A stretch of DNA of 64,000 bases, from the NCBI GenBank assembly GCA_021413975.1, contig JAIOPJ010000021.1, positions 1-64,000 on the forward strand, read 5' to 3'. Of the stretch, positions 1 to 64,000 are shown piece by piece. The DNA comes from Gemmatimonadota bacterium (GTDB taxonomy: Bacteria > Gemmatimonadota > Gemmatimonadetes > Gemmatimonadales > Gemmatimonadaceae). Numbering within the stretch: the stretch's first letter is position 1; the number at the start of each line of letters is the position of its first letter. The notes under the pieces are model-generated. The model saw nothing but the letters and a program-made list of their open reading frames with translations, did no database searches and had not been told where the DNA came from. The position numbers and the translations under genes are program-made.

Positions 1-814
1 CCACGAATGTCGTGCCCGGGACGCGGGCGGCGGCATGCCGCACCAGTTCGACCCAACGCACGGGCGACGTGAGCTGCTTGAGGAGCAACTCGCGCGCGGT
101 CGCCGCATCGCCGACCGCCTCGGTGGTCACGTTGCTCCAGATCGGCACCGACGGCGCGCGCCAGTGGGCGGCGTCGAGCGCCGCCTTGAGACCGGCGGCC
201 GCGGGCTCCATCAACGGACTGTGGAATGCCCCGCTCACGGGCAGGCGGATCGCGCGCTTGGCGCCGGCGGCCTTGGCGAGTTCCATCCCCGCCTCGACCG
301 CCGCGACCTCGCCCGAGATCACGATCTGTTCGGTGCTGTTGTAGTTCGCGGGAACGCACACGCCGCGCGCCCCCGCCTCGCGGCAGATCTCCTCGATCGG
401 CCGCTTCAGTTCCCCGAGGATGGCGGCCATGGCCCCCGGCACCTTCACGCCGGTCTCGTACATCAGCTCGCCACGGCGCCGCACGAGCCTGACGGCATCC
501 TCCAGCGGCAACGCACCGGCCGCGTGGTAGGCCGAGAACTCACCGAGCGAGTGTCCTGCCGCCCCCTGCACCCGCGCCGAGACCTTCTCCTTCACGACGG
601 CCCAGACCGCGGCACCATGCGCCAGCAGCGCCGGCTGCGCGTTGTGCGTGAGCGTCAGCTCCTCGGCCGGTCCCTCGAAGCAGAGCGTGCTGAGCTTGGT
701 GCCCAGTGCGGCGTCGGCGCGATCGAACACGTCGCGGGCTGCCGGGAAGGCCTCGGCGAGGTCCTTCGCCATGCCGGGTTTCTGCGAGCCCTGACCGGGG
801 AAGAGTAGGAACAC
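1..814 (-). CDS. fabD: Malonyl-CoA:ACP transacylase FabD (C-terminus cut by window edge)
   Basis: Moves the malonyl group from CoA to acyl carrier protein, the entry step of type II fatty acid synthesis in the cytoplasm. Reading from a GTG at 814, the protein opens with the family GQGSQ motif near residue 7. It carries the nucleophile motif GHSLGE at residues 87-92, so Ser89 is the predicted catalytic serine. About 271 of the usual 300-310 residues are inside the window; the C-terminus lies beyond base 1. It follows fabH by 23 bases on the same strand, as in many rpmF-plsX-fabH-fabD clusters. The GTG start was chosen because the conserved N-terminus begins there; no strong ribosome binding site is visible. 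Confidence 0.93.
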   Translation of the reverse strand, partial: MFLLFPGQGSQKPGMAKDLAEAFPAARDVFDRADAALGTKLSTLCFEGPAEELTLTHNAQPALLAHGAAVWAVVKEKVSARVQGAAGHSLGEFSAYHAAGALPLEDAVRLVRRRGELMYETGVKVPGAMAAILGELKRPIEEICREAGARGVCVPANYNSTEQIVISGEVAAVEAGMELAKAAGAKRAIRLPVSGAFHSPLMEPAAAGLKAALDAAHWRAPSVPIWSNVTTEAVGDAATARELLLKQLTSPVRWVELVRHAAARVPGTTFV

Positions 815-837
815 GGGACTCGGAGGTGAGGGGTGAG

Positions 838-1827
838 TCAGAACCGGACGACCATCGATCCCCAGGTGAAGCCGGCACCGAACGCCACGAACATCACGGT
901 GCTCCCCTCCTTGATCAGCCCCTGCTCCTGCGCTTCGCTCAGCGCGATCGGGATCGAGGCCGCCGAGGTGTTGCCGAACCGGTCGACGTTCACGTAGACC
1001 TTCTCCATCGGGATGTTGGCGTGCTTCGCCGTCGCCTCGATGATGCGGATGTTCGCCTGGTGCGGGATCATGAGATCGATGTCCGCCGCCGAGAGCTTCG
1101 CGCCGTCGAGGGCACGGTCGGAGGCGTCCGCCATCGAACGCACGGCGTTCTTGAAGACCTCGCGGCCGGCCATCGTCAGCAGGTGCGATCCGTCGGCGAT
1201 GATCTCCGGCGTGACGGGCGCGAGACAGCCGCCCTTCGGCCGGTGGAGCAGGTCGGCGAGCGTGCCGTCGGAGCGCATGTAGGCGGAGAGGATGCCGCGG
1301 CCCTTGGTGCTCTTCTTGAGGATCGTCGCCCCCGCCCCGTCGCCGAAGAGGACGCAGGTGTTGCGGTCCTTCCAGTTCACGATGCGCGAGAGCTGTTCGC
1401 CGCCGATGACGAGGATCGTCTCGTAGCCGCCGGTCGCGAGGAGCCCCTCGGCGATCTGGATCCCGTAGAGCCAGCCCGAGCAGGCCGCATCGATGTCGAA
1501 CGCCACGGCGCGCGTGGCGCCGAGTGCGGCCTGGATCTCGACCGCCGTGGCCGGCAGCAGCCGGTCGGGGCTCGCGGTGCCGAGGATGATCACGTCGAGT
1601 TCGCTGGCCGTGACACCCGCGCGCTTCATCGCGAGCCGTGCCGCCTCGGCGGAGATACTCGTGAGCGTCTCGCCCTCGCCGGCGATATGGCGTTCGCGGA
1701 TGCCGGTGCGCTCGCGGATCCACTCGTCGGAGGTGTCGATCCCCATGCCGACGAACTCGTCGTTGCGGAGGACCCGCTTGGGCACCGCGTGGCCGGTGGC
1801 CGCGAGCATCGCGAACGGGCGCTTCAT
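838..1827 (-). CDS. fabH: Beta-ketoacyl-ACP synthase III FabH
   Basis: Condenses an acyl-CoA primer with malonyl-ACP to start fatty acid chains. The 329-residue protein has the complete thiolase-fold catalytic triad: Cys116 in DAACSG, His256 in PHQAN and Asn286 in GNTSAA. The length is typical. Its ATG at 1825-1827 overlaps the TGA of plsX (ATGA), which indicates translational coupling, and fabD follows directly. The family is well defined; the only uncertainty is primer preference (acetyl or branched), which cannot be read from the sequence by eye. Confidence 0.97.
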   Translation of the reverse strand: MKRPFAMLAATGHAVPKRVLRNDEFVGMGIDTSDEWIRERTGIRERHIAGEGETLTSISAEAARLAMKRAGVTASELDVIILGTASPDRLLPATAVEIQAALGATRAVAFDIDAACSGWLYGIQIAEGLLATGGYETILVIGGEQLSRIVNWKDRNTCVLFGDGAGATILKKSTKGRGILSAYMRSDGTLADLLHRPKGGCLAPVTPEIIADGSHLLTMAGREVFKNAVRSMADASDRALDGAKLSAADIDLMIPHQANIRIIEATAKHANIPMEKVYVNVDRFGNTSAASIPIALSEAQEQGLIKEGSTVMFVAFGAGFTWGSMVVRF

Positions 1828-2825
1828 GACGTGAGTTGCTCCCGGATGTGCTGGCTCATGTGGGACTCCACGGCGCGGATGCCCGCGAAGATGCCGTTCT
1901 TGATCGCTTCCGGGCTCGACTTGCCGTGGCAGATGATGCTGACGCCCTTCAGTCCGAGCAGCGGCGCCCCTCCGTACTTCTCGTAGTCGAGCGAGTGCAC
2001 CACCGATCCGAGCTGTTCCCTGCTGACGCCCGCTTTGAGCATCATGCCGAAGAACATCGGGGCGACCGCCTCGTAGAACTTGAGGAGCACGTTGCCGGTG
2101 AAGCCGTCGCAGACGACGACGTCGATCGGGCCGCGGTCGCAGCTCCCGGTGGGGATGTCGCGCCCTTCGACGTTGCCGATGAAGTTGAGGTGGGCGCCGA
2201 GCAGGAGCTGATGGGCCTCCTTCACGGCAGCGTTGCCCTTCTCCGCTTCCTCGCCGATCGAGAGGAGGCCCACGGCCGGATTGGGTCGGCCCAGGATGTC
2301 GCGGGCGTAGACACTCCCGAGGCGAGCGAACTGCACGAGTTCGGCGGCGGAGCAGTCGACGTTGGCGCCGGCGTCGAGCACGACGACCGGCTGCTTGGCC
2401 GTCGGGAAGACCGTCCCGATGGCGGGGCGCGAGAGGCCTTCGTGCAGCCGCAGGATGAAGGTCGAGGCGGCCATCTGCGCGCCGGTGTTGCCGGCGGAGA
2501 CGAAGGCGTCGGACCGCCCCTCGGTCTGGAGCCGGATGCCGACGGCCATGGACGACTGCGGCTTGCCGCGGATGGCGACCGAGGGCTTGTCGGTCATCTC
2601 GATGACGTCGGGCGCGTCGACGATCTCAAAGCGCGTAGCCGCCTCGACCAGGAGGGCCGGAGCGGCAGCGAGTTGGGCGTTCAGTTGCTCCTGGATGACG
2701 CTCGCGCGTCCCACGAGTTGGATCTGGTGCTCAGGCCCCAGTTCCTGGATGGCGAGCAGGGCGGCAGCGATCGGCGCGGCTGGGGCATGGTCGCCCCCCA
2801 TCGCGTCCAGCGCGATGCGCGCCAC
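1824..2825 (-). CDS. plsX: Phosphate acyltransferase PlsX
   Basis: Makes acyl-phosphate from acyl-ACP, feeding PlsY in membrane phospholipid synthesis. The conserved N-terminus (ALDAMGGDHAP) begins right after a GTG at 2825, two bases after the rpmF stop. Longer versions of the frame would overlap rpmF and do not look conserved, so GTG 2825 is preferred and gives 333 residues, the normal family size. DAGANVDC and the FTGN region near the C-terminus are also family features. The stop overlaps the fabH ATG. The gene sits in the standard rpmF-plsX-fabH-fabD order, linking lipid supply with ribosome protein synthesis. Confidence 0.96.
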   Translation of the reverse strand: MARIALDAMGGDHAPAAPIAAALLAIQELGPEHQIQLVGRASVIQEQLNAQLAAAPALLVEAATRFEIVDAPDVIEMTDKPSVAIRGKPQSSMAVGIRLQTEGRSDAFVSAGNTGAQMAASTFILRLHEGLSRPAIGTVFPTAKQPVVVLDAGANVDCSAAELVQFARLGSVYARDILGRPNPAVGLLSIGEEAEKGNAAVKEAHQLLLGAHLNFIGNVEGRDIPTGSCDRGPIDVVVCDGFTGNVLLKFYEAVAPMFFGMMLKAGVSREQLGSVVHSLDYEKYGGAPLLGLKGVSIICHGKSSPEAIKNGIFAGIRAVESHMSQHIREQLTS

Positions 2826-2827
2826 GG

Positions 2828-3010
2828 CTACGCTTCGCGCGCCGCGACCCGCTGTTCCCCGGCGTAGAACCCGCACTCCTCACACACGTGGTGCGGGCGC
2901 TTCATCGCGCCGCACTTCGGGCACGCCTGGATGTTGATCGCCGGGGCGATCTTGTGGGTGTTGCGAGCGCGCTTCTTGCGCTTGGAGGTACGGCGCTTCG
3001 GGACGGCCAT
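2828..3010 (-). CDS. rpmF: 50S ribosomal protein L32
   Basis: Small zinc-ribbon protein of the large ribosomal subunit. The 60-residue sequence starts MAVPKRRTSKRKKRARNTH, the usual basic L32 N-terminus. It holds two Cys pairs, CPKC and CEEC, which form the zinc site, so this is the C+ (zinc-binding) form of L32. It lies between the DUF177 gene (30 bases upstream) and plsX (2 bases downstream). That is the arrangement seen in many bacteria where rpmF heads the phospholipid/fatty acid cluster. Confidence 0.97.
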   Translation of the reverse strand: MAVPKRRTSKRKKRARNTHKIAPAINIQACPKCGAMKRPHHVCEECGFYAGEQRVAAREA

Positions 3011-3040
3011 CGGGAACCTGCCAGGTAGGGTTGATCGGGA

Positions 3041-3502
3041 TCAGGACAAGATACAGGCACAGGGGCCGGCATTGAGATCGGCACCGCACGTCGGGCAGAA
3101 CCCCTTGCAGTCGGGGCGGCACAACGGGAGGGCCGGAGCCTCGAGCAGCCACTGCTCACGGAGCGCGGGGCGAAGGTCGAGCGTCGTCCCCGAATCACCG
3201 AGCGGGAAGACATCCGGTTCGTCCGCGTTCTCGTCGTCGGCGTCGGCGTAGAGGAAGTGGGCTTGACCGCTCACCGCACTCTCCACCGGCACCAGGCACC
3301 GGCGGCACTCCCCGGCAGCGGTTCCAGTGAACGCGCCGCTGAAGTAGTACCGGCCGCTGCCCGCTCCGCTCAGACGTCCGGTGACATGGACATGCGAGAC
3401 AGGACGAGCGTCGTCCTCCAACCAGACCGGATCGGCGGCGCTGAGGTCCCCTTCGACCTGGACGGCGCCTTGGGATAGGGTGCGGATGTCGAACGACAGC
3501 AT
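3041..3502 (-). CDS. DUF177 (YceD-like) protein
   Basis: Member of the DUF177/YceD family, which commonly precedes rpmF; YceD has been linked to 23S rRNA or L32 accumulation in other bacteria, but its role here is inferred from position only. The 153-residue protein contains the family ECRRCL segment near the middle and ends in a Cys-rich tail (CRPDC, CPTCG, CAC) that looks metal-binding. The ATG at 3502 is preferred because conserved sequence starts at MLSFDIRTL; an in-frame upstream ATG would add 15 unconserved residues. It is probably transcribed together with rpmF, plsX, fabH and fabD. Confidence 0.88.
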   Translation of the reverse strand: MLSFDIRTLSQGAVQVEGDLSAADPVWLEDDARPVSHVHVTGRLSGAGSGRYYFSGAFTGTAAGECRRCLVPVESAVSGQAHFLYADADDENADEPDVFPLGDSGTTLDLRPALREQWLLEAPALPLCRPDCKGFCPTCGADLNAGPCACILS

Positions 3503-3589
3503 AGCAAAGGAAGATACCCCGCCCGAGGGGTGCGGACAAGGGGGCAACTCTCGGCGTCTCCGGCACTTAGAGCGGTGCCGGACCGCCGG

Positions 3590-4009
3590 TCAGATGACGT
3601 CCGCTTCGGCGAAGAAGAACCGGCTCTCGCGGACGGCGTTCTCGTCCGAATCCGAGGCGTGGATCGCGTTCCGGCCCTTGGACTCGGCGAAGAGCTTCCG
3701 GACCGTCCCGGCGGCCGCCTCGGCCGGATCGGTCGCGCCGATGGCGTCCCGGAGGGCGCTGACGGCGCTCCCCTTCTTGAGCACGAACGGCATGCAGGGG
3801 GCCGAGCTCATGAACTCCACGAGCTCGCCATAGAACGGGCGGCCGCGGTGGACGGCGTAGAACTCCTCCGCCTGCTTCTTGGTGAGCTGCATGACGCGCG
3901 CGGCCTTGAGCGTGAAGCCCTGGGCTTCGAGGTGCGCGATGATCTTGCCGGCCTTGCCCGCGTTGAAGGCGTCGGGCTTGATGATCGAGAAGGTATAGTC
4001 GAGGGACAT
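3590..4009 (-). CDS. ndk: Nucleoside diphosphate kinase
   Basis: Balances cellular NTP and dNTP pools by transferring a phosphate from ATP to nucleoside diphosphates through a phospho-histidine. The 139-residue protein has the expected size. It starts with SLDYTFSIIKPDA and carries the active-site histidine at 117 in NAIHASDS, followed by the conserved Ser/Asp. The gene stands between sucD (upstream, separated by 271 bases containing a palindromic repeat) and the DUF177 gene (downstream). The repeat between sucD and ndk probably separates transcription units. Confidence 0.97.
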   Translation of the reverse strand: MSLDYTFSIIKPDAFNAGKAGKIIAHLEAQGFTLKAARVMQLTKKQAEEFYAVHRGRPFYGELVEFMSSAPCMPFVLKKGSAVSALRDAIGATDPAEAAAGTVRKLFAESKGRNAIHASDSDENAVRESRFFFAEADVI

Positions 4010-4048
4010 CGGTCTGGGTTCCGTATTGGTTGGTTGGTTCGGACTGCG

Positions 4049-4250
4049 ACTGCTTTCACCACCGAGGCACCGAGGGCACCGGGAACTGCGACTGCCACGG
4101 CAAGACCTTGGGAACTACCGCGTGCGACGCAGTTGCCGTTCCCCAAGTACTTGCGGTTCCCTGCCAAGCGCGCACTCCTGCCCCGCCCTGCGCGCCGTCA
4201 TGCGCTCGTGCAGTCCCCGGTGTCCTCGGTGCCTCGGTGGTGAAAGCAGT
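4049..4250. repeat. Palindromic intergenic repeat, copy 1
   Basis: Left arm 4049-4084 and right arm 4215-4250 are inverted copies that match over about 36 bases with one mismatch; the core reads CACCACCGAGGCACCGAGG. The arms enclose about 130 bases that contain a second, weaker inverted repeat. The same arms occur at 21202-21313 and 49753-49830. The element fills the space between sucD and ndk. No protein is encoded; it may be a dispersed REP/MITE-like element or a transcript-end hairpin. Confidence 0.85.
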
Positions 4251-4280
4251 GGCAGGAGAACCCAAGGACCCGCACCGCCA

Positions 4281-5153
4281 TCACCCGAGCCGCGCCCGGA
4301 TGAGCTCCACGAAGTCCTTCGGCCGCTTCGCGATCCCCATCCCCGCGGCCGCGAACGCCTCGAGCTTCTCGGCCGCCGTCCCCGACGACCCGGAGATGAT
4401 CGCGCCGGCATGCCCCATCCGCCGCCCCGGCGGTGCGGTCTGCCCCGCGATGAACCCGACGACCGGCTTCTTCATGTGCTTCTTCACGAACTCGGCCGCT
4501 TCCTGCTCATCCGTCCCACCGATCTCCCCCATCATCGCGACAGCCTTGGTCTTCGGGTCCTTCTCGAAGGCCTCGAGGCAGTCGATGAAGTTGGTGCCGT
4601 TGATCGGATCGCCGCCGATGCCGACGCAGGTGGTCTGGCCGATCCCGGCGCGCGTGAGCTGGTAGACGATCTCATACGTGAGCGTACCCGACCGCGACAC
4701 GACTCCGACGGGCCCCGGCATGCAGATCCGCCCCGGGATGATCCCGACCTTCGACTCGCCCGGCGTGATGAGCCCCGGGCAGTTCGGGCCGATCAACCGC
4801 ACACCCTTCTCCTTCACGAAGGGATAGACCTTCGTCATGTCGAGCACCGGCACGCCCTCGGTGATGCAGACCACGAGCTGCACGCCGGCGGCGGCCGCTT
4901 CCATGATCGCATCGGCGGCGAACGGGGGCGGCACGTAGATCACGCTCGTGTTGGCGCCGGTCGCCTTCACGGCATCCATGACCGTGTTGAAGATCGGCAC
5001 GGTCCCCTCGAACTTCTGGCCCCCCTTGCCCGGCGTCACGCCGGCCACGACCTGGGTGCCGTACTCCATCATCTGCTTCGCGTGGAAGGAGCCGTCGCGG
5101 CCCGTGATCCCCTGGATCACCAGCTTGGTGTTCTTGTCGATGAAGACGCTCAT
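4281..5153 (-). CDS. sucD: Succinyl-CoA synthetase alpha subunit
   Basis: Catalyses the TCA-cycle step succinyl-CoA + NDP + Pi to succinate + NTP together with SucC. The 290-residue protein begins [19 protein letters not shown], has the CoA-binding Rossmann region, and carries the phosphorylated histidine at 248 in GHAGAI. GSSGTA follows it. The ATG lies one base after the sucC stop, so the pair is clearly an operon. The 2-oxoacid:ferredoxin oxidoreductase genes at 52.9-57.5 kb could supply succinyl-CoA, although no oxoglutarate dehydrogenase is visible in this window to compare. Confidence 0.97.
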
Positions 5154-5154
5154 G

Positions 5155-6294
5155 CTACTTCCCTCCCTTGGCGAGCGCGACGGCCTTCTGCACCGCCTCG
5201 TCCATGTCGCTCGACGCCGAGAAGCCGTTCTCGGTCAGGATCCTCATCGCGATCTCCTCGTTGGTGCCGGTCAGGCGGATCACGATGGGCACCTTGAGCG
5301 GGTTCGCCTTGGTGGCCGTCACGATGCCGTTCGCGACGTCATCGGTGCGCGTGATGCCGCCGAAGATGTTGAACAGGATGGCCTTCACGTTGGGGTCGGC
5401 CGTGATGATGCGGAGCGCGTTGACGACCTTCTCCGGATTCGACGACCCGCCGATGTCGAGGAAGTTCGCCGGCTCGCCGCCGTAGTACTTCACGAGGTCC
5501 ATCGTCGCCATCGCGAGGCCGGCGCCGTTCACCACGCAGCCCACGTCGCCGTCGAGCTTGATGAACGTGAGGTTCGCGTTGCGCGCGTCCACCTCGCTCG
5601 GCTCCTCGCTGCTCACGTCGCGCAGCGCGGCGATCGCGGGGAGGCGGTCGAGCTCGTTGTCGTCGATCACCATCTTGCCGTCGACCGCGATCAGTTCGCC
5701 CGTGGGCGTCACGACCAGCGGGTTGATCTCGGCGAGCGAGCAGCCGCTCGCCATGAAGGCGGCGTAGAGTTGCTGCATGATCTTCGCGGCGCCGCGCGCG
5801 AGCTTCACGTCGCCGAAGAGGAAGAAGCCCATCCGCATCGCGTCGTAGGTCGGCAGGCCGTAGCGCGGATCGACCGGCACGTAGAGGATCTTCTCGGGCG
5901 TCTCGGCGGCCACCTGCTCGATGTCGATGCCGCCGGCGGCGGACACCATGAACACCGGCTTCTTGGTCGCGCGGTCGACGATGATGCCCACGTACGCCTC
6001 GCTGCCGATGTCGGCGGCGACGGTGACGAGCACCTTCTCGACCGTGAGACCCTTGATGTCCATGCCCAGGATCGCCGTCGCCTTCTCCTTGGCGTCGGCC
6101 GGGGTCTTGCAGAACTTCACGCCGCCGGCCTTGCCGCGCCCACCGACGTGGACCTGCGCCTTGACCATGACCGCCGTGCCGTACTCCTTGGCGATCGCCT
6201 CGGCCTCGGCTGGGGTGGTGGCGACCTTGCCGGGCGGGATGTTCACGCCGTAGCCGCGGAGGATGTCCTTCGCTTGGTATTCGTGGAGATTCAC
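5155..6294 (-). CDS. sucC: ADP-forming succinyl-CoA synthetase beta subunit
   Basis: Nucleotide-binding partner of SucD, with an N-terminal ATP-grasp domain. The conserved start [16 protein letters not shown] follows a GTG at 6294, giving 379 residues, close to the family norm. A much longer open frame continues upstream but its translation is unconserved, so it was not used. [14 protein letters not shown] (about residues 44-57) is the ATP-grasp glycine-rich loop, and the C-terminal half has the GSSNPEKV and GGITR elements. The stop is TAG, which shows TAG is an ordinary stop codon in this genome. Confidence 0.96.
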
Positions 6295-6379
6295 AGCGGG
6301 CTCCAGGGGGTTTGGAAGAGAGTCCCGAAAACTAGCGGACCGGCGCCGCGATTGGCAGACGCGGAGAGACGGCCGAGCG

Positions 6380-8848
6380 CTATCGCTGCGGGCGTCCGAG
6401 CAGGCGTCCCAGCGCGGTCCACGCCTCGCCGTACGCGCGCCAATCCCCCACCCGCAGGGCCGCCGCGGCGGCGTCGTACAGCTGCGCGGCGCGCGCGCGG
6501 AAGACCTCCGGCGGGACGTCCCGCCCGGTCGGCTCGACCGACTGGCCGAGCGCGGCGGCGACGGTGCGACCGACGACGGTGCTCGAGCCCTTGAGCACCA
6601 CCACGCCGGCGAGGCGCGGCGGGCCGTCCGCCGGCCACTCGTAGAAGCTCTGGACGAAGGCGATTCCCCCGACCGTGGGGATCGCCTGCACGCGTCCGCG
6701 TCGCGAGTCCTTGAGCGCCCGTCCGAATCCCGCCTGGTCGGCCGCACGCTGCAGCGCCTGGAGGACGCCGGTCCAGTTCGTTTCCGAGGTCGGGGGCAGC
6801 AGCGTGGTGCGCGGCGCGAGACCTCCGCGCGACACGAGCAGTCCGGCCATGCGATCCGCGCTCGACACGGCGATCCCCCAGCCGAGCGTCCCGCTCGAGT
6901 CGAGTTGGTGCAAGGTCGGCGGCCCGGCCGTGAGATCGGCGTCGGCGTCGTCGACCCGCGAGAGCGATCCCCCGGTCAGCACCGCGCCCCGCACGCCGGT
7001 GCGACCGAGGATCGCGCCCTGGATCATCGTCCAGTCCGTGGCCGGAGGCAGTCCGGAGCGGAGCCAGCCCGGTGCGTCCTCGCGCGCGGTGAAGAGCGTG
7101 GGCAGTCGCGCCATCCAACCGCGCATCACCGGATCGGGTGCCGCGACGGGCAGCAGCATCACGCGGCCCGTCTGCGCCTGGACGACGGCGGTGGCCGCGT
7201 GCTGCGCGTAGTGCACGAAGCGCCCGTCGACGAGCAGTCGTTCGGTGAGCGGATAGTGTTCCGCGACCGTGAAGAGCTCGACGACCCAGTAGAGCGAGTC
7301 GCCCCGCACCACCGGCGTCACGGTCTCACCGCGGGCGAGGAACGGCGTGAGCCGGACGAGTCGGTCGATCGCATCGCGCTCGGTGACGATGCGGGGACGT
7401 GGCGACGGGGCGTCCTGCGCCAGCAGTCGCGGGTTCTGCTGGTCCCAGGCCTGCACGAGCCGCTGGAGTCCGGTCTCGAACGGCGGTGCCGCGAGTCGGC
7501 CCAGCGTGTCGGCGACGAGGGCGTAGCTCGGCGCCCCGGGGAAGACGAGCACGCCGCCGATGCCGGGCGACGCCGGCCCGACGCCCGGGAGCGGCAGTCC
7601 CGAGGGGTCGATCGCATTGCTGCGGACGAGGTCCGCCGGCCACGCGGCGCCCGGCGGTGCGTCGGTCGGCGCGCGACGGAGCAGCACGGCATCGAGCCCC
7701 ATCGCGCCGGCCTGCCACGAGAGGGCCGCGACGTCGGCCCCGCGCCGGTCGCGTTCGATGAAGCGCATGAGTGCGGCCGGGTCCCAGCTGCTCACCCACC
7801 GCGCGAGTTGCGCGTCGTCGAGTCGCTCGGGCGGGAGCGTGTCAGGGACCGCGACCTGGTCGACGCCGAAGGCGCGGCGCGTGAAGAGCAGTCGTGTCGC
7901 CTCGTACGGACGACTCCGCTCGGCGGCCGCGCGCGTGTCGCCGCGCGCGGGCGCCGCGGCCGGCAGGATCACCACGCGCGCCACCGGCCCGGCCACGAAG
8001 ACCGCGACGAGCACGCCCCACGCGAGCCGCATGTTCGCGCGCCAGACCGACCAGACGAAGATCACCGCGACGGGCAGGGCGACGAACGAGATGACGGCGA
8101 GATACGGGAGGAGGATCCGGTGATCGAACGCGGTGAACGGTCGCGCGTCGAACAGGACCGTCCCCTCGCCGCTCCCCGCCGACAGGAGCGCGAAGCGGTC
8201 GAGTCGCCATCCCCACGCGATCACCGCGATCGAGAGACCGGCGAGCACGCCGAGGTGGCGGCGGACCCACGTCGAGACATAGAGCCCCCGCTCGTCCCAC
8301 CGCACGCTGGGCGTGACGACGTAGGCGAGGAGCACCGTCATGCCGGTGATCACCAGCAGCACGGACGCGTTCTCGTACAGATGCCGCTCGAACGGCAGCC
8401 AGTTGACGAAGAACCCGAGGTCGCGGTCGAGATACGGCTCGTACTCGGCGAACGGGAGTCCGTGCATCGCCTGCGCGAGCAGCGTCCATTCCTGCTCCGA
8501 GACGGCGAAGAGCGCCGCCACGAGGAGCGCACCGACCAGTGCGAGCAGCGTCAGGCGACGGGTCGGGATCGCCTCGGCGATCTCCACGCCGCCGATCGAC
8601 CGAGGCAGGACGAGGGCGACGATCGATTGCCGGACCGCGAAGAAGTGCGCGAAGGCGAATGCGAAGGCGACAGAGGAGACGGCCGCCCGCAGCATCGTCA
8701 GGTCCAGCAGTCGCTCGCGCCAGAGCGCGTCGGCGCCGAGCGCATGGTGGAACGCCCAGTCGCCGTAGAGCCCGGCGACCCAGCGTCCCACGAGGAGAGC
8801 GAGCGCGAGCCCGGCCAGGAGCCAGAGGAGCCCGCGCCGCGCCTTCAT
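6380..8848 (-). CDS. UPF0182 family membrane protein
   Basis: Large integral membrane protein of the UPF0182 (COG1615) family, whose function is unknown. The 822 residues divide into an N-terminal half with about seven hydrophobic segments and a soluble, probably extracytoplasmic C-terminal half. The first segments lie near residues 8-25, 55-75 and 100-120, and a family-typical region of a hydrophobic stretch followed by WLPFERHLYENA lies near 145-160. Family members are usually 850-1000 residues, so this one is slightly short. The ATG lies one base before the stop of the phosphohexomutase gene upstream, so the two are probably cotranscribed. Confidence 0.85.
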   Translation of the reverse strand: MKARRGLLWLLAGLALALLVGRWVAGLYGDWAFHHALGADALWRERLLDLTMLRAAVSSVAFAFAFAHFFAVRQSIVALVLPRSIGGVEIAEAIPTRRLTLLALVGALLVAALFAVSEQEWTLLAQAMHGLPFAEYEPYLDRDLGFFVNWLPFERHLYENASVLLVITGMTVLLAYVVTPSVRWDERGLYVSTWVRRHLGVLAGLSIAVIAWGWRLDRFALLSAGSGEGTVLFDARPFTAFDHRILLPYLAVISFVALPVAVIFVWSVWRANMRLAWGVLVAVFVAGPVARVVILPAAAPARGDTRAAAERSRPYEATRLLFTRRAFGVDQVAVPDTLPPERLDDAQLARWVSSWDPAALMRFIERDRRGADVAALSWQAGAMGLDAVLLRRAPTDAPPGAAWPADLVRSNAIDPSGLPLPGVGPASPGIGGVLVFPGAPSYALVADTLGRLAAPPFETGLQRLVQAWDQQNPRLLAQDAPSPRPRIVTERDAIDRLVRLTPFLARGETVTPVVRGDSLYWVVELFTVAEHYPLTERLLVDGRFVHYAQHAATAVVQAQTGRVMLLPVAAPDPVMRGWMARLPTLFTAREDAPGWLRSGLPPATDWTMIQGAILGRTGVRGAVLTGGSLSRVDDADADLTAGPPTLHQLDSSGTLGWGIAVSSADRMAGLLVSRGGLAPRTTLLPPTSETNWTGVLQALQRAADQAGFGRALKDSRRGRVQAIPTVGGIAFVQSFYEWPADGPPRLAGVVVLKGSSTVVGRTVAAALGQSVEPTGRDVPPEVFRARAAQLYDAAAAALRVGDWRAYGEAWTALGRLLGRPQR

Positions 8849-8849
8849 C

Positions 8850-10232
8850 TCAGTGGCCGGTCCCCGGCGTGACGTTCACACCCTGCGCCGTGAGCCAGCC
8901 CTCGACCTCCCCGCGGATCGCGGCGAGCCGCGCCTCGCTGTCGGCCTCGAAGCGCATCACGAGGATCGGCTGCGTGTTGGAACTGCGGATGAGTCCCCAC
9001 CCGCCGTCGAAGAGGATCCGGACGCCATCGACGTCGGAGACCTTGTACCGGGCCGCGAAGTGCTTCAGCGCGTCCCGCACCACGACCTCCTTGCGGTCGT
9101 CGGCGCAGTCGATGCGCAGCTCGGGCGTGGAGACGAAGCGGGGGACGTCGGCGAGCAGGTCCTTCACGGTGCGCTTGGAGTCGGCGCAGATGCGCAGCAG
9201 CCGCGCGGCGCCGTAGAGCGCGTCGTCGTGGCCGTAGAACCCCTCGCCGAAGAACATGTGGCCCGACATCTCGCCGGCGATCGGCGCATGCATCGCCTTC
9301 ATCTTGTCCTTGATGAGGGAGTGGCCGGTCTTCCACATGATCGCCTTGCCGCCGGCCTTCTCGATGCCGTCGGGGAGCGCCTGCGAGCACTTCACGTCGA
9401 AGATGATCGCCTGCCCCGCCCCGGTGCGCGCGAGCACGTCGCGGGCGTAGATCAGCAGCAGGTAGTCGCCCCAGATGATCGTGCCGTCGCCGTCGACGAT
9501 GCCGATGCGGTCGGCGTCGCCGTCGAAGCCGATGCCGACCTCGCTCCCGGTGGCGCGCACGCTGCGGATCAGGTCCTGCAGGTTCTCCACGACCGTGGGA
9601 TCGGGATGATGGTTCGGGAAGGTCCCGTCGCTCTCGGCGAAGAGCATCGTCGGGGCGATGCCGAGCGCCTTGAAGAGCGCCGGCGCGACGATGGCGCCGG
9701 CGCCGTTGCCGCAGTCGATCACGACCTTCATGTCCTTGGGCAGCGGACCGATCCGTGCCGCGACGTCGGCGACGTAGCGGTCGACGACGGCCTCGTGCGT
9801 CACCTTGCCGGCACCCTTGGGGAAGACGCCCTTGGCGATGATGTCGCGGAGGTGGAGGATGCCCTCGCCATGCAGCGAGCCGGTGCCCACGCAGCACTTG
9901 AAGCCGTTGTACTCGGGCGGATTGTGCGACCCCGTGATCTGGATGCCGGCGACGACCGGGAGGTTGTGCAGCGCCCAGTAGAGCAGCGGCGTCGGCACGA
10001 CGCCGATGTCGATCACATCGAGGCCGGTCGACGTCAGGCCGCGCACGAGTGCGTCACGCAGCGCATCGCCGCTGGGGCGGTTGTCGCGACCCACCGCGAC
10101 CGCGCCCGAGAGACCGCGCTCGGCGAGGATGATCGCGTAGCCGCGGCCGATCGCCTCGGCCGCCTCGATCGTGAGGTCCTTGCCGTAGATGCCGCGGATG
10201 TCGTACTGGCGGAAGATGCCTGGGGAGATCAT
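8850..10232 (-). CDS. Phosphomannomutase/phosphoglucomutase
   Basis: Interconverts hexose 6- and 1-phosphates for sugar-nucleotide and envelope polysaccharide synthesis. The 460-residue protein has the alpha-D-phosphohexomutase layout. The phosphoserine loop TGSHNP has Ser102, the metal loop DGDADR spans 237-242, the sugar-recognition motif GEMSGH lies near 325, and the phosphate-binding segment RSSNTQP is near the C-terminus. GEMSGH points to the ManB/AlgC-type bifunctional group rather than GlmM. ATG 10232 is favoured because conserved sequence starts at MISPGIFRQYDIRG; the upstream extension is unconserved. Confidence 0.93.
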   Translation of the reverse strand: MISPGIFRQYDIRGIYGKDLTIEAAEAIGRGYAIILAERGLSGAVAVGRDNRPSGDALRDALVRGLTSTGLDVIDIGVVPTPLLYWALHNLPVVAGIQITGSHNPPEYNGFKCCVGTGSLHGEGILHLRDIIAKGVFPKGAGKVTHEAVVDRYVADVAARIGPLPKDMKVVIDCGNGAGAIVAPALFKALGIAPTMLFAESDGTFPNHHPDPTVVENLQDLIRSVRATGSEVGIGFDGDADRIGIVDGDGTIIWGDYLLLIYARDVLARTGAGQAIIFDVKCSQALPDGIEKAGGKAIMWKTGHSLIKDKMKAMHAPIAGEMSGHMFFGEGFYGHDDALYGAARLLRICADSKRTVKDLLADVPRFVSTPELRIDCADDRKEVVVRDALKHFAARYKVSDVDGVRILFDGGWGLIRSSNTQPILVMRFEADSEARLAAIRGEVEGWLTAQGVNVTPGTGH

Positions 10233-10259
10233 TGGGATCGCGGGTGGTGGATGTGCCAA

Positions 10260-10281
10260 GGGGCGCCGCAGGAGGCGCCCC
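10260..10281 (-). terminator. Hairpin after nuoN
   Basis: Perfect 8-bp inverted repeat (GGGGCGCC and GGCGCCCC) with a 6-base loop, placed between the nuoN stop and the phosphohexomutase start. It could end or attenuate the long nuo transcript before the mutase gene. No run of T follows on the minus strand, so a classic intrinsic terminator is not assured. Confidence 0.45.
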
Positions 10282-10311
10282 ATGGAACCTGCCGGGTGAG
10301 AGGCCCCTGCG

Positions 10312-11841
10312 CTACCGCCGGAACTGCGGCTGGCCCATCTGGAGCGCGGGGGAGAACGGATATCGGGGGAAGGCGTTCATCTGCGTCATCTCGACGAGTC
10401 GCGACGGGAAGAGCCCGAGGCCGAGGATGAGCACGACGGTCACGGCGAGGACGGCGCGTGTGAGCGACCCGACCGGCAGCGGCTCCGGCGCACCCTCCGG
10501 CCGCGGCTTCATGAACATCACGCGCACGACCTGCAGGTAGTAGCCGGCGGAGATCACCGAGGTCAGCACCAGGATCACGGCGAGGATCGTCAGTCCGGCC
10601 GGCGCCGCGAGCGCCGCCTGGATCAGGTACCACTTGGCGAAGAAGCCGACGCCGCCGAACACGGGGAAGCCGAGGAGTGCGAGCAGGTACACGGCCATGG
10701 CGGTGGCGAGCCAGGGCCGCACGTGCCAGAGCCCCTCGTAGTCCGAGATCCGCGCGTCGGTCTCGCCCAGCTGCTGCATCGACGCCACCACGGCGAAGGC
10801 ACCGAAGGTCGCGAGGGTGTAGGCCACGACGTAGAACGTGAAGGCGGTGCTCGCGAGCGCCGAGGCCGCCGTCACGGCGACCAGCAGGTACCCGGAATGC
10901 ACGATGCTCGAGTAGGCGAGCATGCGCTTGATGTTCTTCTGCGACAGCGCGACGACGTTGCCGACGACCATCGTCACCACGGCGAGCCACCAGACGGAGG
11001 GCGCCCAACCGGAGAACATGTTGTAGAACGCCTCGTACCAGATGCGCATGAACGTCGCGAAGGCCGCCGCCTTGACCGTCGCGGCCATGAAGGCGCTGAT
11101 CGGCGTGGGCGATCCGTCATAGACGTCGGGCGCCCACATGTGGAACGGGGCCGCCGCGACCTTGAATCCCATGCCGATGAGCATGAGGCCGATGCCGACC
11201 AGCAGCATCGGGTCGTTCGTGAGGTCGAAGCGCCGGATCGCATTGCCGATCTCGACGATCTGCGTCTGGCCGGTGGCGCCGTAGACGAGCGCGATGCCGT
11301 ACAGCAGGAAGCCGGTCGCGAACGCGCCGAGCAGGAAGTACTTGAGCGACGCCTCGGCCGAGCGCGCACTGCGCCGGTTGAGTCCCGCGAGCACGTAGAC
11401 GGCGACCGACATGATCTCGATGCCGAGGAAGACGACCATGAGGTCGCGCGCGCCGGCGAGGATCATCATGCCGGACGTGGCGAAGAGCACCAGCACATGC
11501 GACTCGGCCTGCACGATGCCGTCGCGCACGTTGTGCTCGATCGCGAGCGCGATCGTGCCGATCGCCCCGAGCAGGACGACCAGGTCGACCATCCAGCGGA
11601 ACCCGTCGACGGCGATCACGCCCTTGTCGGAGGCGGTGAGGCCGCTCACGGCCATCCACACGACGAGCCCCATCGTGAGGACGAGCAGGCCGATCGACGC
11701 GAAGCCGACGGTCCGCTGACGCGCGTCGCTGTCGGGCCGCCAGGCGGCCATGAGCATGAGCAGGATCGCACCGGCCACGAGCAGCAGGTCGGGGAGCAGC
11801 GCCGAGGAGAGCTGCACGGGATTCAGGAGATCGAAGGTCAT
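10312..11841 (-). CDS. nuoN: NADH:quinone oxidoreductase subunit N
   Basis: Antiporter-like proton-pumping membrane subunit of complex I. The 509-residue protein is hydrophobic throughout with about 14 predicted membrane helices. It has the Mrp-antiporter signature region AAAPFHMWAPDVYDGSPTP near the middle (about residues 225-245). ATG 11841 is used because the reading frame upstream is charged and unconserved and overlaps nuoM. It is the last gene of the nuoA-N operon, one base after the nuoM stop region. Lysine and glutamate residues expected in the pump channel lie within the hydrophobic helices. Confidence 0.96.
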   Translation of the reverse strand: MTFDLLNPVQLSSALLPDLLLVAGAILLMLMAAWRPDSDARQRTVGFASIGLLVLTMGLVVWMAVSGLTASDKGVIAVDGFRWMVDLVVLLGAIGTIALAIEHNVRDGIVQAESHVLVLFATSGMMILAGARDLMVVFLGIEIMSVAVYVLAGLNRRSARSAEASLKYFLLGAFATGFLLYGIALVYGATGQTQIVEIGNAIRRFDLTNDPMLLVGIGLMLIGMGFKVAAAPFHMWAPDVYDGSPTPISAFMAATVKAAAFATFMRIWYEAFYNMFSGWAPSVWWLAVVTMVVGNVVALSQKNIKRMLAYSSIVHSGYLLVAVTAASALASTAFTFYVVAYTLATFGAFAVVASMQQLGETDARISDYEGLWHVRPWLATAMAVYLLALLGFPVFGGVGFFAKWYLIQAALAAPAGLTILAVILVLTSVISAGYYLQVVRVMFMKPRPEGAPEPLPVGSLTRAVLAVTVVLILGLGLFPSRLVEMTQMNAFPRYPFSPALQMGQPQFRR

Positions 11842-11842
11842 C

Positions 11843-13432
11843 TCAGCGCCCCCCGATCCGGGGGCGCGGCCCCAGCGAACCCATGCGGCCGGCTTCGACG
11901 CCTCGGACCAGCCGCTCGGCGGCGGCCTCGGTCTTCTGGAGCACCGGCCTGGGATAGACACCGAGCCAGAGGATCGCGATGAGCAGCGGCGTCAGAAGGC
12001 CGATCTCGCGCCAGTTGAGGTCGTTGCCCTTGAGGGCCTCGTTCTCGGGCTTCACGAGTGGGTTGTAGATGATGCGTTGGACCGCCCAGAGCAGGTACGC
12101 GGCGGCGAAGATGACGCTGGTCGCGGCGATGATCGTGTAGTACGGCGCCGTCGGGAAGGACCCGATCAGCACCAGGAACTCGCCGACGAAGCCGTTGGTG
12201 CCCGGCACGCCGATCGAGCTGAGCGAGACGATGGTGAGGCAGACGGCGAAGATCGGCATGACCTTGGCGATGCCGCCGAAGTCCTCGATCAGCCGCGTGT
12301 GCCGGCGCTCGTAGATCATGCCGATCAGGAGGAAGAGCGCGCCGGTCGAGATGCCGTGGCTGATGGTGACCATCAGCGCCCCCTGCATCGACTCGGTGGT
12401 CATCGCGAAGATGCCGAGCATGACGAAGCCCAGGTGCGAGACCGACGAGTAGGCGACGAGCTTCTTGAAGTCGGGCTGCACGAGCGCCACGAGCGCGCCG
12501 TACACGATCCCGATCACGGCGAGCACGAGCATGACCATGCGGACGGTCGGGTGCATGGCGACCGCGGGGAAGAGCGGCACCGCGAACCGGACGAAGCCGA
12601 AGGTCCCCATCTTGAGCATGATCGCGGCCAGGATCACCGAGCCGGCGGTGGGTGCCTCGACGTGGGCGTCGGGGAGCCAGGTGTGGAACGGGAACATCGG
12701 CACCTTCACGGCGAACGCGATCGCGAAGGCGCCGAAGAGCCAGAAGCTCCCCGCGAGCGGCATCGTGCGCGCCATGTCGAGGACGGCGTCATAGGCGAAG
12801 ACCGGCGGCCCACCCTGCCCCGCCTTCAGGCCGAGGTACACGATCGCCACGAGCATGAGCAGCGATCCGACCATGGTGTAGAGGGAGAACTTGAGGCTCG
12901 CGTAGAGGCGGCGCTGGCCGCCCCAGATGCCGATGATCAGGTACATCGGCACCAGCATCACTTCCCACATCACGTAGAAGAACACCAGGTCGAGCGCCAT
13001 GAACACGCCGAGCATCCCGGTCGTGAGGATGAGCAGCAGCGCGTAGTACGCATGCGTCTTCACGCGGATGCTCGTCCAGCTCCCGAGCACCGTGAGGGGC
13101 ATGAGGAGCGTGGTGAGCAGGATCAGCATCAGCGCGATGCCGTCGACGCCGACCGTGAAGCGGGCGCCCCACTGCGGGATCCAGGCCGCGTCCACGTAGG
13201 CCTGCCAGTCGGGGCTGACCGTGTCCACCGACCACCAGAGCCCGAGCGAGAGCACCGCTTCGGCGAGGAAGATCCCGAAGGCCAGCGACCGTGCACTGCG
13301 CATGGCGGCGTCGGGGTCCTGCTTCTGCATGCTGCCCTGCAGGACCATGAGCAGCGCACCGAGGAGCGGGAGCGCGAGCAGGGTCGGCAGGATCCAACCG
13401 TTGTAGCCGATTCCGTCGAGGAACTGGGTCAC
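11843..13432 (-). CDS. nuoM: NADH:quinone oxidoreductase subunit M
   Basis: Proton-pumping membrane subunit of complex I. The 529-residue, multi-helix protein shows the MWEVMLVPMYLI motif (about residues 155-166, with the key Glu157) and the antiporter signature VKVPMFPFHTWLPDAHVEAP. GTG at 13432 starts the protein, giving a normal length. It lies between nuoL and nuoN in the standard order, with 11 bases to nuoL and a near-contiguous junction with nuoN. It acts in the inner membrane arm, coupling quinone reduction to proton movement. Confidence 0.97.
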   Translation of the reverse strand: MTQFLDGIGYNGWILPTLLALPLLGALLMVLQGSMQKQDPDAAMRSARSLAFGIFLAEAVLSLGLWWSVDTVSPDWQAYVDAAWIPQWGARFTVGVDGIALMLILLTTLLMPLTVLGSWTSIRVKTHAYYALLLILTTGMLGVFMALDLVFFYVMWEVMLVPMYLIIGIWGGQRRLYASLKFSLYTMVGSLLMLVAIVYLGLKAGQGGPPVFAYDAVLDMARTMPLAGSFWLFGAFAIAFAVKVPMFPFHTWLPDAHVEAPTAGSVILAAIMLKMGTFGFVRFAVPLFPAVAMHPTVRMVMLVLAVIGIVYGALVALVQPDFKKLVAYSSVSHLGFVMLGIFAMTTESMQGALMVTISHGISTGALFLLIGMIYERRHTRLIEDFGGIAKVMPIFAVCLTIVSLSSIGVPGTNGFVGEFLVLIGSFPTAPYYTIIAATSVIFAAAYLLWAVQRIIYNPLVKPENEALKGNDLNWREIGLLTPLLIAILWLGVYPRPVLQKTEAAAERLVRGVEAGRMGSLGPRPRIGGR

Positions 13433-13443
13433 TGTCTATGGCC

Positions 13444-15648
13444 TCAGCGGAAGGAGAAGGCGGAGAGCACGGAGAGCACGCCGATGAGCAGCACCCAGGC
13501 GTACGTGCCGACGCGGCCCGACTGCAGCTGCGATCCGGCCCAGCCCACCGCGCGCACCACCAGCGCACTCCCGTTCACCAGGAGCCCGTCGATGATGCCC
13601 GTGTCGATCCCCTTCCACAGCAGAGTGCGGGAGATGCCGAGCGTCGGCTTGACCACGGTCTTGTCGTAGGCCTCGTCGACGTACCACTTGTGGAGCAGGG
13701 TCTTCTCGATGCCTTCCTCGGCCTTGGCGTCCTTGGCCGCCACGAGCGCCTCGGGTTTGAGCCGCGTCCACGCGATCGCGATGCCGATGGCCGCGATGGC
13801 GATGGCGATCGCGATGAGCGTCCACTCGGTGGCGTGGGAGAGGTGGAGCCCCTCCTCGCCGAGCGTGATCCCGGTGCCCTCGGCGAGGACCGGCTCGAGC
13901 CACGCGTGCAACTGCTCGCTGTACTCCCCGGCGTAGAGCGCGGGCATGTTCACGAACCCGCCCACGGCGGAGAGCACGCCCAGCACCACGAGCGGACCCG
14001 TCATGATCCACGGGGCTTCCTTCAGGTGCGCGGCCTCCTTCTCGCCGGTCCGGTTGGGACCGTGGAAGGTGTAGAGCATCATGCGCGTCATGTAGATGGC
14101 GGTCATGAGCGCGGCGGCCAGCCCGAGCACGTACACGCCGTACAGCACCACGCTGCCGGGGATGCCCAGCCAGTGCGCCTCGGCGAGCGTCGACCCATGG
14201 GTCCTGGCGAAGACCGAGGCGAGGATCTCGTCCTTGGAGAAGAAGCCGGAGAAGGGCGGGATGCCCGCGATCGACAGCGTGGCGATCCACATGAGCACGA
14301 ACGTCACCGGCATGTGCTTCCGGAGCCCGCCCATGTTGCGCATGTCCTGCGCGTCCTCGTGGCTGTGCGTCGCATGATACGCCTTGTGCATGGCGTAGAT
14401 CACCGACCCCGACCCGAGGAAGAGGAGCGCCTTGAAGAAGGCGTGCGTCATGAGGTGGAAGACGCCCGCGGAGTAGGCGCCGACGCCGACACCCACGAAC
14501 ATGTAGCCGAGCTGCGAGACCGTGGAGTAGGCCAGGACCTTCTTGATGTCCCACTGCTTGAGGCCGATCGTCGCCGCGAAGACCGCCGTGAGCGCCCCGA
14601 CGACGGCGACGGTCAGCTGCGCGACCGGGGCCATCGAGAAGAGCACCGCGCTGCGCGCGATCAGGTACACGCCCGCCGTGACCATCGTCGCGGCATGGAT
14701 CAGCGCCGAGACCGGCGTCGGGCCCGCCATCGCGTCGGGGAGCCAGACGAAGAGCGGGATCTGCGCCGACTTGCCGGTGGCGCCGAGGAACAGGAAGAGG
14801 CAGATCGCGGTGACGAGCGCGCCGCCGAGCTGCGCGCCCATGGCCGCCTCGCCCACGCCGGCGAACGTGAGGGTCCCGAAGTTCGCGAACATCAGGAACA
14901 TCGCGACCAGGAATCCGAAGTCACCGATCCGGTTGACGATGAACGCCTTCTTGCCCGCGTCGGCGTTCGCCTTGTCGCTGAACCAGAAGCCGATCAGCAG
15001 GTAGGAGCAGAGCCCGACCCCTTCCCACCCCACGAACATCAGCGGGTAGCTCGAGCCCATGACGAGCAGGAGCATGAAGAAGATGAACAGGTTGAGATAC
15101 GCGAAGTAGCGCGGGTATCCCGGGTCGTCCTGCATGTAGCCGACGCTGAAGATGTGGATCAGCGTGCCGATGCCGGTGACGATGCTCATCATCACCAGCG
15201 AGAGCTGGTCGATCTGGAAGGCGGCGTCGACGCTGAGCTTGCCGGCCGGCATCCAAGAGAAGAGCGTGAGCACGTAGGGCTCGCGCAGGGCGTTGTCGAC
15301 GACCCACACCTGATACAGGATGGCGAGCGTCATCGCGAACGAGAGCGCGAGCACACCCGGCCCGATCAGCGAGACGAGCGCCGCCGCAGGATGCCGCGCC
15401 GCGTGATGCCCGTCGTCATGACCGTGGTCCGCATGGCCGTCCCCTGTGCCCCCTGTGCCCCTGTGGTGACCGTCGTGCCCATGCCCGCCCGCCGACGGAT
15501 CCGCCGGCCCAGGATGCCCCGCCGCGCGCAGCGAGAGCAGCCCGTTCAGCACGAAGCCGACGAGCGGGAACACCGGAATGAGCCAAGCGAACCGGGCGAT
15601 CGTGTCGGCCAGCGGATGGCCTGTGGCGAGAGGTTCGGTCTGCATCAT
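13444..15648 (-). CDS. nuoL: NADH:quinone oxidoreductase subunit L with His-rich loop
   Basis: Largest antiporter-like pump subunit of complex I. The 734-residue protein has the signature [18 protein letters not shown] and about 16 helices including the C-terminal lateral helix. ATG 15648 overlaps the nuoK stop (ATGA); the longer frame upstream overlaps nuoK and was rejected. The loop after the first helix is odd: residues 45-86 hold 11 histidines in Gly/His/Asp-rich low-complexity sequence. The DNA for part of it resembles the dispersed palindromic repeat of this genome. The loop probably faces an aqueous side and might bind metal; its effect on pumping is unknown. Confidence 0.96.
15440..15468 (-). 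repeat. Repeat-like arm inside nuoL
   Basis: Read on the minus strand this 29-base stretch runs CACCACAGGGGCACAGGGGG and onward. It matches 23 of 29 positions of the arm of the palindromic repeat near 49.75 kb. It is in frame within nuoL and encodes part of the His/Gly-rich loop after the first helix. It is a single arm with no inverted partner nearby. Confidence 0.5.
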
Positions 15649-15938
15649 CCCTTCAGCAAGTTGATGTCTTCCAGGTTCACCGACTGCCGGTGCCGGAAGA
15701 TCGCGATGATGATCGCGAGCCCCACGGCGGCCTCGGCGGCCGCGACCGTCATCACGAAGATGACGAACACCTGACCGCCGACCCCGTGGACCTTGGAGAG
15801 CGCGACGAAGGAGAGGTTCACGGCGTTGAGCATGAGCTCGACGCACATGAACAGGATGATGGCATTGCGCCGGGTGAGCACACCGACGACGCCGATCGTG
15901 AACAGGAGCGCCGAGAGCGCGAGCGACTCAGCGAGCAT
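15645..15938 (-). CDS. nuoK: NADH:quinone oxidoreductase subunit K
   Basis: Small membrane subunit of complex I near the quinone end of the membrane arm. The 97-residue protein has three helices and the conserved buried glutamates, Glu34 in [10 protein letters not shown] and Glu69 in AAAEAAVG, used in proton transfer. Its length is typical (about 100). Its start overlaps the end of nuoJ by 11 bases, and its TGA overlaps the nuoL ATG, so translation of J, K and L is tightly coupled. Confidence 0.97.
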
Positions 15939-16485
15939 CGGGATTCCGCTTCTTGCCGATCACCACCGCCCCGACGATCGCCGTGAGCAGGAGCATCGAG
16001 GTGAGCTCGAAGGCGAGCAGGTACTCATTGAACAGCGGCCCGGCGATCGGACCGATCACGCCGGCCGTCCCGTCCACCGGCCCGAGGCCGTGGACGGCCT
16101 TGAGCGTCATGGCGTCGGGGAACTTGGTGCGGGCGAGCACCATCACCTCGGCGAGCATCGCCAGACCGACGAAACCGGCCGCGAGCCGTCCGGCATTGCC
16201 GCGCAGGTCGGAGACCGCCCCGGCGTGGCCGAGGTTGAGCAACATGACCACGAACAGGAAGACCACCATGATCGCGCCGGCGTAGACGATCACCTGGATC
16301 GCGCCGATGAACTGCGCGTCGAGCATCACGTAGAGCGCAGCGAGGCAGAACATCACGTTCACGAGCCACATCGCCGCGGCCACCGGGCTCTTGCGCGTCA
16401 CGAAGAGCAGCGCCGAGGCGATCGCGATCAGCCCGAACAGGTAGAAGTTGAAGCCGTAGAAGAGCGGGACGAATTCATTGCTCAT
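15928..16485 (-). CDS. nuoJ: NADH:quinone oxidoreductase subunit J
   Basis: Five-helix membrane subunit of complex I. The 185-residue protein contains the conserved third-helix region [20 protein letters not shown], typical of NuoJ. Two starts are possible. The ATG at 16485 has GGGGAG about eight bases upstream and was chosen. A GTG at 16491 overlaps the nuoI stop (GTGA) but would sit too close to that ribosome binding site. It overlaps nuoK downstream by 11 bases. Confidence 0.95.
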
Positions 16486-16487
16486 GG

Positions 16488-16985
16488 TCACTCTCCCCGC
16501 GGATGGGCGGGATCCCAGAGCTCGCTCACCGGGTGCGTCTGCGCGGTGAGGCGCTCGAGGTCATAGACGAAGCGCGCCCGGTTGAACTCGGCGTTCTCGT
16601 AGTGCCGCCCCATGTGGATCGCCTCCTCGGGGCAGACTTCCTGGCAGTAGCCGCAGAAGATGCAGCGGAACTCGTCGATCTCGAACACGAGCGGGTAGCG
16701 GTTCCCCGCCTCGTCCTCGCCCGGCACGAGCTTGATGCAGTTGGCCGGGCAGACCGTCGGGCAGAGGCCGCACGCGACGCACTTGGCCGAGCCGTCCTCG
16801 GTGGTCAGCATGCGGTGCGTCCCGCGCCAGCGCGGCGAGAGGTCCCACTTCTCCTCGGGGTACTGGATCGTCACCCGGTGCGGGTCCACGAGATGCTTGA
16901 GCGTGAGCGCGAGGCCCTTGAGCGTGGCGCGCACATAGCTCACCTCGCCGAGGGGGCGCTCCATGACCTTCACGGTGATCGCCAC
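16488..16985 (-). CDS. nuoI: NADH:quinone oxidoreductase subunit I
   Basis: Ferredoxin-like subunit passing electrons from NuoG to NuoB in the peripheral arm. The 165-residue protein has two complete 4Fe-4S motifs, CVACGLCPTVCP (about residues 69-80) and CIFCGYCQEVCP (about 108-119), for clusters N6a and N6b. It begins with GTG directly after the TAG of nuoH. Between the start and the first cluster lies a short amphipathic segment typical of the family. Confidence 0.97.
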   Translation of the reverse strand: MAITVKVMERPLGEVSYVRATLKGLALTLKHLVDPHRVTIQYPEEKWDLSPRWRGTHRMLTTEDGSAKCVACGLCPTVCPANCIKLVPGEDEAGNRYPLVFEIDEFRCIFCGYCQEVCPEEAIHMGRHYENAEFNRARFVYDLERLTAQTHPVSELWDPAHPRGE

Positions 16986-18251
16986 CTAGTGGGTCTCCCC
17001 GGGCGAGAGTGTGGATCGGGCGTCGGTGGCGGCGCGGAGCCGCTGCACGTCGGCGCGCTGCAGCCGCGACGAGGCGGGGCTGATCACCCGGCCCCGGTCG
17101 AGGATCACGAAGAGGATCATCACGAGCACGAGGTTCATCGCCCCCATCGCCATCCAGAAGAGCCGGCTCGTGCGGGCGATCCCCGAGGCGTCGAGCGCCA
17201 GCACCGCGCTCGCGACGATCACGATGTACGCCAGGGCCGTCGGGAGCATGAGCTTCCACCCGAGCGACATGAGCTGGTCGTAGCGGAACCGCGGCAGTGT
17301 CCAGCGGATCCAGATGAAGAAGAAGACGAACGAGTAGAGCTTGAACGCGAACATGGCGAAGGTCGCCAGCGACTTCAGGACCGTCGCCTGACCGGTGTTG
17401 TCCCAAGTCGTGAACGGGATGTCCCACCCGCCCAGGAAGAGCGTCACGAACATCGCGCTCGCGGTGATCACGTTCGCGTACTCGGCGATGAAGAACATCG
17501 AGAACTTCATCCCGCTGTACTCGGCGTGGTACCCGGCGATGAGCTCCGACTCGGCCTCGGGGAGGTCGAACGGCACGCGATTGGTCTCGGCGAAGGCCGA
17601 GACGAGGAAGATGAAGGCCGCGACCGAGATCAGGACGATGTTGTAGTTCGTCGCCTGCTGCTGGGCCACGATCGCCGTGAGCGAGACGTTGCCGGCCATG
17701 AGCAGCACGCAGACCGTGCTCATGCCCATCGCGATCTCGTAGCTGATCATCTGCGCCGAGGAGCGAAGGCCGCCGAGCAGCGCGTACTTGTTGTTGGACG
17801 ACCAGCCGGCGAGCACGATGCCGTAGACGCCCAGCGAGGTGATCGCGAGGACGTAGAGGAACCCGATCGGCATGTTCGCGACGACGAGGTCGATCCTCCC
17901 CCACGGCGTCGGCATCGGCGCCCCGAAGGGGATGACCGCCCAGGCGATCATGGCGGTCGTGAAGGCGAGCGCGGGCGCGAGGATGAACAGGGGCTTGTTC
18001 ACGTCCCCCGGCATCGTCTCTTCCTTCATGAAGTTCTTGACGCCGTCGGCGAGCACCTGGAAGAGGCCCCAGGGTCCCACGCGGTTCGGGCCATGGCGGT
18101 CCTGGATCCAGGCCGAGACCTTCCGCTCCGCGAGCGTCGTGTAGGCGACCACGACCATGTAGAGCGTGAAGATCGCGAGCATCTTCACGACCGTCGCGAT
18201 CAGGAAGACGAATGCCGAGGGCGGCAGCTGGTTGGGATCGAGCGGCGTCAT
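16986..18251 (-). CDS. nuoH: NADH:quinone oxidoreductase subunit H
   Basis: Quinone-site membrane subunit joining the two arms of complex I. The 421-residue protein has about nine helices and the family motifs AERKVSAWIQDRHGPNRVG (about residues 41-59) and PEAESELIAGYHAEYSG. The latter is the charged E-channel loop near quinone. It has a longer, polar C-terminal tail than usual (family size about 330-420), ending in a segment rich in Arg and Ser. ATG 18251 overlaps the nuoG stop (TGATG). The stop codon is TAG. Confidence 0.97.
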   Translation of the reverse strand: MTPLDPNQLPPSAFVFLIATVVKMLAIFTLYMVVVAYTTLAERKVSAWIQDRHGPNRVGPWGLFQVLADGVKNFMKEETMPGDVNKPLFILAPALAFTTAMIAWAVIPFGAPMPTPWGRIDLVVANMPIGFLYVLAITSLGVYGIVLAGWSSNNKYALLGGLRSSAQMISYEIAMGMSTVCVLLMAGNVSLTAIVAQQQATNYNIVLISVAAFIFLVSAFAETNRVPFDLPEAESELIAGYHAEYSGMKFSMFFIAEYANVITASAMFVTLFLGGWDIPFTTWDNTGQATVLKSLATFAMFAFKLYSFVFFFIWIRWTLPRFRYDQLMSLGWKLMLPTALAYIVIVASAVLALDASGIARTSRLFWMAMGAMNLVLVMILFVILDRGRVISPASSRLQRADVQRLRAATDARSTLSPGETH

Positions 18252-19801
18252 CAGTGCGCTCCCGCCGTGGCGCCCGCGACGAGCCCGCCGCGGAGACCGA
18301 TGGTGTCGTAGGAGAGACCGGTGAAGGCCGGTTCGGACTTCGCCAGCGCCGTGAAGATCGTCGACGGGAGGTGCATGTCGTCGCTAGGGACCCCGAGCGC
18401 GGTCGCGAGGTCGGCGAGCGCGTACCAGCTCGGCCGCGCGAGACCGGGTGCCGTCTTGGCCTGCAGGAACCGCTGCACGCGGCCGCGCAGGTTGGTGAAG
18501 GTGCCTTCCTCCTCCGCGACGTTCGCGATCGGCAGCACGACGGCGGGGGTGATCCCGTCGACGAGGGTCGTACCGATCACGATGATCGCGCTGGCCTTCT
18601 TCGCTGCGCTCAGGTCGAGGCCCCCAAGCGACTCGTCCGCGAGCACGAGGACGTCACCGTCCTTGAGCCCCGCGAGCGGATCGGCGTCGTTGCGCTTGAA
18701 ACCGAGCAGTTCGGCGCCGCGCACGTTCGGCGCACGGTCGGCACGCAGCGAGAGGTCCTTCACTCCCGGGAGCGGCGCCTCAGGGCCCGTCGCACAGCGG
18801 AACACCCCTTCACCGCCCGTCTGCTTCACGATCCGCTTGAGCAGGAACAGCGCCTCATTCGAGAGCCGGGGACTCGCCACGACATACGCGCGTTTCCCCT
18901 TCATCCTTCCGCCTACTTCCTGAATCGCTATGTCCCAGTCCACCGGCGAGAGCACGTCGTGCAGCCGGATCTTGGGGACCTCGGCGCGGTCGGGGCGGTT
19001 CATCCAGCGATAGTCGAGCCGGCCGGCGTCGCAGAGGTAGAAGTGGTTCACGTCCTCGTTGGACCGGGGCTTCATGCGCACGACCACGTTGTCGCGCGTC
19101 TCGAGGACGTTGTTGCACCCCTGCGAGCAGCCGGTGCAGACCGACGCAGTGCGGTCGAGCTCCCAGGCGCGCGCCTTGTTGAGGAAGTCCTTGGAGACGA
19201 GCGCACCCACCGGGCAGAGGTCGATCACGTTCGCGGCCCAGGGCTGCGTGAGATCGGCGTCGGGCGCCTTGCCGATCGTCGCACGGTCACCGCGCTCGGA
19301 GACGCAGAGCACGGCATCCTCGTGCACGTCCTCCATGAAGCGGACGCAGCGTGTGCAGAGGATGCAGCGGTTGGTGACGTACAGGACGTCGCCCCCGAAA
19401 TCCTCGACCGGGTTGAAGCGCTTGGGCTCGTGGTACCGCGAGTCGGCGCGCCCTTCCTGGAAGGTGTAGTCCTGCAGCTCGCACTCCCCGGCCGGGTCGC
19501 AGAGCGGGCAGTCGAGCGGATGATTGATCAGCAGCAGCTCGAGCACGCCCTTGCGGGCCTCGAGCGCCTTCTCGGAGTAGACGTGCACCACCTGCCCCTC
19601 GCCGACGGTGGTCGCGCAGCTCGGCGCGAGCTTCGGCGCCTTCTCGACTTCCACGAGGCACATGCGGCAAACGCCGGCCACGGGGAGGCCGGGGTGGTAG
19701 CAGTAGTGCGGCACGAGCACGCCGGCGGTCTTCGCGGCCTCGAGGATCGTGGTTCCCTCGGGCACGCTGACGGCGCGACCTTCAATGGTGAGGTTCACCA
19801 T
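18251..19801 (-). CDS. nuoG: NADH:quinone oxidoreductase subunit G (short form)
   Basis: Iron-sulfur subunit of the peripheral arm. From ATG 19801 the protein is 516 residues. It has the 2Fe-2S domain (CYHPGLPVAGVCRMC), the His/Cys cluster HPLDCPLCDPAGEC, the 4Fe-4S set CILCTRC with a later DLCPVGAL, and CTGCSQGC like cluster N7. The C-terminal molybdopterin-oxidoreductase-like half is shortened compared with E. coli NuoG (about 900 residues). ATG 19825, directly after the nuoF stop, is an alternative start adding eight residues; 19801 is preferred because the ferredoxin fold begins MVNLTIEGR and a GGTGGG motif precedes it. Confidence 0.94.
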   Translation of the reverse strand: MVNLTIEGRAVSVPEGTTILEAAKTAGVLVPHYCYHPGLPVAGVCRMCLVEVEKAPKLAPSCATTVGEGQVVHVYSEKALEARKGVLELLLINHPLDCPLCDPAGECELQDYTFQEGRADSRYHEPKRFNPVEDFGGDVLYVTNRCILCTRCVRFMEDVHEDAVLCVSERGDRATIGKAPDADLTQPWAANVIDLCPVGALVSKDFLNKARAWELDRTASVCTGCSQGCNNVLETRDNVVVRMKPRSNEDVNHFYLCDAGRLDYRWMNRPDRAEVPKIRLHDVLSPVDWDIAIQEVGGRMKGKRAYVVASPRLSNEALFLLKRIVKQTGGEGVFRCATGPEAPLPGVKDLSLRADRAPNVRGAELLGFKRNDADPLAGLKDGDVLVLADESLGGLDLSAAKKASAIIVIGTTLVDGITPAVVLPIANVAEEEGTFTNLRGRVQRFLQAKTAPGLARPSWYALADLATALGVPSDDMHLPSTIFTALAKSEPAFTGLSYDTIGLRGGLVAGATAGAH

Positions 19802-19825
19802 CTTCCCACCTTCATCCTTCATCAT

Positions 19826-21139
19826 TCATCGCGCTCCCACCGCAACTGTGGATGACCGCCGCCCCTTAATTAGTGCCTCGAATTCCCCGCGGAACTTGTT
19901 AATGCCGCTCACCACCGGAGCCCCGCACGAGTCGCTGAGCACGCAGATCGTCTTGCCGGTCATCGACTCCGAGAGCTCGAAGATGGTGTCGAGGTCCTCG
20001 TACGTGCCCTGCCCCGCGACGATCCGCTCGAGGATCTTGGTCATCCAGGCGGTGCCCTCGCGGCACTGCGTGCACTGGGCGCAGCTCTCGTGCGCGTAGA
20101 AGCGCGCGATGCGGGCCAGCTGCCGCGGCATGGACTGCGCGTCGTCGAAGATGATCACGCCGCCGGAGCCCAGCATCGTGCCCTGCTCCACGAAGCCCTC
20201 GTAATCCATCTTGATCGCTTCGGCCTCCTCGATGGTGATCGTCGGAACCGACGACCCACCGGGGATGAGCGCCTTGAACTTGCGGCCGGGGAGCGGGCCA
20301 CCGCAGAGATCGTACAGGAACTCCTTGAAGGAGAAGCCCATCACGACCTCGTAGTTCCCCGGCTTGGCGACGTTGCCGCAGACCGAGAAGAGCTTGCTGC
20401 CGCTGCTCTTGGGGCTCGAGAGCGACATCGCCTTGTACCACTCGGCGCCGTTGTTCAGGATGTGCGGCACCGCGGCCAGCGTCTCGACGTTGTTGATCGT
20501 CGTCGGCTTGCCGAAGAGGCCCGAGACCGCCGGGAAGGGCGGCTTGATGCGCGGGTTGCCGCGCTTCCCCTCGAGCGAGTTCATCAGGGCAGTCTCCTCG
20601 CCGCAGATGTACGCGCCCGCGCCCTTGTGCACCCAGATGTCGATGTTCTTGCCGGATCCCATGGCATTCTTGCCGATGATCCCGGCGGCCCGCGCCTCGG
20701 CGAGCGCCTTCTCCATCACGTTGATCGGCTCGGTGAACTCGCCGCGGATGTAGATGTACGCCGTCTCGGCCCCGATCGCGTACGCGCCCACCGCGCATCC
20801 CTCGATGAGGGCGTGCGGGGTCCAGCGCATGATCTCGCGGTCCTTGAAGGTCCCCGGCTCCGACTCGTCGGCGTTGCAGCAGAGATAGTGCTCCTTGCCG
20901 TCGCCGATCTTCATGAACGACCACTTGAGCCCCGTCGGGAACCCCGCGCCGCCGCGACCGCGCAGGCCCGAGGCCTTCACGATGTCGACGATGGCCGTCG
21001 GTTCCATGTGGAGGGCCTGCGCGAGCGCCTTGTAGCCGCCGCGAGCCTTCCAGCCGTCCAGAGTCCGCGCTTCGGGGTCGCCGAAGTGCTTGCTCAGGAC
21101 CGGCGTTTCACGGGGGTGGGACTTATGGGGGTAGCCCAT
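19826..21139 (-). CDS. nuoF: NADH:quinone oxidoreductase subunit F
   Basis: NADH-binding flavoprotein subunit of complex I. The 437-residue protein has the FMN/NADH loop GRGGAGFPTGLKW (about residues 58-70), the ESEPGTFKDRE region, and the C-terminal 4Fe-4S motif SCAQCTQCREGT for cluster N3. Length and layout are normal. Upstream of its ATG there is a 187-base gap to nuoE that contains palindromic repeat copy 2, unusual inside an otherwise overlapping operon. No clear ribosome binding site precedes the ATG. Confidence 0.97.
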   Translation of the reverse strand: MGYPHKSHPRETPVLSKHFGDPEARTLDGWKARGGYKALAQALHMEPTAIVDIVKASGLRGRGGAGFPTGLKWSFMKIGDGKEHYLCCNADESEPGTFKDREIMRWTPHALIEGCAVGAYAIGAETAYIYIRGEFTEPINVMEKALAEARAAGIIGKNAMGSGKNIDIWVHKGAGAYICGEETALMNSLEGKRGNPRIKPPFPAVSGLFGKPTTINNVETLAAVPHILNNGAEWYKAMSLSSPKSSGSKLFSVCGNVAKPGNYEVVMGFSFKEFLYDLCGGPLPGRKFKALIPGGSSVPTITIEEAEAIKMDYEGFVEQGTMLGSGGVIIFDDAQSMPRQLARIARFYAHESCAQCTQCREGTAWMTKILERIVAGQGTYEDLDTIFELSESMTGKTICVLSDSCGAPVVSGINKFRGEFEALIKGRRSSTVAVGAR

Positions 21140-21201
21140 GCATTCGCTCTTGGAGGAAAAACAGTGTTGGGTACTGAGCCGATTTCACCTGCAACTGCAT
21201 T

Positions 21202-21313
21202 CACCACCGAGGCACCGAGGACACCGAGAACTTCAACTGATCGGGAAACCGCAGTTGCTGTAGCCGTTACCCCAGCAGTAGCAGTTCCCGGTGTCCTCGG
21301 TGCCTCGGTGGTG
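21202..21313. repeat. Palindromic repeat, copy 2, inside the nuo operon
   Basis: Arms 21202-21231 and 21284-21313 are inverted and match 29 of 30 bases, with the same CACCACCGAGGCACCGAGG core as copies 1 and 3. The spacer is about 52 bases. It lies between nuoE and nuoF, the only sizeable gap in the nuo operon. A transcript across it would fold into a long hairpin, which could lower or process the downstream nuoF-N message. Confidence 0.85.
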
Positions 21314-21326
21314 CCAGCCGTTGCCC

Positions 21327-21872
21327 TTACTTCAATCCAGCAAGAATCCCCGGCACCTTCTCCGGAGTCACAGATTCGACATAGTCCTCATTGATCTGCA
21401 CCGGCGTCGCGAACCCGCACGCACCGAGGCACTCGACTTCGATCACCGTGTACTTCCCATCAGGAGAAGTCAGCCCGAGCTCCTTGCACCCGGTATGCTC
21501 GAGGAACGCCTTCACCACATCATCCGCCCCCGCACACAGGCAAGGCGACGTCGTGCACACCTGGATGAAGTGCTTCCCCACCGGATGCTGGTGGTACATG
21601 GTGTAGAACGTCACCACGCCCTTCACGTAGGCGGCGGTGCACCCGAGCTGGTCGCCGACCTCACGCATGGCGTCCTCGCTGATCCACCCGCGCTCCTGCT
21701 GCACCATCCAGAGCGCAGGCAGCAACGCCGCACGCTTGTCGGGATAGCGGGAGATGATGTCCTTCAGTTCCTTGAGGCGCGCCGAACCGTCGGTGAAGAC
21801 CGGGACATAGGGCACGTGGTGCGCGTGGGCCCCGCCGTGCGCCTGCGCGGGGGCCGAGGGTCCGTGGCTCAT
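21327..21872 (-). CDS. nuoE: NADH:quinone oxidoreductase subunit E
   Basis: Thioredoxin-like 2Fe-2S subunit that pairs with NuoF in the NADH module. The 181-residue protein carries the cluster ligands in CTTSPCLCAG and CLGACG. The N-terminus has an extra His/Ala/Gly-rich tail of about 20 residues ahead of the conserved helical part. ATG 21872 overlaps the nuoD stop by four bases, so the genes are coupled. Confidence 0.96.
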   Translation of the reverse strand: MSHGPSAPAQAHGGAHAHHVPYVPVFTDGSARLKELKDIISRYPDKRAALLPALWMVQQERGWISEDAMREVGDQLGCTAAYVKGVVTFYTMYHQHPVGKHFIQVCTTSPCLCAGADDVVKAFLEHTGCKELGLTSPDGKYTVIEVECLGACGFATPVQINEDYVESVTPEKVPGILAGLK

Positions 21873-23095
21873 CGGTCGATCTCTCCCATGACGATGTCGA
21901 TGGACGCGTTGATCGCGATGACGTCCGAGAGGAGGTGCCCCTCGACCATCTTCGGGATCGCCGAGAGGTTCACATAGCTCGGCGGCCGGATGCGCCAGCG
22001 CACCGGCTTGGACGTTCCGTCGGACACGAAGTAGTAGCCCTTCTCGCCCTTGGGGCTCTCGATCGGCACGTACACCTCGCCGATCGGGGGCCGCGGGCCT
22101 TCCATGACGAGCTTGAAGTGATGGATCATCGATTCCATCTCGCTCGTCGCCTTGTGCTTGGGCGGCAGGATCACGCGCGGATCGTCGACGTTCACCGGAC
22201 CGTCGGGGAGGCGCTTGAGCGCCTGCTCCAGGATCCGCACCGACTGCCGCAGCTCCTCGGTGCGCACGAGATAGCGATCGTAGACGTCACCGTTGGTGCC
22301 GACCGGGACCTCGAAGTCGTAGGTCTCGTAGTCGAGGTACGGGAAGTCCTTCCGCACGTCATAGTCCACGCCCGAGGCGCGGAGCATCGGACCGGAGAGA
22401 CCGTAGTTGAGCGCCTCCTGCGGCGACATGACGCCGAGCCCGACCGTGCGGCCGACCCAGATCGCGTTGCGCGTGAGCATGCGATCGCATTCGTCGAGCG
22501 TCTTGGGAAAGCGGTCGAGGAAGCCACGCAGGCCCTCCACCCATCCCTCGGGCACGTCGGCGATCATGCCGCCCACGCGGGTGCCGCTCGTCGTGAGGCG
22601 CGCGCCCGTCCAGCCCTCGAGCAGCTTGTAGACGTTCTCGCGCTCCTGGAAGCTCCAGAGGAAGGGCGTGAACGCGCCGATGTCGATGCAGGTCGTGCCC
22701 ATCCAGACCAGGTGCGAGATGATGCGCGACAGTTCCATCGCGATCACGCGCAGCACCGTGCAGCGCTCGGTGATCTCGATCCCGAAGAGCCGCTCGGCGC
22801 CGAGCACGAAGGCGACGTTGTTGCCCATCGAGTTGAGATAATCCTCGCGGTCGGTCCACGGGATGATCTGGTTGTACTGGCGGTACTCGCCGATCTTCTC
22901 GAAGCCGCAGTGCAGGTAGCCCACGTGCGGGATGCAGCGGACGACGGTCTCGCCGTCGAGCTCGAGCACCAGCCGGAGCACGCCGTGCGTCGCCGGGTGC
23001 TGCGGGCCGATGTTGATCAGCATGTTCTCGCCGGCCATCTCGGGCTCGAGGCCCTGGTGCGAGATGGCGACTTCGACGGTGCGGGTGGCGGTCAT
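21869..23095 (-). CDS. nuoD: NADH:quinone oxidoreductase subunit D
   Basis: Hydrogenase-like 49-kDa subunit forming the quinone pocket with NuoB. The 408-residue protein has the signature GPQHPATHGVLR (about residues 29-40) with the quinone-binding histidine, and ends in VMGEIDR as in family members. nuoC and nuoD are separate genes here, not fused as in E. coli. It lies 3 bases after the nuoC stop and overlaps nuoE. Confidence 0.97.
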   Translation of the reverse strand: MTATRTVEVAISHQGLEPEMAGENMLINIGPQHPATHGVLRLVLELDGETVVRCIPHVGYLHCGFEKIGEYRQYNQIIPWTDREDYLNSMGNNVAFVLGAERLFGIEITERCTVLRVIAMELSRIISHLVWMGTTCIDIGAFTPFLWSFQERENVYKLLEGWTGARLTTSGTRVGGMIADVPEGWVEGLRGFLDRFPKTLDECDRMLTRNAIWVGRTVGLGVMSPQEALNYGLSGPMLRASGVDYDVRKDFPYLDYETYDFEVPVGTNGDVYDRYLVRTEELRQSVRILEQALKRLPDGPVNVDDPRVILPPKHKATSEMESMIHHFKLVMEGPRPPIGEVYVPIESPKGEKGYYFVSDGTSKPVRWRIRPPSYVNLSAIPKMVEGHLLSDVIAINASIDIVMGEIDR

Positions 23096-23098
23096 GGG

Positions 23099-23824
23099 CT
23101 ATTCCCCCACCTTCTCGCCACCGGCGAGCCGCTTGCGCATGTCGAGCGGGAGGTCGCCGTAGGCGTCGGCGATCGAGATCTCTTCCATGGAATAGCGCGC
23201 CTCGGGGTCGGCCGCGAGCGCGTTCTTGAGCTGCTCGGAGCGCGAGAAACGACCGCGCATGGGGAAATCCTTGCGGAGCGGGAATCCTTCCTTGAAGTCC
23301 TCCCAGAGGAGGATGCGCCGCAGGTCGGGGTGTCCGGCGAACTTGATGCCGAACATGTCATAGCACTCGCGCTCGAGCCAATCGGCGCCCTTCCATACTG
23401 GCCAGACGCTCGGCACTTCGAGCGGGGTCTTGCCGTCCTTGGGGATCTCGCACTTGATGCGGAGGAAGCGGCGGAACTTGATCGAGCGGATATGCCAGAC
23501 CACTTCGATCGGCCGCACATGGTCGCGGTACTCGACCGCGGTGACGTCGGAGAGGTACTCGTAGCTCTGCGTCGGGTCGGACTGGAGCCAGGCGCAGACC
23601 TCGGCGACCTTGGTGCGCTCCACGAAGACCGTGGTGTCGCCCCACATCACCTCGTGGCGACCGATCACGCTGCCGAACTTGGCGCGGAGTGCCTCGACCG
23701 ACGGATTCGCGGCGCCACCCTTGTGCGGCACCTTCTTGGGCGTCGCCGGGCGATCACCGGGCTGACCGGCATTCACGATCGCGAACGCAGGCGCGGCCGG
23801 GTCCTTCCGTACGGGGGAACTCAC
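23099..23824 (-). CDS. nuoC: NADH:quinone oxidoreductase subunit C
   Basis: 30-kDa subunit of the peripheral arm of complex I. A GTG at 23824 overlaps the nuoB stop (GTGA) and gives 241 residues. The C-terminal signature [10 protein letters not shown]...HPDLRRILL is present near residues 155-180, followed by FPLRKDFP. About 40 N-terminal residues rich in Pro, Ala and Lys precede the conserved fold. A longer open frame upstream overlaps nuoB and has no conservation, so it was not used. Confidence 0.95.
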
Positions 23825-24465
23825 GGGGCCGACCGGGTCTGGTGGACCGAGTTGCCGAACGGCTCCGAGAGCTCGTCGATGCGGCTGGGCGGGATGTAGA
23901 GCTGCGAGGTGGGATCGGGGGTCATCTCGTCGCGGATCGCCGTGTTGGACATGCGCTCGTCCATGATCTTCCGCTGCAGCATCATGATGCCGTAGATCAG
24001 GCCTTCGGGGCGCGGCGGGCAGCCGGGCACGTAGACGTCCACGGGGATGATCGTGTCGATGCCCTGCACCACCGCGTAGGAGTCGAACATCCCGCCGGTG
24101 GAGGCGCAGGCCCCCATGGAGATGACCCACTTGGGTTGCGGCATCTGCTGGTAGATGCGCCGGATGACGGGCGCGAGCTTGAACGGGACGCGGCCGGCGC
24201 AGATCAGGACGTCCGCCTGGCGGGGCGAGAAGCTCATGCGCTCCATGCCGAAGCGCGCCAGGTCGAAGTGCGAGGCGGCCGACGCCATGAACTCGATCGC
24301 GCAGCAGGCGGTGCCGAAGGGCATCGGCCAGAGGGAGTTGGCGCGCCCCCAGTTCACCAGGAAGTCGAGGCGGGTGGTGACCCACCCTTCCTGCGCCACC
24401 GGGTTGAACGAGACGGCCTTGGACCCCGTCTGGACGCTCTGGTCGGGGCGGGTGATCAATCCCAT
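23821..24465 (-). CDS. nuoB: NADH:quinone oxidoreductase subunit B
   Basis: Holds cluster N2, the last iron-sulfur centre before quinone. The 214-residue protein contains the vicinal cysteines in [15 protein letters not shown] and [11 protein letters not shown], the four ligands of N2. ATG 24465 is used because the conserved N-terminus MGLITRPD begins there; it overlaps the end of nuoA by ten bases. The C-terminus has a short extra tail past the conserved core. Confidence 0.97.
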
Positions 24466-24860
24466 TGCAGGGCTCCCTTCTTCCATACGTAGAGGTAGCC
24501 GGCCAGCAGGATGATCATGAAGACGATCATCTCCCCGAGGCCGAAGAACGAGATGCTGCCGGTGGGGCAGGCGCCGCCCACGAGGGGCACGCTGCACGAG
24601 AGCTGCCGGTAGTAGGCGCCCCAGGGGATCATGAAGACCGTTTCGATGTCGAACACGATGAAGAGCATCGCGACCATGTAGAACTTGATCGAGAAGCGTT
24701 CGCGCGCGTCGCCGAGGACGGGCATGCCCGACTCGTAGGGCTGCTGCTTGACGGGGGTCGGCCGGGAGCGCGTGATGAGGTGCGCGAGCCCGAGGATGAC
24801 GACCGCGTTGACGGCTACGAAGCCGACGAGCAGGAGGACGGGGAGGTACGTCCGTTCCAT
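24456..24860 (-). CDS. nuoA: NADH:quinone oxidoreductase subunit A
   Basis: First gene of the complex I operon; small membrane subunit with three helices. The 134-residue protein has the family motif YESGMPVLG and the stretch [20 protein letters not shown] 24860 is the only start that gives the usual N-terminus; the longer frame extends into non-coding sequence. No clear ribosome binding site is visible. An 18-bp palindrome lies 26 bases upstream. The gene diverges from dcd across a 172-base spacer. Confidence 0.96.
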
Positions 24861-24885
24861 AGATTGGGGAGGCCGGAGCGGGGGT

Positions 24886-24903
24886 TCGTGAAATATTTCA
24901 CGA
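24886..24903. promoter_or_regulatory. CRP/FNR-like 18-bp palindrome before nuoA
   Basis: Perfect palindrome TCGTGAAATATTTCACGA, an A/T-rich island in GC-rich DNA between divergent nuoA and dcd. The core GTGA-N6-TCAC has the spacing of CRP-family operators. The centre is about 34 bases upstream of the nuoA ATG, a position fitting a regulator near the transcription start. The regulator is unknown; the assignment is by pattern only. Confidence 0.6.
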
Positions 24904-25032
24904 GCTTCTGACTTTCGGGTGGGAAAGTAGCCGGATGCGTGGGTCGAAGCAACGGCACCGCATTGACTGGGGCCCCGCACCCGGGCAGGTTTGCCCTGCC
25001 CCCCCACACCTCACGCCTCACACCCCCCGTCC

Positions 25033-25587
25033 GTGTCAATCAAGAACGACCGCTGGATCACCGAGATGGCCACCAAGCACGGCATGATCGAGCCGTTCGA
25101 ATCGTCGCAGCAGCGGGAGGGGGTCGTTTCGTACGGCGTCTCCGCTTACGGCTACGACATGCGGGTGGCGCCGGAGTACAAGATCTTCACGAATGTGCTG
25201 TCGTCGATCGTGGATCCCAAGCACTTCGATCCGAAGTCGTTCGTGGAGTTCGAGGGGCCGGTGTGCATCGTGCCGCCGAACTCGTTCGCGCTTGCCAGGT
25301 CGATCGAGTACTTCCGGATCCCGCGGAATGTCATGACGATCACCGTGGGCAAGTCGACGTATGCGCGGTGCGGGATCATCACGAACGTGACGCCGTTCGA
25401 GCCGGAGTGGGAAGGGTTCGTGACGTTGGAGATCTCGAATACCACTCCTCTGCCGGCGAAGATCTATTCGAATGAAGGGATCGCGCAGGTGTTGTTCTTT
25501 GAAGGGGATGAGGGGCCGCTCGTGAGCTATAAGGACAAGAAGGGGAAGTATCAGGGGCAGGTCGGGGTAACGTTGCCGCGGATCTGA
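25033..25587 (+). CDS. dcd: dCTP deaminase
   Basis: Converts dCTP to dUTP for thymidylate synthesis. The 184-residue protein starts at GTG 25033 (VSIKNDRWI). It shows the family core with [10 protein letters not shown] and the catalytic-glutamate segment [13 protein letters not shown], followed by [14 protein letters not shown]. The size is that of standard bacterial Dcd. Whether it also hydrolyses dUTP cannot be decided by eye. It is divergent from the nuo operon and marks the last core gene before the accessory island. Confidence 0.94.
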
Positions 25588-26095
25588 AAGCCCGATTCAG
25601 AGGCACGAGCGCGACCGCGCCGCAGCCGGCGCAGCTTGTAGAGCGCGATTCGCATGAGAGGGCCTATTCGACGTCCCCATTCTCAGGGCTCCGCCTACTC
25701 AGAGGAGTGCAAACCCTCAGCCCTCCAGCGTCTCCTCCCCCGTCGGGGCCGCCGCACGGAGCAAAGTGCGACGCGCAGCCGCACTCGCGACGCGAATAGC
25801 GGGTGCTCCGTCGTCTCCACGTGCTGGTGCCATCCGGAAGCCGCGTGCCGCTGGGCGACGTTCCTCGCTCGCCAGATCGCCGTGCACTGATTCGAAAGCA
25901 CTAGCTCGGCGGCTCGTCCCACCAGCCCGCGATCGAGCTGGGCCCAGGCTCGTCCCGCTACTTCGCAGCGGGTTGCGCGTTCCTGGTCCGCGAGCACTAT
26001 TTGCGTATCAACCCTTGTCCGCTGAGCAGTTAGGCATCATCCGCAGGCCCGAAGATCGGGCTCGACGCGGTTGAAACCGATTTCAGGGAGCGCAA
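25588..26095. other. Gene-poor left edge of accessory island
   Basis: About 500 bases with no gene I can support. Short open frames exist on both strands but lack ribosome binding sites and recognisable sequence. There is an 8-bp inverted repeat (ACGGAGCA near 25754 and TGCTCCGT near 25803) with smaller internal repeats, so the region may form secondary structure. It separates dcd from genes with lower GC content and probably contains the left junction of the island. Confidence 0.5.
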
Positions 26096-26554
26096 GTGCC
26101 AATCTTGTATTATTGGAAGCGCGAGCAGTTCACTTCCGACAATGCGGAGCCGCCAAGGGATGCTGACCTCGTGCTCTCGCAGGATTCGGCGAGACTGGTG
26201 CACGCCGATGGCCAGCGCATGTGGATAGTGAGTTGCGACTTCAATGGCAAGTACGTGCTTGTCGCGCAGCTGACGATCGATCGTTCAGAGGAACGTGGGA
26301 ATCCTCTAGGGCGGTACACTGTTATTCCGAGAGCGGGTTCGACGCGCAGATATCGACTCGTGAATCCGACCCCTGATGTGGAATCGGTGATTCGGCAACT
26401 AAGCTTCCAGCCGACCGCAAAGACCCTTGGTCATGTATTTGAAGGCGAGGCTGCTGTGCGCGAGCTGAATCGCGCGGACGATCAACTACTGGATGCCTTC
26501 GCGAATGGACTGAAGCCGGCAACGTCGTCGCTTCCGTGGCGACTGGACCGCTAG
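26096..26554 (+). CDS. Hypothetical protein, 152 residues
   Basis: I do not recognise this family. The gene starts with GTG preceded by GGGAG at six bases, a good ribosome binding site, which supports it being real. The protein is soluble and of mixed composition. The N-terminal half (a Trp/Ile/Val-rich strand pattern around MWIVSCDF and KYVLVAQLTI) could be a small beta-barrel; similarity to PUA/EVE-type folds is only an impression. It is followed on the same strand by the DUF6615-like gene after 166 bases. Third codon positions are less GC-rich than in flanking core genes, suggesting transfer. Confidence 0.6.
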   Translation: MPILYYWKREQFTSDNAEPPRDADLVLSQDSARLVHADGQRMWIVSCDFNGKYVLVAQLTIDRSEERGNPLGRYTVIPRAGSTRRYRLVNPTPDVESVIRQLSFQPTAKTLGHVFEGEAAVRELNRADDQLLDAFANGLKPATSSLPWRLDR

Positions 26555-26720
26555 TGCTGCATCGGAGCCGCCTCCGCCCATCGTCGGATGTTGATCGATG
26601 GCGGTGAGTAGTGGCGCCATGGCCACCGAACTCGCAGCACCGCAAGACTACTAGACAGACGTGCGCCCTCATGCCAGGCGAACGGGCACCGCGCAACCCG
26701 ACACTTGACATCCTGACTTA

Positions 26721-27557
26721 ATGCTCGCGATTCCGTCCGGCCAACTGAGCCTCTGCGATGCTCTAAAGCAGCTCGAGTCACACACGTGGCTCGAGCTTGA
26801 GGCCGGAGTGGCGGTGAAGCAGAGACTCGATGAAGAATCGGTTACCGCCTACCACCTCATGCGGTTAGCTCGGGCTGTGTCACAGATTGTGATTGAGAAG
26901 CACAGCCGGCCTCGCGAATCTCGGACGGGTGCCGACTGGGAATGGTGGATCGGACGCCCTGGCGCTTTCTTGGGTTTCCGCGTGCAGGCGAAGATCGTGA
27001 ACGCCGAGAGCGTCGCCTATGCCTCGCTCTACTCCTCGGCAGCGAACCCCACGAAGCAGGTAGACAAGCTTATCAACGCGGCCGAGCACGCGGGACGGAA
27101 TACATACCCTACCTATGCGTTCTACAACTACTGGCTGCCCTACGCTGGCACTCCGACGGACTGGCCTTGCCCGAGAGTGGGAACCGAGCCTCGTAGCATC
27201 GGCTGGACAATCGCGAGTGCGTACGACATTGCCGATCATCTACGTTCTTGGAGACCCTCTCGTAAGGCACGAGATCTCAGCAATCTGATGTATCCAGTGT
27301 CGTGCATGTTCTGCTGCGGATGCTCAGCGGCGGCAAAGACGAGGGAGGCATCGCTCGCGGAGCGCCTCGGCGCCTGGCTGTCATCGCGTTGGGCGGAGCA
27401 TGCACCACGTGTAGTAGAGAGTGCTCCGCCGTACGTCCAGAGACTCTACCGTCTTGCCGCCGCCCGCGCTGACGCGCGATCGAGGTTTCACCCACTGTCT
27501 GAGCGCGACAATGGCATTCCTGACGGGCTCTCTCGCGTTGTGCTCATCGCAGGGTGA
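26721..27557 (+). CDS. DUF6615-like protein, possible nuclease
   Basis: Resembles DUF6615 proteins, which are uncharacterised. The 278-residue protein carries TGADWEWW (about residues 72-79) followed, 14 residues later, by FRVQAKIV. An acidic residue followed by a Q-x-K motif on a strand is reminiscent of PD-(D/E)xK nuclease cores, so a DNA-cleaving role is possible but unproven. A cluster of cysteines (MFCCGCS, about 194-200) lies in the C-terminal half. The gene has lower GC than the core genome and lies in the island next to other accessory genes. It converges with the NUDIX fusion gene. Confidence 0.6.
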   Translation: MLAIPSGQLSLCDALKQLESHTWLELEAGVAVKQRLDEESVTAYHLMRLARAVSQIVIEKHSRPRESRTGADWEWWIGRPGAFLGFRVQAKIVNAESVAYASLYSSAANPTKQVDKLINAAEHAGRNTYPTYAFYNYWLPYAGTPTDWPCPRVGTEPRSIGWTIASAYDIADHLRSWRPSRKARDLSNLMYPVSCMFCCGCSAAAKTREASLAERLGAWLSSRWAEHAPRVVESAPPYVQRLYRLAAARADARSRFHPLSERDNGIPDGLSRVVLIAG

Positions 27558-27629
27558 GTCCCCGACAGCGCGCCGAGGACCCGGCATCGAAGTCAGCAAG
27601 GACACTACGGGATGTTGAGGTTTCTAGCC

Positions 27630-29399
27630 TCACGGATGGGGCACTTTCGACGGCGCGACCGCAGCCGAAGAATCCTTGGGTGCACTGAGGAGAGCCTGCT
27701 TCATCGCGTCTGGCAAGGAGCTCCATAGAGCGAACAAGGCAGCCAGTATGAACGCGCCTACACCGATGACCCATTGCCACCGACGCGGGAGCGTCGCCAG
27801 AGGTTTCATATAGAAGCCCTCAAGTGTCTCAGAAGCTACAACACTGTCTGGGCGCGGCGCGGATGCAATATCCCCGTGCGGTGGGCGGCTCGCCGCAACT
27901 CCAGCTAGCGGATTGACTCGCGGAGGATGAATCTCGAAGCTCCTCGCAGCGGCCAGAACCTTCTCACAATCAGATTCGTACACGGCAAACTCTCGAAGTC
28001 GGTGCGTTTGCTCAGGAGCCGCAAATGCGAGATACCGTTCGAGCGCGCAGAGTGAACTGAGTGCCTCACTCAGAGCCCACACCGGCCGTTTGTTCGAAGA
28101 CACCGGATCACGCCATAGACCAGTCGCGGTCTCCTGTTGTTCGAGCAACCAACTGGAAAGTGCGCTTATCGTGCTCACATGCACATCGCGAGGCATCGCA
28201 ATGAGCGCCCTGAGCACAAGTGGAGGCACGAAATGTTTGAACTCCATTCGTGCACCGCCGGATGACGGCGAAAGCGAGTCGGTTTCCGACAAGAGAACCG
28301 TGCCAGAATTGGCAACAAAGCCGGAGAGGAATGCTGCGACCGGATTGTTGTCCGTGGCACTCATGTTGTGTCCGCAGGCCACAAGACAACTGACGGCACG
28401 CGAGGTGTGAGCGTACGTGACGGAGTCCACCGTGTTCGTGTGTTGCAGGTAGGGACCCCAAAGCCCTGCCTTGGATCTCGCGGCGAATAGTGCCTGCACG
28501 GAGCTTTCCGGAACCTGACTCCGATCCACGGCAAGAATTGCTTCGAGCGCCAAGCAGGTTGGGAGAACCCTAGGGGCAAGCGACTCGCTATTCATTCCCC
28601 ATCCCCCTGTCTCGTGCCTGTTCTCTAGCAACCAATGGACCCCCCACTCGCAGGCCAGCTGCGCTTCCGAGCTCCCAATTTGAGAAAGCGCCAGCATCAC
28701 GTAGGCCGTACTTTCCGTCACTGAAGGCGACCCGATCGCTGCCATCCCCTTCATCCCCCACCCCCCATCCTTGTTTCTCTTCGCCAGAAGGGTCCTGGCG
28801 GCAGCTTGAACTTCGACACCGTCGAGAGCAGCACCTGCGAGTAGCGCTGACCGCACCCCGAGTGCCGTCCCGATGATCCCGACTCTGCGGTTTCCGAGCA
28901 GATGATCCCAGCCGTGCTCTGCGTCCACCTGGACCTGAGCGTTCAGAATGCCCGTGCGTGCGCGGTCCCGCGCGGTCGCGCAGGAGGCGATACAATCGAA
29001 GAGGCGCTCTGAATGAACGAGATGACTCGCTCGTTTGACGGCTTGCATTACGTTGGGGGCTAGTGACTCCGCGATCTCTTGTAGAGCCGCACAGGGTGTC
29101 AAGCCATGCTTCGCCTCTTCCGCAGCGGAAAGCACGCATGTGTACACCGCCATGAGGATCGCCTCGTCCGCCAGCAGGCAAACGAATCGCAGTTTCGTTG
29201 CAGCGATTCCAGTTTCCTCGTGCAGCTCTCTGGATGCGCACGCGACTGAGCTTTCTCTTCCTCGCATGCGGCCTCCTGGCAGAGCCCGCGCTCTGGGGTA
29301 CAAGCCATGGGAAGGCCGACGCAACAGAAGCACACTGTCAATCGACTGGCCGAAGACAACCACTCCGGTCGTAATAAGTCTCGAATCCGAATCAGTCAT
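27630..29399 (-). CDS. NUDIX hydrolase/cyclase-like toroid fusion with C-terminal membrane anchor
   Basis: Three-part protein of 589 residues. Residues about 8-140 are a NUDIX domain with a perfect 23-residue NUDIX box (G43 to I65, REL and EE present), predicted to hydrolyse a nucleoside-diphosphate-linked compound. Residues about 165-490 hold repeated helical segments with GGWG motifs (KDGGWGMKG, ETGGWGMNS, GLWGPY), like the alpha-toroid of prenyltransferase/squalene-cyclase proteins; a cyclase DxDD motif is not evident. A single hydrophobic helix lies near 543-562 with a short polar tail. The ATG overlaps the stop of the cupin-like gene (ATGA), so both are coupled. Function unknown. Confidence 0.8.
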   Translation of the reverse strand: MTDSDSRLITTGVVVFGQSIDSVLLLRRPSHGLYPRARALPGGRMRGRESSVACASRELHEETGIAATKLRFVCLLADEAILMAVYTCVLSAAEEAKHGLTPCAALQEIAESLAPNVMQAVKRASHLVHSERLFDCIASCATARDRARTGILNAQVQVDAEHGWDHLLGNRRVGIIGTALGVRSALLAGAALDGVEVQAAARTLLAKRNKDGGWGMKGMAAIGSPSVTESTAYVMLALSQIGSSEAQLACEWGVHWLLENRHETGGWGMNSESLAPRVLPTCLALEAILAVDRSQVPESSVQALFAARSKAGLWGPYLQHTNTVDSVTYAHTSRAVSCLVACGHNMSATDNNPVAAFLSGFVANSGTVLLSETDSLSPSSGGARMEFKHFVPPLVLRALIAMPRDVHVSTISALSSWLLEQQETATGLWRDPVSSNKRPVWALSEALSSLCALERYLAFAAPEQTHRLREFAVYESDCEKVLAAARSFEIHPPRVNPLAGVAASRPPHGDIASAPRPDSVVASETLEGFYMKPLATLPRRWQWVIGVGAFILAALFALWSSLPDAMKQALLSAPKDSSAAVAPSKVPHP

Positions 29400-30118
29400 G
29401 TGGCATTGTCGGTGCGCGCAATCAGCACTCGCTGTACGGCGAGCAGTTGACGGCGTAGCTCATCAGCACTGTACCGCGGACTCATGGTTGCCAGCGATCG
29501 GCGCTCGGACGCGTTGCGACAAACAACAGTGACATCCCTTTCATACGGGCCCTGCAGACAGAGGGTCACAGTGTCAGCACGTGGTGTTCGTTCCACTTGG
29601 TGTAAGTCGCGCGGATCAAGAGAATAGAGCGATCCTCTTGCAAGCGCCACGTCAAGTATGCGGCGCAGGCGCATGGTGAACTGCCTGACCGTGCGATACT
29701 GCGTCGGATGTACGGCTAGTTCTCGTGAGGAGTATTCTGCTCCAGCATCATCGCGCCCAAAGATACGAAAGCGGAGGGTGCCGTGGACAACACACGAATC
29801 AAGCGCCCACGCGTGATTGTGAATGTCCTCTGGGGCCGTCACGATGCGATTGGACTCCCAATGATGTAGCCGCAATCGATAGGCCGAACCTGGAGACTCC
29901 GCGAGTAGGAGCTTCTGAAACCCGTTGACGTGGAGATATGATTGCGCGGCAGCCGTCGCGAGCAACGATTCACTCGCAAGAAGATCGGTGAGCAAGCGCA
30001 CCAGCGCCGGTCGGCGCGCTAGCTTCCGAAGAAGCAACCACCGTTCGTCGGCTGCGACCGGGGCCCTCTGTTCCCATACGGCCAGAAGGCTGCCCACTTC
30101 GGCGAGAGTGAACGACAT
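29396..30118 (-). CDS. Cupin-like metal-binding protein
   Basis: A 240-residue soluble protein with a probable cupin/cysteine-dioxygenase-like barrel. The HNHAW motif (about residues 99-103) supplies two likely metal ligands, and LDPRDLHQV near 173 has the trailing histidine expected of such folds. An N-terminal helical region of about 70 residues precedes the barrel. ATG 30118 was chosen at MSFTLAEVG; the longer frame upstream runs into the IS remnant. Its TGA overlaps the ATG of the NUDIX fusion gene, forming a two-gene operon. The substrate is unknown. Confidence 0.68.
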   Translation of the reverse strand: MSFTLAEVGSLLAVWEQRAPVAADERWLLLRKLARRPALVRLLTDLLASESLLATAAAQSYLHVNGFQKLLLAESPGSAYRLRLHHWESNRIVTAPEDIHNHAWALDSCVVHGTLRFRIFGRDDAGAEYSSRELAVHPTQYRTVRQFTMRLRRILDVALARGSLYSLDPRDLHQVERTPRADTVTLCLQGPYERDVTVVCRNASERRSLATMSPRYSADELRRQLLAVQRVLIARTDNAT

Positions 30119-30161
30119 GCGGGAAAGCGGAAGGTTAGGTGCCGCTATTGGCTGGGGGAAT

Positions 30162-30389
30162 CTAGCAGCTGTCTCGTTGCGAGGGGGAGAACGACCGTTC
30201 TGTTCTCCAGAGGCGCATTCGCCTGAATGAACATCCCACTTGCGACGCGGCCAGCGGTAGGCCGATCTGGTGGGCGTGGAGCTCGAAGCGCTTCGCGAGC
30301 TCGGCCAGCGTGGCATCGACTTTCAGCGCGGCGAGCGCCACCTTAGCCTTGAAGGCGGGGGAGTGATTCCGACGGGGACGGCGGGGCAT
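30162..30389 (-). pseudogene. IS3-family transposase OrfA remnant
   Basis: The first 42 residues (RRNHSPAFKAKVALAALK and on to HAHQI) are the helix-turn-helix start of IS3-family OrfA. Then similarity stops abruptly and unrelated sequence follows. OrfB is absent. The fragment marks a decayed insertion at the upstream side of the cupin/NUDIX operon. Confidence 0.8.
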
Positions 30390-30475
30390 GAGGGCTCCAG
30401 GGAAGTGAGCGAAAGATCGCTCAGGGAGCCCGCCTGTCTACAGAGCGTGCTGTCCGAAGAACCGGGGCCACTTCT
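30260..30475 (-). mobile_element. Truncated IS3-family element (left end)
   Basis: Contains the OrfA start and, about 60-80 bases upstream of it, the sequence GTGGCCCCGGTTCTTCGG (minus strand, near 30454-30471), which looks like an IS3-group terminal repeat. The right end and most of the element are missing. No matching direct repeats were found around it. Confidence 0.6.
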
Positions 30476-30574
30476 CCGGGCCGCATCCGCGCGCCATGTC
30501 TCAGGTAGTGTGTGCATACCCACTACCTCTGCGAGACCCCCCCAGCGGACAGAGTTAGTTGAGCTTCGGATACG

Positions 30575-30611
30575 AGTACGGTAAGACGCACTCCGGATCA
30601 CTTACCGTACT
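30575..30611. terminator. Hairpin downstream of tandem paralogue A
   Basis: Perfect 11-bp inverted repeat AGTACGGTAAG / CTTACCGTACT with a 15-base loop, in the gap between paralogue A and the IS remnant. It could end the A transcript (minus strand), but no T-run follows, so it might instead be a protein-binding or repeat-derived structure. Confidence 0.4.
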
Positions 30612-30672
30612 GAATCGCCCCGGGAGTGCCGGACGCTCCATTCCCCGAGAGGTTGGGGCCTGGGGTCTGCGC

Positions 30673-31215
30673 CTACTCCGCCCCTCCATCCACTCCCCAC
30701 ACATCGACGCACCCCGACGCTTCACGGCGATGGAACTCGTCCGGATCGTGTTCCAGCAGGTCGGCGAGGTCGTGGTGGCCGAGCGCACGCAACGTCGAGA
30801 CTCGGATCTGGCGGTCGCGTGCATCCCACGCCGCGTTGAGCACCAGCCACTCCGCCGGAGCCTCGTCGATGTACCAGTCCTCGTCGTCACCGAGCCCATG
30901 GGCGCGCTTCACCTTGTCGATCTCGGCATACAGGCGGAGCATCTCCGCGTCGTGACTCGCGGCCTGACTCGTGAGGCACTGGAGCAGGATCTCGACGAAG
31001 TAGCAGATCGCATCGTCCGAGATGAGCCCCTCCGCCGCGAGCGTCCGTGCCGCCGCGATCCAGGGGCCCGGCTCTGGCGTCTCCTCCAGCTCCTCCAGGA
31101 TGCGACCCAGGATCCGCTGCGCTCGCTCCGCTTCCGGCTCGACCAAGAGCGAGCGAAGGCGTGCGAGCGGAGGACGCGCGTCGTCGGATGGCGTGGCGTC
31201 GGGGCGACGGAACAT
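30673..31215 (-). CDS. Hypothetical protein, tandem paralogue A
   Basis: A 180-residue acidic, mostly helical protein that I do not recognise. It is a clear paralogue of the next upstream gene. Both contain PPLARLR near the start, GPWIAAARTLAAEG in the middle, YFVEILL, LKRAHGL/VKRAHGL, and end with RVSTLRxLGH, ADLLEHDP and VWG. The ATG at 31215 aligns with the start of the paralogue and similarity extends a little upstream (DHLPPM against DHFPPM), so the duplication included the leader. The spacing of about 106 bases and equal orientation suggest a tandem duplication in the island. Confidence 0.7.
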   Translation of the reverse strand: MFRRPDATPSDDARPPLARLRSLLVEPEAERAQRILGRILEELEETPEPGPWIAAARTLAAEGLISDDAICYFVEILLQCLTSQAASHDAEMLRLYAEIDKVKRAHGLGDDEDWYIDEAPAEWLVLNAAWDARDRQIRVSTLRALGHHDLADLLEHDPDEFHRREASGCVDVWGVDGGAE

Positions 31216-31321
31216 TGGAGGAAGATGGTCGATTGGCCGTGGCACCGCCACGCGGGTGAGGAAGAACATGTCCAGCCGATCGATGAACGCTCGGTCATCC
31301 GGAGGCTGACCGCCGCGGGCT

Positions 31322-31861
31322 CTACTCCGTATCGTCGGCTCCCCACACGTCGAAGTGGCCCGAGGCTTCCCGACTCCGGAACTCGGCCGGATCGTGCTCG
31401 AGCAGGTCCGCGATGTCGCCGTGGCCGAGCGTGCGCAGCGTCGACACGCGGATCTCGCGATCGCGTTCGTTCCACGCGTCATTGAGCGAGGTCCACTCCG
31501 GCGGACCCTCGTTCACGTACCACTCCTCGTCGTCACGCAGTCCGTGTGCCCGCTTCAGCTGGTCCATCTCGTGCTCCAAGCGGAGCATCTCGCCATCGTG
31601 GGACGTTGACTGGAGGGTGATGCACTCGAGCAGGATCTCGACGAAGTAGTAGACCGCATCGGCAGAGATGACGCCCTCCGCGGCCAGCGTCCGCGCCGCC
31701 GCGATCCAGGGCCCGGGATCCCGCGTGTCGTCGAGCTCCCTCCGGATGCGCCCCATCATCCGCGCCGACCGCGCTCTCGCGGGCTCGAGGACGAACGTGC
31801 GAAGACGGGCGAGGGGCGGGCGGTTGTCGTCCGTCCTGGGGGCTGCGCGGCGGCGGCTCAT
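31322..31861 (-). CDS. Hypothetical protein, tandem paralogue B
   Basis: A 179-residue paralogue of the downstream gene, sharing the same conserved blocks over its whole length. It is rich in Arg, Glu and Asp and has no membrane segment or signal peptide. ATG 31861 was chosen to match the start in paralogue A; the open frame upstream is unconserved. No enzyme motif is visible. The alternating acidic and aromatic C-terminal part (DDEEWYVNEGPPEW) is the best-conserved section. Confidence 0.7.
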   Translation of the reverse strand: MSRRRAAPRTDDNRPPLARLRTFVLEPARARSARMMGRIRRELDDTRDPGPWIAAARTLAAEGVISADAVYYFVEILLECITLQSTSHDGEMLRLEHEMDQLKRAHGLRDDEEWYVNEGPPEWTSLNDAWNERDREIRVSTLRTLGHGDIADLLEHDPAEFRSREASGHFDVWGADDTE

Positions 31862-32018
31862 CGGCGGAAAATGGTCGACGGATCGTCGCGCGGCTACTCG
31901 ACCCCCGTCCCGCTGCCCTCGTGCCGCCGGATGGGACGATCCGCCCATTCACGCGTCCCACGCCCTTCACTTGCGGGCACGAACTTTCCGCACTGCCTGC
32001 ACAAGCAGCGCGCGGGCG

Positions 32019-32225
32019 CTATCGACCCACACCCAAGGGCCGATCCAAGAACTGGCGCGGCGTCAGGACCTCCACGCCGCGCCAGCCACTGACCCGCAGG
32101 AGGTCGCCGTCCCCGGACACGATGAGCGTCGTTTGTGAATCCGCGGCGACGGCGAGGAACTTGTCATCGTCCGGATCGTCGCTGACGGGCCCGGTGAGCG
32201 GTCGTGCGTCCACCATGACCCTCAC
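32019..32225 (-). pseudogene. VapC-type PIN toxin with N-terminal half deleted
   Basis: The last 45 residues match the C-terminal half of PIN-family toxins: DDPDDDKFLAVAAD, then LIVSGDGDLL and VLTPRQFLD. Only MRVMVDA remains of the N-terminal part. About 60 residues between the first catalytic Asp region and the DDPDDDKF segment are missing, so the acidic active site is incomplete and the toxin is probably dead. The ATG overlaps the antitoxin stop, as in intact vapBC pairs. Confidence 0.8.
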
Positions 32226-32485
32226 CGCCCGCGACGCACCTTGGTGATCGCGGTGGAGACGTCCCCCTGACGAAGGCCGCTGCGCTTCGCAGCCTTTCGC
32301 GCCTCCGCCACCAGCGACGCGAACTCGCCGAGGGCCGGTGGGTCCAGGACCTTCAGGATGACCACGTCGCGATCAGCGACCACGACGAACTGGACGCCGG
32401 CCTTCAGGCCGAGTCGGAGTCGGATCTCTTCGGGGATCACGATCTGTCCCTTGGAGGACAGCGTGGTCGTTGCGGCGTTGGTCAT
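32222..32485 (-). CDS. AbrB/MazE-type antitoxin of a vapBC locus
   Basis: An 87-residue DNA-binding antitoxin. The N-terminal swapped-hairpin fold is recognisable from TLSSKGQIVIPEEIRLRLGL (residues 8-27). The C-terminal part, which would wrap around the toxin, is charged and helical. ATG 32485 has AGAGGG five bases upstream. A 16-bp inverted repeat lies 15 bases upstream and is the likely autoregulatory operator. The toxin partner downstream is truncated, leaving an orphan but apparently intact antitoxin. Confidence 0.85.
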   Translation of the reverse strand: MTNAATTTLSSKGQIVIPEEIRLRLGLKAGVQFVVVADRDVVILKVLDPPALGEFASLVAEARKAAKRSGLRQGDVSTAITKVRRGR

Positions 32486-32500
32486 GCATCCCTCTTGGTT

Positions 32501-32516
32501 GTCTTACTGGTAAGAC
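32501..32516. promoter_or_regulatory. Probable operator of the vapB antitoxin gene
   Basis: Inverted repeat GTCTTAC-TG-GTAAGAC with 7-bp perfect arms, 15 bases upstream of the antitoxin ATG and in an A/T-rich patch that could hold the promoter -10. AbrB/MazE-type antitoxins bind such repeats to repress their own genes. The link to this antitoxin is by position. Confidence 0.6.
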
Positions 32517-32627
32517 TACTACTTCACAGTACCGGGCGTCAAGACAGGCTGGATCGCCCCTGGAGTCCCGGTGGCTCACCGCCGTGAGAGGTTCGAGTCA
32601 TACCAACGCGCCCCCTCATGAACGACA

Positions 32628-32657
32628 ACGGCCAGCGGGAATCCCTCCGCTGGCCGT
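32628..32657. terminator. Hairpin between vapB and a membrane-protein gene
   Basis: Inverted repeat ACGGCCAGCGG / CCGCTGGCCGT, 11 bp perfect, 8-base loop, about 115 bases past the stop of the minus-strand membrane-protein gene. It may be a terminator for that gene; no T-run follows on either strand. Confidence 0.4.
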
Positions 32658-32772
32658 CGCGGTTCCGCTGGAAGCCGCCGCGTCAGCCGACAAAAGAGCG
32701 AGCCGCAGACCAGCTCCTGCTCCTGACCACATGGGTCAGGCTCACCACAGCTGAACGGCTGTGGGTTTCGGC

Positions 32773-33333
32773 TCAGGCCGGCGGCAAGCGCTCCGGCGTC
32801 TGCGAGCCAGGATCACCGGGGTGTCTTGTCGGCTCACCCCCATGGTTCCGCAAGTCCGCGACCCCCGGCCGCATCCGCGTCAGGCCTCGGATCATCGACC
32901 GCGAGTGCGCGATCTCATCGCGCAGGCGTCTCCGCTTGCCCGGCGTGATCCAGAATCGCTTCAACTGCTCGCTGTTCTCGGCGATCGTGCGCTCATGATC
33001 GTCGAGCTGTGACTGCAGCAGGGCGTCGACCCGATCCCTCCGCTCGCCGGGCGGCAGTGCGAGCAACTCCTCGTGTTCGCGTGACGCCGAGAATGCGCCC
33101 CAGAAGAGCCACGAGATGAATGCGCTCGGCAGGCCGAGGAAGAGCAGGACGCCGCCGCCACGGCTTGCGAGCGCCACCATCCCGTAGAAGCTCGCGAGCG
33201 CGAGCGATCCGAATGCCGCGAAACCGAGGAAGCTGATCGACCTCGCGGCCTGGCGGAGTCCACTCGATCCCCCGATCCCGAGGATGAGGGCGGCGATCGC
33301 GACGACGGCGAGAACGAAGAACGGCACTGTCAT
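32773..33333 (-). CDS. Small membrane protein, hypothetical
   Basis: I do not recognise the family. The 186-residue protein has three hydrophobic segments in the first 90 residues (starting MTVPFFVLAVVAIAALILG), then a charged, probably cytoplasmic C-terminal half rich in Arg and Glu that may be helical (LDDHERTIAENSEQLKR). ATG 33333 was chosen at the start of the first helix. A deletion remnant of a second copy lies at 34946-35017, overlapping the end of the YcaQ-like gene. This suggests that the ancestor of this gene stood directly downstream of ycaQ. Confidence 0.6.
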   Translation of the reverse strand: MTVPFFVLAVVAIAALILGIGGSSGLRQAARSISFLGFAAFGSLALASFYGMVALASRGGGVLLFLGLPSAFISWLFWGAFSASREHEELLALPPGERRDRVDALLQSQLDDHERTIAENSEQLKRFWITPGKRRRLRDEIAHSRSMIRGLTRMRPGVADLRNHGGEPTRHPGDPGSQTPERLPPA

Positions 33334-33453
33334 CTCGTGAAGGTGTAGAAGAGGCCCGACGACCGCCACCATGGCCATGCCCGGCAATCCGTCGCATCCT
33401 CGCTCAGGTAGATGATTAGTGTTGGACATGCCTGCACCAAGCCGCGAGAGGCC

Positions 33454-34878
33454 ATGCTGATCCCTGATCTGATCCTGCTGGCACTCGTGCTCGCGCTGGC
33501 CGCCTGGCGGTTGTTCGCTCCAGCTCGTCGACCCAGGCTGCGCATCGCCGCCGTCGCCCTCGGTCTCCTGCTGTCGGCCGCGCAATGGGCCCTCTGTGAT
33601 TTCACCTGGCAGGACCTGCCGGCCTACGCTCTGCTGGCGCTGAGCGCGCTGCCGCCGCTTCGGACCGGCACCGTGCTGTTCTGGATCGGTCGCCTCGGCC
33701 TGGTCGGCACGGCCGCCGCGACCATCGGCGTCTGGGTCCTGCCCGCGGTCCCGACGTTGCCCGAGCCGGACGGCCCCTACTCCGTCGCGACCCAGGTCTA
33801 CCGGTGGACCGACTCCACCCGCGACGAGCCGCATACGGTCGATTCGACCGACCGGCGCAGCGTGATCGCTCAGGCCTGGTATCCGACCGCGCGCAGCGAG
33901 CATCCCGGCGGCGGCGCGCGCCTCGCGTACATCGACGGGACCGACCGGATGCCCGACTACGTCAGCGTCTTGCCCGGCTTCTTGCTGCATCGTTACGGCC
34001 GGATCGATACCCACGCCGAGGCGTTGGCGCCGCTGGCGCCGAGCGATCGGCCTTGGCCGGTGGTGATCTTCTCGCCGGGCTATGGCGCGCCGCGCGCGGT
34101 CTATACCGGGCTTGCGACGCGGCTCGCCAGCCGCGGCTTCGTCGTCTTCGTGTTGGACCATTCCTACGAGTCGGGGGTGACGCAGCTGCCGGACGGCCGG
34201 GTGGTCGGGACGGAGGAGAACTTCCCGCCCGGACAGCCGGACCGGATCCGGTACATGGCGCAGCAGCAACTCGTGCGGACCTCCGACATTCGCTTCGTCG
34301 TCGATCGACTCGCGCGGCCGGAGGCGCTCTCGCCGCCGCTGCGTGGTGGCAGGATCGACGCATCGAATGTCGCCGTGATCGGTCACTCCTTCGGCGGAGC
34401 GGCCGCGATCGCGGCGATGAGCGAGGACCCGCGCGTGGTGGCCGCCGCCAACGTCGATGGCACCCCCTACGGTGACCTGCCCGATCGCGAGCTGACGCGG
34501 CCCTTCCTGTTGCTGCAGAGCGATGCCGCCGAGACGCACCACGGTGACTTCTTCGTCAACGGCAATGGCAAGTTGCTCGAACACATGACCGCGCCCGGCT
34601 TCCACTACGAGATCAAGCACGCCAACCACTACAGCTTCACGGACGCGCCGTTCTTCTTCGCGCCGCCGGGTCGCTGGCTCCTGGCGCAGGTGATGGGCGG
34701 CGGACGCGGTCCGGCGGCCACCCAACAGGCGGCGGCTGATATCCTGGCGGCCTTCCTCGCTGGCCCGCTCACGGGCGTGCCTTCCGACCTGGCCGCGACG
34801 GCCGCTCGCTACCCGGAGGTGCTGGGCGGCGCGGTGGAGCACAAAGAGGCGCGCGTGGCACCGGACGAGAGCGAGTGA
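33454..34878 (+). CDS. Alpha/beta hydrolase, PAF-acetylhydrolase-like, membrane-anchored
   Basis: Predicted esterase/lipase. The 474-residue protein begins with several hydrophobic helices (about residues 5-20, 30-55 and 70-100). A PAF-AH-like hydrolase domain follows, with the oxyanion region FSPGYGAP, nucleophile GHSFGG, a candidate Asp in NVDGTPYGD and His in ANHYSFTD. ATG 33454 was preferred over 33412 because GAGAGG precedes it and the first helix begins there. The gene is on the plus strand while neighbours are on the minus strand, and it lies between two copies of a small membrane-protein gene, one intact and one a remnant. This suggests insertion or rearrangement. Confidence 0.82.
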   Translation: MLIPDLILLALVLALAAWRLFAPARRPRLRIAAVALGLLLSAAQWALCDFTWQDLPAYALLALSALPPLRTGTVLFWIGRLGLVGTAAATIGVWVLPAVPTLPEPDGPYSVATQVYRWTDSTRDEPHTVDSTDRRSVIAQAWYPTARSEHPGGGARLAYIDGTDRMPDYVSVLPGFLLHRYGRIDTHAEALAPLAPSDRPWPVVIFSPGYGAPRAVYTGLATRLASRGFVVFVLDHSYESGVTQLPDGRVVGTEENFPPGQPDRIRYMAQQQLVRTSDIRFVVDRLARPEALSPPLRGGRIDASNVAVIGHSFGGAAAIAAMSEDPRVVAAANVDGTPYGDLPDRELTRPFLLLQSDAAETHHGDFFVNGNGKLLEHMTAPGFHYEIKHANHYSFTDAPFFFAPPGRWLLAQVMGGGRGPAATQQAAADILAAFLAGPLTGVPSDLAATAARYPEVLGGAVEHKEARVAPDESE

Positions 34879-34945
34879 TCTTCGACTGGAAGCGTGCGTC
34901 CTCGGAGTCCTGAGTGAGAGTGCTGCCTATGGGGAGGATCGCATT

Positions 34946-35017
34946 TCAAGCCTCCGCGTCAGGCCTCGGATCATCGACCGCGAGAACGAAGAACGGCAGC
35001 GAGATGGCCGTCTTCAT
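34946..35017 (-). pseudogene. Deletion remnant of the small membrane-protein gene
   Basis: Bases 34953-34984 repeat 32874-32905 exactly (32 bases), and 34980-34998 repeat 33308-33326 exactly (19 bases). The piece therefore joins the beginning and end of the gene at 32773-33333 with about 400 bases deleted, at a short shared CGAG. What remains is a 23-codon open frame whose ATG overlaps the stop of the YcaQ-like gene. Confidence 0.75.
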
Positions 35018-36096
35018 GAGCCGTCGATCCCGAGGAACCGCCGCATCGCGTCGAGCTCCGCGGCGAGCTCACGCCTGAAGTCAGCCCCGCTCGGCGCGCG
35101 CCCCGACACGAAGCCGACCTCGTGCGCGAGTCGCCCACCCTGCACCGACAGGTTGGCCCAGCCGATCACGGCGTCCCGCCACAGCAGCGGGAGCGCGTAG
35201 TAGCCGCGCACACGCTTGGCGGCCGGCGTGTACGCCTCGAAGCGATACGCCCAGCCCCAGAACTGCTCGAAGCGCCGCCGGTCCCAGACGACCGGATCGA
35301 ACGGCGCCAGGAGCCTGACGCGCTCGAGCGGCTGCGCGCGACGGATGCGCTCCTGCGCCGGCCAGTACCAGTCGACGCCATCCACGCGCGCCGTGGCCAG
35401 GCGCGCACGCGCGCGCCGCAACGCCGCCACACGGTCGCCACGCCACTGCGGAGCGCCATACATGAGGCCGCTCGCCAGCCAGCCGAGCGTGGCCGACGGC
35501 AGCGGCGCGTACTTGGCCACCGCGATGTCCAAGAGCGTGTCGAGCGCTGCGCGCGGGTCTGACGGCGCTTGTGTGGCCGCGCGCACGGCGTACGTGCGCA
35601 CGCCGCCCTCGCGCCGCGCGATGCGCAGGAGGCCGTGGTAGTGCATCGCATCGAGCAGCTGCGTGCTCGCGTTGGTCGAGCCGCCGAACCAGTTGAGGGT
35701 CTTGCCGTGCGCGAACTCCACGTCCACCTCGCGCGGATGCACGACGCCGCGCTCGCGCACGAACGCGAGCACCGCCGCGGCCCGTCGCCGTCTCTCCGGC
35801 GTCCAACTGGTGCGCGGCGTGCGCGGATGCATCAGTGCCTGCGTCGCGCGCGGCACGAAACCGTAGTTGACGAACACGTCCTCCTCGACGTCCAGGCGCG
35901 GGTAACGCCGCTCGAGGTCACCGGCGGCGTAGTCCGTCACCCGGTGCCGGAGGGTCAGGTCCTGCGCGCGCGCCGGCGCCCGGATGGGGTCGGCCTGCAC
36001 GAAACCGAGTCGGGCGATCGCCTTGGGCAGCGTGGTCGGCGCGAAGAGACTGCGGGCGATGGCGTGGGCGCGCAGGTCGGCGAGGGTCAGCGGCAT
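35014..36096 (-). CDS. YcaQ/AlkX-type winged-helix DNA glycosylase
   Basis: Member of the HTH_42 (COG3214) family, which includes DNA glycosylases that unhook interstrand crosslinks and remove alkylated bases. The 360-residue length is typical. The FVQADPI segment (Gln34, Asp36) corresponds to the Q-x-D catalytic motif of the YcaQ/AlkX subgroup, as against Q-x-Q in AlkZ. LLAPFDPVVWDR near 270 is the family C-terminal signature. The gene is alone on its strand segment except that its stop overlaps a relic open frame. It acts on DNA in the cytoplasm. Confidence 0.88.
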   Translation of the reverse strand: MPLTLADLRAHAIARSLFAPTTLPKAIARLGFVQADPIRAPARAQDLTLRHRVTDYAAGDLERRYPRLDVEEDVFVNYGFVPRATQALMHPRTPRTSWTPERRRRAAAVLAFVRERGVVHPREVDVEFAHGKTLNWFGGSTNASTQLLDAMHYHGLLRIARREGGVRTYAVRAATQAPSDPRAALDTLLDIAVAKYAPLPSATLGWLASGLMYGAPQWRGDRVAALRRARARLATARVDGVDWYWPAQERIRRAQPLERVRLLAPFDPVVWDRRRFEQFWGWAYRFEAYTPAAKRVRGYYALPLLWRDAVIGWANLSVQGGRLAHEVGFVSGRAPSGADFRRELAAELDAMRRFLGIDGS

Positions 36097-36115
36097 GGGT
36101 CGAAGGACAATGGAT

Positions 36116-36628
36116 TCACTCCCGCGTTCCGCGCGATGAAGTCGACGCCGGGCGCACCGGGAGGTCCCACACGCGCATGTGCTCGCCGATCTCGCCCGTG
36201 GACCAGTAGCGCTCTAGCTCGGGAAAGAGCGTCACGAGTTCCCCGACCACCTCTGACGGCTCGCGCAGCGCGGGCCGCCCGAGCAGGCGTTGGAGGAAGG
36301 GGCGATCCTGCCGGAACCAGCTGCGGCTCGTCGCTCCGCGACGCGGTCGCAGCGTCCCGGCATCAGGGCACCAGGTGGGGAGGACCTGCCCCGGGACGTG
36401 AAGTTCGTCCCTGATCCGAAGGCCCGCCGCGGGACAGGTGCCGAAGTTCAGCGTGAAGCGAGGTCGTCCGTACTTCTCCCACTGCACTTCTAGGAGGTGG
36501 ACCACGTCGCCGGAGACGCGACGAAGGACCGTGGTTCCCGGTCGACCGCGCCGATCGATGGCGAAGCCGGCATCCGCGACGGACGCGTAGAACACCAGCT
36601 TGAGCGCGCGGCGAAGCGGCGTCGTCAT
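36116..36628 (-). CDS. DUF4304 domain protein
   Basis: Small 170-residue protein with the DUF4304 pattern: a FAIDRRG segment, then VVHLLEVQWEKYG and FTLNFGTCP. The family function is unknown; members are often found in polymorphic-toxin or accessory regions. ATG 36628 follows from the conserved N-terminus. It lies 20 bases after the nucleotidyltransferase gene and on the same strand, so the two may be cotranscribed. Confidence 0.75.
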   Translation of the reverse strand: MTTPLRRALKLVFYASVADAGFAIDRRGRPGTTVLRRVSGDVVHLLEVQWEKYGRPRFTLNFGTCPAAGLRIRDELHVPGQVLPTWCPDAGTLRPRRGATSRSWFRQDRPFLQRLLGRPALREPSEVVGELVTLFPELERYWSTGEIGEHMRVWDLPVRPASTSSRGTRE

Positions 36629-36648
36629 GTGGATCGAGTCTGACCGAG

Positions 36649-37224
36649 CTACGGCGAGCCTTCGAAGGCGCGCGCCCGCGCCCATTCGCGCGCCAAGCCG
36701 AGGCGCTCCACCCAGGCATCGAGCGTCGGTCGCTCCACCTCCGAACCGCTCACCTCGAGCATCCGGGCGATGTCCCTCAGGTGCCGGTCGGACCCGCCGT
36801 CGCGGAAGTACCGGAGCTTGCTGAGGATCACGTACTCGACCGGCGCGAACCGTACCGCCTCGCCCTGCACGACGCGCACGACTCGGCGATCGAGTGCCCA
36901 CGCGGCGAGTTCGTCATTCCCCGCGAAGTACACGTCCGCGCGGAGCATCGAGGTGTTGTGGATCACGTTACAGTGCCCCGCGCCGACGCGCGCACTCTCC
37001 TCCGCGACGACTTCGACGGGTGGCACGTAGAACTCGTCAGCGGGCCAGAGCGCGGTGAACATGCCGGCGGACTTCGCCGGCAGCCGGATCACGAGGTCGA
37101 CGTCGAGCGTCAGGCGCGGATGCCCGTACACGATGGCGGCGAGTCCGCCGGTGACCATGTACTCGATGCCGCCCCGATTGAGCGGCGCGACGAAGAGCCC
37201 GATGAGGCTAGACGCGGACGTCAC
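36649..37224 (-). CDS. Nucleotidyltransferase-fold protein of a two-gene pair
   Basis: A 191-residue protein with the minimal nucleotidyltransferase motif: YMVTGGLAAIVYGHPRLTLDVDLVIRL (residues about 22-48), with the G-G then D-x-D pattern. A Leu/Tyr-rich region follows (VEYVILSKLRYFRDGG). It starts at GTG 37224, overlapping the preceding small gene by 17 bases. Such pairs (a small helical protein followed by a nucleotidyltransferase) recur in bacteria and look like toxin-antitoxin modules, but a toxic activity has not been shown here. Confidence 0.75.
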   Translation of the reverse strand: MTSASSLIGLFVAPLNRGGIEYMVTGGLAAIVYGHPRLTLDVDLVIRLPAKSAGMFTALWPADEFYVPPVEVVAEESARVGAGHCNVIHNTSMLRADVYFAGNDELAAWALDRRVVRVVQGEAVRFAPVEYVILSKLRYFRDGGSDRHLRDIARMLEVSGSEVERPTLDAWVERLGLAREWARARAFEGSP

Positions 37225-37402
37225 GCAGCAGCTCCCGCACGCGAGTCACGACCTGCGACTCGGCCCACTCCGGGTTGCGACCACGCACCCCGGCCGCGAG
37301 CACCTCCCAGGTCTCCTCCCAGAGCGCCTGCGACACGCGGATCTTCTCGTCCGCGGTCATCGCGCGGAGCGCTCGCGTCTGGAAGTCGATCGCCCTGTTC
37401 AC
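37208..37402 (-). CDS. Small helical protein paired with nucleotidyltransferase
   Basis: A 64-residue, helical, charged protein from GTG 37402. The central part (MTADEKIRVSQAL, then AGVRGRNPEWAESQV) matches the look of short proteins that precede nucleotidyltransferases in putative toxin-antitoxin pairs. The stop overlaps the downstream start. An ATG at 37357 could also start a 49-residue version. Its role as antitoxin is inferred from size and linkage only. Confidence 0.6.
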   Translation of the reverse strand: MNRAIDFQTRALRAMTADEKIRVSQALWEETWEVLAAGVRGRNPEWAESQVVTRVRELLRDVRV

Positions 37403-37584
37403 CGGTAGCCCCGAGCCGCGATCCCGCGGGACGCTGGATGGAGCCGGGCGCAAGGTGCTGACATGGCAAGGAAGATACATCCGTCCCGTCGCCGTTGAAG
37501 AACCTCTATTGCGTCCCGACGGTCCCGTCCACACCGTGTTGGCTGCGAAGCAGTGACCCGGACCCCCCGTCGTCGAGGCCGATC

Positions 37585-38028
37585 ATGCCCTCCCGCCCCG
37601 CCGTCCGCTACGAAGTCGTCGCCACCGGCCTCAACCTGCGCGAGTCCGGTGACCTCGCCGCCCCGGTGATCCGCCAGCTGACCAGGGGCGAACGCCTCTC
37701 GTACGTCGGCAAGTCCGCCGACGGCAAATGGCTCAAGGTGCGCCACCGCCAGCGCGTCGGTTGGGTCGCCGCCAAGTACGTCCAGGCCGGGCATGCCGGC
37801 ACCGACTCGGCCCGGGCACGGTCGTGGCTCAACTGGGGCAAGGCGACGAAGTCGCCATCGGTCGGCTGCGTCGTGGTCCTGCAACGCGACGCGAACAAGG
37901 GGCATGTCGGCTTCTTCGTGAGTCGCACACCCACTCACGTGCGCCTGCTCGGTGGCAACCAGCAGAACCGCGTCTGCGAGCAGGACTACCCGCTCGCGCA
38001 TCTCCTCGGCTACCGGGCCCCGGCATGA
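37585..38028 (+). CDS. SH3b protein with C-terminal half of a TIGR02594-like peptidase domain
   Basis: The 147-residue protein has a bacterial SH3 domain (residues about 7-67, LNLRESG and VGWVAAKYV). It is joined to the C-terminal half of an NlpC/P60-like TIGR02594 domain (ARSWLNWGK, GCVVVLQRD, GHVGFFV, LLGGNQ, LLGYR). The usual N-terminal half with the catalytic WC motif is missing, while the His in GHVGF remains, so peptidoglycan cleavage is doubtful. ATG 37585 is chosen because the SH3 domain starts just after it. Its TGA overlaps the ATG of the patatin gene. There is no signal peptide. Confidence 0.78.
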   Translation: MPSRPAVRYEVVATGLNLRESGDLAAPVIRQLTRGERLSYVGKSADGKWLKVRHRQRVGWVAAKYVQAGHAGTDSARARSWLNWGKATKSPSVGCVVVLQRDANKGHVGFFVSRTPTHVRLLGGNQQNRVCEQDYPLAHLLGYRAPA

Positions 38029-40613
38029 ACGCGCCCACCGAGTCGACGGAACGACTGAACCTCGAGGCCGTGGGGGAACTGGCGGCCTACCCCGCCGAGC
38101 TGGCCGCCGAGGAAGCCGCGCGCCGCGGCGGACGCAGCGCGCGTGTGGGACTGGGACTGTCCGGCGGCGGCATCCGCAGCGCGACCTTCGCGCTCGGACT
38201 CGCCCAAGGGCTCGCGCGCGCGAAGCTCATGCGGCACGTCGACCTCTTGTCCACGGTGTCGGGTGGCGGGTACTTCGGCAGCTTCTTCGGGCACCTCTTG
38301 CATCGCACACCGCGGCCGGCCGCGGCGGGCGCCCCGGCCGAGGACCCGCGCGCTGCGGCAGACGACGTCCTCCGCGATCCCAACGCGCCAGCGATCCACT
38401 TCCTGCGCGCGAATGGGCGCTACCTCGCACCGAATGGCGCGGGCGACCTCTTCACCGCCGCGGCCACGGTGCTGCGCAACTGGGCGTCGGCACTGATCGT
38501 CGTGGGCTGCGTGGTACTGCTCGCCTTCTCCCTCCTCGCACTGGTCCGGTACGACCTGCTCGAACGCGTCGGGATCTTCGCGCCCGCGCTCGCCAGCCTG
38601 CCCTTCTGGATGAGCCCCTGGGTGCTCCTCATCGTCGCGGTCTTCCTCGGCGCCACCGTCCCGCTGGCCTGGGCCTTCTGGCTCATCCGCGACACGGAAC
38701 AGAGCGAGCGCGATGGACAGGGCATCGCCCGCTGGATCGGACTCGTCGTTGCGGCACTCCTCGCGGGCGCGATCGCCTGGGCGCCGCTCTTCGCTCCGGA
38801 ACCGTGGTCGGGACTCGCCACCTACGTGAGCACCGTCGCGCAGGCGACGATCGTCATCTGCCTCGCCACGATCTTCTGGCACCTGGTGGTCACCGGCCGC
38901 AGCGGATCACCTCACGTGGCGCGACGGCATCGCTCGCAGTGGCTCGCCCGGTCGCTCATGGTGCTCCTGGTCCTCGGCGTGATCGCGCTGCTCGACTCCG
39001 TCGGGATCGCACTCACCGAAGCGGTCGGTTCGAACGCGACGCTCGGCGCGGCCGTGGCGACGATCGCGGCCTGGTTCGCGCGCACGCCCCTGACGAGGCT
39101 CGCGGCCCGACTGAAGGACCGTTCGCTCGGGCCGGTGCCGGCCTCCGTCGCGCTCATCGCGACGCTCGCGATCATCCTCGGCTACTTCGGCGGGATCGCG
39201 GCGGTCCCGCACTTCGTGTTCCGCGCTTACAACGACGGTACCGCCTGGCGGGGGCTCATCGCACTCGGCGCCCTCACGACCCTTCTCGCGGTCGTCGTCT
39301 TCGCCACCGCCGACCTCTGGTACTTCCTGAACCGCTCCTCGATGCACGCGCTCTACGAGGCCCGGCTCCGTCGAGCGTACCTCGGCGCCTCCAACCCGGC
39401 GCGCACCGGCGAAGGGACCACGCGCCTCCCGATCACCGAGCCGGAGAAGGACGACGGGCTCCCGCTCCACGCCTACGATCCGTCGACGGTCGGCGGCCCG
39501 ATCCACCTGATCAACGTCTGCATCAACGAGACGGTCGACGGTCGCTCACAGCTGCAGCAGCGCGACCGCAAGGGACTCGGCATGGCGATCGGACCAGCCG
39601 GTGTCTCGGTGGGAGTGCGGCACCACGCCCGCTGGACCGCCGCGACGTCGACAGCGGGTGACTGGGGGACGGTGACCCGTGAGATCCGTCGGGAGCAGCT
39701 CAGCAACGTGCGGACCGGGCACACGGCCGAGGAGGCCGCGACGGCACCATTCCGCGTCTTCCCGCCGGGGATCTTCAAGCCGGAGCAACTGGAGGTCGGC
39801 GCCTGGGTCGCGATCTCAGGCGGCGCCGTGAGCACGGGGCTCGGGTCGCGCACCAATGCGGCATTCTCCCTGCTGCTGGGCCTGTTCAACGTGCGGTTGG
39901 GCTACTGGTGGCGGAGCGGCGTGAACGTGGCCGACCGTGCGGCGAAGAGCTCGCGCACGCGCACGCAGGAGCTGCTCGGCTACCTGCGCAGCTTCCTCCC
40001 CATGCAGTTCGCGCTCCTCGACGAGTGGTTCGCGCGCTTCCCCGGCACCCTGCGCCGCGACTGGTACCTCACCGACGGCGGGCACTTCGAGAACCTCGGT
40101 GGCTACGAGCTCATCCGCCGGTCGCTTCCGGTGATCGTGATCTCCGACGCGGAGTCCGACGCGGGCTTCGAGTTCTCGGGACTCGCCAACCTGGTGCGCA
40201 AGGCGCGCACCGACTTCGGCGCGGAGATCGACTTCCTGGGCGAGGATGACCTGGACGAGTTGCGCGCGGCGGTCCCTACGTTTCCCTCGTGCGTGGGGTC
40301 TTTGGACGCGATCGAGCACTCGCTCGCGCACGCTGCCCTGGCCCGCGTGCGGTACCGCACGGGTACGGGGTGGCTCCTCTACGTGAAGCCCACGCTCGAC
40401 GGCGACGAGCCGACCGACGTGCGCCAGTACCATCGGTCGCATCCAGCCTTCCCGCACGAGTCGACCGGTGACCAGTTCTTCGACGAGGCACAGTGGGAGA
40501 GCTACCGCCGGCTCGGGGAGCACATCGCCGAGGAGTTGGTCGGCTGGGACTCGTGGCTCGCCGACCTCCTGCGCGGTGCGGTCGGCCTGCCCGCACCGAC
40601 CCCCCGACCCTGA
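38025..40613 (+). CDS. Membrane-embedded patatin-like phospholipase
   Basis: An 862-residue patatin-family protein, predicted lipid acyl hydrolase. The oxyanion motif GGGIRSA lies near residues 46-52, the nucleophile Ser79 in TVSGGGY, and the catalytic Asp684 in TDGGHFENLG. The two catalytic parts are separated by about 600 residues, including seven to nine hydrophobic segments between roughly residues 150 and 460. The active site is thus assembled around a membrane domain, unlike typical soluble patatins. The start overlaps the stop of the SH3b gene (ATGA), and a 105-residue gene follows after 12 bases, so all are in one operon. Confidence 0.85.
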   Translation: MNAPTESTERLNLEAVGELAAYPAELAAEEAARRGGRSARVGLGLSGGGIRSATFALGLAQGLARAKLMRHVDLLSTVSGGGYFGSFFGHLLHRTPRPAAAGAPAEDPRAAADDVLRDPNAPAIHFLRANGRYLAPNGAGDLFTAAATVLRNWASALIVVGCVVLLAFSLLALVRYDLLERVGIFAPALASLPFWMSPWVLLIVAVFLGATVPLAWAFWLIRDTEQSERDGQGIARWIGLVVAALLAGAIAWAPLFAPEPWSGLATYVSTVAQATIVICLATIFWHLVVTGRSGSPHVARRHRSQWLARSLMVLLVLGVIALLDSVGIALTEAVGSNATLGAAVATIAAWFARTPLTRLAARLKDRSLGPVPASVALIATLAIILGYFGGIAAVPHFVFRAYNDGTAWRGLIALGALTTLLAVVVFATADLWYFLNRSSMHALYEARLRRAYLGASNPARTGEGTTRLPITEPEKDDGLPLHAYDPSTVGGPIHLINVCINETVDGRSQLQQRDRKGLGMAIGPAGVSVGVRHHARWTAATSTAGDWGTVTREIRREQLSNVRTGHTAEEAATAPFRVFPPGIFKPEQLEVGAWVAISGGAVSTGLGSRTNAAFSLLLGLFNVRLGYWWRSGVNVADRAAKSSRTRTQELLGYLRSFLPMQFALLDEWFARFPGTLRRDWYLTDGGHFENLGGYELIRRSLPVIVISDAESDAGFEFSGLANLVRKARTDFGAEIDFLGEDDLDELRAAVPTFPSCVGSLDAIEHSLAHAALARVRYRTGTGWLLYVKPTLDGDEPTDVRQYHRSHPAFPHESTGDQFFDEAQWESYRRLGEHIAEELVGWDSWLADLLRGAVGLPAPTPRP

Positions 40614-40625
40614 ACCGAGGATCCC

Positions 40626-40943
40626 ATGGCATTCAAGGGCGCGATCAAGGCAGGAAAGACCGTCGTCGCAACGCTGCGACTCGACCATTCGTCGAGTGGC
40701 GAGGCATTGGTCTTCATGGCCGCCGGCAGTGCCGACGGCGCATCGAGTTCGGGACGCGCGGTCGTGGTCCCCGGTGGTGAGGGCGCGATCACACTGGTCC
40801 CCGAGCAGGAAGGGATCCTCGAGATCGAGGTCGACATGACCGACGAGGATGACACGGGCCAGCTCATCGTCACCGTGAACGGGAAGAAGCGCACGTCGGA
40901 GAAGATCACCGGCGACACCAGCTGGACCTATGCGATCACTTGA
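40626..40943 (+). CDS. Hypothetical small beta-rich protein
   Basis: A 105-residue protein with no recognised family. The alternating hydrophobic pattern (TVVATLRLDH, EALVFMAAG, RAVVVPGGEGAITLV, LEIEVDM, QLIVTVNGKK) suggests a small beta-sandwich. There is no signal peptide, cysteine or membrane segment. It sits 12 bases after the patatin gene and 16 bases before a secreted-protein gene, so it is probably part of that operon and may bind the patatin or its lipid product, which is speculation. Confidence 0.65.
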   Translation: MAFKGAIKAGKTVVATLRLDHSSSGEALVFMAAGSADGASSSGRAVVVPGGEGAITLVPEQEGILEIEVDMTDEDDTGQLIVTVNGKKRTSEKITGDTSWTYAIT

Positions 40944-40959
40944 GCAGGGAGGTCCCCCG

Positions 40960-42285
40960 ATGCGCTCGATCGTTCGCGCCCTGCGCGCGACGTTGCCCTG
41001 TGCGCTGCTCCTCCTCCCGCTCCCGCGCGCGCTGCACGCCCAGTCCGGCGCGGAGCGCTGCAAGGCCGCTCTGATCGCGGTCTCGCCCGACACCACCGAC
41101 GTGGACGGGAAGTGGTGCGAGACGCTCGCGACCTACGTGATCGGCTCGCTCGACGGCCGCGCGCGCGGCGCGAGCAGTGCCCTCGCCGCACCGTCCGCGC
41201 GCGACCTTCAGTCACGCACCGCCGGGAACTCGGCCGGCGCCGGCGGTGCCGCGCAGGGCGAGGCCGTGCCGACGGTGCAACCCACCGCGCTCGCGAGCGG
41301 ATCGCTGGCGGCGCTCGGTTCCGGGGGCGGGTCCGATGCGGTCGTGGCGATCTCGCTCAATCCGCTGAGTCTCTTCCCTTCCCGCGCCGGAGCATCCACG
41401 CTCGAACGGTCGCGCCTGGCCGACGTCACGATCCTCGCGCCGGTCGGGGGATCGGACACGGCCACTGCCGCGAGCCTCGACTACATCGGCCTGCGGATCC
41501 GCGTGAACCTGTTCGCCGGGGGGAGTGCGCGCGCACTCGACAGCGCCGAGTCGCTCTTCAGGAGCCGCGTGGTGGACCGCGCCAAGCTCTCGGCGGAGCT
41601 CGCGGCGATCCTGCGTGACGCCCCCAAGGCCGGTGAATGCGTGGCGCTGCTCGTGGGCGCCGCCGCGCCGAGTGCCGCGCGCCAACGCGACGCCTGCGGC
41701 CGGTCGTTCGACGTGCAGCGCATCACCGACGCCGGAGCCGCCTTCCGGCGCTACACCGCCGCTCTTCGCGATTCGGTCGACGCCCGCTACCTCGGCCTCG
41801 ACCTCCGCTACGACCGCGGCGACCCGACCTTCGGCGAGGTGCCTGGCCTGGACGGCACCTTTCTGTTCGCCGGACTCGCCATGGGCAAACGGATCAGCCC
41901 GCGCGACGCCGACCAGACGTCGTATGGCGTGCGATTGCGGGTGGGGGTGCAGCACATCGCCCTCGACTCGGGCGTGGTGGTCGACTCGGTGACGTCGGGC
42001 ACGGCCTTCGACGCGGCGCTGGCGTTCGAGGCGTCGTATCCCACCGCGTTCCGGCCGCTGCGGTTGCTTGGCGGCCTGGAGTACCGCGGCGGCTCCCGGA
42101 TCGCACCGACGGTCGACGATGCCCTGCACCGGCGGGGCCTGCAGTGGCGCGTCTCGCTCGACGTCCCGCTGACCGAGGCGAACGGGATCGCGGTCGCGTT
42201 CGCCACCCCACTGAGCGGCGGGGGCAAGCCCACGTTGAACGTCTCGTTCAACTGGCAGTTGCTGATGCAGGAACTCGTGCCGTAG
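40960..42285 (+). CDS. Secreted protein, possibly outer-membrane, hypothetical
   Basis: A 441-residue protein with a Sec signal peptide: basic start, hydrophobic run ALLLLPLPRAL, cleavage near HAQSGA. Residues about 75-120 are Ala/Gly/Ser-rich and flexible. The C-terminal half has alternating strands with conserved Gly/Arg/Asp and ends in ...NVSFNWQLL, which could form a beta-barrel or beta-sandwich. ATG 40960 was chosen over 40930 because the signal peptide and a GGGAGG ribosome binding site precede it. It is the last gene of the patatin operon. Function unknown. Confidence 0.72.
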   Translation: MRSIVRALRATLPCALLLLPLPRALHAQSGAERCKAALIAVSPDTTDVDGKWCETLATYVIGSLDGRARGASSALAAPSARDLQSRTAGNSAGAGGAAQGEAVPTVQPTALASGSLAALGSGGGSDAVVAISLNPLSLFPSRAGASTLERSRLADVTILAPVGGSDTATAASLDYIGLRIRVNLFAGGSARALDSAESLFRSRVVDRAKLSAELAAILRDAPKAGECVALLVGAAAPSAARQRDACGRSFDVQRITDAGAAFRRYTAALRDSVDARYLGLDLRYDRGDPTFGEVPGLDGTFLFAGLAMGKRISPRDADQTSYGVRLRVGVQHIALDSGVVVDSVTSGTAFDAALAFEASYPTAFRPLRLLGGLEYRGGSRIAPTVDDALHRRGLQWRVSLDVPLTEANGIAVAFATPLSGGGKPTLNVSFNWQLLMQELVP

Positions 42286-42407
42286 GGCCGGGACCTCCCG
42301 GTGGCAGGCCGCAGCCGCCAAGGGTACCCCCCTGTCAGTCCTGACAGGGTGTTCGTCCCGCGGTCCCGACTCCAGATTGCGAATCCACTCCCAACGCAGG
42401 CACGTCC

Positions 42408-42728
42408 ATGGGCAAGCCGCTCGACAGCACGAAGGACCACCGCATCTCCCTGAAGGAGGCCTCCGAACTGGCCCGACGGCATCGCCAGGATGGCGCCCAC
42501 CGCGCGGGCGACTCCGGCGCATTCAACGGGAAGCCGGTCATGGAACTGCTGTCGCAGCCCGGCTGCGTGGGCCTGCGGATCTATCGTGGTCGTGCGGCTG
42601 GCGGCGAGTCCTCGCTGATCCTCGTCGGCGTTGACGCCAAGGGGAATGACATGACGGAGGGCGTCGTGCTGGACGGTCATTTCCCGTGTCCGCCGTACTG
42701 CGGCGACGACAACGCGCTGAACAGCTGA
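42408..42728 (+). CDS. Hypothetical conserved small protein
   Basis: A 106-residue soluble protein. The segment GAFNGKPVMELLSQPGCVGLR (written here in two parts: GAFNGKPVMELL, then SQPGCVGLR) and the GDDNALN end look conserved, and CPPYC near the C-terminus is a possible redox or metal pair. I have no name for the family. It is followed 10 bases later by the membrane protein that precedes the sensor kinase, so it may belong to that signalling operon. Confidence 0.65.
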   Translation: MGKPLDSTKDHRISLKEASELARRHRQDGAHRAGDSGAFNGKPVMELLSQPGCVGLRIYRGRAAGGESSLILVGVDAKGNDMTEGVVLDGHFPCPPYCGDDNALNS

Positions 42729-42737
42729 GGTCGCACG

Positions 42738-43421
42738 ATGAAAGCCCCGCTCATCGCCTGGGTCGCCGTCTGGATGCAACTGCTCCCGGTCGTCGTCGCA
42801 GCGCGTCGTTGGCGGGAAATCGATCGGGCGCATCGAGGACTCCTGCTGTGGCTCCTGCTCCTGGTCGCGATGGATCTCTTCCAACGCCTCTGGGTCGTCG
42901 TGCTGCATCGCGGGAACAACCTGTTCATCGAGCACTTCGCCACACCGCTCCAAGGAGGCCTGATCCTCCTGGTGCTCGCGGAGTTCCAGGTGCGGCCCGT
43001 CGCGAGGAACACCGTGAGGATCATGGTGCCACTCGCGCTGGCATGGTGGGCCGTCACCACCGCCTTCTTCGAGGACACGAACAACTTCTCCGTGTTGAGC
43101 GGCCCGGTGATCGACCTGCTCGCGCTCTCGGCCGCCCTCCTGGCGTTCGTGACCCGACTGCAGGACGAGGAGGTGCCGGTGCTCCGCACCTCGTGGTGCT
43201 GGATCCTCGCCGGGCTCGCGATCTTCTTCGCGACCAACAGCGCCATCTCGATCTTCCAGGCCGTCGCGACGTCGCGTCAGGACTGGGAGTTCCTCGTACG
43301 CTCGCTGATCTACAAGTCCGGCATCGACATCCTGGCCGTCACGTGCATCGCTTGGGGGTTCCTCTGGCCGATTCCACCGAGGTCCTCTGGGGCCTCTTCC
43401 TCGCGACCTCTCTCTCCGTGA
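42738..43421 (+). CDS. Six-helix membrane protein ahead of a sensor kinase
   Basis: A 227-residue integral membrane protein with about six hydrophobic segments (starting at residues 5, 35, 62, 88, 118 and 150). No enzyme motif is present. It overlaps the start of the histidine kinase gene by about 79 bases, so it may be a partner sensory or signal-transmitting subunit of that kinase. Function unknown; the overlap and shared strand are the only context clues. Confidence 0.7.
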   Translation: MKAPLIAWVAVWMQLLPVVVAARRWREIDRAHRGLLLWLLLLVAMDLFQRLWVVVLHRGNNLFIEHFATPLQGGLILLVLAEFQVRPVARNTVRIMVPLALAWWAVTTAFFEDTNNFSVLSGPVIDLLALSAALLAFVTRLQDEEVPVLRTSWCWILAGLAIFFATNSAISIFQAVATSRQDWEFLVRSLIYKSGIDILAVTCIAWGFLWPIPPRSSGASSSRPLSP

Positions 43422-44131
43422 CGATCGTCCTCGTCGCCTTCGTGGCGGCGACGGCGCTCGCACAGCGGCAGCGGGGCCAGATGCGGCAGGCGCAGGCCGT
43501 GCTGGTCGCGCGCGCCCATGAGGAGGAGCGCGCCTGGGTCGCGAGCGAGCTGCACGACGACGTGCTGCAACGCGTGGCGCTGGTGCGCGCGGAGATCGAG
43601 TCGCTCTGGGAAGCGTCCGAACCGCGCTCGGCCGACGCACTCGAGGACCGGCTGCGCGGCATCAACGCGGAGCTCGTCGATCTCGCGGTGGCGGTGCGCC
43701 GGATCGCGGTGCGATTGCACCCCACCGTCGTCGACCAGGTCGGGCTCGTGAGTGCCCTCCAGTCACTGGCCGACGAGGTCGAGCGCGGCAGCGACCTGGA
43801 CGTGCGCCTCACCGCCGACGGTGACACGGCGACAGTCCCGGCCGACACCGCCCGCGCGGCGTATCGGATCGCGCAGGAGTCGCTCCGGAACGCGGTGAAG
43901 CACTCGGGGGCTCGCATCGCGACGATCGGGGTGCGCGTGACCGAGCGAACGCTGTCGCTCAGCGTCCACGATGACGGTCGGGGCTTCGACACCAACGTCA
44001 AGCGCGTCGACGGACTCGGTCTGGCGAGCCTGCAGGAGCGGGCGCTCTGCGTGGGGGGCAAGGCCGAGGTGCGGTCACGCCCGGGAGCCGGTACCACGAT
44101 CGACGCCACCCTGCCCTTGCCCGTGAGATGA
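43343..44131 (+). CDS. NarL-type sensor histidine kinase
   Basis: Membrane-anchored sensor kinase of the HisKA_3 family. After one N-terminal helix comes the dimerisation/H-box segment EERAWVASELHDDVLQR (His is the phosphorylated residue). The ATP-binding part has the N-box QESLRNAVKHSG, the G1 box DDGRGFD, and GLGLASLQERA. From GTG 43343 the length is 262 residues; a TTG at 43352 is an alternative start. It overlaps the upstream membrane gene and its stop overlaps the response regulator ATG. It has no dedicated sensory domain of its own, so the upstream protein may provide one. Confidence 0.88.
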   Translation: MHRLGVPLADSTEVLWGLFLATSLSVTIVLVAFVAATALAQRQRGQMRQAQAVLVARAHEEERAWVASELHDDVLQRVALVRAEIESLWEASEPRSADALEDRLRGINAELVDLAVAVRRIAVRLHPTVVDQVGLVSALQSLADEVERGSDLDVRLTADGDTATVPADTARAAYRIAQESLRNAVKHSGARIATIGVRVTERTLSLSVHDDGRGFDTNVKRVDGLGLASLQERALCVGGKAEVRSRPGAGTTIDATLPLPVR

Positions 44132-44802
44132 CCCCTCCCCGTCTGCGTTTGGTGATCGGCGATGATCACCACCTCCTGGCCGAGTCGCTTCGCGCCGCGC
44201 TCGCGAAGAAGCATGACGTCTGCGCGGTCGCGTACAGGGCCGAGTCGATCCTGGCGGCCGTGACCACCCACCAGCCCGACGTCCTGCTCCTCGACCTCTC
44301 GCTCCCGGAGCGGAACGGGCTCGAGCTGCTGCCCGAGCTCCGGCTCGCCGCCCCGGCGACGCGCATCATCATCGTGACGATGCACGTCGACCGTGTCCTC
44401 GCCGAGACGACGCTCAAGGCCGGGGCGATGGGGTTCGTGCCGAAGGACGCGGGCCTCACGGAGCTCGGCCGCGCGATCGCGTCGGTGATGGAGGGGGAGA
44501 CCTTCATCTCGACGCGGGTGCCGAACACCACCAACCGCGTCTCGTTGCGCGCGGCGCATGCGGCCCTCGCGCTGCTGACCCCCCGTCAACAGGAGATCGT
44601 GCGCCTGATCGCCGACGGGCTCACGTCGATCGAGATCGGCAAGAAGCTGGGACTGACCATCAGCACGGTGGCCTTCCACCGCGGGAACATCCGTGCGAAG
44701 CTCGGCGTGGACTCCGCCGGCGGCCTGATGCGCTACGCCCTGCTCACTCAGGTGGACTACCAGCCGGACGCGCGCAGTCGGCGCGGACGGATGCGCGGTT
44801 AG
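44128..44802 (+). CDS. NarL/FixJ-type response regulator
   Basis: Two-domain transcription regulator of 224 residues. The receiver has the acidic pair GDDHH (12-13), phosphoacceptor Asp56 in DVLLLDLSLP and the lysine in FVPKDAG. The C-terminal LuxR-type helix-turn-helix includes LTPRQQEIVRLIADGLTS and IGKKLGLTISTVAFHRGNI. Its ATG overlaps the kinase stop (ATGA), so it is the cognate regulator. Targets cannot be read from the sequence. Confidence 0.94.
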   Translation: MTPPRLRLVIGDDHHLLAESLRAALAKKHDVCAVAYRAESILAAVTTHQPDVLLLDLSLPERNGLELLPELRLAAPATRIIIVTMHVDRVLAETTLKAGAMGFVPKDAGLTELGRAIASVMEGETFISTRVPNTTNRVSLRAAHAALALLTPRQQEIVRLIADGLTSIEIGKKLGLTISTVAFHRGNIRAKLGVDSAGGLMRYALLTQVDYQPDARSRRGRMRG

Positions 44803-44962
44803 CCAGCACGCTGGCGAGCCAGGGGTCGGGCTCGGCGTCGGTCAGGAGTCGCGATGGCCGGGCAACGAACAGGCCGATGCTGCGTACAGGGTGTGACTCG
44901 CGCATCGCGCGGGACCGGAACATCTTTCGTTCGCTCCTGGACCACACACCTCCAAGCATCCC

Positions 44963-45805
44963 ATGCCGAACCTCGCCGCGAACCACCCGCAGGTCGTCCA
45001 CTTCGCCGTCGCCCTCCTGTTCGTCGGGGTCGCCTTCCGCCTGATCTCCCTCACCGGACGCATCGCCTTCACGAAGCACGCGGCCGCCACGTTGCTGTTG
45101 CTCGGCACTGTGTCCGCGATCGTCTCGGTCCAGTCAGGCACCGACGCGCACGGCCCGGTGGAGCGGATCCCCGGCGTCCGGAACGCCGTCATCGAGCACG
45201 AGGACCTCGGCAAGGACGCCAAGAACGTCTTCCTCGTGGTCGCGGTCGCGGAACTGCTCGCCCTCGGCCTCGCCGCCGGCGCCAAGACCGGCAGCTACGC
45301 CAAGTTCGCCTATGTCGCCTCGGCGATCGTCGGCGTCTACGGCACGTTCGTCCTCTACGAAGCGGCGGAGCATGGCGGCGCGCTCGTCTACGCGTATGCC
45401 GGCGGCCCCGGTCTCCGCACGGGCGATCCGGCCGACGTGCAGCGCCTCCTCGTGGCCGGGCTCTACACGCAGTCGCAGGCGGACCGGAAGGCCGGCCGCG
45501 GCGCCGACGCCGCCCGCCTCGTGACCGAGATGTCCATGCGGCTTCCCGAGGATACCACCGTGAAGTTCCTGCACGTCGAGTCGATGATGCTCGACACCAA
45601 GGATCTCGCGGGCGCGTTGGCCACCGTGCGCGGCATCGGCGTCGATGACAAGAACGCGCGCTGGGCGTCGCGGAAGGCCTCGGTCACCGCCGACATCTTC
45701 ATCGCCATGGGCCAGCCCGACAGCGCCCGCGCGGTGCTCACGCCGGTGGTCGCCGCCTTCCCCAACAACACCCGCCTCAAGGCCAAGCTCGACTCGCTCC
45801 ATTGA
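44963..45805 (+). CDS. DUF2231-like membrane protein with helical-repeat tail
   Basis: A 280-residue protein with about four N-terminal membrane helices. The start NHPQVVHFAVALLFVGVAFR resembles DUF2231, a family of small membrane proteins linked to redox or heme-associated functions but not characterised in detail. The soluble C-terminal part, from about residue 160, has helix pairs (QADRKAGRGADAARLV, KDLAGALATVRG, PDSARAVLTPVV) like a short TPR. A GTG-start symporter gene follows 22 bases later. It lies 160 bases after the response regulator and could be part of another unit. Confidence 0.72.
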   Translation: MPNLAANHPQVVHFAVALLFVGVAFRLISLTGRIAFTKHAAATLLLLGTVSAIVSVQSGTDAHGPVERIPGVRNAVIEHEDLGKDAKNVFLVVAVAELLALGLAAGAKTGSYAKFAYVASAIVGVYGTFVLYEAAEHGGALVYAYAGGPGLRTGDPADVQRLLVAGLYTQSQADRKAGRGADAARLVTEMSMRLPEDTTVKFLHVESMMLDTKDLAGALATVRGIGVDDKNARWASRKASVTADIFIAMGQPDSARAVLTPVVAAFPNNTRLKAKLDSLH

Positions 45806-45827
45806 TGTCCCGCACGGAGACCGCTCC

Positions 45828-47078
45828 GTGCTGAAGAGTCCCTCGCTGCGGGTGCTCCTCGCGCTCGCGGCAGGGCTGGGGGTCGGCATGACGCTGGCGG
45901 CCCTCGAGAGCCCCTCGTTGTCGTTCGTCCTGCCCCTTGCGGACGTCGTCGGGACGCTCTGGACGAACGCCATCCGCATGACGGTGATCCCGCTCGTCGC
46001 AGCCCTCACCGTCGCCTCGGTCGCGTCGACCGGTGGCTCGGCCGAACTGCGAGCGGCCGGTCTCCGCGCACTCGGTGTCTTCGTCGTGCTGCTCGTGGGG
46101 GGTGGCCTGCTGGCGCTCCTGATCGGTCGGGCGTCCTTCGCGGGCTTCACGCTCGCTCCGGAGGTCGCCGAGCGCCTCCGGGGCTCCGTCGCGGCCGTGG
46201 CCGCCGCGCCCGTGGTGCCGACGCTGTCGCAGCGGCTCATCGAGATGGTGCCGTCCAATCCGGTCAAGTCGGCGGTCGATGGGGCGCTCCTGCCGCTGGT
46301 GGTCTTCTCGCTCGCTCTCGGGTTCGCCCTGAAACAGGTCACGCCCGAGCGTCGCGCCCCCGTGGTGGATGCCTGCCGCGGTGTCTCCGATGCGATGCTC
46401 GTGGTGGTCGGGTGGGTCGTGGCCGCGGCGCCGATCGGCGTCCTCGGTCTCACCGTCGCCCTCGGCGCCCGCCTGGGCGTCGCGTCGATCGGCAAGCTGG
46501 CCCACTACATCGTGACCCTCTCGGTCGTGCTCTTCGTGTTCACGCTGCTGCTCTACCCGGTGGTCGTGCTGATCGGACGCATGCCGTTCCGCCGGTTCCT
46601 CGCGGCCGCCGCACCGGCTCAGGCACTCGCGGCGGGGTCGCGCTCCTCGCTCGCCGCGCTCCCGGTCATGATCTCGGCCGCCCGGGAGAAGCTCGGATTG
46701 GGAGAGGCGGCGAGCGGCTTCGTGCTCCCGCTGGCGGTGTCGATCTTCCGCGTGAACGTTCCCATGGCGTGGGTCGTGGGCGTGATCTTCCTCGGCAAGC
46801 TCTACGGCGTGCCCATCGGCGATGGCGCGCTGGTCACGTTGATCGTCACCTCCACCCTGCTCAGCTTCAGCGTCCCCGGCATCCCCTCGGGGAGTCTCTT
46901 CCTCCTGGCTCCGGTGCTGGTCGACATGGGCCTGCCGGCCGAGGGGGTGGGGATCCTGATCGCGGTCGACGTCCTGCCGGACGTGTTCAAGACGACGGCG
47001 AACGTGACGGCCCACCTCACCGCGGCGATCCTCTCCGCGCCTCGGACTCCCTCAGCGCTCGATCCCGCAAGACCGTAG
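45828..47078 (+). CDS. Dicarboxylate/amino-acid:cation symporter (SDF family)
   Basis: Secondary transporter of the sodium:dicarboxylate symporter family. The 416-residue protein starts at GTG 45828 and has about eight helices plus hairpins. Family features are the Ser-rich hairpin AGSRSSLAALPV (about residues 268-279), the late hairpin with GIPSGS near 350, and a DVLPDVFKTTANV segment that carries the Asn of the substrate/Na+ site. The substrate (glutamate, aspartate or C4-dicarboxylate) cannot be decided. It starts 22 bases after the DUF2231 gene. Confidence 0.9.
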   Translation: MLKSPSLRVLLALAAGLGVGMTLAALESPSLSFVLPLADVVGTLWTNAIRMTVIPLVAALTVASVASTGGSAELRAAGLRALGVFVVLLVGGGLLALLIGRASFAGFTLAPEVAERLRGSVAAVAAAPVVPTLSQRLIEMVPSNPVKSAVDGALLPLVVFSLALGFALKQVTPERRAPVVDACRGVSDAMLVVVGWVVAAAPIGVLGLTVALGARLGVASIGKLAHYIVTLSVVLFVFTLLLYPVVVLIGRMPFRRFLAAAAPAQALAAGSRSSLAALPVMISAAREKLGLGEAASGFVLPLAVSIFRVNVPMAWVVGVIFLGKLYGVPIGDGALVTLIVTSTLLSFSVPGIPSGSLFLLAPVLVDMGLPAEGVGILIAVDVLPDVFKTTANVTAHLTAAILSAPRTPSALDPARP

Positions 47079-47136
47079 TGCGTCGATTCACCGCGTCCAC
47101 CGTGGGCGCCCAGCGACACCTCAGCAGAGGCATCAG

Positions 47137-49719
47137 ATGACCTGGTCACGCTCGCTCCTCGTTCTTGCCGGCACGGCGGCCCTCGCCGCGTGCGCGGCCA
47201 CGCCGGCCGCCGCGCCGACGCCGGCGCCGCAACCCGTCGCCACTCCTTCGGCGACCGCAGCCGCACCGGGCACTCCGACCACGCCGACCACGCCCGGCGG
47301 CGGCGCTCCCGGCGCGCAGGGCGCACCTGGCAACGGTCAGGGTGGCCCCGGTGGCGGCCAGGGCGCCGCGCCGGCGCCGCGGCCGTACCGCAGCGTCATC
47401 ACCGACCGCGCCGTCACGCAGAACGGCCTGTTCAAGGTGCATCGCGTGGGCGAGCAACTCTTCTTCGAGATCCCGTCGCAGGCCCTGAACAAGGAGATGC
47501 TGCTCATCTCGCGTCCGGTGGAGAGCACGCTGCAGAACCCGGCCGGGTTCTTCGGCGGCGGCATGCGGCAGATCGTGCAGTGGGAGCGGATGGGGAACCG
47601 GATCGTCCTGCGCGCCAAGGAACATGACCTGATGGCCGACTCCACGTCGGCGATCTGGCGCGTGGTCTCGGGCTTCCGGAAGGGCCCGGTGCTCTCGGCG
47701 TTCAACGTCGCGGCCTACGGCGCCGACAGCGCGGCCGTGGTGGACGTGACGGAGCTCTTCCTGAGCAACATCCCCGAGCTCGCGCCCCTCACGGGCATCC
47801 AGCGCAACAAGAGCTGGGTGGAACGCACCTGGGCGTTCCCGGACAACCTGAACATCGAGGTGACACAGACCGGTCTCGGGGCCGCCGCACCCGCCGGCCC
47901 CACGCCGTTCGGGGCCGCAGGCGCCGCCCAGCCGCGATCGCAGACGGCGCGCGTGCAGTTCTCCATGCTCAAGCTCCCCGACCAGCCGATGATGCCGCGC
48001 TGGGAGGATGAGCGCGTGGGGTACATCTCGAGCAGCTGGTACGACATGTCGCGCGCGGTGCACAAGGCCGAGTCGAAGAGCTTCATCCACCGCTTCAAGC
48101 TCGTGAAGAAGGATCCCACCGCCGCGGTCTCCGATCCGGTGGAGCCGATCATCTACTGGATCGACCCGGCCACGCCCGACTGGATCAAGCCCTGGATCGT
48201 GAGCGGCGTGAACGCCTGGCAGGACGCCTTCCGCAAGGCCGGATTCAGCAACGCGATCTTCGGACGCGTCGCGCCCACGCCGGAGCAGGACCCGAACTTC
48301 TCGCTCTACGATGCGCGCAACTCGGTCATCTACTGGCGGCCGAGCACCGTCGCCAACGCGACCGGTGGCCAGATCGTGGACCCGCGCTCGGGCCAGATCC
48401 TCAAGGGCGAAGTGAACATGTACCACAACATCATGGAGCTCCAGAAGAACTGGTACTTCATCCAGGCCTCGCCGCTCGACGCGCGGGCGCAGAAGCTGCC
48501 GCTCCCCGACTCGCTCATGGGCCGGCTCGTCGAGTACGTGGTCACGCACGAGATCGGCCACTCGATCGGCTTCCCGCACAACATGAAGTCGTCGGCGCAG
48601 TACCCGGTGGACTCGATCCGCTCGGCGGCCTTCCTCGCGCGCATGCGCGGGCATGTGGCGACGCTCATGGACTACTCGCGCTTCAACTACGTCGCGCAGC
48701 CCGAGGACAACATCCCGCCGCACCTGCTCATCCCGCAGATCGGCCCGTATGACGACTTCGCCGTGCACTGGGGCTATGCGCCGATCCCGGGCGCACGCAC
48801 GCCCGACGCGGAGAAGGCCACGCTCGACCAGTGGGCGCGCGAGCAGGACAAGTTCCCCTGGCTCCGCTTCTCCACGCCCGATGCCGAGGGCGATCCCGAG
48901 GACCAGACCGAGGCCGTCGGCGACGCCGACGCGGTGAAGGCGACCACACTCGGCATGCGCAACCTCGAGCGCGTCATGAACTCGATGCTCCGCGTGGCCG
49001 AGGTGCCGGGCGAGAACTACGACGAACTCGAGACGCTCTACGGCGAGGCCGTGGGCCAGTGGGGCCGCTACATGGGGCATGTGGGCTCGATCGTCGGCGG
49101 TGCGTACACGCAGGAGCGGTACGGCACCGGCGCGCGCTTCCGTCCGCTCGAGCGGGCGCGGCAGCAGGAAGCCGTCCGCTATCTCAACGCGACGGCCTTC
49201 CAGGTGCCGCCGATGTTCCTCAACGAGTCGATCCTCCGCCGGATCGAGAACGCGGGCGCCGTGGAGCGCTTCCGCGCGCGACAGACGGCCGTCCTGAACT
49301 CGTTGCTCGGTCAGGCGAGGCTCAACCGGTTGATCGAGTTCGAAGCACTCGCGACCAATCCGCGCGACGCCTACACGCTCTCCGACCTCATGGGGGACCT
49401 GCGGGCCGGGATCTTCGGCGAGCTCACGCAGAGCAGCGTGCGCGTGAACGTCTACCGGCGCAACCTGCAGCGCGCGTTCGTCGCGGCGGCGGATGCGCGG
49501 CTCAATCCGGTCGCCGGTGGTGCGGCTCCGGCGGGCTTCGGTGCCCCCGCGCCGACCACGCCGGCCGGCAGCGACGTGCGCGCGGCGATGCGCGCGGCGT
49601 TGCAGGACCTCGATGCATTGGCGGCGCAGGCGCTCCCCAAGGCCGGCGATGCCATGACGCGCGTCCACCTGCGTGACCTGCGCACGGAGATCGCGAGGGT
49701 GCTCGACGCGAAGCGGTGA
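47137..49719 (+). CDS. Zinc-dependent metalloprotease, lipoprotein (DUF5117-type)
   Basis: Extracytoplasmic protease of 860 residues. The lipobox LAAC puts the lipidated Cys at 19. A low-complexity Pro/Thr/Gly linker follows to about residue 85. The zinc site HEIGH lies at 471-475, extended to GFPHNMKSS (third ligand downstream), in a DUF5117/DUF4953-type catalytic domain. The C-terminal part, residues about 640-860, is helical and ends in a charged tail. ATG 47137 has AGAGG upstream. It is common in Gemmatimonadota-like genomes, often in several copies. Predicted to be anchored in the envelope. Confidence 0.92.
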   Translation: MTWSRSLLVLAGTAALAACAATPAAAPTPAPQPVATPSATAAAPGTPTTPTTPGGGAPGAQGAPGNGQGGPGGGQGAAPAPRPYRSVITDRAVTQNGLFKVHRVGEQLFFEIPSQALNKEMLLISRPVESTLQNPAGFFGGGMRQIVQWERMGNRIVLRAKEHDLMADSTSAIWRVVSGFRKGPVLSAFNVAAYGADSAAVVDVTELFLSNIPELAPLTGIQRNKSWVERTWAFPDNLNIEVTQTGLGAAAPAGPTPFGAAGAAQPRSQTARVQFSMLKLPDQPMMPRWEDERVGYISSSWYDMSRAVHKAESKSFIHRFKLVKKDPTAAVSDPVEPIIYWIDPATPDWIKPWIVSGVNAWQDAFRKAGFSNAIFGRVAPTPEQDPNFSLYDARNSVIYWRPSTVANATGGQIVDPRSGQILKGEVNMYHNIMELQKNWYFIQASPLDARAQKLPLPDSLMGRLVEYVVTHEIGHSIGFPHNMKSSAQYPVDSIRSAAFLARMRGHVATLMDYSRFNYVAQPEDNIPPHLLIPQIGPYDDFAVHWGYAPIPGARTPDAEKATLDQWAREQDKFPWLRFSTPDAEGDPEDQTEAVGDADAVKATTLGMRNLERVMNSMLRVAEVPGENYDELETLYGEAVGQWGRYMGHVGSIVGGAYTQERYGTGARFRPLERARQQEAVRYLNATAFQVPPMFLNESILRRIENAGAVERFRARQTAVLNSLLGQARLNRLIEFEALATNPRDAYTLSDLMGDLRAGIFGELTQSSVRVNVYRRNLQRAFVAAADARLNPVAGGAAPAGFGAPAPTTPAGSDVRAAMRAALQDLDALAAQALPKAGDAMTRVHLRDLRTEIARVLDAKR

Positions 49720-49752
49720 TCCGCTTGGTGTGAAGTGCGATAGGCCACTGCG

Positions 49753-49830
49753 TTCACCACAGAGGCACCGAGGACACAGAGAACGGCAGGCGCCCGTTGT
49801 TCTCTGTGTCCTCGGTGCCTCTGTGGTGAA
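49753..49830. repeat. Palindromic intergenic repeat, copy 3
   Basis: Arms 49753-49784 and 49799-49830 are perfect inverted copies of 32 bases with a 14-base spacer. The core reads TTCACCACAGAGGCACCGAG. It sits between two convergent genes, the metalloprotease and the cyanophycinase-like gene, and could end both transcripts. The arms match copies 1 and 2 except for C-to-A changes after CACCAC and after the third CAC, plus a few others. Confidence 0.9.
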
Positions 49831-49881
49831 TGCGGTTTCCGATCGTGAGCGACCGCGACGCTCGCGAATGCGCGCAGTCCG

Positions 49882-50781
49882 TCAACGCGGCAACGTCTTC
49901 TCCAGCACCGCTGTCCCGGTCCGAGGATCGAACGTGGCCCCCGCCGGCAGCACATGCATGCGCAGGCCGGTGGCACCGAGCACCTGCCCCGCCGGCGTCA
50001 CGACGGCTTGCCGCGCGTCATATACCGTCACGACACTCGCGCCGCGCACGCTCCACGTGCCGTCGGCGTGCACGACGAGCGCCGTCGATTCGTCGATCCC
50101 TGCCCCGAGGTGCGGCTCCCGCTCGAGCACGAGGCTGATCAATCGATTGTGACGCTTGCGGCGCAGGAAGTGCTGGTCGATGATCACGTCGTCGATCAGG
50201 CCGAAGCCGGTCGTCGTGATCGTGTTGTCGCGGGCGATGGTCACCCAGGAGAGCGTGGTGTCGGGCCGCGTGCCACCCGGTGCGCGCTCGTCGCCCGTGA
50301 GCATCACCGCGGACATCACCGCCGCGCCGGCCGAGGTGCCGCCGACGACCGCACCGGCGGCATAGCGCGCATGGATCGCCCGCTCGGTGGGCGTGCCGCG
50401 GAGCACGTCGGCGAGTCGCACCTGGTCCCCGCCGCCGAACCAGATGCCGGTCACGCCGTCGAGCAGGTGCGCGACCGAATCGGTCAGCGCCTGCTCACGC
50501 GTGACCCAGACGTTGCGGGCCTCGGCGCCGAGGGCGCGGAGATCCACCGCCTTCTCCTCGCCTCCGGAGAGCCCCGACTCGCTGGCCATGGCGAAGACGA
50601 CGATCCGCGCCTTGCCGCGCCCGCCGGCGAGGTCCACGAATTCCTGCACCAGGGCCGGAGGCTGCGGTCCCCCACCGACGATGTACAGTGTGCCGCGACG
50701 GACCGCGGGCGCCTGTGCATCGCTCGCTGACGCGGCGAAGGTGATGGCGACGAGGACTGCGGCGAAGAGAGAACGGTTCAT
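49882..50781 (-). CDS. Cyanophycinase-like serine peptidase (S51)
   Basis: Secreted member of peptidase family S51. Of 299 residues, the first 23 are a signal peptide ending near SDAQA. The family motifs are GGGP near 36, GGGDQ at 116-120, and the nucleophile GGTSAGAAV with Ser150. The cyanophycinase and dipeptidase E subgroups share these. With a signal peptide and no cyanophycin synthase in view, it may cleave other Asp-containing peptides outside the cytoplasm. ATG 50781 overlaps the stop of the DUF2339 gene, so the two are coupled. Confidence 0.88.
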   Translation of the reverse strand: MNRSLFAAVLVAITFAASASDAQAPAVRRGTLYIVGGGPQPPALVQEFVDLAGGRGKARIVVFAMASESGLSGGEEKAVDLRALGAEARNVWVTREQALTDSVAHLLDGVTGIWFGGGDQVRLADVLRGTPTERAIHARYAAGAVVGGTSAGAAVMSAVMLTGDERAPGGTRPDTTLSWVTIARDNTITTTGFGLIDDVIIDQHFLRRKRHNRLISLVLEREPHLGAGIDESTALVVHADGTWSVRGASVVTVYDARQAVVTPAGQVLGATGLRMHVLPAGATFDPRTGTAVLEKTLPR

Positions 50782-52703
50782 GCGTCCGAGGCCACGGTAG
50801 GTGCCCCTCCACGGTAGAGATAGCCGACACCCAACAGGAACGCACCCACCACCAGGTAGCTGCCGACGCGCAGGCCGATGCGGTCGAAGTCACTCGACTC
50901 CAGCACGACCTTCACCGCCGCGTAGAGCGAGAGCACGAGACCGGCCTGCCGCAGCCCGCTCACGCCGCGCGATCGGCCGAGCAGGATCGTGCCGACGCCC
51001 GTGACGGCGTAGTAGGAGATCAGGAGGAAGGTCGCGATGTCGGACGAGAAGGCGCCGGCGAGCTCCTGCCGCGCCCAGAGGAAGGCCGCCACCGGGCCGA
51101 GGAGGCGCAGCGCGGTGAGGGTCTCGGGCGCGCTCCACGGTCCCTGCTTCACGTCCGGTGCGCCGAGCGTTCGCGGTACCAGCCACGACTGCAGCGCGTA
51201 CCCGATGACGACGACAGCCGCCGCCAGCGACACGTCATTGAGGAACGGCGTGTACGACCAGTGCGCCCGATGGTCATAGAGCATGACGGCCCGCAGCGTC
51301 GCGAGGCCGAGCCCGAGCAGGATCGGCAGCAGGAGCGACGGTCCGCGTTCGCGTTCGAGCGTGAAGACGCCGGCGAGCGCGACGAACGCGAACGCCACGA
51401 TGCGGGCGAGCTCCCGATCATGGAACAGGGCGACGCTCGCGACGACCGCCGCCGTGAGGATCACGGTGAGGTGTCGCGCGCGATGCGAGGCGTCGTCGAT
51501 GAACAGGAAGACGGCCGTGAGGGCGGCCCATGCGCCGGCGATCCATGCACCTTGGGGAAGGTCGATCTGGCCGCGCACCAGTACGGCGCTGCCCAGGAGG
51601 AGCAGCGGCAACCCCACCACCTCGTACCAGGTGTCCGGGCCCTCATCCGCCGCCGCCGTGCGACGACGCAGCGCGTGAGCGGTGACCGTGCCGAAGAGCG
51701 CGTAGGCCACGGCGGTCCACGGGGGCGTATGCACCCCGCTGTCGCCCATGAGGATCGCGAGTGCGAGCAGCGAGAGCAGGCTCTTGACCAGCCCGCGACG
51801 CACCTCGCGGGCGCCAAGGGTGAGCCCGACCAGTGAGAGCACGAGCGCGAGCGCGGCCGGCCAGAAGTGGCTGTTGGCCGACATCTCCGACGTCCGCCAG
51901 AGCACACCGGTGGTCATGTACCAGCCGGCGAACAACGGGAGGAGCTGTCGTGCCGCACGCCAGTCGGGATCCCGGAGTGCCACGATCGCGGCCGCCAGCA
52001 CGGCCCCGCCGAAGACGAGCAACTGCCCCACGCTGCCCTCCCCGGTGGAGGTCACGAACGGGGCGAGGAGCGCGCCACCCAGGCCCAGGCAGAAGAGGAA
52101 CTCCTCGCCCTCGCGCAGCGCGAGCGCAGCGAGCGCGAGGCTCGCCGCGGCGGCGACGGTGAGCGCGAAGGCCGGCGCCACGATCCCCAAGCCAGGCCCC
52201 GCGGCCCACGCGTCGAGGTGGACGATGGCGAGTGCGATCGCCAAGAGCGCGTTCCCGTAGCGCGCACTGCGTCGAGCGCGCATCCAGAGGCCAAGCGCGG
52301 TGAGCGCCAGCGCGGCGACCGCCCCCAGGGCGACGCGCACCTCGGGGCCGAGCAGTCCGCGGGTGATCGCCCACTGCAGGAAGACGCCGAGGCCGAGGAG
52401 GATCGAGAGCGTCGCGACCACCACGGTGCCGTAGCGGCCGACGAGCTGTTCCAGGTCGCCGGAGGCAGACGCCTGGGACCGCGACGTGCGAGCAGGGCCG
52501 ACGGCGCGTGGAAGTGGCTCCGGCCTGATCACCACGGGATCCCGGGGCGTCGCTGGGATCACGGGATCCAGAGCCGGGGGCGGCGTTCCCCGCAACGACG
52601 CGACCTCGTTCCGCAGCCGCTCCAGATCGGCCACCAACGTCCGAACGACCACCTCGAGCGCCTCGATCCGCCGCTTCTCCGATCCTGACTGCTCGTCGCT
52701 CAT
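50778..52703 (-). CDS. DUF2339 membrane protein
   Basis: Large polytopic membrane protein of 641 residues with about 20 hydrophobic segments and a DUF2339 layout. The N-terminal 30 residues form a coiled-coil-like segment (LEVVVRTLVADLERLRNEVASL, shown here as LEVVVRTLVADL then ERLRNEVASL). A Pro-rich linker and GDLEQLVGRYGTVVVATLSI follow. ATG 52703 was chosen over the GTG at 52712. The family function is unknown; members are found in many bacteria. Its stop overlaps the start of the cyanophycinase-like gene. Confidence 0.85.
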   Translation of the reverse strand: MSDEQSGSEKRRIEALEVVVRTLVADLERLRNEVASLRGTPPPALDPVIPATPRDPVVIRPEPLPRAVGPARTSRSQASASGDLEQLVGRYGTVVVATLSILLGLGVFLQWAITRGLLGPEVRVALGAVAALALTALGLWMRARRSARYGNALLAIALAIVHLDAWAAGPGLGIVAPAFALTVAAAASLALAALALREGEEFLFCLGLGGALLAPFVTSTGEGSVGQLLVFGGAVLAAAIVALRDPDWRAARQLLPLFAGWYMTTGVLWRTSEMSANSHFWPAALALVLSLVGLTLGAREVRRGLVKSLLSLLALAILMGDSGVHTPPWTAVAYALFGTVTAHALRRRTAAADEGPDTWYEVVGLPLLLLGSAVLVRGQIDLPQGAWIAGAWAALTAVFLFIDDASHRARHLTVILTAAVVASVALFHDRELARIVAFAFVALAGVFTLERERGPSLLLPILLGLGLATLRAVMLYDHRAHWSYTPFLNDVSLAAAVVVIGYALQSWLVPRTLGAPDVKQGPWSAPETLTALRLLGPVAAFLWARQELAGAFSSDIATFLLISYYAVTGVGTILLGRSRGVSGLRQAGLVLSLYAAVKVVLESSDFDRIGLRVGSYLVVGAFLLGVGYLYRGGAPTVASDA

Positions 52704-52896
52704 CGCCGGCACGGGGTTTGGGGTGTGCGTCCAGACCGAATTTGGGGGGCGGCGCCAAGGGACGCCATCGGACGACCCGACCGACCCTCGCCCCTGTCCG
52801 GACGCCCCTCACACGGGACCAGCGATTCCACACCTTGCCGCCCCGCGAGCCTTTAGCGACACTTGCAAGAACCTCTGATCGGGGAACCCTCGGCAC

Positions 52897-54681
52897 ATGG
52901 CAGCAACCGACGTTTCTGACCCGCGTTACTACCACAAAGTCGTCGACTGTCAGTGGGCCTGTCCGGCCCACACGAACGTCCCCGGCTACCTGCGACTCAT
53001 CGCCCAGGGCCGCTACGACGACTCGTACCTGCTCAACCGCGAGTCGAACGTCTTCCCGGGGATCCTCGGGCGCACCTGCGACCGTCCCTGCGAGCCGGCC
53101 TGCCGCCGTGGCCGTGTGGAGGAGAAGCCGGTCGCGATCTGCCGCCTCAAGCGCGTCGCCGCCGACCTGCGCGGCGACATCCGCGACCGGCTCCCCAAGG
53201 CGCCGGCGAAGAAGAACGGCAAGCGGGTCGCCCTCGTCGGCGCGGGTCCGTCGTCGCTGACCGTCGCGAACGACCTGCTCCCGCTCGGTTACGACGTCAC
53301 GATCTACGAGAAGAACGCCCAGCCGGGCGGACTGATGCGGATCAACATCCCGTCGTTCCGGCTCCCCGCGCAGGTGCTCGACGACGAGTGCGGCTACATC
53401 ATCGACATGGGGGCCAAGATGAAGTACGGCACCCCGGTCGAGAGCATGAAGGCGCTGCTCGCCGAAGGGTACGACGCGGTCTACGTCGGCAGCGGCGCGC
53501 CCAAGGGGAAGGAACTCGACATCCCCGGCCGCTGGGACGCGCCGTCGCAGGTGCACATCGGCATCGACTGGCTCGCGAACGTGCACTTCGGGCATACGGA
53601 GAGGATCGAGCCACGGGTGCTGATCATCGGCGTCGGCAACACCGCCATGGACTGCTGCCGCACCGCCAAGCGCGTCGGCGCGACCGACGTGAAGGTGATC
53701 GCGCGCCGCGGCCGCAAGAACTTCAAGGCGTCGCCCTGGGAACTCGAGGACGCCGAGGAGGAACTCGTCCAGATCGTCGAGAACCATGCCCCCAAGCGCT
53801 TCGTCATCGAGAACGGCAAGCTGACCGGCATGGAGTTCGAGACGCTGGAGTGGTCGGAGGACGCGAACGGCCGCCAGTCGAGCAAGGCGACCGGGAACGT
53901 CACCATCCCCTGCGACGCCGTGATCCTCGCGATCGGGCAGGACAACGCCTTCCACTGGATCGAGCGCGACCTCGGCGTGGAGTTCGACCCCAAGTGGGAC
54001 ATGCCGGTCGTCGACAAGACCACGCACCAGAGCACGCGCGCCGGTGTCTTCTTCGGCGGTGACGCCGCCTGGGGCCCGGAGAACATCATCTGGGCGGTCG
54101 CCCACGGCCATGCCGCGGCGATCTCGATCCACCAGCACTGCGAGGGGAAGCCGGTGACCGACCGCCCGCCGGTCGGCATGACGCTCGTCTCGGCGAAGAT
54201 GGGCATGCAGTCCTGGGCGTACGACAACGACTACGAGACCGCGAAGCGCGCCAAGATGACCCACGAGGAGCTCACCAAGCGCTTCTCGGGCGTCGGCGTG
54301 GAGGTCGAGCTCGGTTACACGCCGGAGCAGGCCGCGCTCGAGGTGCAACGCTGCCTCAACTGCGACATCCAGACGCACTTCACCGCCTCTCTATGCATCG
54401 AGTGCGACGCCTGCGTCGACGTCTGCCCGACCAACTGCCTCACGATCACCACGAACAGCTCGCCGATCGACGAGTTGCGGACGCGCCTCTCGGCGCCCGC
54501 CATGAATCCCAAGCAGGAGATCTATGTCTCCGGCGCCCTGCCCCAGACCAAGCGCGTCATGGTCAAGGACGAGGACGTCTGCCTGCACTGCAGTCTCTGC
54601 GCGGAACGCTGCCCCACCGCGGCCTGGGACATGCGCACCTTCGACCTCAAGCTCGCCTACGCCGGCCAGGTGACCGTATGA
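52897..54681 (+). CDS. FAD/NAD(P)-binding oxidoreductase with ferredoxin domains
   Basis: A 594-residue GltD-like electron transfer protein. The N-terminal Cys-rich region (CQWACPAHTNVPGYL, then CDRPCEPACRRG) binds an FeS cluster. FAD is bound by VALVGAGPSSLTVANDLLP with EKNAQPGG, and NAD(P)H by IIGVGNTAMDC with VIARRGR. The C-terminal part has ferredoxin motifs CIECDACVDVCP and CLHCSLCAERCP. It is the first gene of an operon with both subunits of a 2-oxoacid:ferredoxin oxidoreductase. It probably passes electrons from that enzyme to NAD(P)+ or the reverse. ATG 54678 of the next gene overlaps its stop. Confidence 0.88.
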   Translation: MAATDVSDPRYYHKVVDCQWACPAHTNVPGYLRLIAQGRYDDSYLLNRESNVFPGILGRTCDRPCEPACRRGRVEEKPVAICRLKRVAADLRGDIRDRLPKAPAKKNGKRVALVGAGPSSLTVANDLLPLGYDVTIYEKNAQPGGLMRINIPSFRLPAQVLDDECGYIIDMGAKMKYGTPVESMKALLAEGYDAVYVGSGAPKGKELDIPGRWDAPSQVHIGIDWLANVHFGHTERIEPRVLIIGVGNTAMDCCRTAKRVGATDVKVIARRGRKNFKASPWELEDAEEELVQIVENHAPKRFVIENGKLTGMEFETLEWSEDANGRQSSKATGNVTIPCDAVILAIGQDNAFHWIERDLGVEFDPKWDMPVVDKTTHQSTRAGVFFGGDAAWGPENIIWAVAHGHAAAISIHQHCEGKPVTDRPPVGMTLVSAKMGMQSWAYDNDYETAKRAKMTHEELTKRFSGVGVEVELGYTPEQAALEVQRCLNCDIQTHFTASLCIECDACVDVCPTNCLTITTNSSPIDELRTRLSAPAMNPKQEIYVSGALPQTKRVMVKDEDVCLHCSLCAERCPTAAWDMRTFDLKLAYAGQVTV

Positions 54682-56477
54682 GCGGCATCAACGACTTCGC
54701 CTTCAAGATGGGGACGGTCAACGGCACCGGCTCCGCCAGCGCGAACACCCTGCTCATGCAGGCGATCTTCCGCATGGGGATCCCGGTCACGGGGAAGAAC
54801 ATCTTCCCGTCCAACATCCAGGGTCTGCCCACCTGGTACGAGGTCCGGGTGAGCAAGGACGGCCACACCGCCCGTCCGAGCACGGTGGATCTGGTCGTGG
54901 CACTCAACCCGGCCACCTACGCCAAGGACGTCGCGACGGTGGCCCCGGGCGGCTATCTCGTCTACGACTCCACCTGGCCGCTCGATCCCGACCTCGTGCG
55001 CGAAGGGATCACGATCCTCGGCATCCCGTTCGGGAAGATGTGCGTGGAGACCTTCGAGGGCGACCGCGACCGCACGTTGCTCCGCAACATCGTCTACGTC
55101 GGCTCGCTCGCCGCCCTGCTCGACATCGACATGGGCGTGATCGAGCAGATGCTCACGGAGAAGTTCGGCAAGAAGCCCAAGCTCCTCGCGTCGAACCACA
55201 CGGCGATCAAGCTCGGCTACGACTACGCCAAGGCCAACTTCACCTGCCCCTTGCCGTTCCGGCTCGAGAAGATGGACGCGACGGGTGACAGCATCCTGAT
55301 CGACGGCAACACGGCCTGCGCGCTCGGCGCGCTCTACGCCGGCGCCACGGTCGGCGCCTGGTACCCGATCACGCCGGCCACCGCGCTCATGGAGGCGTTC
55401 AAGAGCTTCTGCGAGAAGTACCGCGTGGACAAGGCGACGGGCCTGCACAACTACGCGATCATCCAGGCCGAGGACGAGCTCTCGGCGGCCGGCATCGCCA
55501 TCGGCGCGGGGTGGGCGGGGGCGCGGGCGTTCACGAACACGTCGGGCCCCGGCATCTCGCTCATGCAGGAGTTCATCGGTCTCGCGTACTACACCGACAT
55601 CCCGGCGGTCTTCATCGACGTGCAGCGCTGCGGCCCCGCGACCGGCATGCCGACCCGCACGCAGCAGGCCGACCTCCTGACGCTCGCCTACGCCTCCCAC
55701 GGCGACACCAAGCATCTGTTGCTCTTCCCGGCCAATCCGAAGGAGTGCTTCGAGATGACCGTCGAGGCCTTCGACCTCGCCGACCGGTACCAGACGCCGG
55801 TCTTCGTGGCGAGCGACCTCGACATCGGCATGAACGACTGGATGGTCAAGCGCTTCCAGTGGGACGACAGCTACAAGCCCGATCGCGGCAAGGTGCTCGA
55901 CGCCGCCGCGCTCGAGAAGGTGAAGAAGTTCTCGCGCTACCTCGACGTGGACGGCGACGGCATCGCGGCGCGCACGCTCCCCGGCGTCGGCGGCAAGGGG
56001 GCCTACTTCGTGCGCGGCTCCGGGCACGACAAGCATGGGCTCTACACCGAGGACTCGGACGCCTATCAGGAACTGGTGGACCGCCTCAAGCGGAAGTTCG
56101 AGGGGGCGGCCGAGCATGTGCCGGCGCCGGAGATCTTGCATCAGGCGGGCTCCGAGGTCGCGCTCGTGACCATCGGGGGCTGCGATGCGGCCGTGCGCGA
56201 AGCGGCCGACCTGTTGCGGGCGGAGGGGATCCACACCGACTTCATGCGCATCCGCGGCTTCCCGTTCAGCAACGAGGTCCGCGCCTTCCTCGGCCGCCAC
56301 GAGCACACCTTCGTGATCGAGCAGAACCGCGACGCCCAGCTGCGCTCGCTGATCGGCATCGAGCTCGGCTTCGCGCGCGACCAGATGATCCCCATCCTCG
56401 ACTACGGCGGCATGCCGCTCTCGGCACAGAAGGTCGTGGACGCCGTGAAGACCCATCTCGCCGGAGTGCCCGCATGA
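54678..56477 (+). CDS. korA: 2-oxoacid:acceptor oxidoreductase, fused gamma/alpha subunit
   Basis: Gamma and alpha parts in one 599-residue chain. The gamma domain starts NGTGSASANTLLMQAIFRMG. The alpha domain follows, with DGNTACALGALYAGA near residue 210, YPITPATALMEAF, and EDELSAAGIAIGAG. Pyruvate or 2-oxoglutarate (KorA type) could be the substrate; no decisive motif was read. It pairs with the beta subunit immediately downstream (ATGA overlap) and the FAD/FeS protein upstream. Its product acyl-CoA could enter SucCD if 2-oxoglutarate is used. Confidence 0.9.
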   Translation: MSGINDFAFKMGTVNGTGSASANTLLMQAIFRMGIPVTGKNIFPSNIQGLPTWYEVRVSKDGHTARPSTVDLVVALNPATYAKDVATVAPGGYLVYDSTWPLDPDLVREGITILGIPFGKMCVETFEGDRDRTLLRNIVYVGSLAALLDIDMGVIEQMLTEKFGKKPKLLASNHTAIKLGYDYAKANFTCPLPFRLEKMDATGDSILIDGNTACALGALYAGATVGAWYPITPATALMEAFKSFCEKYRVDKATGLHNYAIIQAEDELSAAGIAIGAGWAGARAFTNTSGPGISLMQEFIGLAYYTDIPAVFIDVQRCGPATGMPTRTQQADLLTLAYASHGDTKHLLLFPANPKECFEMTVEAFDLADRYQTPVFVASDLDIGMNDWMVKRFQWDDSYKPDRGKVLDAAALEKVKKFSRYLDVDGDGIAARTLPGVGGKGAYFVRGSGHDKHGLYTEDSDAYQELVDRLKRKFEGAAEHVPAPEILHQAGSEVALVTIGGCDAAVREAADLLRAEGIHTDFMRIRGFPFSNEVRAFLGRHEHTFVIEQNRDAQLRSLIGIELGFARDQMIPILDYGGMPLSAQKVVDAVKTHLAGVPA

Positions 56478-57529
56478 CGTCGATCGCCAAGCCTCCTGTC
56501 AGGCATCCCAGCTCGCGCGTGAACGGGCTCGGCCTCAGCATCCGCGACTACGAGGGGGCCATGAGCACCCTCTGCGCCGGCTGCGGGCATGACTCCGTGA
56601 CCGCGGCACTCGTGCAGGCCGCCTGGGAACTCGAACTCGAGCCGCATCGCGTGGGGAAGATGAGCGGCATCGGCTGCTCGTCCAAGACGACCGCGTACTT
56701 CATGAAGCAGTCGCACGGCTTCAACTCCGTGCATGGGCGCATGCCGTCGGTCACGTCGGGCGCGAACGCCGCCAACCGGTCGCTCACGTACATCGGCATC
56801 TCCGGCGACGGCGACTCGCTCTCGATCGGCTTCGGCCAGCTCTCGCACGCGATCCGCCGCAACGTGAACATGCTATACGTGATCGAGAACAACGGCGTCT
56901 ACGGGCTCACCAAGGGCCAGTTCTCCGCCTCGGCCGACATCGGCAGCACGAGCAAGAAGGGGGAGGCCAACGAGCAGGCGCCGATCGACCCCGTGCTCGT
57001 GGCGCTCACGCTCGGCTGCACCTTCGTGGCGCGGTCGTTCTCGGGCGACAAGAAGCAGCTCGTCCCGATCCTCAAGGCGGGCATCGCGCACAAGGGGCTC
57101 GCGCTGATCGACGTGATCTCGCCCTGCGTCTCGTTCAACGACCACGAGGGCTCGACCAAGAGCTACTCGTACACGCGCGAGCACGAGGTCGAGGCGGTGC
57201 AGACGGACTTCGTGCCGCTCAAGCGCGAGATCACGGTGCCGGAGACGGGCGAGGCGGTGCAGGTCGTCGAGATGCACGACGGGTCGCGGGTGCGGCTGCG
57301 GTCGACCTCGGCGGACTACGACCCCACCGACCGCGACTCGGCGTATGCCCATGTGCGGGCCTGTCAGGCCCGGCACGAGATCGCGACCGGGCTGCTGTTC
57401 GTGGATGAGACCGGCAAGGACATGCACGACCATCTCCGCACCGTGCCGACGCCGTTGATCGACCTGCCGTACGAGGCGCTCTGCCCCGGGAAGGGGGCGC
57501 TGGACAAGCTCATGGAGCGGTACCGGTAG
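56474..57529 (+). CDS. korB: 2-oxoacid:ferredoxin oxidoreductase beta subunit
   Basis: Thiamine-diphosphate subunit of 351 residues. The TPP motif is GISGDGDSLSIG (about residues 114-125) with IENNGVYGLTKGQ next. STLCAGCGHD and GIGCSSKT supply cysteines for the 4Fe-4S cluster; there is no separate ferredoxin domain. The size and motif set fit the KorB/VorB class. The start overlaps the alpha subunit stop. The enzyme can run in the oxidative direction in the TCA cycle. Together with the upstream NAD(P)-linked protein it forms a three-gene unit. Confidence 0.92.
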   Translation: MTSIAKPPVRHPSSRVNGLGLSIRDYEGAMSTLCAGCGHDSVTAALVQAAWELELEPHRVGKMSGIGCSSKTTAYFMKQSHGFNSVHGRMPSVTSGANAANRSLTYIGISGDGDSLSIGFGQLSHAIRRNVNMLYVIENNGVYGLTKGQFSASADIGSTSKKGEANEQAPIDPVLVALTLGCTFVARSFSGDKKQLVPILKAGIAHKGLALIDVISPCVSFNDHEGSTKSYSYTREHEVEAVQTDFVPLKREITVPETGEAVQVVEMHDGSRVRLRSTSADYDPTDRDSAYAHVRACQARHEIATGLLFVDETGKDMHDHLRTVPTPLIDLPYEALCPGKGALDKLMERYR

Positions 57530-57597
57530 GGCGCGCTGAGCTTGCGCTCCGGGCGGGGGGCCTTAGGATAGGACACCCTTTCCCGGAGCCATGCGCC

Positions 57598-58101
57598 ATG
57601 AGGAGAAGCAGCTGGATCGCCGTCGCCGCGCTCAGTGCGCTCGCGATGGCCTGCGAGAAGCCCGAATCGGAGGAGATGGACGACGCGCCGACGGCGGCCG
57701 AGATCGCCGCGGCCAGGTCCGCCATCGAGGCGGCGAACGCCGCATCGCTCGCCGCGGTCACCGCCGGTGACGTGACCAAGTTCCTCACGAACTACGCCGA
57801 CGACGCCGTGTTCTTGTTCCCGAACGCACCGGCCATGCGTGGGCATGCCGAGATCGAAGCTGGTCTCAAGGCGATGATGGAAGGCGCGACCTTCACCGAC
57901 ATGAAGTTCACGACCGAGGACGTCATGCTCGGCGGCGACATCGCGGTCGAGACCGGCTCGAACGAGATGACCATCACGCCCAAGGGCGGCAAGGCGATGG
58001 TCGACAAGGGCAAGTACATCACCGTCTGGAAGCGACAGGCCGACGGATCGTGGAAGGTGGTGCGTGACATCTCCAACTCGAACCTGCCGATGACGATGTA
58101 G
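57598..58101 (+). CDS. DUF4440/SnoaL-like lipoprotein
   Basis: A 167-residue protein with a lipoprotein signal: AALSALAMAC, so Cys19 is the lipidated residue. After a short acidic linker comes a nuclear-transport-factor-2-like domain (IEAANAASLAAVTAGDVTKF, then LTNYADDAVFLFP, DKGKYITVWKRQADGSWKVVRD), typical of DUF4440 proteins. These act as small-ligand binding modules or isomerases, but no substrate is indicated. ATG 57598 was preferred over a slightly earlier ATG because it gives the canonical signal. A hairpin terminator follows. Confidence 0.85.
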   Translation: MRRSSWIAVAALSALAMACEKPESEEMDDAPTAAEIAAARSAIEAANAASLAAVTAGDVTKFLTNYADDAVFLFPNAPAMRGHAEIEAGLKAMMEGATFTDMKFTTEDVMLGGDIAVETGSNEMTITPKGGKAMVDKGKYITVWKRQADGSWKVVRDISNSNLPMTM

Positions 58102-58121
58102 CTGCGCTGTGTCGCTGTGGG

Positions 58122-58163
58122 GGAGGGCGCCGACGCGGCTATGCCGCCGTGCCGGCGCCCTCC
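58122..58163. terminator. Bidirectional terminator between convergent genes
   Basis: Inverted repeat GGAGGGCGCCG / CGGCGCCCTCC with a 20-base loop between the DUF4440 and HPr-kinase-like genes, which converge. It can fold on both strands. Only a short T-rich stretch follows on the plus strand. Confidence 0.6.
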
Positions 58164-58170
58164 TTCCGCG

Positions 58171-58995
58171 TCAGGGAGCGCTCTCGGCCGGGCGCACCAG
58201 CCACTGCACGATCGCCTCGGCCGCCTCGGCCGGGTCGCGGAACCCGATCCGCATCACCGGCACCGCCGAGACCAACCGGCTGAGCGCGCGCGCCGCCCGG
58301 ACCCCATGATCGGCGAAGTTCCACGTACCGGCCGCGATCTCCACGAGCGCCTCCGACGGCGCGCACCGTTCGAAGGTGAGCCCGGTGCCTCGATGTGCCG
58401 CGGGCAACAGGATCGCCCGCAGCGGGAGCGTACTCCCTTCGATCCGGTCGTCCACGGCGATCTCCTTCTTCGCCACCTCCAGGAGCCAGCTCGCCGGCTT
58501 CTCCTCGCCCGGGTCGGGTCGCACTTCGGGCACGCGTGGAAAGGGGATCACCTCGAGCCGTTCGGGATCGACCGGGAGGATGTCGTCCGAGAGGAAGCTC
58601 GCGCCGCGGTCGCAGAGCGCCGTGACGATCGTGCTCTTCCCCCTCCCGCGCTGCCCCGCCACCAACACCGCCCCACCCTGCCATCCCGCGGCGGCTCCGT
58701 GCAGCCAGAGCAGGTCGGGACGCGCGGCGATCATCGCCTCGAGCACGCGCTGGCGCGCCCATCGCAATGCGGCGCGCTCGTCCGCTCGCTCGACGCCCTG
58801 CCCGCTCGAGTCGCGACAGATGAATCGCGCCCCCTCCTGCCGTATGTCGATCTCGAGGACCGACTCGGCACCCTGCACGCCGAGCATGTGACGGAACGTG
58901 CTGCCGAGCGAGCGCGTGATCTCATCATGATCCGATCGGATCACGACCTGATGGGCTCCGAACGCCACCTCGACGGACCGGTCCCGGCCGCTCAC
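58171..58995 (-). CDS. HPr-kinase-like P-loop protein of RiPP-like locus
   Basis: A 274-residue kinase-like protein. The Walker A motif GQRGRGKST lies at residues 114-122, preceded by LHGAAAG and followed by FLSDD, a pattern like HPr kinase C-terminal domains. Similar proteins occur in lasso-peptide and other RiPP clusters, where one phosphorylates the peptide C-terminus (paeninodin type); this role here is inferred. It starts at GTG 58995, overlapping the stop of the PqqD-like gene (GTGA). A precursor-like peptide is encoded on the other strand 600 bases away. Confidence 0.78.
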   Translation of the reverse strand: MSGRDRSVEVAFGAHQVVIRSDHDEITRSLGSTFRHMLGVQGAESVLEIDIRQEGARFICRDSSGQGVERADERAALRWARQRVLEAMIAARPDLLWLHGAAAGWQGGAVLVAGQRGRGKSTIVTALCDRGASFLSDDILPVDPERLEVIPFPRVPEVRPDPGEEKPASWLLEVAKKEIAVDDRIEGSTLPLRAILLPAAHRGTGLTFERCAPSEALVEIAAGTWNFADHGVRAARALSRLVSAVPVMRIGFRDPAEAAEAIVQWLVRPAESAP

Positions 58996-59336
58996 ACGAG
59001 TTCGAGCAGGGCGAGCGTCCCGAGTTGCCCGATCACGGCGTGCACGTCTGCCAGCACCGCGTCGACCGGATGGCCGACCGCCGAACTCAGCTCGCGCGCG
59101 ATGTCGGCGACCGTCCGCGTGCCGTCGCAGAGATCCCAGACCGCCCAGGCGGAGGTGTTCAGCGTGTGGACCACCTGCCTCCCTTCGTGGAAGAGCAGCA
59201 TCTCGGCGTCACCCAGCGGGAACTCCTTCACGGCCGATCCCCGGACGACCCGACTGCCGTCGCCCACCGCGAAGGGGCGATTCGCCGGGAGTTCGTCCGG
59301 CGCGGGATCGACGGAACTCGGATCGGTGCTGCTCAT
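58992..59336 (-). CDS. PqqD-like RiPP recognition protein
   Basis: A 114-residue protein of the PqqD family. The C-terminal 85 residues have the winged-helix pattern: LFHEGRQVVHTLNTSAWAVW, then DGTRTVADIARELSSAVG and DVHAVIGQL. These domains bind leader peptides in RiPP biosynthesis. The N-terminal 30 residues are acidic and unconserved. ATG 59336 is clear. It is the first gene of a two-gene operon with the HPr-kinase-like protein, divergent from the short peptide gene at 59597. Confidence 0.82.
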   Translation of the reverse strand: MSSTDPSSVDPAPDELPANRPFAVGDGSRVVRGSAVKEFPLGDAEMLLFHEGRQVVHTLNTSAWAVWDLCDGTRTVADIARELSSAVGHPVDAVLADVHAVIGQLGTLALLELV

Positions 59337-59596
59337 GTCGGAACTCGTTCACAGGGCTGAGAGGTGCGACCGAAGGGGGGGAATATACGGAGGTCCGGGC
59401 TGAGTCCGCGCGGGCGCCGGCGCCGCAACTGACGGCTCGACTCTGTGGTCCCGCCGCCACAGAATGACCTCGACGTAGCCTCGTATACGTATGTGGTTCA
59501 AGGAGTTACGGACACGTGTACTGGCCCCAATCTTGCATCACACCCAATCATCCGCGCGGTCGCGCGAGGCGCATTCCGACTTCAGGGGGGTAGCGA
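59337..59596. other. Divergent spacer of RiPP-like locus
   Basis: About 260 bases separate the PqqD-like gene (minus) from the peptide gene (plus). The only clear signal is a purine-rich GGGGGG ribosome binding site at the right end. A small palindrome ATACGTAT lies near 59486. The spacer probably holds two promoters, but none can be placed with confidence. Confidence 0.4.
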
Positions 59597-59776
59597 ATGG
59601 ACATGGAGAAGATGGCTGCGAGCTTGTCCGCTTCACGGACGGCGGTGAGTCGTCGCGCGCTGGTCAAGGCCGGCTGGGTCGTGCCGGTGGTGCTCGCGGT
59701 GGGGATCCCGCGAAACGCGCTCGCGCAGACGGGTTCCGACGCCGGCGTACTGATCGATCCAGGCCAGGACACCTGA
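59597..59776 (+). CDS. Short precursor-like peptide, 59 residues
   Basis: A 59-codon gene, ATG 59597 to TGA 59776, with GGGGGG seven bases upstream. The peptide has a twin-arginine-like motif SRRALVK (residues 18-24), a hydrophobic stretch AGWVVPVVLAVGIP (25-38), and an A-x-A-like cleavage site ALAQ (41-44). The C-terminal tail, residues 44-59 (QTGSDAGVLIDPGQDT), is acidic and Gly-rich and ends in Thr. A strong terminator follows at once. It is most likely the substrate of the neighbouring PqqD-like, HPr-kinase-like and nucleotidyltransferase proteins, with the tail as core. Alternatively it is a small Tat-exported protein. The function is inferred. Confidence 0.7.
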   Translation: MDMEKMAASLSASRTAVSRRALVKAGWVVPVVLAVGIPRNALAQTGSDAGVLIDPGQDT

Positions 59777-59785
59777 GGCCGCCCG

Positions 59786-59820
59786 AACGGGGACCCTGAA
59801 TGGGGTCCCCGTTCTTGTTT
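59786..59820 (+). terminator. Intrinsic terminator after precursor peptide gene
   Basis: Inverted repeat AACGGGGACCC / GGGTCCCCGTT (11 bp perfect, loop TGAATG), followed by CTTGTTT. It starts nine bases after the peptide stop. The hairpin and T-rich tail match a Rho-independent terminator, supporting independent expression of the short peptide gene. Confidence 0.85.
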
Positions 59821-60899
59821 CAGGGCTCCGGCACGCGCCCGGCGAACGTCCGCATCACCGACCGCGTGAACTCGATCACTCTCGCGGGCCACGAGCGCTC
59901 GTCGGTGAGCACACGGACCCAGGCGATCGCGACCCAGTTCGGCAGGAGCGCATCGTCCGTGACGCGCAGGGCGAGCCCCCTGATCGCGGCGAGCAGCAGC
60001 CGATCCTCCAACGGCCCGACTCCGGCCGTGCGGCGCAAGGCCGCGAGCGCGACGTCGCTCACGTCCGCGCCCACCATGACCTGCGCGGCCCGCAGACCCG
60101 CGTACATCGCGCGCTCCACGCCGGCGCTGTCGCGGACCGCCGCCGCCCAGTCGACCGCCGCTTCGCGACGACGCGTCACCTCCGCGATATCGCGCAGGGC
60201 CGACAGGCCGCCCGCGAACCGATTGGCGAGCGCGAGGTGCAACGTGAGGTGGATCAGGAGGTCCGAGGGGGCGAGCGTCGCGACCGGCCGCCCCGCGAGC
60301 AACTCGGGATGTGCACGCGCCGTCAGCGTCTCGGACGAGACGCCCAGGGGGATCCAGAGCGGCAGAAGGCGGTGGTGCAGCTCAACCGTCACGGAGCCGC
60401 GCCTGTAGGGCACGAGATGGTGCAGGTTGTCGAGATACCACTCCCGCGGTCGGTACCACTCGTCGGGAGTGAATCCGATCTCCTCCAGGACTTGGGCGGC
60501 CTCGAGGACCTGCCCCGCCGGGACCATCAGGTCGAGGTCGTGCATGGCGCGCAGCCCGACGTCGCGGTAGACGGGCTCCAGCAGCGCGGCGCCCTTGAGC
60601 ACGACGACGGGGATGGCGCGCAGCTCGAGCGCGGAGAGGACCTCCGAGAGCGTCGCGAGCAGCAGTGCGTTCTTGGCGCTCACCGCGTAGTAGATCCGCT
60701 GCAGCTCCGCCAACGGCTCGGCGGGGATCCCATGGTCGCGCGGGTCGCGCGCGATCGCGCTCCGTAGTTGTCCGGCGACGCCAAGTCGCGTGGCGGCCCC
60801 GACGACGCGCGGCCACTCCTCGGCGGTGAGGATCGGCGATGCCGGAGGCCCGTCGGCGCGACAGACATCGAACAGCACCGCGCGTTCGCGTGGATCCAT
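59820..60899 (-). CDS. Uncharacterised nucleotidyltransferase (NTP_transf_5-like)
   Basis: A 359-residue nucleotidyltransferase-fold protein. The core VVLKGAALLEPVYRD (about 99-113) and HDLDLMVP (120-127), with catalytic aspartates 121 and 123, matches the NTP_transf_5-type family often seen in lasso-peptide and other RiPP clusters. The C-terminal half is helical. ATG 60899 was chosen since sequence upstream is unconserved. The gene lies 23 bases after the sdh-linked hypothetical gene on the same strand and may be read through from the sdh operon. It also converges with the precursor gene across the terminator. Confidence 0.8.
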   Translation of the reverse strand: MDPRERAVLFDVCRADGPPASPILTAEEWPRVVGAATRLGVAGQLRSAIARDPRDHGIPAEPLAELQRIYYAVSAKNALLLATLSEVLSALELRAIPVVVLKGAALLEPVYRDVGLRAMHDLDLMVPAGQVLEAAQVLEEIGFTPDEWYRPREWYLDNLHHLVPYRRGSVTVELHHRLLPLWIPLGVSSETLTARAHPELLAGRPVATLAPSDLLIHLTLHLALANRFAGGLSALRDIAEVTRRREAAVDWAAAVRDSAGVERAMYAGLRAAQVMVGADVSDVALAALRRTAGVGPLEDRLLLAAIRGLALRVTDDALLPNWVAIAWVRVLTDERSWPARVIEFTRSVMRTFAGRVPEP

Positions 60900-60922
60900 T
60901 CCCCAACCTACAGGGACGCCCG

Positions 60923-61390
60923 TCAGTCCGCGACGAGCCCGCTGATCCCCGGCCACCCTGCCGGATTGTACCGCGCGATCGTCCGCAGGTAGTGCACCCC
61001 ATCCTTGCCGAACTGCTCGCGCACCAGCGCCGCCGCGCGCGCGACCGGTTCCGCCGCCGCGTAGGGCGGCTCGAGCGTCTCGTCGATCACCGCCCCCGCG
61101 GCCTTCACCCCGGCCGCCTGCAGGAACGCGGTCTGGATCGCCGGTTCGATGTCCACGTAGAGCGCCTGCAGCAGGTCGATCTCGTCCTCGGCGGTCTGCG
61201 CATTCATGCGCACGACCTCCTGCGCGAGCTTCGCGGCCGGCCAGGTCACGAGCGTGACTGGGCGGAATCCGCCGCGCTTGGCCATCCGCTGGATGTAGAG
61301 CGCCTTCACGTCCTTGCGCTCCGAGATCAGGCGGGTGAGCAACGCGATGCGCCGGGGCGCCGGGAGCTCGCGGTAGATGGAGCCGCTCAC
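60923..61390 (-). CDS. Hypothetical protein coupled to sdhB
   Basis: A 155-residue soluble, helical protein that I do not recognise. The GTG start at 61390 overlaps the sdhB stop (GTGA), so it is translationally coupled to succinate dehydrogenase. It has no cysteines or membrane segments, so it is not an anchor subunit; a chaperone or assembly role is possible but only a guess. The C-terminus [11 protein letters not shown] may be conserved. It ends 23 bases before the nucleotidyltransferase gene. Confidence 0.7.
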
Positions 61391-62184
61391 GCCGACCCCG
61401 CCCACTCCTTCATGTCCACCTTCGTCGCACTCGCCACGATGTAGTCCCGGTTCATCTGCATGATCGCGTCGATCGAGATCCCCTTCGGGCACGCTTCCTG
61501 GCACTCGCCGAAGAGCGTGCACCCGCCGAAGCCCTCGAGATCCATCGTGTCGACCATCGCCAGCGCCCGCTTGGAGCGCTCCGGCTGGCCCTGCGGCAGC
61601 ACGGCGAGATGGTTGATCTTGGCGGCCGTGAAGAGCGACGCCGACGCGTTCGGGCAGGCCGCCACGCAGGCCCCGCAGCCGATGCAGGCCGCGTTGTCCA
61701 TCGCGAGGTCGGCATCGGGCTTGCCGATCGGCAGCGAGTTCGCGTCCTGCGCGGTGCCCGTGGGCGCCGAGATGAAGCCCCCGGACTGGATGATCCGGTC
61801 GAAGGCGCTGCGGTCGACGATCAGGTCCTTCACCACCGGGAAGGCCTTGGCGCGCCAGGGCTCGATCCAGATGTCGTCGCCGTCCTTGAAGCTGCGCATG
61901 TGCAACTGGCAGGCCGTCGTCGCCTTCATGGGGCCGTGCGCCGCGCCGTTGATCATCACGCCGCACGAACCGCAGATCCCCTCGCGGCAGTCGTGGTCGA
62001 ACGCGATCGGGTCCTGGCCGCCCTCGATCAGCCGCTCGTTCACCACGTCGAGCATCTCGAGGAAGCTCATGTCGGGGCTGATATCCTTGGCGGGATAATC
62101 CACGATCCGGCCGGCGACGTTCGCGCCCGCCTGACGCCAGACATGCAACGTGAGGTTCATCGGCTTGGCGCCAGGGTTGTGCAT
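61387..62184 (-). CDS. sdhB: Succinate dehydrogenase iron-sulfur subunit
   Basis: Transfers electrons from SdhA to quinone. The 265-residue protein has the 2Fe-2S set [10 protein letters not shown], the 4Fe-4S set [12 protein letters not shown], and the third set [14 protein letters not shown], which looks like the 3Fe-4S group. ATG 62184 lies 11 bases after the sdhA stop with GAGCGGGG upstream; ATG 62160 (MNLTLHVW) is an alternative. A membrane anchor gene was not seen in the window and is expected beyond the right edge, upstream of sdhA. Confidence 0.95.
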
Positions 62185-62195
62185 GCTGGCCCCGC

Positions 62196-64000
<1,805 letters not shown>

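What the first reader, a model, noticed from the sequence alone, without database searches (positions are those of the whole stretch)
27630..30118. Two-gene system: cupin-like protein coupled to a NUDIX/cyclase-toroid/membrane-anchor fusion
The NUDIX fusion joins a canonical NUDIX box, a squalene-cyclase-like helical toroid with GGWG repeats and a C-terminal membrane helix in one 589-residue protein. That architecture is not one I know. Its start overlaps the stop of a cupin-like gene by an ATGA junction. The pair lies in an island next to a possible nuclease and an IS remnant, so it could be a metabolite-processing or defence/signalling system.
Basis: partly seen in the sequence, partly recalled or inferred. 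Interest (0 to 1): 0.82.

Follow-up and report, generated by a model that had tools for sequence, protein, structure and literature searches.

The report
Cupin, NUDIX and membrane-toroid gene module
Two overlapping, horizontally acquired bacterial genes carry three activities (a metal-binding cupin, a NUDIX phosphohydrolase and a membrane-anchored squalene-cyclase-like ring) that lie side by side as separate genes in many actinobacteria, which points to an undescribed conserved system for processing some phosphorylated small molecule, possibly in cell defence.

Summary
A 240-aa cupin (29396-30118, -) overlaps by ATGA a 589-aa fusion (27630-29399, -) of a canonical NUDIX domain, a squalene-cyclase-like alpha/alpha toroid and one C-terminal membrane helix. 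The pair is foreign: GC3 is about 0.61 against 0.94 for nuoD, it is absent from every other genome sampled in the phylum, and it lies beyond a gene-order breakpoint. The decisive new evidence comes from homologues. A cupin profile finds a family that Pfam, NCBIfam and PADLOC do not recognise. In actinobacteria it sits next to a toroid-plus-membrane gene and/or a stand-alone NUDIX gene (each within 1.5 kb in 26 of 40 loci; neither in 171 kb of control sequence). The fusion therefore joins partners that are neighbours elsewhere. Other loci join cupin, N-domain::toroid::TM and an IMPase; toroid, IMPase and viperin; or put a cupin between DpdE-like and DrmMI-like defence genes. The toroid lacks the cyclase DxDD motif but keeps an invariant Glu and His. 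Best reading: an undescribed, membrane-tethered module that processes a phosphorylated small molecule. Defence is plausible, not shown. Substrate and product are unknown.

The parts
29396..30118 (-). cupin gene, 240 aa; HxH (H100, H102) + H173, also H63, K69, H85 conserved
   Evidence: no Pfam/NCBIfam/PADLOC family
27630..29399 (-). NUDIX::toroid::TM fusion gene, 589 aa
29001..29399 (-). NUDIX domain, residues 1-133, canonical NUDIX box at 43-65
   Evidence: Pfam 1.6e-9; model pLDDT about 90 and VIA-align Z 16.6 to 3i9x, 16.3 to NrtR
28020..28922 (-). alpha/alpha toroid, about residues 160-460; QW-like GGWG motifs; invariant E229, H389, W441
   Evidence: AF2 model of this part is low confidence
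27714..27785 (-). C-terminal transmembrane helix, about residues 539-562
29396..29399 (-). ATGA stop/start overlap of the two genes
25588..30620 (.). foreign low-GC block (0.607 against 0.68-0.70 on either side) holding the pair, P0003 and DUF6615; starts at a gene-order breakpoint just after dcd
30258..30392 (-). IS3 OrfA-like remnant flanking the block
   Evidence: translation; family recognised by eye, not by a profile search

Best explanation
The pair is a horizontally acquired, fused version of a conserved accessory module made of a cupin, a membrane-anchored alpha/alpha toroid and a NUDIX hydrolase, which together process one phosphorylated small molecule at the cytoplasmic membrane. Shown: the three domains, their coupling here, and the recurrent neighbourhood of the same three families elsewhere. 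Inferred: the NUDIX domain hydrolyses a diphosphate bond of the substrate; the toroid holds the substrate or its organic part in a central pocket lined by invariant E229 and H389 and keeps the complex at the membrane through its TM helix; the cupin, with a three-His metal site like thiol dioxygenases, carries out a metal-dependent oxidation or rearrangement. In other versions an IMPase-type phosphatase, a P-loop kinase or a radical-SAM enzyme adds further steps, which suggests a nucleotide-like or other phosphorylated metabolite. The biological role (specialised metabolite, signal or anti-phage defence) is not settled.
For: Domains. Translational overlap here; the L198 homologue also overlaps its cupin and toroid::TM genes by GTGA. 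Linkage: of 24 close cupin loci from one actinobacterial genus, 23 have the toroid gene and 21 the NUDIX gene adjacent. Across 40 loci, NUDIX lies within 1.5 kb in 26 and toroid in 26, with 0 and 0 in 171 kb of control sequence. Toroid homology between the split and fused forms: hhalign 98.2%, E 3.6e-14; P0001 to L198 30% over 306 aa, E 8e-27. Phosphate-handling partners: IMPase in L198 (2e-44) and in Thiodictyon, viperin in Thiodictyon, a P-loop kinase and rSAM beside cupins, tmk/pyrF beside Vibrio cupins. Invariant residues E229, H389 and the cupin His set.
Against: No substrate, product or activity is known. In the actinobacterial triads the NUDIX gene is on the opposite strand, so it is not in the same operon. 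The 24 close loci come from one genus and are not independent. The toroid model is low confidence. Many cupin relatives lack both partners and lie beside other genes (L199-L203, L205, L212, L213).
Confidence: 0.55

Rival explanations
1. Anti-phage or conflict system: the membrane-anchored NUDIX-toroid is an effector or sensor of a modified nucleotide, and the cupin makes, breaks or senses that nucleotide.
For: The homologous toroid in Thiodictyon is next to a viperin gene scoring well over the NCBIfam cut-off (288 bits against 180) and an IMPase on a plasmid stretch rich in transposases. A cyanobacterial cupin with a 2TM partner lies between a DpdE-like helicase (5e-207) and a DrmMI/type IIG methylase (3.5e-82). 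Distribution is patchy and composition foreign. Weak PADLOC PDC-S07 hit to the NUDIX part, 5e-5.
Against: One viperin case only: six other plasmid viperin loci that were opened have no annotated toroid neighbour. No viperin above cut-off in 395 genomes of the phylum. No PADLOC family for cupin or toroid. Vibrio and Pantoea cupins lie in clusters that look biosynthetic.
Confidence: 0.3
2. Terpenoid enzyme: a membrane-bound single-toroid cyclase acting on a prenyl diphosphate, with the NUDIX domain removing phosphate, by analogy with HAD-terpene-cyclase fusions that make drimenol.
For: Toroid profile hits squalene-hopene cyclases and class II cyclases (1e-31 and weaker, including single-domain MstE). 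Bacterial phosphatase::cyclase fusions exist (PMC9128629). Solved relatives of the NUDIX domain include plant Nudix hydrolase 1 and geranyl-diphosphate phosphohydrolase, the latter weak at E 0.047.
Against: No DxDD or DxDTT in the aligned toroid core of any of 18 family members, although the middle Asp of DxDTT is essential in AsDMS. No prenyl-synthesis genes among the neighbours inspected here or in the homologous loci. Partner genes look more nucleotide- or phosphate-related.
Confidence: 0.15
3. Non-catalytic toroid: the ring is a protein-protein or lipid-binding scaffold that holds an ordinary house-cleaning NUDIX hydrolase at the membrane; the cupin is a neighbour with its own job.
For: The toroid fold also serves as binding or thioester domains (weak TED_complement hits). 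NUDIX scores best against general MutT-like families. Some cupins have other partners.
Against: Strict conservation of E229, H389 and W441, and cupin linkage far above the control.
Confidence: 0.2

Closest known systems
Squalene-hopene cyclase C-terminal toroid (PF13243; 1gsz/2sqc/3sqc)
   Same: alpha/alpha toroid with QW-like repeats; profile E 1e-31; membrane association
   Different: single toroid of about 300 aa, no DxDD, anchored by a separate TM helix, fused to NUDIX
Bifunctional HAD-type drimenol synthases (AsDMS, PMC9128629)
   Same: phosphohydrolase domain fused N-terminally to a terpene-cyclase-like toroid
   Different: HAD, not NUDIX; essential DxDTT absent here; no TM helix or cupin partner reported in the passages read
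NUDIX hydrolases / NrtR-type NUDIX domains
   Same: complete NUDIX box and fold (Z 16.6 and 16.3)
   Different: fused to toroid and TM; substrate unknown
Cysteine/thiol dioxygenase cupins (phrog_4786; mercaptosuccinate dioxygenase 8vni, weak)
   Same: HxH...H three-His metal motif
   Different: no Pfam match; extra conserved H63, K69, H85; different N-terminal part; linked to NUDIX and toroid
Prokaryotic viperin loci
   Same: one homologous toroid gene (Thiodictyon) is next to IMPase and viperin
   Different: the window genome has no viperin above cut-off; the other viperin loci opened have no annotated toroid

Membership tests
NUDIX hydrolase superfamily | NUDIX box GX5EX7REUXEEXGU | tested here: met
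   residues 43-65; Pfam 1.6e-9
NUDIX hydrolase superfamily | NUDIX fold | tested here: met
   model pLDDT about 90; Z 16.6, rmsd 2.1 over 130 residues to 3i9x
NUDIX hydrolase superfamily | metal-dependent pyrophosphohydrolase activity | not testable with these tools
   needs purified protein
Class II terpene/squalene cyclases | alpha/alpha toroid sequence homology | tested here: met
Class II terpene/squalene cyclases | toroid fold by structure prediction | tested here: inconclusive
   helical but pLDDT 30-66; fold search filled by NUDIX hits
Class II terpene/squalene cyclases | DxDD/DxDTT protonation motif | tested here: not met
   absent in the window protein and in the aligned toroid core of all 18 family members
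Bifunctional HAD drimenol synthase | N-terminal HAD phosphatase domain | tested here: not met
   the N-terminal domain is NUDIX
Cupin / thiol dioxygenase | HxH + distal H metal triad | tested here: met
   H100, H102, H173
Cupin / thiol dioxygenase | match to a curated cupin or CDO profile | tested here: not met
   no Pfam cupin, no NCBIfam; only phrog_4786 at 1.3e-3
Cupin / thiol dioxygenase | beta-barrel fold | tested here: inconclusive
   single-sequence model pLDDT 35
Viperin antiviral system | viperin gene in the locus or genome | tested here: not met
   no match above the NF038283 cut-off in G000 or 394 further genomes of the phylum
PADLOC PDC-S07 candidate defence | profile match | tested here: inconclusive
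   5.2e-5 over the NUDIX part only; the profile may be a generic NUDIX
Known anti-phage systems | recognised defence gene beside the pair | tested here: not met
   fusion, cupin, P0003 and DUF6615 scanned against PADLOC: no system; the rest of the window was not scanned

The most novel reading that the evidence does not exclude
A previously undescribed, widespread immune or signalling system in which a cupin, a NUDIX hydrolase and a membrane-anchored squalene-cyclase-like toroid make, sense or destroy a modified nucleotide, with viperin as an occasional partner; the toroid fold would then be a new kind of nucleotide-handling membrane enzyme or effector.
Probability: 0.2. Interest if true: 0.9.

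Novelty: new variant of a known kind. Interest (0 to 1): 0.62.

Why it matters
The window fusion works as a Rosetta stone: it shows that three gene families that sit beside each other in many actinobacteria, one of them a cupin family absent from Pfam, NCBIfam and PADLOC, belong together. That turns a set of unannotated genes into one testable system and gives a squalene-cyclase-like toroid a context unlike terpene synthesis. The occasional viperin and DpdE/DrmMI neighbours make a defence test worth doing.

Tried and rejected
(1) Degenerate NUDIX at the N-terminus of the L198 and Thiodictyon toroid proteins: looked plausible by eye but not supported (hhalign probability 0.4%, E 0.17; no significant HMM hit). 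(2) The radical SAM genes beside the cupins of L162-L164 first looked viperin-like, but L164's is a SPASM-type enzyme closer to ScmF and mycofactocin maturases, so they are not counted as viperin. (3) General viperin-toroid association: six other plasmid viperin loci have no annotated toroid neighbour. (4) One-sequence searches of genome contigs and viral contigs returned almost only unrelated NUDIX proteins, and P0005 found no relative in viral contigs. (5) Toroid search of 274 genomes in the class of G446 and of 192 in the class of G448 found nothing; the second used a poorly built alignment (A1). (6) Structure of the cupin: useless model, pLDDT 35. (7) Fold searches listed only NUDIX-type matches; the absence of toroid matches is not evidence. 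(8) Literature searches found no description of the combination; only the open PMC library was searched. (9) The stretch between 25.6 and 60.9 kb is not one inserted island: it also holds genes such as a 2-oxoacid:ferredoxin oxidoreductase (named by eye) that match near dcd in some relatives, so only 25.6-30.6 kb is called foreign.

Full report
WHAT IS THERE. The two ORFs are as described. The fusion protein (27630-29399, minus strand, 589 aa) has a NUDIX domain (Pfam 1.6e-9, residues 9-74) with an intact NUDIX box, a toroid matching SQHop_cyclase_C above its cut-off (1.9e-7), and a C-terminal hydrophobic helix. AlphaFold2 with a mostly NUDIX alignment models the NUDIX part at pLDDT about 90 and the TM helix at 95, but the toroid only at 30-66. 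Structural comparison puts the NUDIX part at Z 16.6, rmsd 2.1 over 130 residues, to 3i9x, tied with NrtR. The cupin (29396-30118) has no Pfam family, but its HxH...H motif (H100, H102, H173) is kept in distant homologues. The two genes overlap by ATGA.

FOREIGN ORIGIN. Third-position GC is 0.625 (fusion) and 0.602 (cupin), and 0.63 and 0.68 in P0003 and DUF6615, against 0.94 in nuoD and 0.86 in dcd. The block 25588-30620 has GC 0.607 against 0.68-0.70 around it. dcd is present in 16 of 17 genomes of the genus searched, including this one, and DNA identity stops at 25571-25598, around the end of dcd, in all 15 relatives compared. In one closed relative the dcd end joins directly to sequence matching window 60925. 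The fusion was not found in 98 relatives; the cupin was not found in 393 further genomes of the class by single sequence, nor in 120 others of the phylum with the better profile.

THE MODULE ELSEWHERE. A profile of the cupin plus two plasmid homologues (Pantoea, Vibrio) was searched in 216 actinobacterial genomes and found 7 with a match. Reading the surrounding DNA showed, in L158, a toroid-plus-membrane-segment gene overlapping the cupin gene, and a NUDIX gene 8 bp beyond the cupin on the other strand; L159 and L160 have the same trio. Of the 24 close loci, 23 have the toroid gene and 21 the NUDIX gene beside it. Over 40 loci, NUDIX lies within 1.5 kb in 26 and toroid in 26, while 171 kb of the same contigs more than 3 kb away hold none of either by the same profiles. 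The 24 close loci are related, so they do not count as 24 independent cases. Independent support comes from the fusion in the window, from the radical-SAM/cupin/NUDIX loci L162-L164 (in L164 the NUDIX is 2.2 kb away) and from L204 (cupin followed by NUDIX).

BRIDGING FORMS. L198 has a cupin, then a 619-aa protein with an unidentified N-terminal domain, a toroid (30% identical to the window protein over 306 aa, E 8e-27) and two C-terminal membrane helices, then an IMPase. The Thiodictyon plasmid pTs485 has the same N-domain::toroid::2TM protein, interrupted by an IS630 element, followed by an IMPase and a viperin-family gene (288 bits, cut-off 180). The N-terminal domains of these two could not be shown to be NUDIX. 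A cyanobacterial cupin (L212) with a two-TM neighbour lies between a DpdE-like helicase and a DrmMI/type IIG methylase. Cupins of L200 and L202 also sit beside a membrane protein, with transposases close by. Vibrio and Pantoea cupins sit in clusters with nucleotide-type kinases, pyrF or transporters that look biosynthetic.

HOW IT MAY WORK. Shown by sequence: intact NUDIX box; conserved cupin His set; toroid with invariant E229, H389, W164, W314, W429 and W441 across the split and fused families, whose homology is supported by profile comparison (98.2%, E 3.6e-14); no DxDD or DxDTT in the aligned toroid core of any of 18 members (three members have a DxDD-like string only outside it). In the best register the helix bearing E229 aligns with squalene-hopene cyclase residue 447 onwards, but repeats make the register uncertain. 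Inferred: NUDIX cleaves a diphosphate, the toroid holds the substrate at the membrane, and the cupin carries out a metal-dependent step. The repeated presence of kinases, phosphatases and radical-SAM enzymes points to a phosphorylated, perhaps nucleotide-like, substrate. Whether this serves specialised metabolism, signalling or defence is open; I put defence at 0.3.

COMPARISON WITH THE KNOWN. Architecturally the nearest known enzymes are the bacterial HAD::toroid drimenol synthases (PMC9128629), but these need the DxDTT motif that is absent here and have a different phosphatase domain. The toroid is related to squalene-hopene cyclase but fails its motif test. No paper in the searched library describes the combination. 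That library holds only open PMC papers, so the module may be described elsewhere.

LIMITS. The toroid and cupin folds are not confirmed by structure. Control regions for the linkage test are on the same contigs and amount to 171 kb. PADLOC was run on four window proteins only.

Noticed in passing
26721-27557 (+) and 26096-26554 (+): DUF6615 protein (Pfam 1.3e-15) and a small orphan protein in the same low-GC3 foreign block, convergent with the cupin/fusion pair; no function found.
   Followed up: partly
30258-30392 (-): IS3 OrfA-like N-terminal remnant (MPRRPRRNHSPAFKAKVALAALKVDATLAELAKRFELHAHQIGLP) at the edge of the foreign block.
   Followed up: partly
30555-31948 (-): What look like three tandem related genes ending in a repeated motif (LADLLEHDPDEFHRREASG..DVWG); the two complete ORFs have no Pfam family.
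   Followed up: no
25585-25598 and 60925: A gene-order breakpoint directly after dcd in all nine relatives whose flanks were fetched; in one closed genome it joins window position 60925.
   Followed up: partly
L083 7725-12341: Thiodictyon plasmid: the toroid gene is interrupted by IS630 and followed by IMPase and viperin genes, a possible inactivated viperin-linked locus.
   Followed up: partly
L212 4619-13285: DpdE-like helicase, 2TM protein, cupin and DrmMI/type IIG methylase in one cyanobacterial run: a possible undescribed variant of a DNA-modification defence locus.
   Followed up: partly
L200 5817-6872 and L202 8113-9210: A cupin paired with a two-TM protein of no Pfam or PADLOC family, near transposases, in two actinobacterial genomes.
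   Followed up: no
L162-L164: Locus with a radical-SAM enzyme (SPASM-type in L164), cupin and NUDIX, with a P-loop kinase in L163 and L164; looks like a separate small biosynthetic system.
   Followed up: partly

Follow-up and report, generated by a model that had tools for sequence, protein, structure and literature searches.

What might a PqqD-like recognition protein, an HprK-like kinase, and a nucleotidyltransferase do beside a gene for a 59-amino-acid peptide if no lasso peptide cyclase is encoded with them? This question is raised by a group of genes near one end of the 64,000-nucleotide stretch of Gemmatimonadota DNA that was analyzed, hereafter called the window (Table 1). The original prediction described a RiPP-like locus composed of these three protein genes and a 59-codon peptide gene with its own terminator, and pointed to the absence of a cyclase and a protease. 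All of these components are indeed present, the set is conserved, and the region encodes neither an asparagine synthetase nor a transglutaminase-type protease. The accompanying interpretation, in which a peptide tail is phosphorylated or nucleotidylated without lasso folding, is partly supported. On balance, the locus is probably a small peptide-modification-and-export cassette for which the 59-amino-acid peptide serves as the substrate.

Table 1. Features of the cassette, with positions as numbered in the window
Feature	Position	Strand	Details	Basis
HprK-like P-loop kinase	58171-58995	-	274 aa; H99, Walker A G114-S121, D137/D138	HprK_rel_A below cut-off; HprK/PEPCK fold; catalytic residues invariant in 8 orthologues
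PqqD-like RRE	58992-59336	-	114 aa; 4-base overlap with kinase gene	PF05402, E=9e-13
Inverted repeat TCTGTGG-N8-CCACAGA	59442-59463	.	Separates the divergent PqqD and peptide genes; candidate operator	
59-aa peptide gene, presumed substrate	59597-59776	+		Orthologues adjoin PqqD/HprK in four other genomes; dN/dS 0.06-0.22
Tat-type signal/leader, residues 1-43	59597-59725	+	SRRALVK, W27xxP30, ALA	Inspection; kept in alignment
Predicted mature tail QTGSDAGVLIDPGQDT	59726-59773	+	Variable among relatives	Inferred from AxA site
Terminator hairpin	59785-59814	.	Separates the convergent peptide and NTP_transf_5 genes	
NTP_transf_5 nucleotidyltransferase	59820-60899	-	359 aa; D121xD123 conserved (alignment)	PF14907, E=2e-46

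The peptide gene is divergent from the PqqD and kinase genes and convergent with the NTP_transf_5 gene, and the hairpin that follows it has a 13-bp stem and a T-rich tail (1 terminator found versus 0.2 expected). The inverted repeat is a possible operator, and its CTGTGG sequence is common to the related loci in genomes G157 and G214, as judged from a weak alignment. Farther along the window, sdhA (62196-63998) is broken by an in-frame TAG at 63588-63590 on the minus strand, where relatives have a Glu codon, and this might reflect either a sequencing error or a real lesion.

The peptide (MDMEKMAASLSASRTAVSRRALVKAGWVVPVVLAVGIPRNALAQTGSDAGVLIDPGQDT) carries SRRALVK, then a hydrophobic stretch, an ALA/Q site, and a tail of approximately 16 residues. 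Its N terminus reads as a Tat-type (twin-arginine) export signal. On inspection, the peptide has the layout of a Tat substrate (S/T-R-R motif, hydrophobic stretch, AxA site), and its relatives are alike. General Tat models miss the window peptide, which gives no match to the TAT signal model TIGR01409 at E<=1 and whose signal likewise goes unrecognized by Pfam, and so this reading rests on inspection and on the relatives, among which the fused relative L085 passes the TIGR01409 cut-off. The SRRxxxK and ALAQ elements, originally named as features by which to search for such short peptides, are not RiPP-specific and instead belong to the Tat-type signal. TatC is encoded in the same genome (E=1.6e-58), whereas none was found in the draft assembly of G214.

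The dN/dS values of the peptide (Table 1) were obtained from comparisons among three congeners and denote purifying selection, and thus the peptide gene is considered real. Third codon positions differ 12-19 times in these comparisons, versus 5-10 times for the first and second positions together. In an alignment of four peptides, the signal region is better conserved than the tail, which varies among relatives. A precursor with a conserved leader and a variable core that is linked to an RRE is what is expected of RRE-dependent RiPPs. Furthermore, the hydrophobic stretch contains WVVPVV, a [W/Y/F/L]xxP motif similar to known RRE-binding motifs, and each of the 24 peptides compared has an aromatic or hydrophobic residue located three positions ahead of a Pro. 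Leader motifs of the W/Y/LxxP type are bound by many RRE groups (PMC12710340). Because Pro is not rare in or near the hydrophobic stretches of signals, the motif must be taken as a lead rather than as proof.

The window kinase has the features expected of an HprK/PEPCK-fold kinase, namely the fold itself, the catalytic His, the Walker A motif, and the Asp-Asp pair. Its match to the HPr kinase C-terminal domain of Pfam is under the cut-off, and its match to HprK_rel_A (TIGR04352; E=2.6e-15) reaches 56.3 bits against a cut-off of 200 bits. All PDB matches of its AlphaFold2 model (pLDDT 90) at E<=0.001 are to PEPCK or HprK/P. Residues H99, K120, S121, D137, and D138, which correspond to catalytic positions of HprK, are invariant in all eight kinase orthologues. 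The PqqD-like protein and the nucleotidyltransferase match their Pfam families above the cut-offs, the former having the PqqD fold of an RRE, and PDB sequence searches with these two proteins returned no matches. Against TIGR04353, the window PqqD scores 14.7 bits, under the 35-bit cut-off, and the fused relatives L085 and L087 score 26-30 bits. When the PqqD domain of a fused relative was used in a structure search, the best PDB matches were the leader-bound TbiB1 and another leader-bound lasso B1 protein, at marginal E-values of 2e-3 to 0.13 and a TM-score on the target of about 0.7; the predicted model is of low confidence outside the PqqD domain.

Profile searches were performed on 395 Gemmatimonadota genomes. 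The kinase profile recovered eight full-length orthologues at E<1e-42, followed by a gap, with the rest at E>=3.6e-17. A separate peptide adjoins PqqD in five of these orthologous loci (own genome, G157, G214, G042, and G323), and in the remaining three (G268, G270, and G298) the C terminus of PqqD is fused to a Tat-like segment. An independent search with a peptide profile gave E<1e-26 only in own genome, G157, G214, and G042. The match in G323 is weak (4.7e-4) and lies at the correct place, and other matches are at noise level. In all five genomes with a profile match, the peptide adjoins PqqD and the HprK-like gene. A scan of genome contigs with a two-kinase alignment recovered the G042 locus only, its patterns being too narrow.

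The cassette occupies different chromosomal sites in three congeners, and the korB and 160-aa genes that flank it here are directly adjacent, with no cassette between them, in G157. Thus, the cassette genes move together. Three of the five separate-peptide loci have an adjacent nucleotidyltransferase gene, and no NTP_transf_5 gene is found near the G214 cassette. The expectation that all four genes would co-occur was therefore borne out for the peptide, PqqD, and HprK-like genes, but not always for the nucleotidyltransferase. The original prediction also named what would refute it, either loss of the peptide from relatives or PqqD and HprK-like genes lying apart from it. That check was run and did not refute the prediction, since the linkage is present, with no lasso cyclase, wherever the peptide profile matches. 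The G323 locus (L084) also carries, beside its window-type HprK/PqqD/Tat-peptide set, a lasso-type precursor accompanied by a separate HprK-like gene.

A wider survey covered the neighborhoods of 77 HprK-like genes, with the list of Tat-like peptides completed by hand. A Tat-like peptide, either separate or fused to PqqD, occurs at 26 of these loci and an asparagine-synthetase-type enzyme at 30, and the two never coincide (Fisher p=6e-8, with related loci being non-independent). The automatic caller alone finds Tat-like open reading frames 3.3-fold enriched at <=2.5 kb from the kinase. Tat-like peptides are spread over several kinase groups, and the sampled lasso-type kinases cluster together. 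More distant HprK-like genes on plasmids of Methylosinus, Methylobacterium, Tistrella, and Halopiger have no Tat-like peptide in the parts examined, and so the association cannot be a rule for all HprK-like genes. Five loci (L042, L046, L097, L153, and L176) have a related arrangement in which PqqD and a methyltransferase are found with an HprK-like gene and a Tat-like peptide whose tail is Pro-rich, and in some of these the methyltransferase has a second PqqD-like part. Also, minor-pilin-like operons adjoin PqqD/HprK cassettes in three distant genomes (L039 5109-9036, L083 9127-13122, and L231 5833-9735), which may be a coincidence.

A profile of PqqD-Tat fusions detected this architecture in approximately 18 genomes, and a plasmid search with the PqqD-Tat fusion found nothing. 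Of eight fusion loci outside the kinase set, an HprK gene accompanies four but is missing from the fetched stretch of the other four. The signals of these fusions are conserved and their tails are variable (Gly/Ser/Asp-, Gln/Asn-, or Cys-rich), which is the usual leader/core pattern of RiPPs. Three loci (L142, L155, and L157) encode two fusions each; some of the tails are near-identical Gln/Asn/Gly repeats, and those of L155 are Cys-rich. In several genomes, fusions (L224, L227, L099, and L231) are located close to rpoC and the fusA/ribosomal region, with no HprK gene in the stretch in some cases.

How might such a cassette operate? The Tat-type signal of the peptide would also serve as its leader, which the PqqD-like RRE might bind via the WxxPxV segment, thereby retaining the peptide in the cytoplasm. 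The RRE could then present the tail to the HprK-like kinase for phosphorylation of a Ser or Thr, and NTP_transf_5, where present, might attach a nucleotidyl or sugar group. Subsequently, the peptide would be handed over to the Tat translocon, and signal peptidase would cleave it after ALA, such that no dedicated RiPP protease or cyclase would be needed. Signal peptidase is the likely cutter because TatC is present and the genome has no B2 protease above the cut-off. What we infer for this system are the binding event, the nature and position of the modifications, the succession of steps, and Tat export and cleavage.

The proposal that the tail is tagged before export draws on analogy with lasso clusters, in which the Ser at the C terminus of the linear precursor is phosphorylated by HprK-like kinases; in the pseudomycoidin cluster, the nucleotidyltransferase adds a hexose onto that phosphate (PMC8498205). 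A C-terminal Ser or Thr was considered as a universal kinase target and rejected, as the five closest peptides end in T, T, S, I, and R. Given this lack of conservation and a nucleotidyltransferase that is not always adjacent, the lasso-kinase chemistry is not simply transferable to the window.

Some of the same observations suit an alternative that we regard as unlikely, if worth weighing, in which PqqD, the kinase, and NTP_transf_5 form a quality-control module that binds the Tat signal and gates peptide export. The kinase would act as a regulator of this gate or of some other protein, and the tail would remain unmodified. A signal that is better conserved than the tail, PqqD fused directly ahead of the signal in many genomes, and the variable C-terminal residue are all consistent with such a gate. 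However, this would be an elaborate gate, since it would employ two distinct transferase-type enzymes whose catalytic residues are conserved and whose relatives are known to tailor peptides (PMC8498205). More doubtful still is the idea that the trio acts on another target, such as a polysaccharide or an unlinked protein, and that the peptide is merely a co-regulated neighbor. Several related loci do lie within polysaccharide clusters, but those of the window, G157, and G214 do not, and the linkage or fusion to the peptide holds across families and sites.

The modification-and-export reading also must be set against lasso peptide biosynthesis. An asparagine-synthetase-type cyclase is absent from the region and from the 5 kb around the window kinase, although one is encoded elsewhere in the genome, and no B2 protease (PF13471) above the cut-off was found in this 92.7%-complete genome. 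In the alignment of four peptides, the penultimate leader Thr is missing, and the peptides do not share a ring acceptor at core position 7-9. For these reasons, the window locus is not a lasso cluster. The same genome does hold a second PqqD/HprK/NTP_transf_5 cluster (L045, G000:C7:119000-138000, approximately 4600-10849), which includes an asparagine synthetase and a methyltransferase. Two short YxxPxL peptides, both ending in RRTG, are encoded in it, in a genome that nevertheless lacks a PF13471 protease above the cut-off. Because this asparagine-synthetase-type enzyme adjoins an HprK-like gene, the cyclase of the second cluster might be imagined to act in trans on the window peptide as a lasso precursor. 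This is very improbable in view of the absent protease, the precursor features just described, and the mutual exclusion of Tat-like peptides and asparagine synthetases among the 77 loci. Finally, a chance grouping of unrelated genes, for which low individual similarity is the only argument, can be dismissed given recurrence at different chromosomal sites in other genomes and the PqqD-peptide fusions.

Several known systems resemble the proposed modification-and-export cassette in part. Lasso clusters with a kinase and a nucleotidyltransferase, such as those for paeninodin and pseudomycoidin, share with it a PqqD-like B1 protein, an HprK-like kinase, and a nucleotidyltransferase (PMC8498205, PMC5067487), as well as a W/YxxP-type motif in the leader (PMC12710340). 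Unlike these clusters, the window locus has no cyclase, B2 protease, or penultimate Thr, and a Tat-type export signal serves as its leader. Signal-peptide-bearing RiPPs, including DUF2063/DUF2282 pairs and bufferins, similarly have a general export signal on the precursor (PMC12710340, PMC12452194). Their signals are of the Sec type, and bufferins rely on MNIO enzymes (iron-dependent oxidases), whereas the window has a Tat-type signal, PqqD, and a kinase. A further parallel is offered by Tat proofreading chaperones such as NapD and TorD, in that a small cytoplasmic protein is proposed to retain a Tat signal until maturation has finished. The window differs from these in using the PqqD/RRE fold and in having a peptide, rather than a redox enzyme, as the substrate.

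The closest parallel is the HPr-rel-A system of NCBIfam, which is composed of HprK-related kinase A (TIGR04352), a PqqD protein (TIGR04353), and a nucleotidyltransferase. Among open-licence literature, no papers were found on the function or substrate of this system or on a PqqD-linked Tat-signal RiPP. The same three enzyme families occur together in the window, including the NTP_transf_5 member. Two plasmid systems from Pseudomonadota provide examples, one from Vibrio alfacsensis (kinase at 318 bits against the 200-bit TIGR04352 cut-off, with NTP_transf_5 present) and one from Sphingomonas parapaucimobilis that is named HPr-rel-A in RefSeq; the Sphingomonas kinase had no matches among phages or viral contigs. 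Like the window, both carry a Tat-signal protein, here as the first gene and of unnamed function (SRRRFIRS...AWA/G, 270 aa; SRRMLMLG...ALA/Q, 161 aa, respectively). As two cases outside the phylum, and not a survey, these are suggestive. The window kinase and PqqD are far under the family cut-offs, and the cargo tail has approximately 16 residues versus 100 or more. The cassette is thus best read as a compact, divergent relative of the HPr-rel-A system, with "divergent" reflecting these scores. More tentatively, such loci might represent an unrecognized class of exported modified peptides that is free of cyclases and present in at least Gemmatimonadota and Pseudomonadota, in which an RRE-bound Tat signal acts as the leader, and Tat export is coupled to the chemical tagging carried out by an HprK-like kinase together with a nucleotidyltransferase. 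This suggests that RiPP-type recognition and Tat export may merge in one signal sequence. Relative to the HPr-rel-A grouping that NCBI has named, the Tat-signal partner is the new element, and its linkage and fusion to PqqD provide a concrete candidate for the substrate.

Follow-up and report, generated by a model that had tools for sequence, protein, structure and literature searches.

Here we describe a short gene in a Gemmatimonadota genome that probably encodes the precursor from which an adjacent cassette would make a RiPP-like peptide; the cassette comprises genes for a PqqD/RRE protein, an HprK-like kinase and an NTP_transf_5 nucleotidyltransferase. The gene lies at 59597..59776 (+) of the 64,000-nucleotide stretch of DNA that we analysed (hereafter the window), and its predicted leader has the form of a Tat signal with an RRE-binding motif embedded in the hydrophobic region.

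A conserved peptide gene and its neighbouring cassette

The open reading frame runs from ATG to TGA and encodes the 59-residue product MDMEKMAASLSASRTAVSRRALVKAGWVVPVVLAVGIPRNALAQTGSDAGVLIDPGQDT. A G-rich, Shine-Dalgarno-like AGGGGGG (59584..59590, +) stands 6 nt before the ATG, with GGGGGGGAG, GAGGAGG and GGGGGGAG as its equivalents in homologues, and 8 nt past the stop there is a rho-independent terminator stem-loop (59785..59814, +) with a perfect 13-bp stem, a 4-nt loop and a following TTGTTT, the stretch having a folding energy of -33.9 kcal/mol (z -4.55). Strong hairpins also occur directly past the peptide-gene stop in genomes G003 and G006; no such hairpin follows the stop in G051 and G316, where pqqD is the next gene. 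The product carries a twin-arginine motif, SRRALVK (residues 18-24; 59648..59668, +), a hydrophobic region, a signal-peptidase-like site between A43 and Q44 of A41-L42-A43-Q44 (59717..59728, +), the AQ of which is kept in the four closest homologues, and a variable 16-residue tail, the proposed core (59726..59773, +), with Asp at positions 48, 54 and 58 and the ending GQDT. An earlier sequence-only reading had listed the frame, ribosome binding site, stop and perfect terminator as well as SRRALVK, the hydrophobic span, the ALA-Q site and the acidic 16-residue tail ending in GQDT, and all of these are present as it described them.

That reading also took the frame to be a real, short, conserved gene, a view to be abandoned if homologues were lacking and dN/dS lay near 1. 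On checking, homologues with the same neighbours were found in four other genomes (G003, G006, G051 and G316), and pN/pS over 31 codons of the signal region, from RR to SDA, is 0.31 between the window's own genome (G000) and G003, 0.08 between G000 and G006, and 0.27 between G003 and G006. The open reading frame at 59597-59776 is therefore a real, conserved coding gene. Its signal region is under purifying selection and its tail is hypervariable among homologues, as anticipated by the suggestion that the tail evolves separately from a Tat-type signal. A peptide profile search of 395 genomes yielded one true match beyond its four seeds (G316, confirmed by its neighbours); the other matches looked like noise, and the weak matches L006-L026 were rejected for the absence of the neighbour genes. 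A separate contig scan returned only the three Gemmatimonadota homologues already known; three homologous loci have named copies, which are Gemmatimonadota MAGs, and searches of plasmids for relatives gave nothing useful.

On the opposite strand to the peptide gene lie the overlapping genes for a discrete PqqD/RRE protein of 114 aa (58992..59336, -; PF05402 E 9e-13) and an HprK-like kinase of 274 aa (58171..58995, -; TIGR04352 E 2.6e-15, below the model's cut-off). Convergent with the peptide gene is that of a 359-aa NTP_transf_5 nucleotidyltransferase (59820..60899, -; PF14907 E 1.9e-46), which is syntenic in G003 and G051. The region from 58.0 to 61.5 kb holds these four cassette genes only, and its flanks encode a SnoaL-like protein and respiratory genes. 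The peptide gene is flanked by pqqD, hprK and NTP_transf_5 in G003 and by pqqD and hprK in G006; all four genes are co-directional in G051, and pqqD and hprK adjoin the peptide gene in G316. An NTP_transf_5 gene was not detected near the G006 peptide and is therefore not universal in the cassette. In G003 (L027, 8971-13122) and G051 (L029, 5109-9036) the neighbours of the cassette include a run of genes that, from inspection of their N-termini by eye, are type IV pilin-like.

An HprK-like kinase is encoded beside the peptide in 5/5 of the closest loci, which bears out the sequence-only reading in naming a kinase as the partner, although that reading had overlooked the flanking RRE, kinase and nucleotidyltransferase genes themselves. 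Modelled with pLDDT 86, the kinase shows a PEPCK/HprK fold, and H99, G114, G117, G119, K120, S121, D137 and D138 are invariant across the kinase family; all eight correspond, at a constant offset of 49, to the eight-residue BsfK motif given as H148...D187 (PMC10368454).

Leader motif, RRE recognition and fused relatives

Discrete RREs of lasso peptides and of linear polyphosphorylated peptides (LPP; the Paenibacillus alginolyticus lpp system of Popov et al. 2026, PMC13381572) bind the leader motif [Y/W]xxPx[L/V/I/F/A] (PMC13381572). The hydrophobic GWVVP stretch of the window peptide fits this motif, a point missed in the sequence-only reading: W27-x-x-P30-x-V32 (59675..59692, +), within the Tat-like signal, has the form [Y/W]xxPx[V/L], and we propose that it binds the RRE. 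A scan for short RR-hydrophobic open reading frames near discrete PqqD genes, in which no aromatic residue was required, gave 10 genuine peptides (G003, G006, G051, G316, G332, G334, G352, G204, G325 and G361) once other frames had been dropped by eye as chance, overlapping or opposite-strand frames; W or Y stands three residues before the conserved Pro in all 10, as it does in the window peptide. A scan requiring [WYF]xxP added peptides from G338, G132 (two) and G040, and a Tat control scan added one from G038, bringing the stand-alone total to 16 with that of the window. The two G132 peptides (L103, G132:C10, 9791-10312) are of the RR-YxxP type and lie in tandem after one PqqD, the second having a Met-Gly repeat tail, GMGMGMGMGMGMG.

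Other Gemmatimonadota have a PqqD protein with its own C-terminal segment of RR, a hydrophobic stretch, P and an AxA-like site, and after it a variable tail that is often rich in Cys. About 24 proteins from about 20 of the 395 genomes match a profile built from PqqD and tail along almost all of its length, and most of the fused proteins adjoin HprK-like and often NTP_transf_5 genes, without a lasso cyclase. All relatives, stand-alone or fused, have the twin arginine. Comparison by hhalign shows the PqqD domains of the window family to be homologous to those of the fused set (probability 98.9); between the stand-alone peptides and the fused tails hhalign gives a modest probability of 64, so that these two are linked by their context, motif and register instead. 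Among the fused tails, that of L134, SGGDTLPVDPGPD, is similar to the tail in the window, TGSDAGVLIDPGQDT. The fused proteins link RRE and peptide. The Cys-rich tails of L105, L104, L111, L110, L099, L096, L097 and L137, all of them PqqD proteins that carry an RR segment at the C terminus, resemble small disulfide-rich secreted peptides. By eye, the fused-type cassettes at L095 (6669-9107) and L096 (8060-8842) stand beside surface-polysaccharide-like genes (MBOAT-like, nucleotide-sugar dehydratase-like and CpsB-like phosphatase), and LPP clusters in Bacilli are likewise found beside surface-polysaccharide genes.

The motif separates the stand-alone peptides from both comparison sets: W or Y occurs at the corresponding position in 0/23 fused tails (F in one), and [WY]xxP in the corresponding region of 0/27 ordinary Tat signals from related genomes, although the sequences are related and these counts, like those of Asp and Ser given below, are not independent events. 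A parallel pattern is seen in the RREs. In LppB the leader Tyr is reported to bond with Asp70 and the Pro kink with Asn33 (Popov et al. 2026, PMC13381572); Asn60 and Asp97 of the window PqqD have the same spacing of 37, an equivalence drawn by spacing only. In our alignment the Asp97 column holds Asp in 16/16 discrete RREs of stand-alone-peptide loci (among them that of G046, included for its close relationship to G040 and G038 with its peptide unread) and, among lasso RREs from the same phylum, in 14/14 that could be scored, as against 0/23 fused RREs, where the residue is hydrophobic in all 23. An acidic residue does occur in the fused RREs 3-4 positions ahead of this column, so their loss of Asp is alignment-dependent. 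Loss of both the aromatic residue and the Asp upon fusion is what would be expected if both serve recognition in trans.

When PqqD of the window was modelled with AlphaFold2 (pLDDT 84), the PDB entry that matched best was that of TbiB1 in complex with a lasso leader peptide (5v1v, TM 0.85 by target). In the genomes where both could be read (G000, G003, G006 and G316), W stands in the Tat peptide and Y in the lasso precursor. Bacillota show the opposite pairing, with Y in LPP and W in paeninodins; the window RRE, though paired with a W peptide, retains the Asn/Asp pair that goes with Y binding. In G316 the stand-alone Tat-WxxP cassette (L114, G316:C55, 8500-20000), whose peptide has a long, basic tail, adjoins, back to back, a lasso-type cluster comprising the precursor MYRKPELQRYGSFANLT, a second HprK, AsnB, an ABC transporter and NTP_transf_5.

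The peptide might instead be an ordinary small Tat substrate or a membrane-anchored peptide, with the PqqD, kinase and nucleotidyltransferase genes serving some other substrate. An RR motif, a hydrophobic region and an AxA site suffice for a Tat substrate, all three are present and the genome encodes TatC; there are also small Tat-target proteins whose mature part is short, and TIGR02811, a model of this kind, weakly matches the relative at L107. The window peptide itself matched no Tat or RiPP family model and did not reach PF10518. We consider this explanation unlikely, however, given that peptide and cassette have stayed linked in five genomes, that the RR segment is fused to PqqD at other loci and that [WY]xxP is absent from all 27 Tat controls; the covariation of RRE residues and the fixed Ser described below speak against it as well.

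Candidate phosphorylation site and proposed pathway

A Ser in near-constant register with the leader Pro is a shared feature of these peptides. In the window it is Ser47 (59735..59737, +), at Pro30+17, our proposed phospho-acceptor. Ser occurs at Pro+17 in 11/16 stand-alone peptides, a value reached by 0/5000 shuffles; it is absent from exactly that position in the other 5/16, and all 16 have some Ser at +14 to +19 from the Pro. The fused tails have Ser at Pro+15 in 19/23 cases (Ser or Thr in 22/23), again with 0/5000 shuffles. Counted from published positions, the phosphorylated Ser3 lies at Pro+15 in LppA (PMC13381572) and at Pro+16 in BsfA (PMC10368454).

The sequence-only reading had favoured the C-terminal Thr/Ser-type end as the kinase target. 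Here the kinase would modify Thr59, much as PadeK and PsmK modify a C-terminal Ser (PMC9266682), and the window and G006 peptides do end in DT, that of G204 in T and that of G051 in S. These four are, however, the only ones to finish in Ser or Thr among the 15 stand-alone members whose end could be read; what is kept instead is the Ser past the predicted cleavage site, and LppK and BsfK hit core Ser3. We regard modification of Thr59, as by the paeninodin kinases, as quite improbable; the fixed Ser register and the scarcity of C-terminal Ser/Thr place the likely target at Ser47.

In the pathway that we propose, the RRE (58992-59336) would first clamp the leader through W27-x-x-P30-x-V32, a motif that lies within the Tat-type signal, and would in this way also keep the peptide from early export. 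It would then present the tail to the kinase (58171-58995), by which Ser47 would be phosphorylated, perhaps several times, and the nucleotidyltransferase (59820-60899) may decorate the phosphate, a role suggested by the precedent of PsmN, which has been linked to hexose addition in pseudomycoidin (PMC9266682). Finally the peptide would be released, exported by Tat and cut at ALA-Q by the housekeeping signal peptidase, giving a linear modified product of about 16 residues. The LPP leader peptidase is a signal-peptidase homologue that prefers the phosphorylated precursor (PMC13381572), which makes use of a housekeeping signal peptidase a small step. Tat, too, must read the hydrophobic region in which the binding motif sits, and the two uses would therefore need ordering.

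Full-text searches of a collection of open-access papers found none joining Tat or twin-arginine signals with RREs, and an export signal that would double as an RRE/kinase handle is a combination that we found described nowhere in those texts; RiPP precursors with Sec signals have already been called highly unusual (PMC12452194). We see as evenly poised the broader proposal of a Gemmatimonadota class of phosphopeptide RiPPs in which a single element is both Tat export signal and RRE-bound leader, in which the RRE is elsewhere fused to its own precursor with leader-binding Asp and leader aromatic lost together, and to which the cognate peptides of at least some HPr-rel-A kinase systems would belong. 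If true, kinase-RRE linear phosphopeptides extend beyond Bacillota, a Tat signal stands in the leader's place, and the RRE-precursor fusions are a natural experiment on leader recognition. Those looking for the missing peptides of HprK-PqqD cassettes should consider short RR-[WY]xxP open reading frames, which are easily missed by gene callers.

Comparison with known systems

The closest parallels are with LPP. Both systems have a discrete RRE (here with a TbiB1-like model), an HprK-like kinase with its catalytic residues (here all eight of the BsfK motif) and an NTP transferase gene, which we liken to LppN by gene type; neither has a cyclase, and they share a [Y/W]xxPx[V] leader motif, a variable C terminus and a Ser soon after the leader in near-identical register (Pro+15 in LPP, Pro+17 here). 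The LPP leader is cut off by a signal-peptidase-like enzyme. In contrast to LPP, the leader here is a Tat-type signal with RR, W takes the place of Y, relatives fuse RRE and precursor into one protein, and the host belongs to Gemmatimonadota, whereas LPP has been described as restricted to Bacillota (PMC13381572). A SipW-like signal peptidase (LppS) was not found beside the cassette at 58.0-61.5 kb, nor an MsbA-like transporter (LppD) among the cassette neighbours, and no exporter of any kind lies beside it. Owing to the absence of LppS and LppD from beside the cassette and to a host outside Bacillota, we have not filed the cassette as LPP.

Phosphorylated lasso peptides such as paeninodin, pseudomycoidin and Bsf (PMC9266682, PMC10368454) likewise combine a B1/RRE protein, a nucleotidyltransferase, an HprK-like kinase with the same eight residues and a YxxPxL-type leader, but the window system differs in its Tat-type leader, in having no lasso core features and in having no macrolactam cyclase or B2 protease alongside. 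No AsnB-type cyclase is encoded in the window, the matches in its own genome being on contigs C5 and C7, and the B2 protease model PF13471 has no match above cut-off in the genome and one weak match on C6. A lasso peptide cassette was ruled out on the lack of cyclase and B2 alongside, the genome's lasso-type cluster being separate on C7. That cluster (L121, G000:C7:116000-134000, at about 7600-13900) has its own PqqD, AsnB, HprK and NTP_transf_5 and three precursor-like open reading frames (YRPPRL, YLPPRL and YLAPTL). It could in principle provide a cyclase and leader peptidase in trans, making the window peptide a lasso precursor, and the RRE and kinase of the cassette are lasso-like. We hold this to be very improbable: no cyclase lies beside the cassette at the closest homologous loci (G003, G006 and G051), the tail is without conserved ring residues, the C7 precursors are of the YxxPxL type without RR, and the cassette brings an RRE and a kinase of its own.

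The pairing of an HprK-related kinase with a PqqD chaperone recalls the HPr-rel-A systems (TIGR04352, TIGR04353), from which the window proteins differ in falling below the model cut-offs (kinase 56.3 bits against 200 for TIGR04352, PqqD 14.7 against 35). The relative G204 (L107) does pass the TIGR04353 cut-off, and a Tat-YxxP peptide lies beside its kinase. Bufferins (PMC12452194) resemble the system that we propose here in that a RiPP leader is also an export signal and the partner contains an RRE; theirs, however, is a Sec signal, with an MNIO enzyme, a DUF2063 partner and Cys chemistry, whereas the window combines a Tat-type signal with a kinase.
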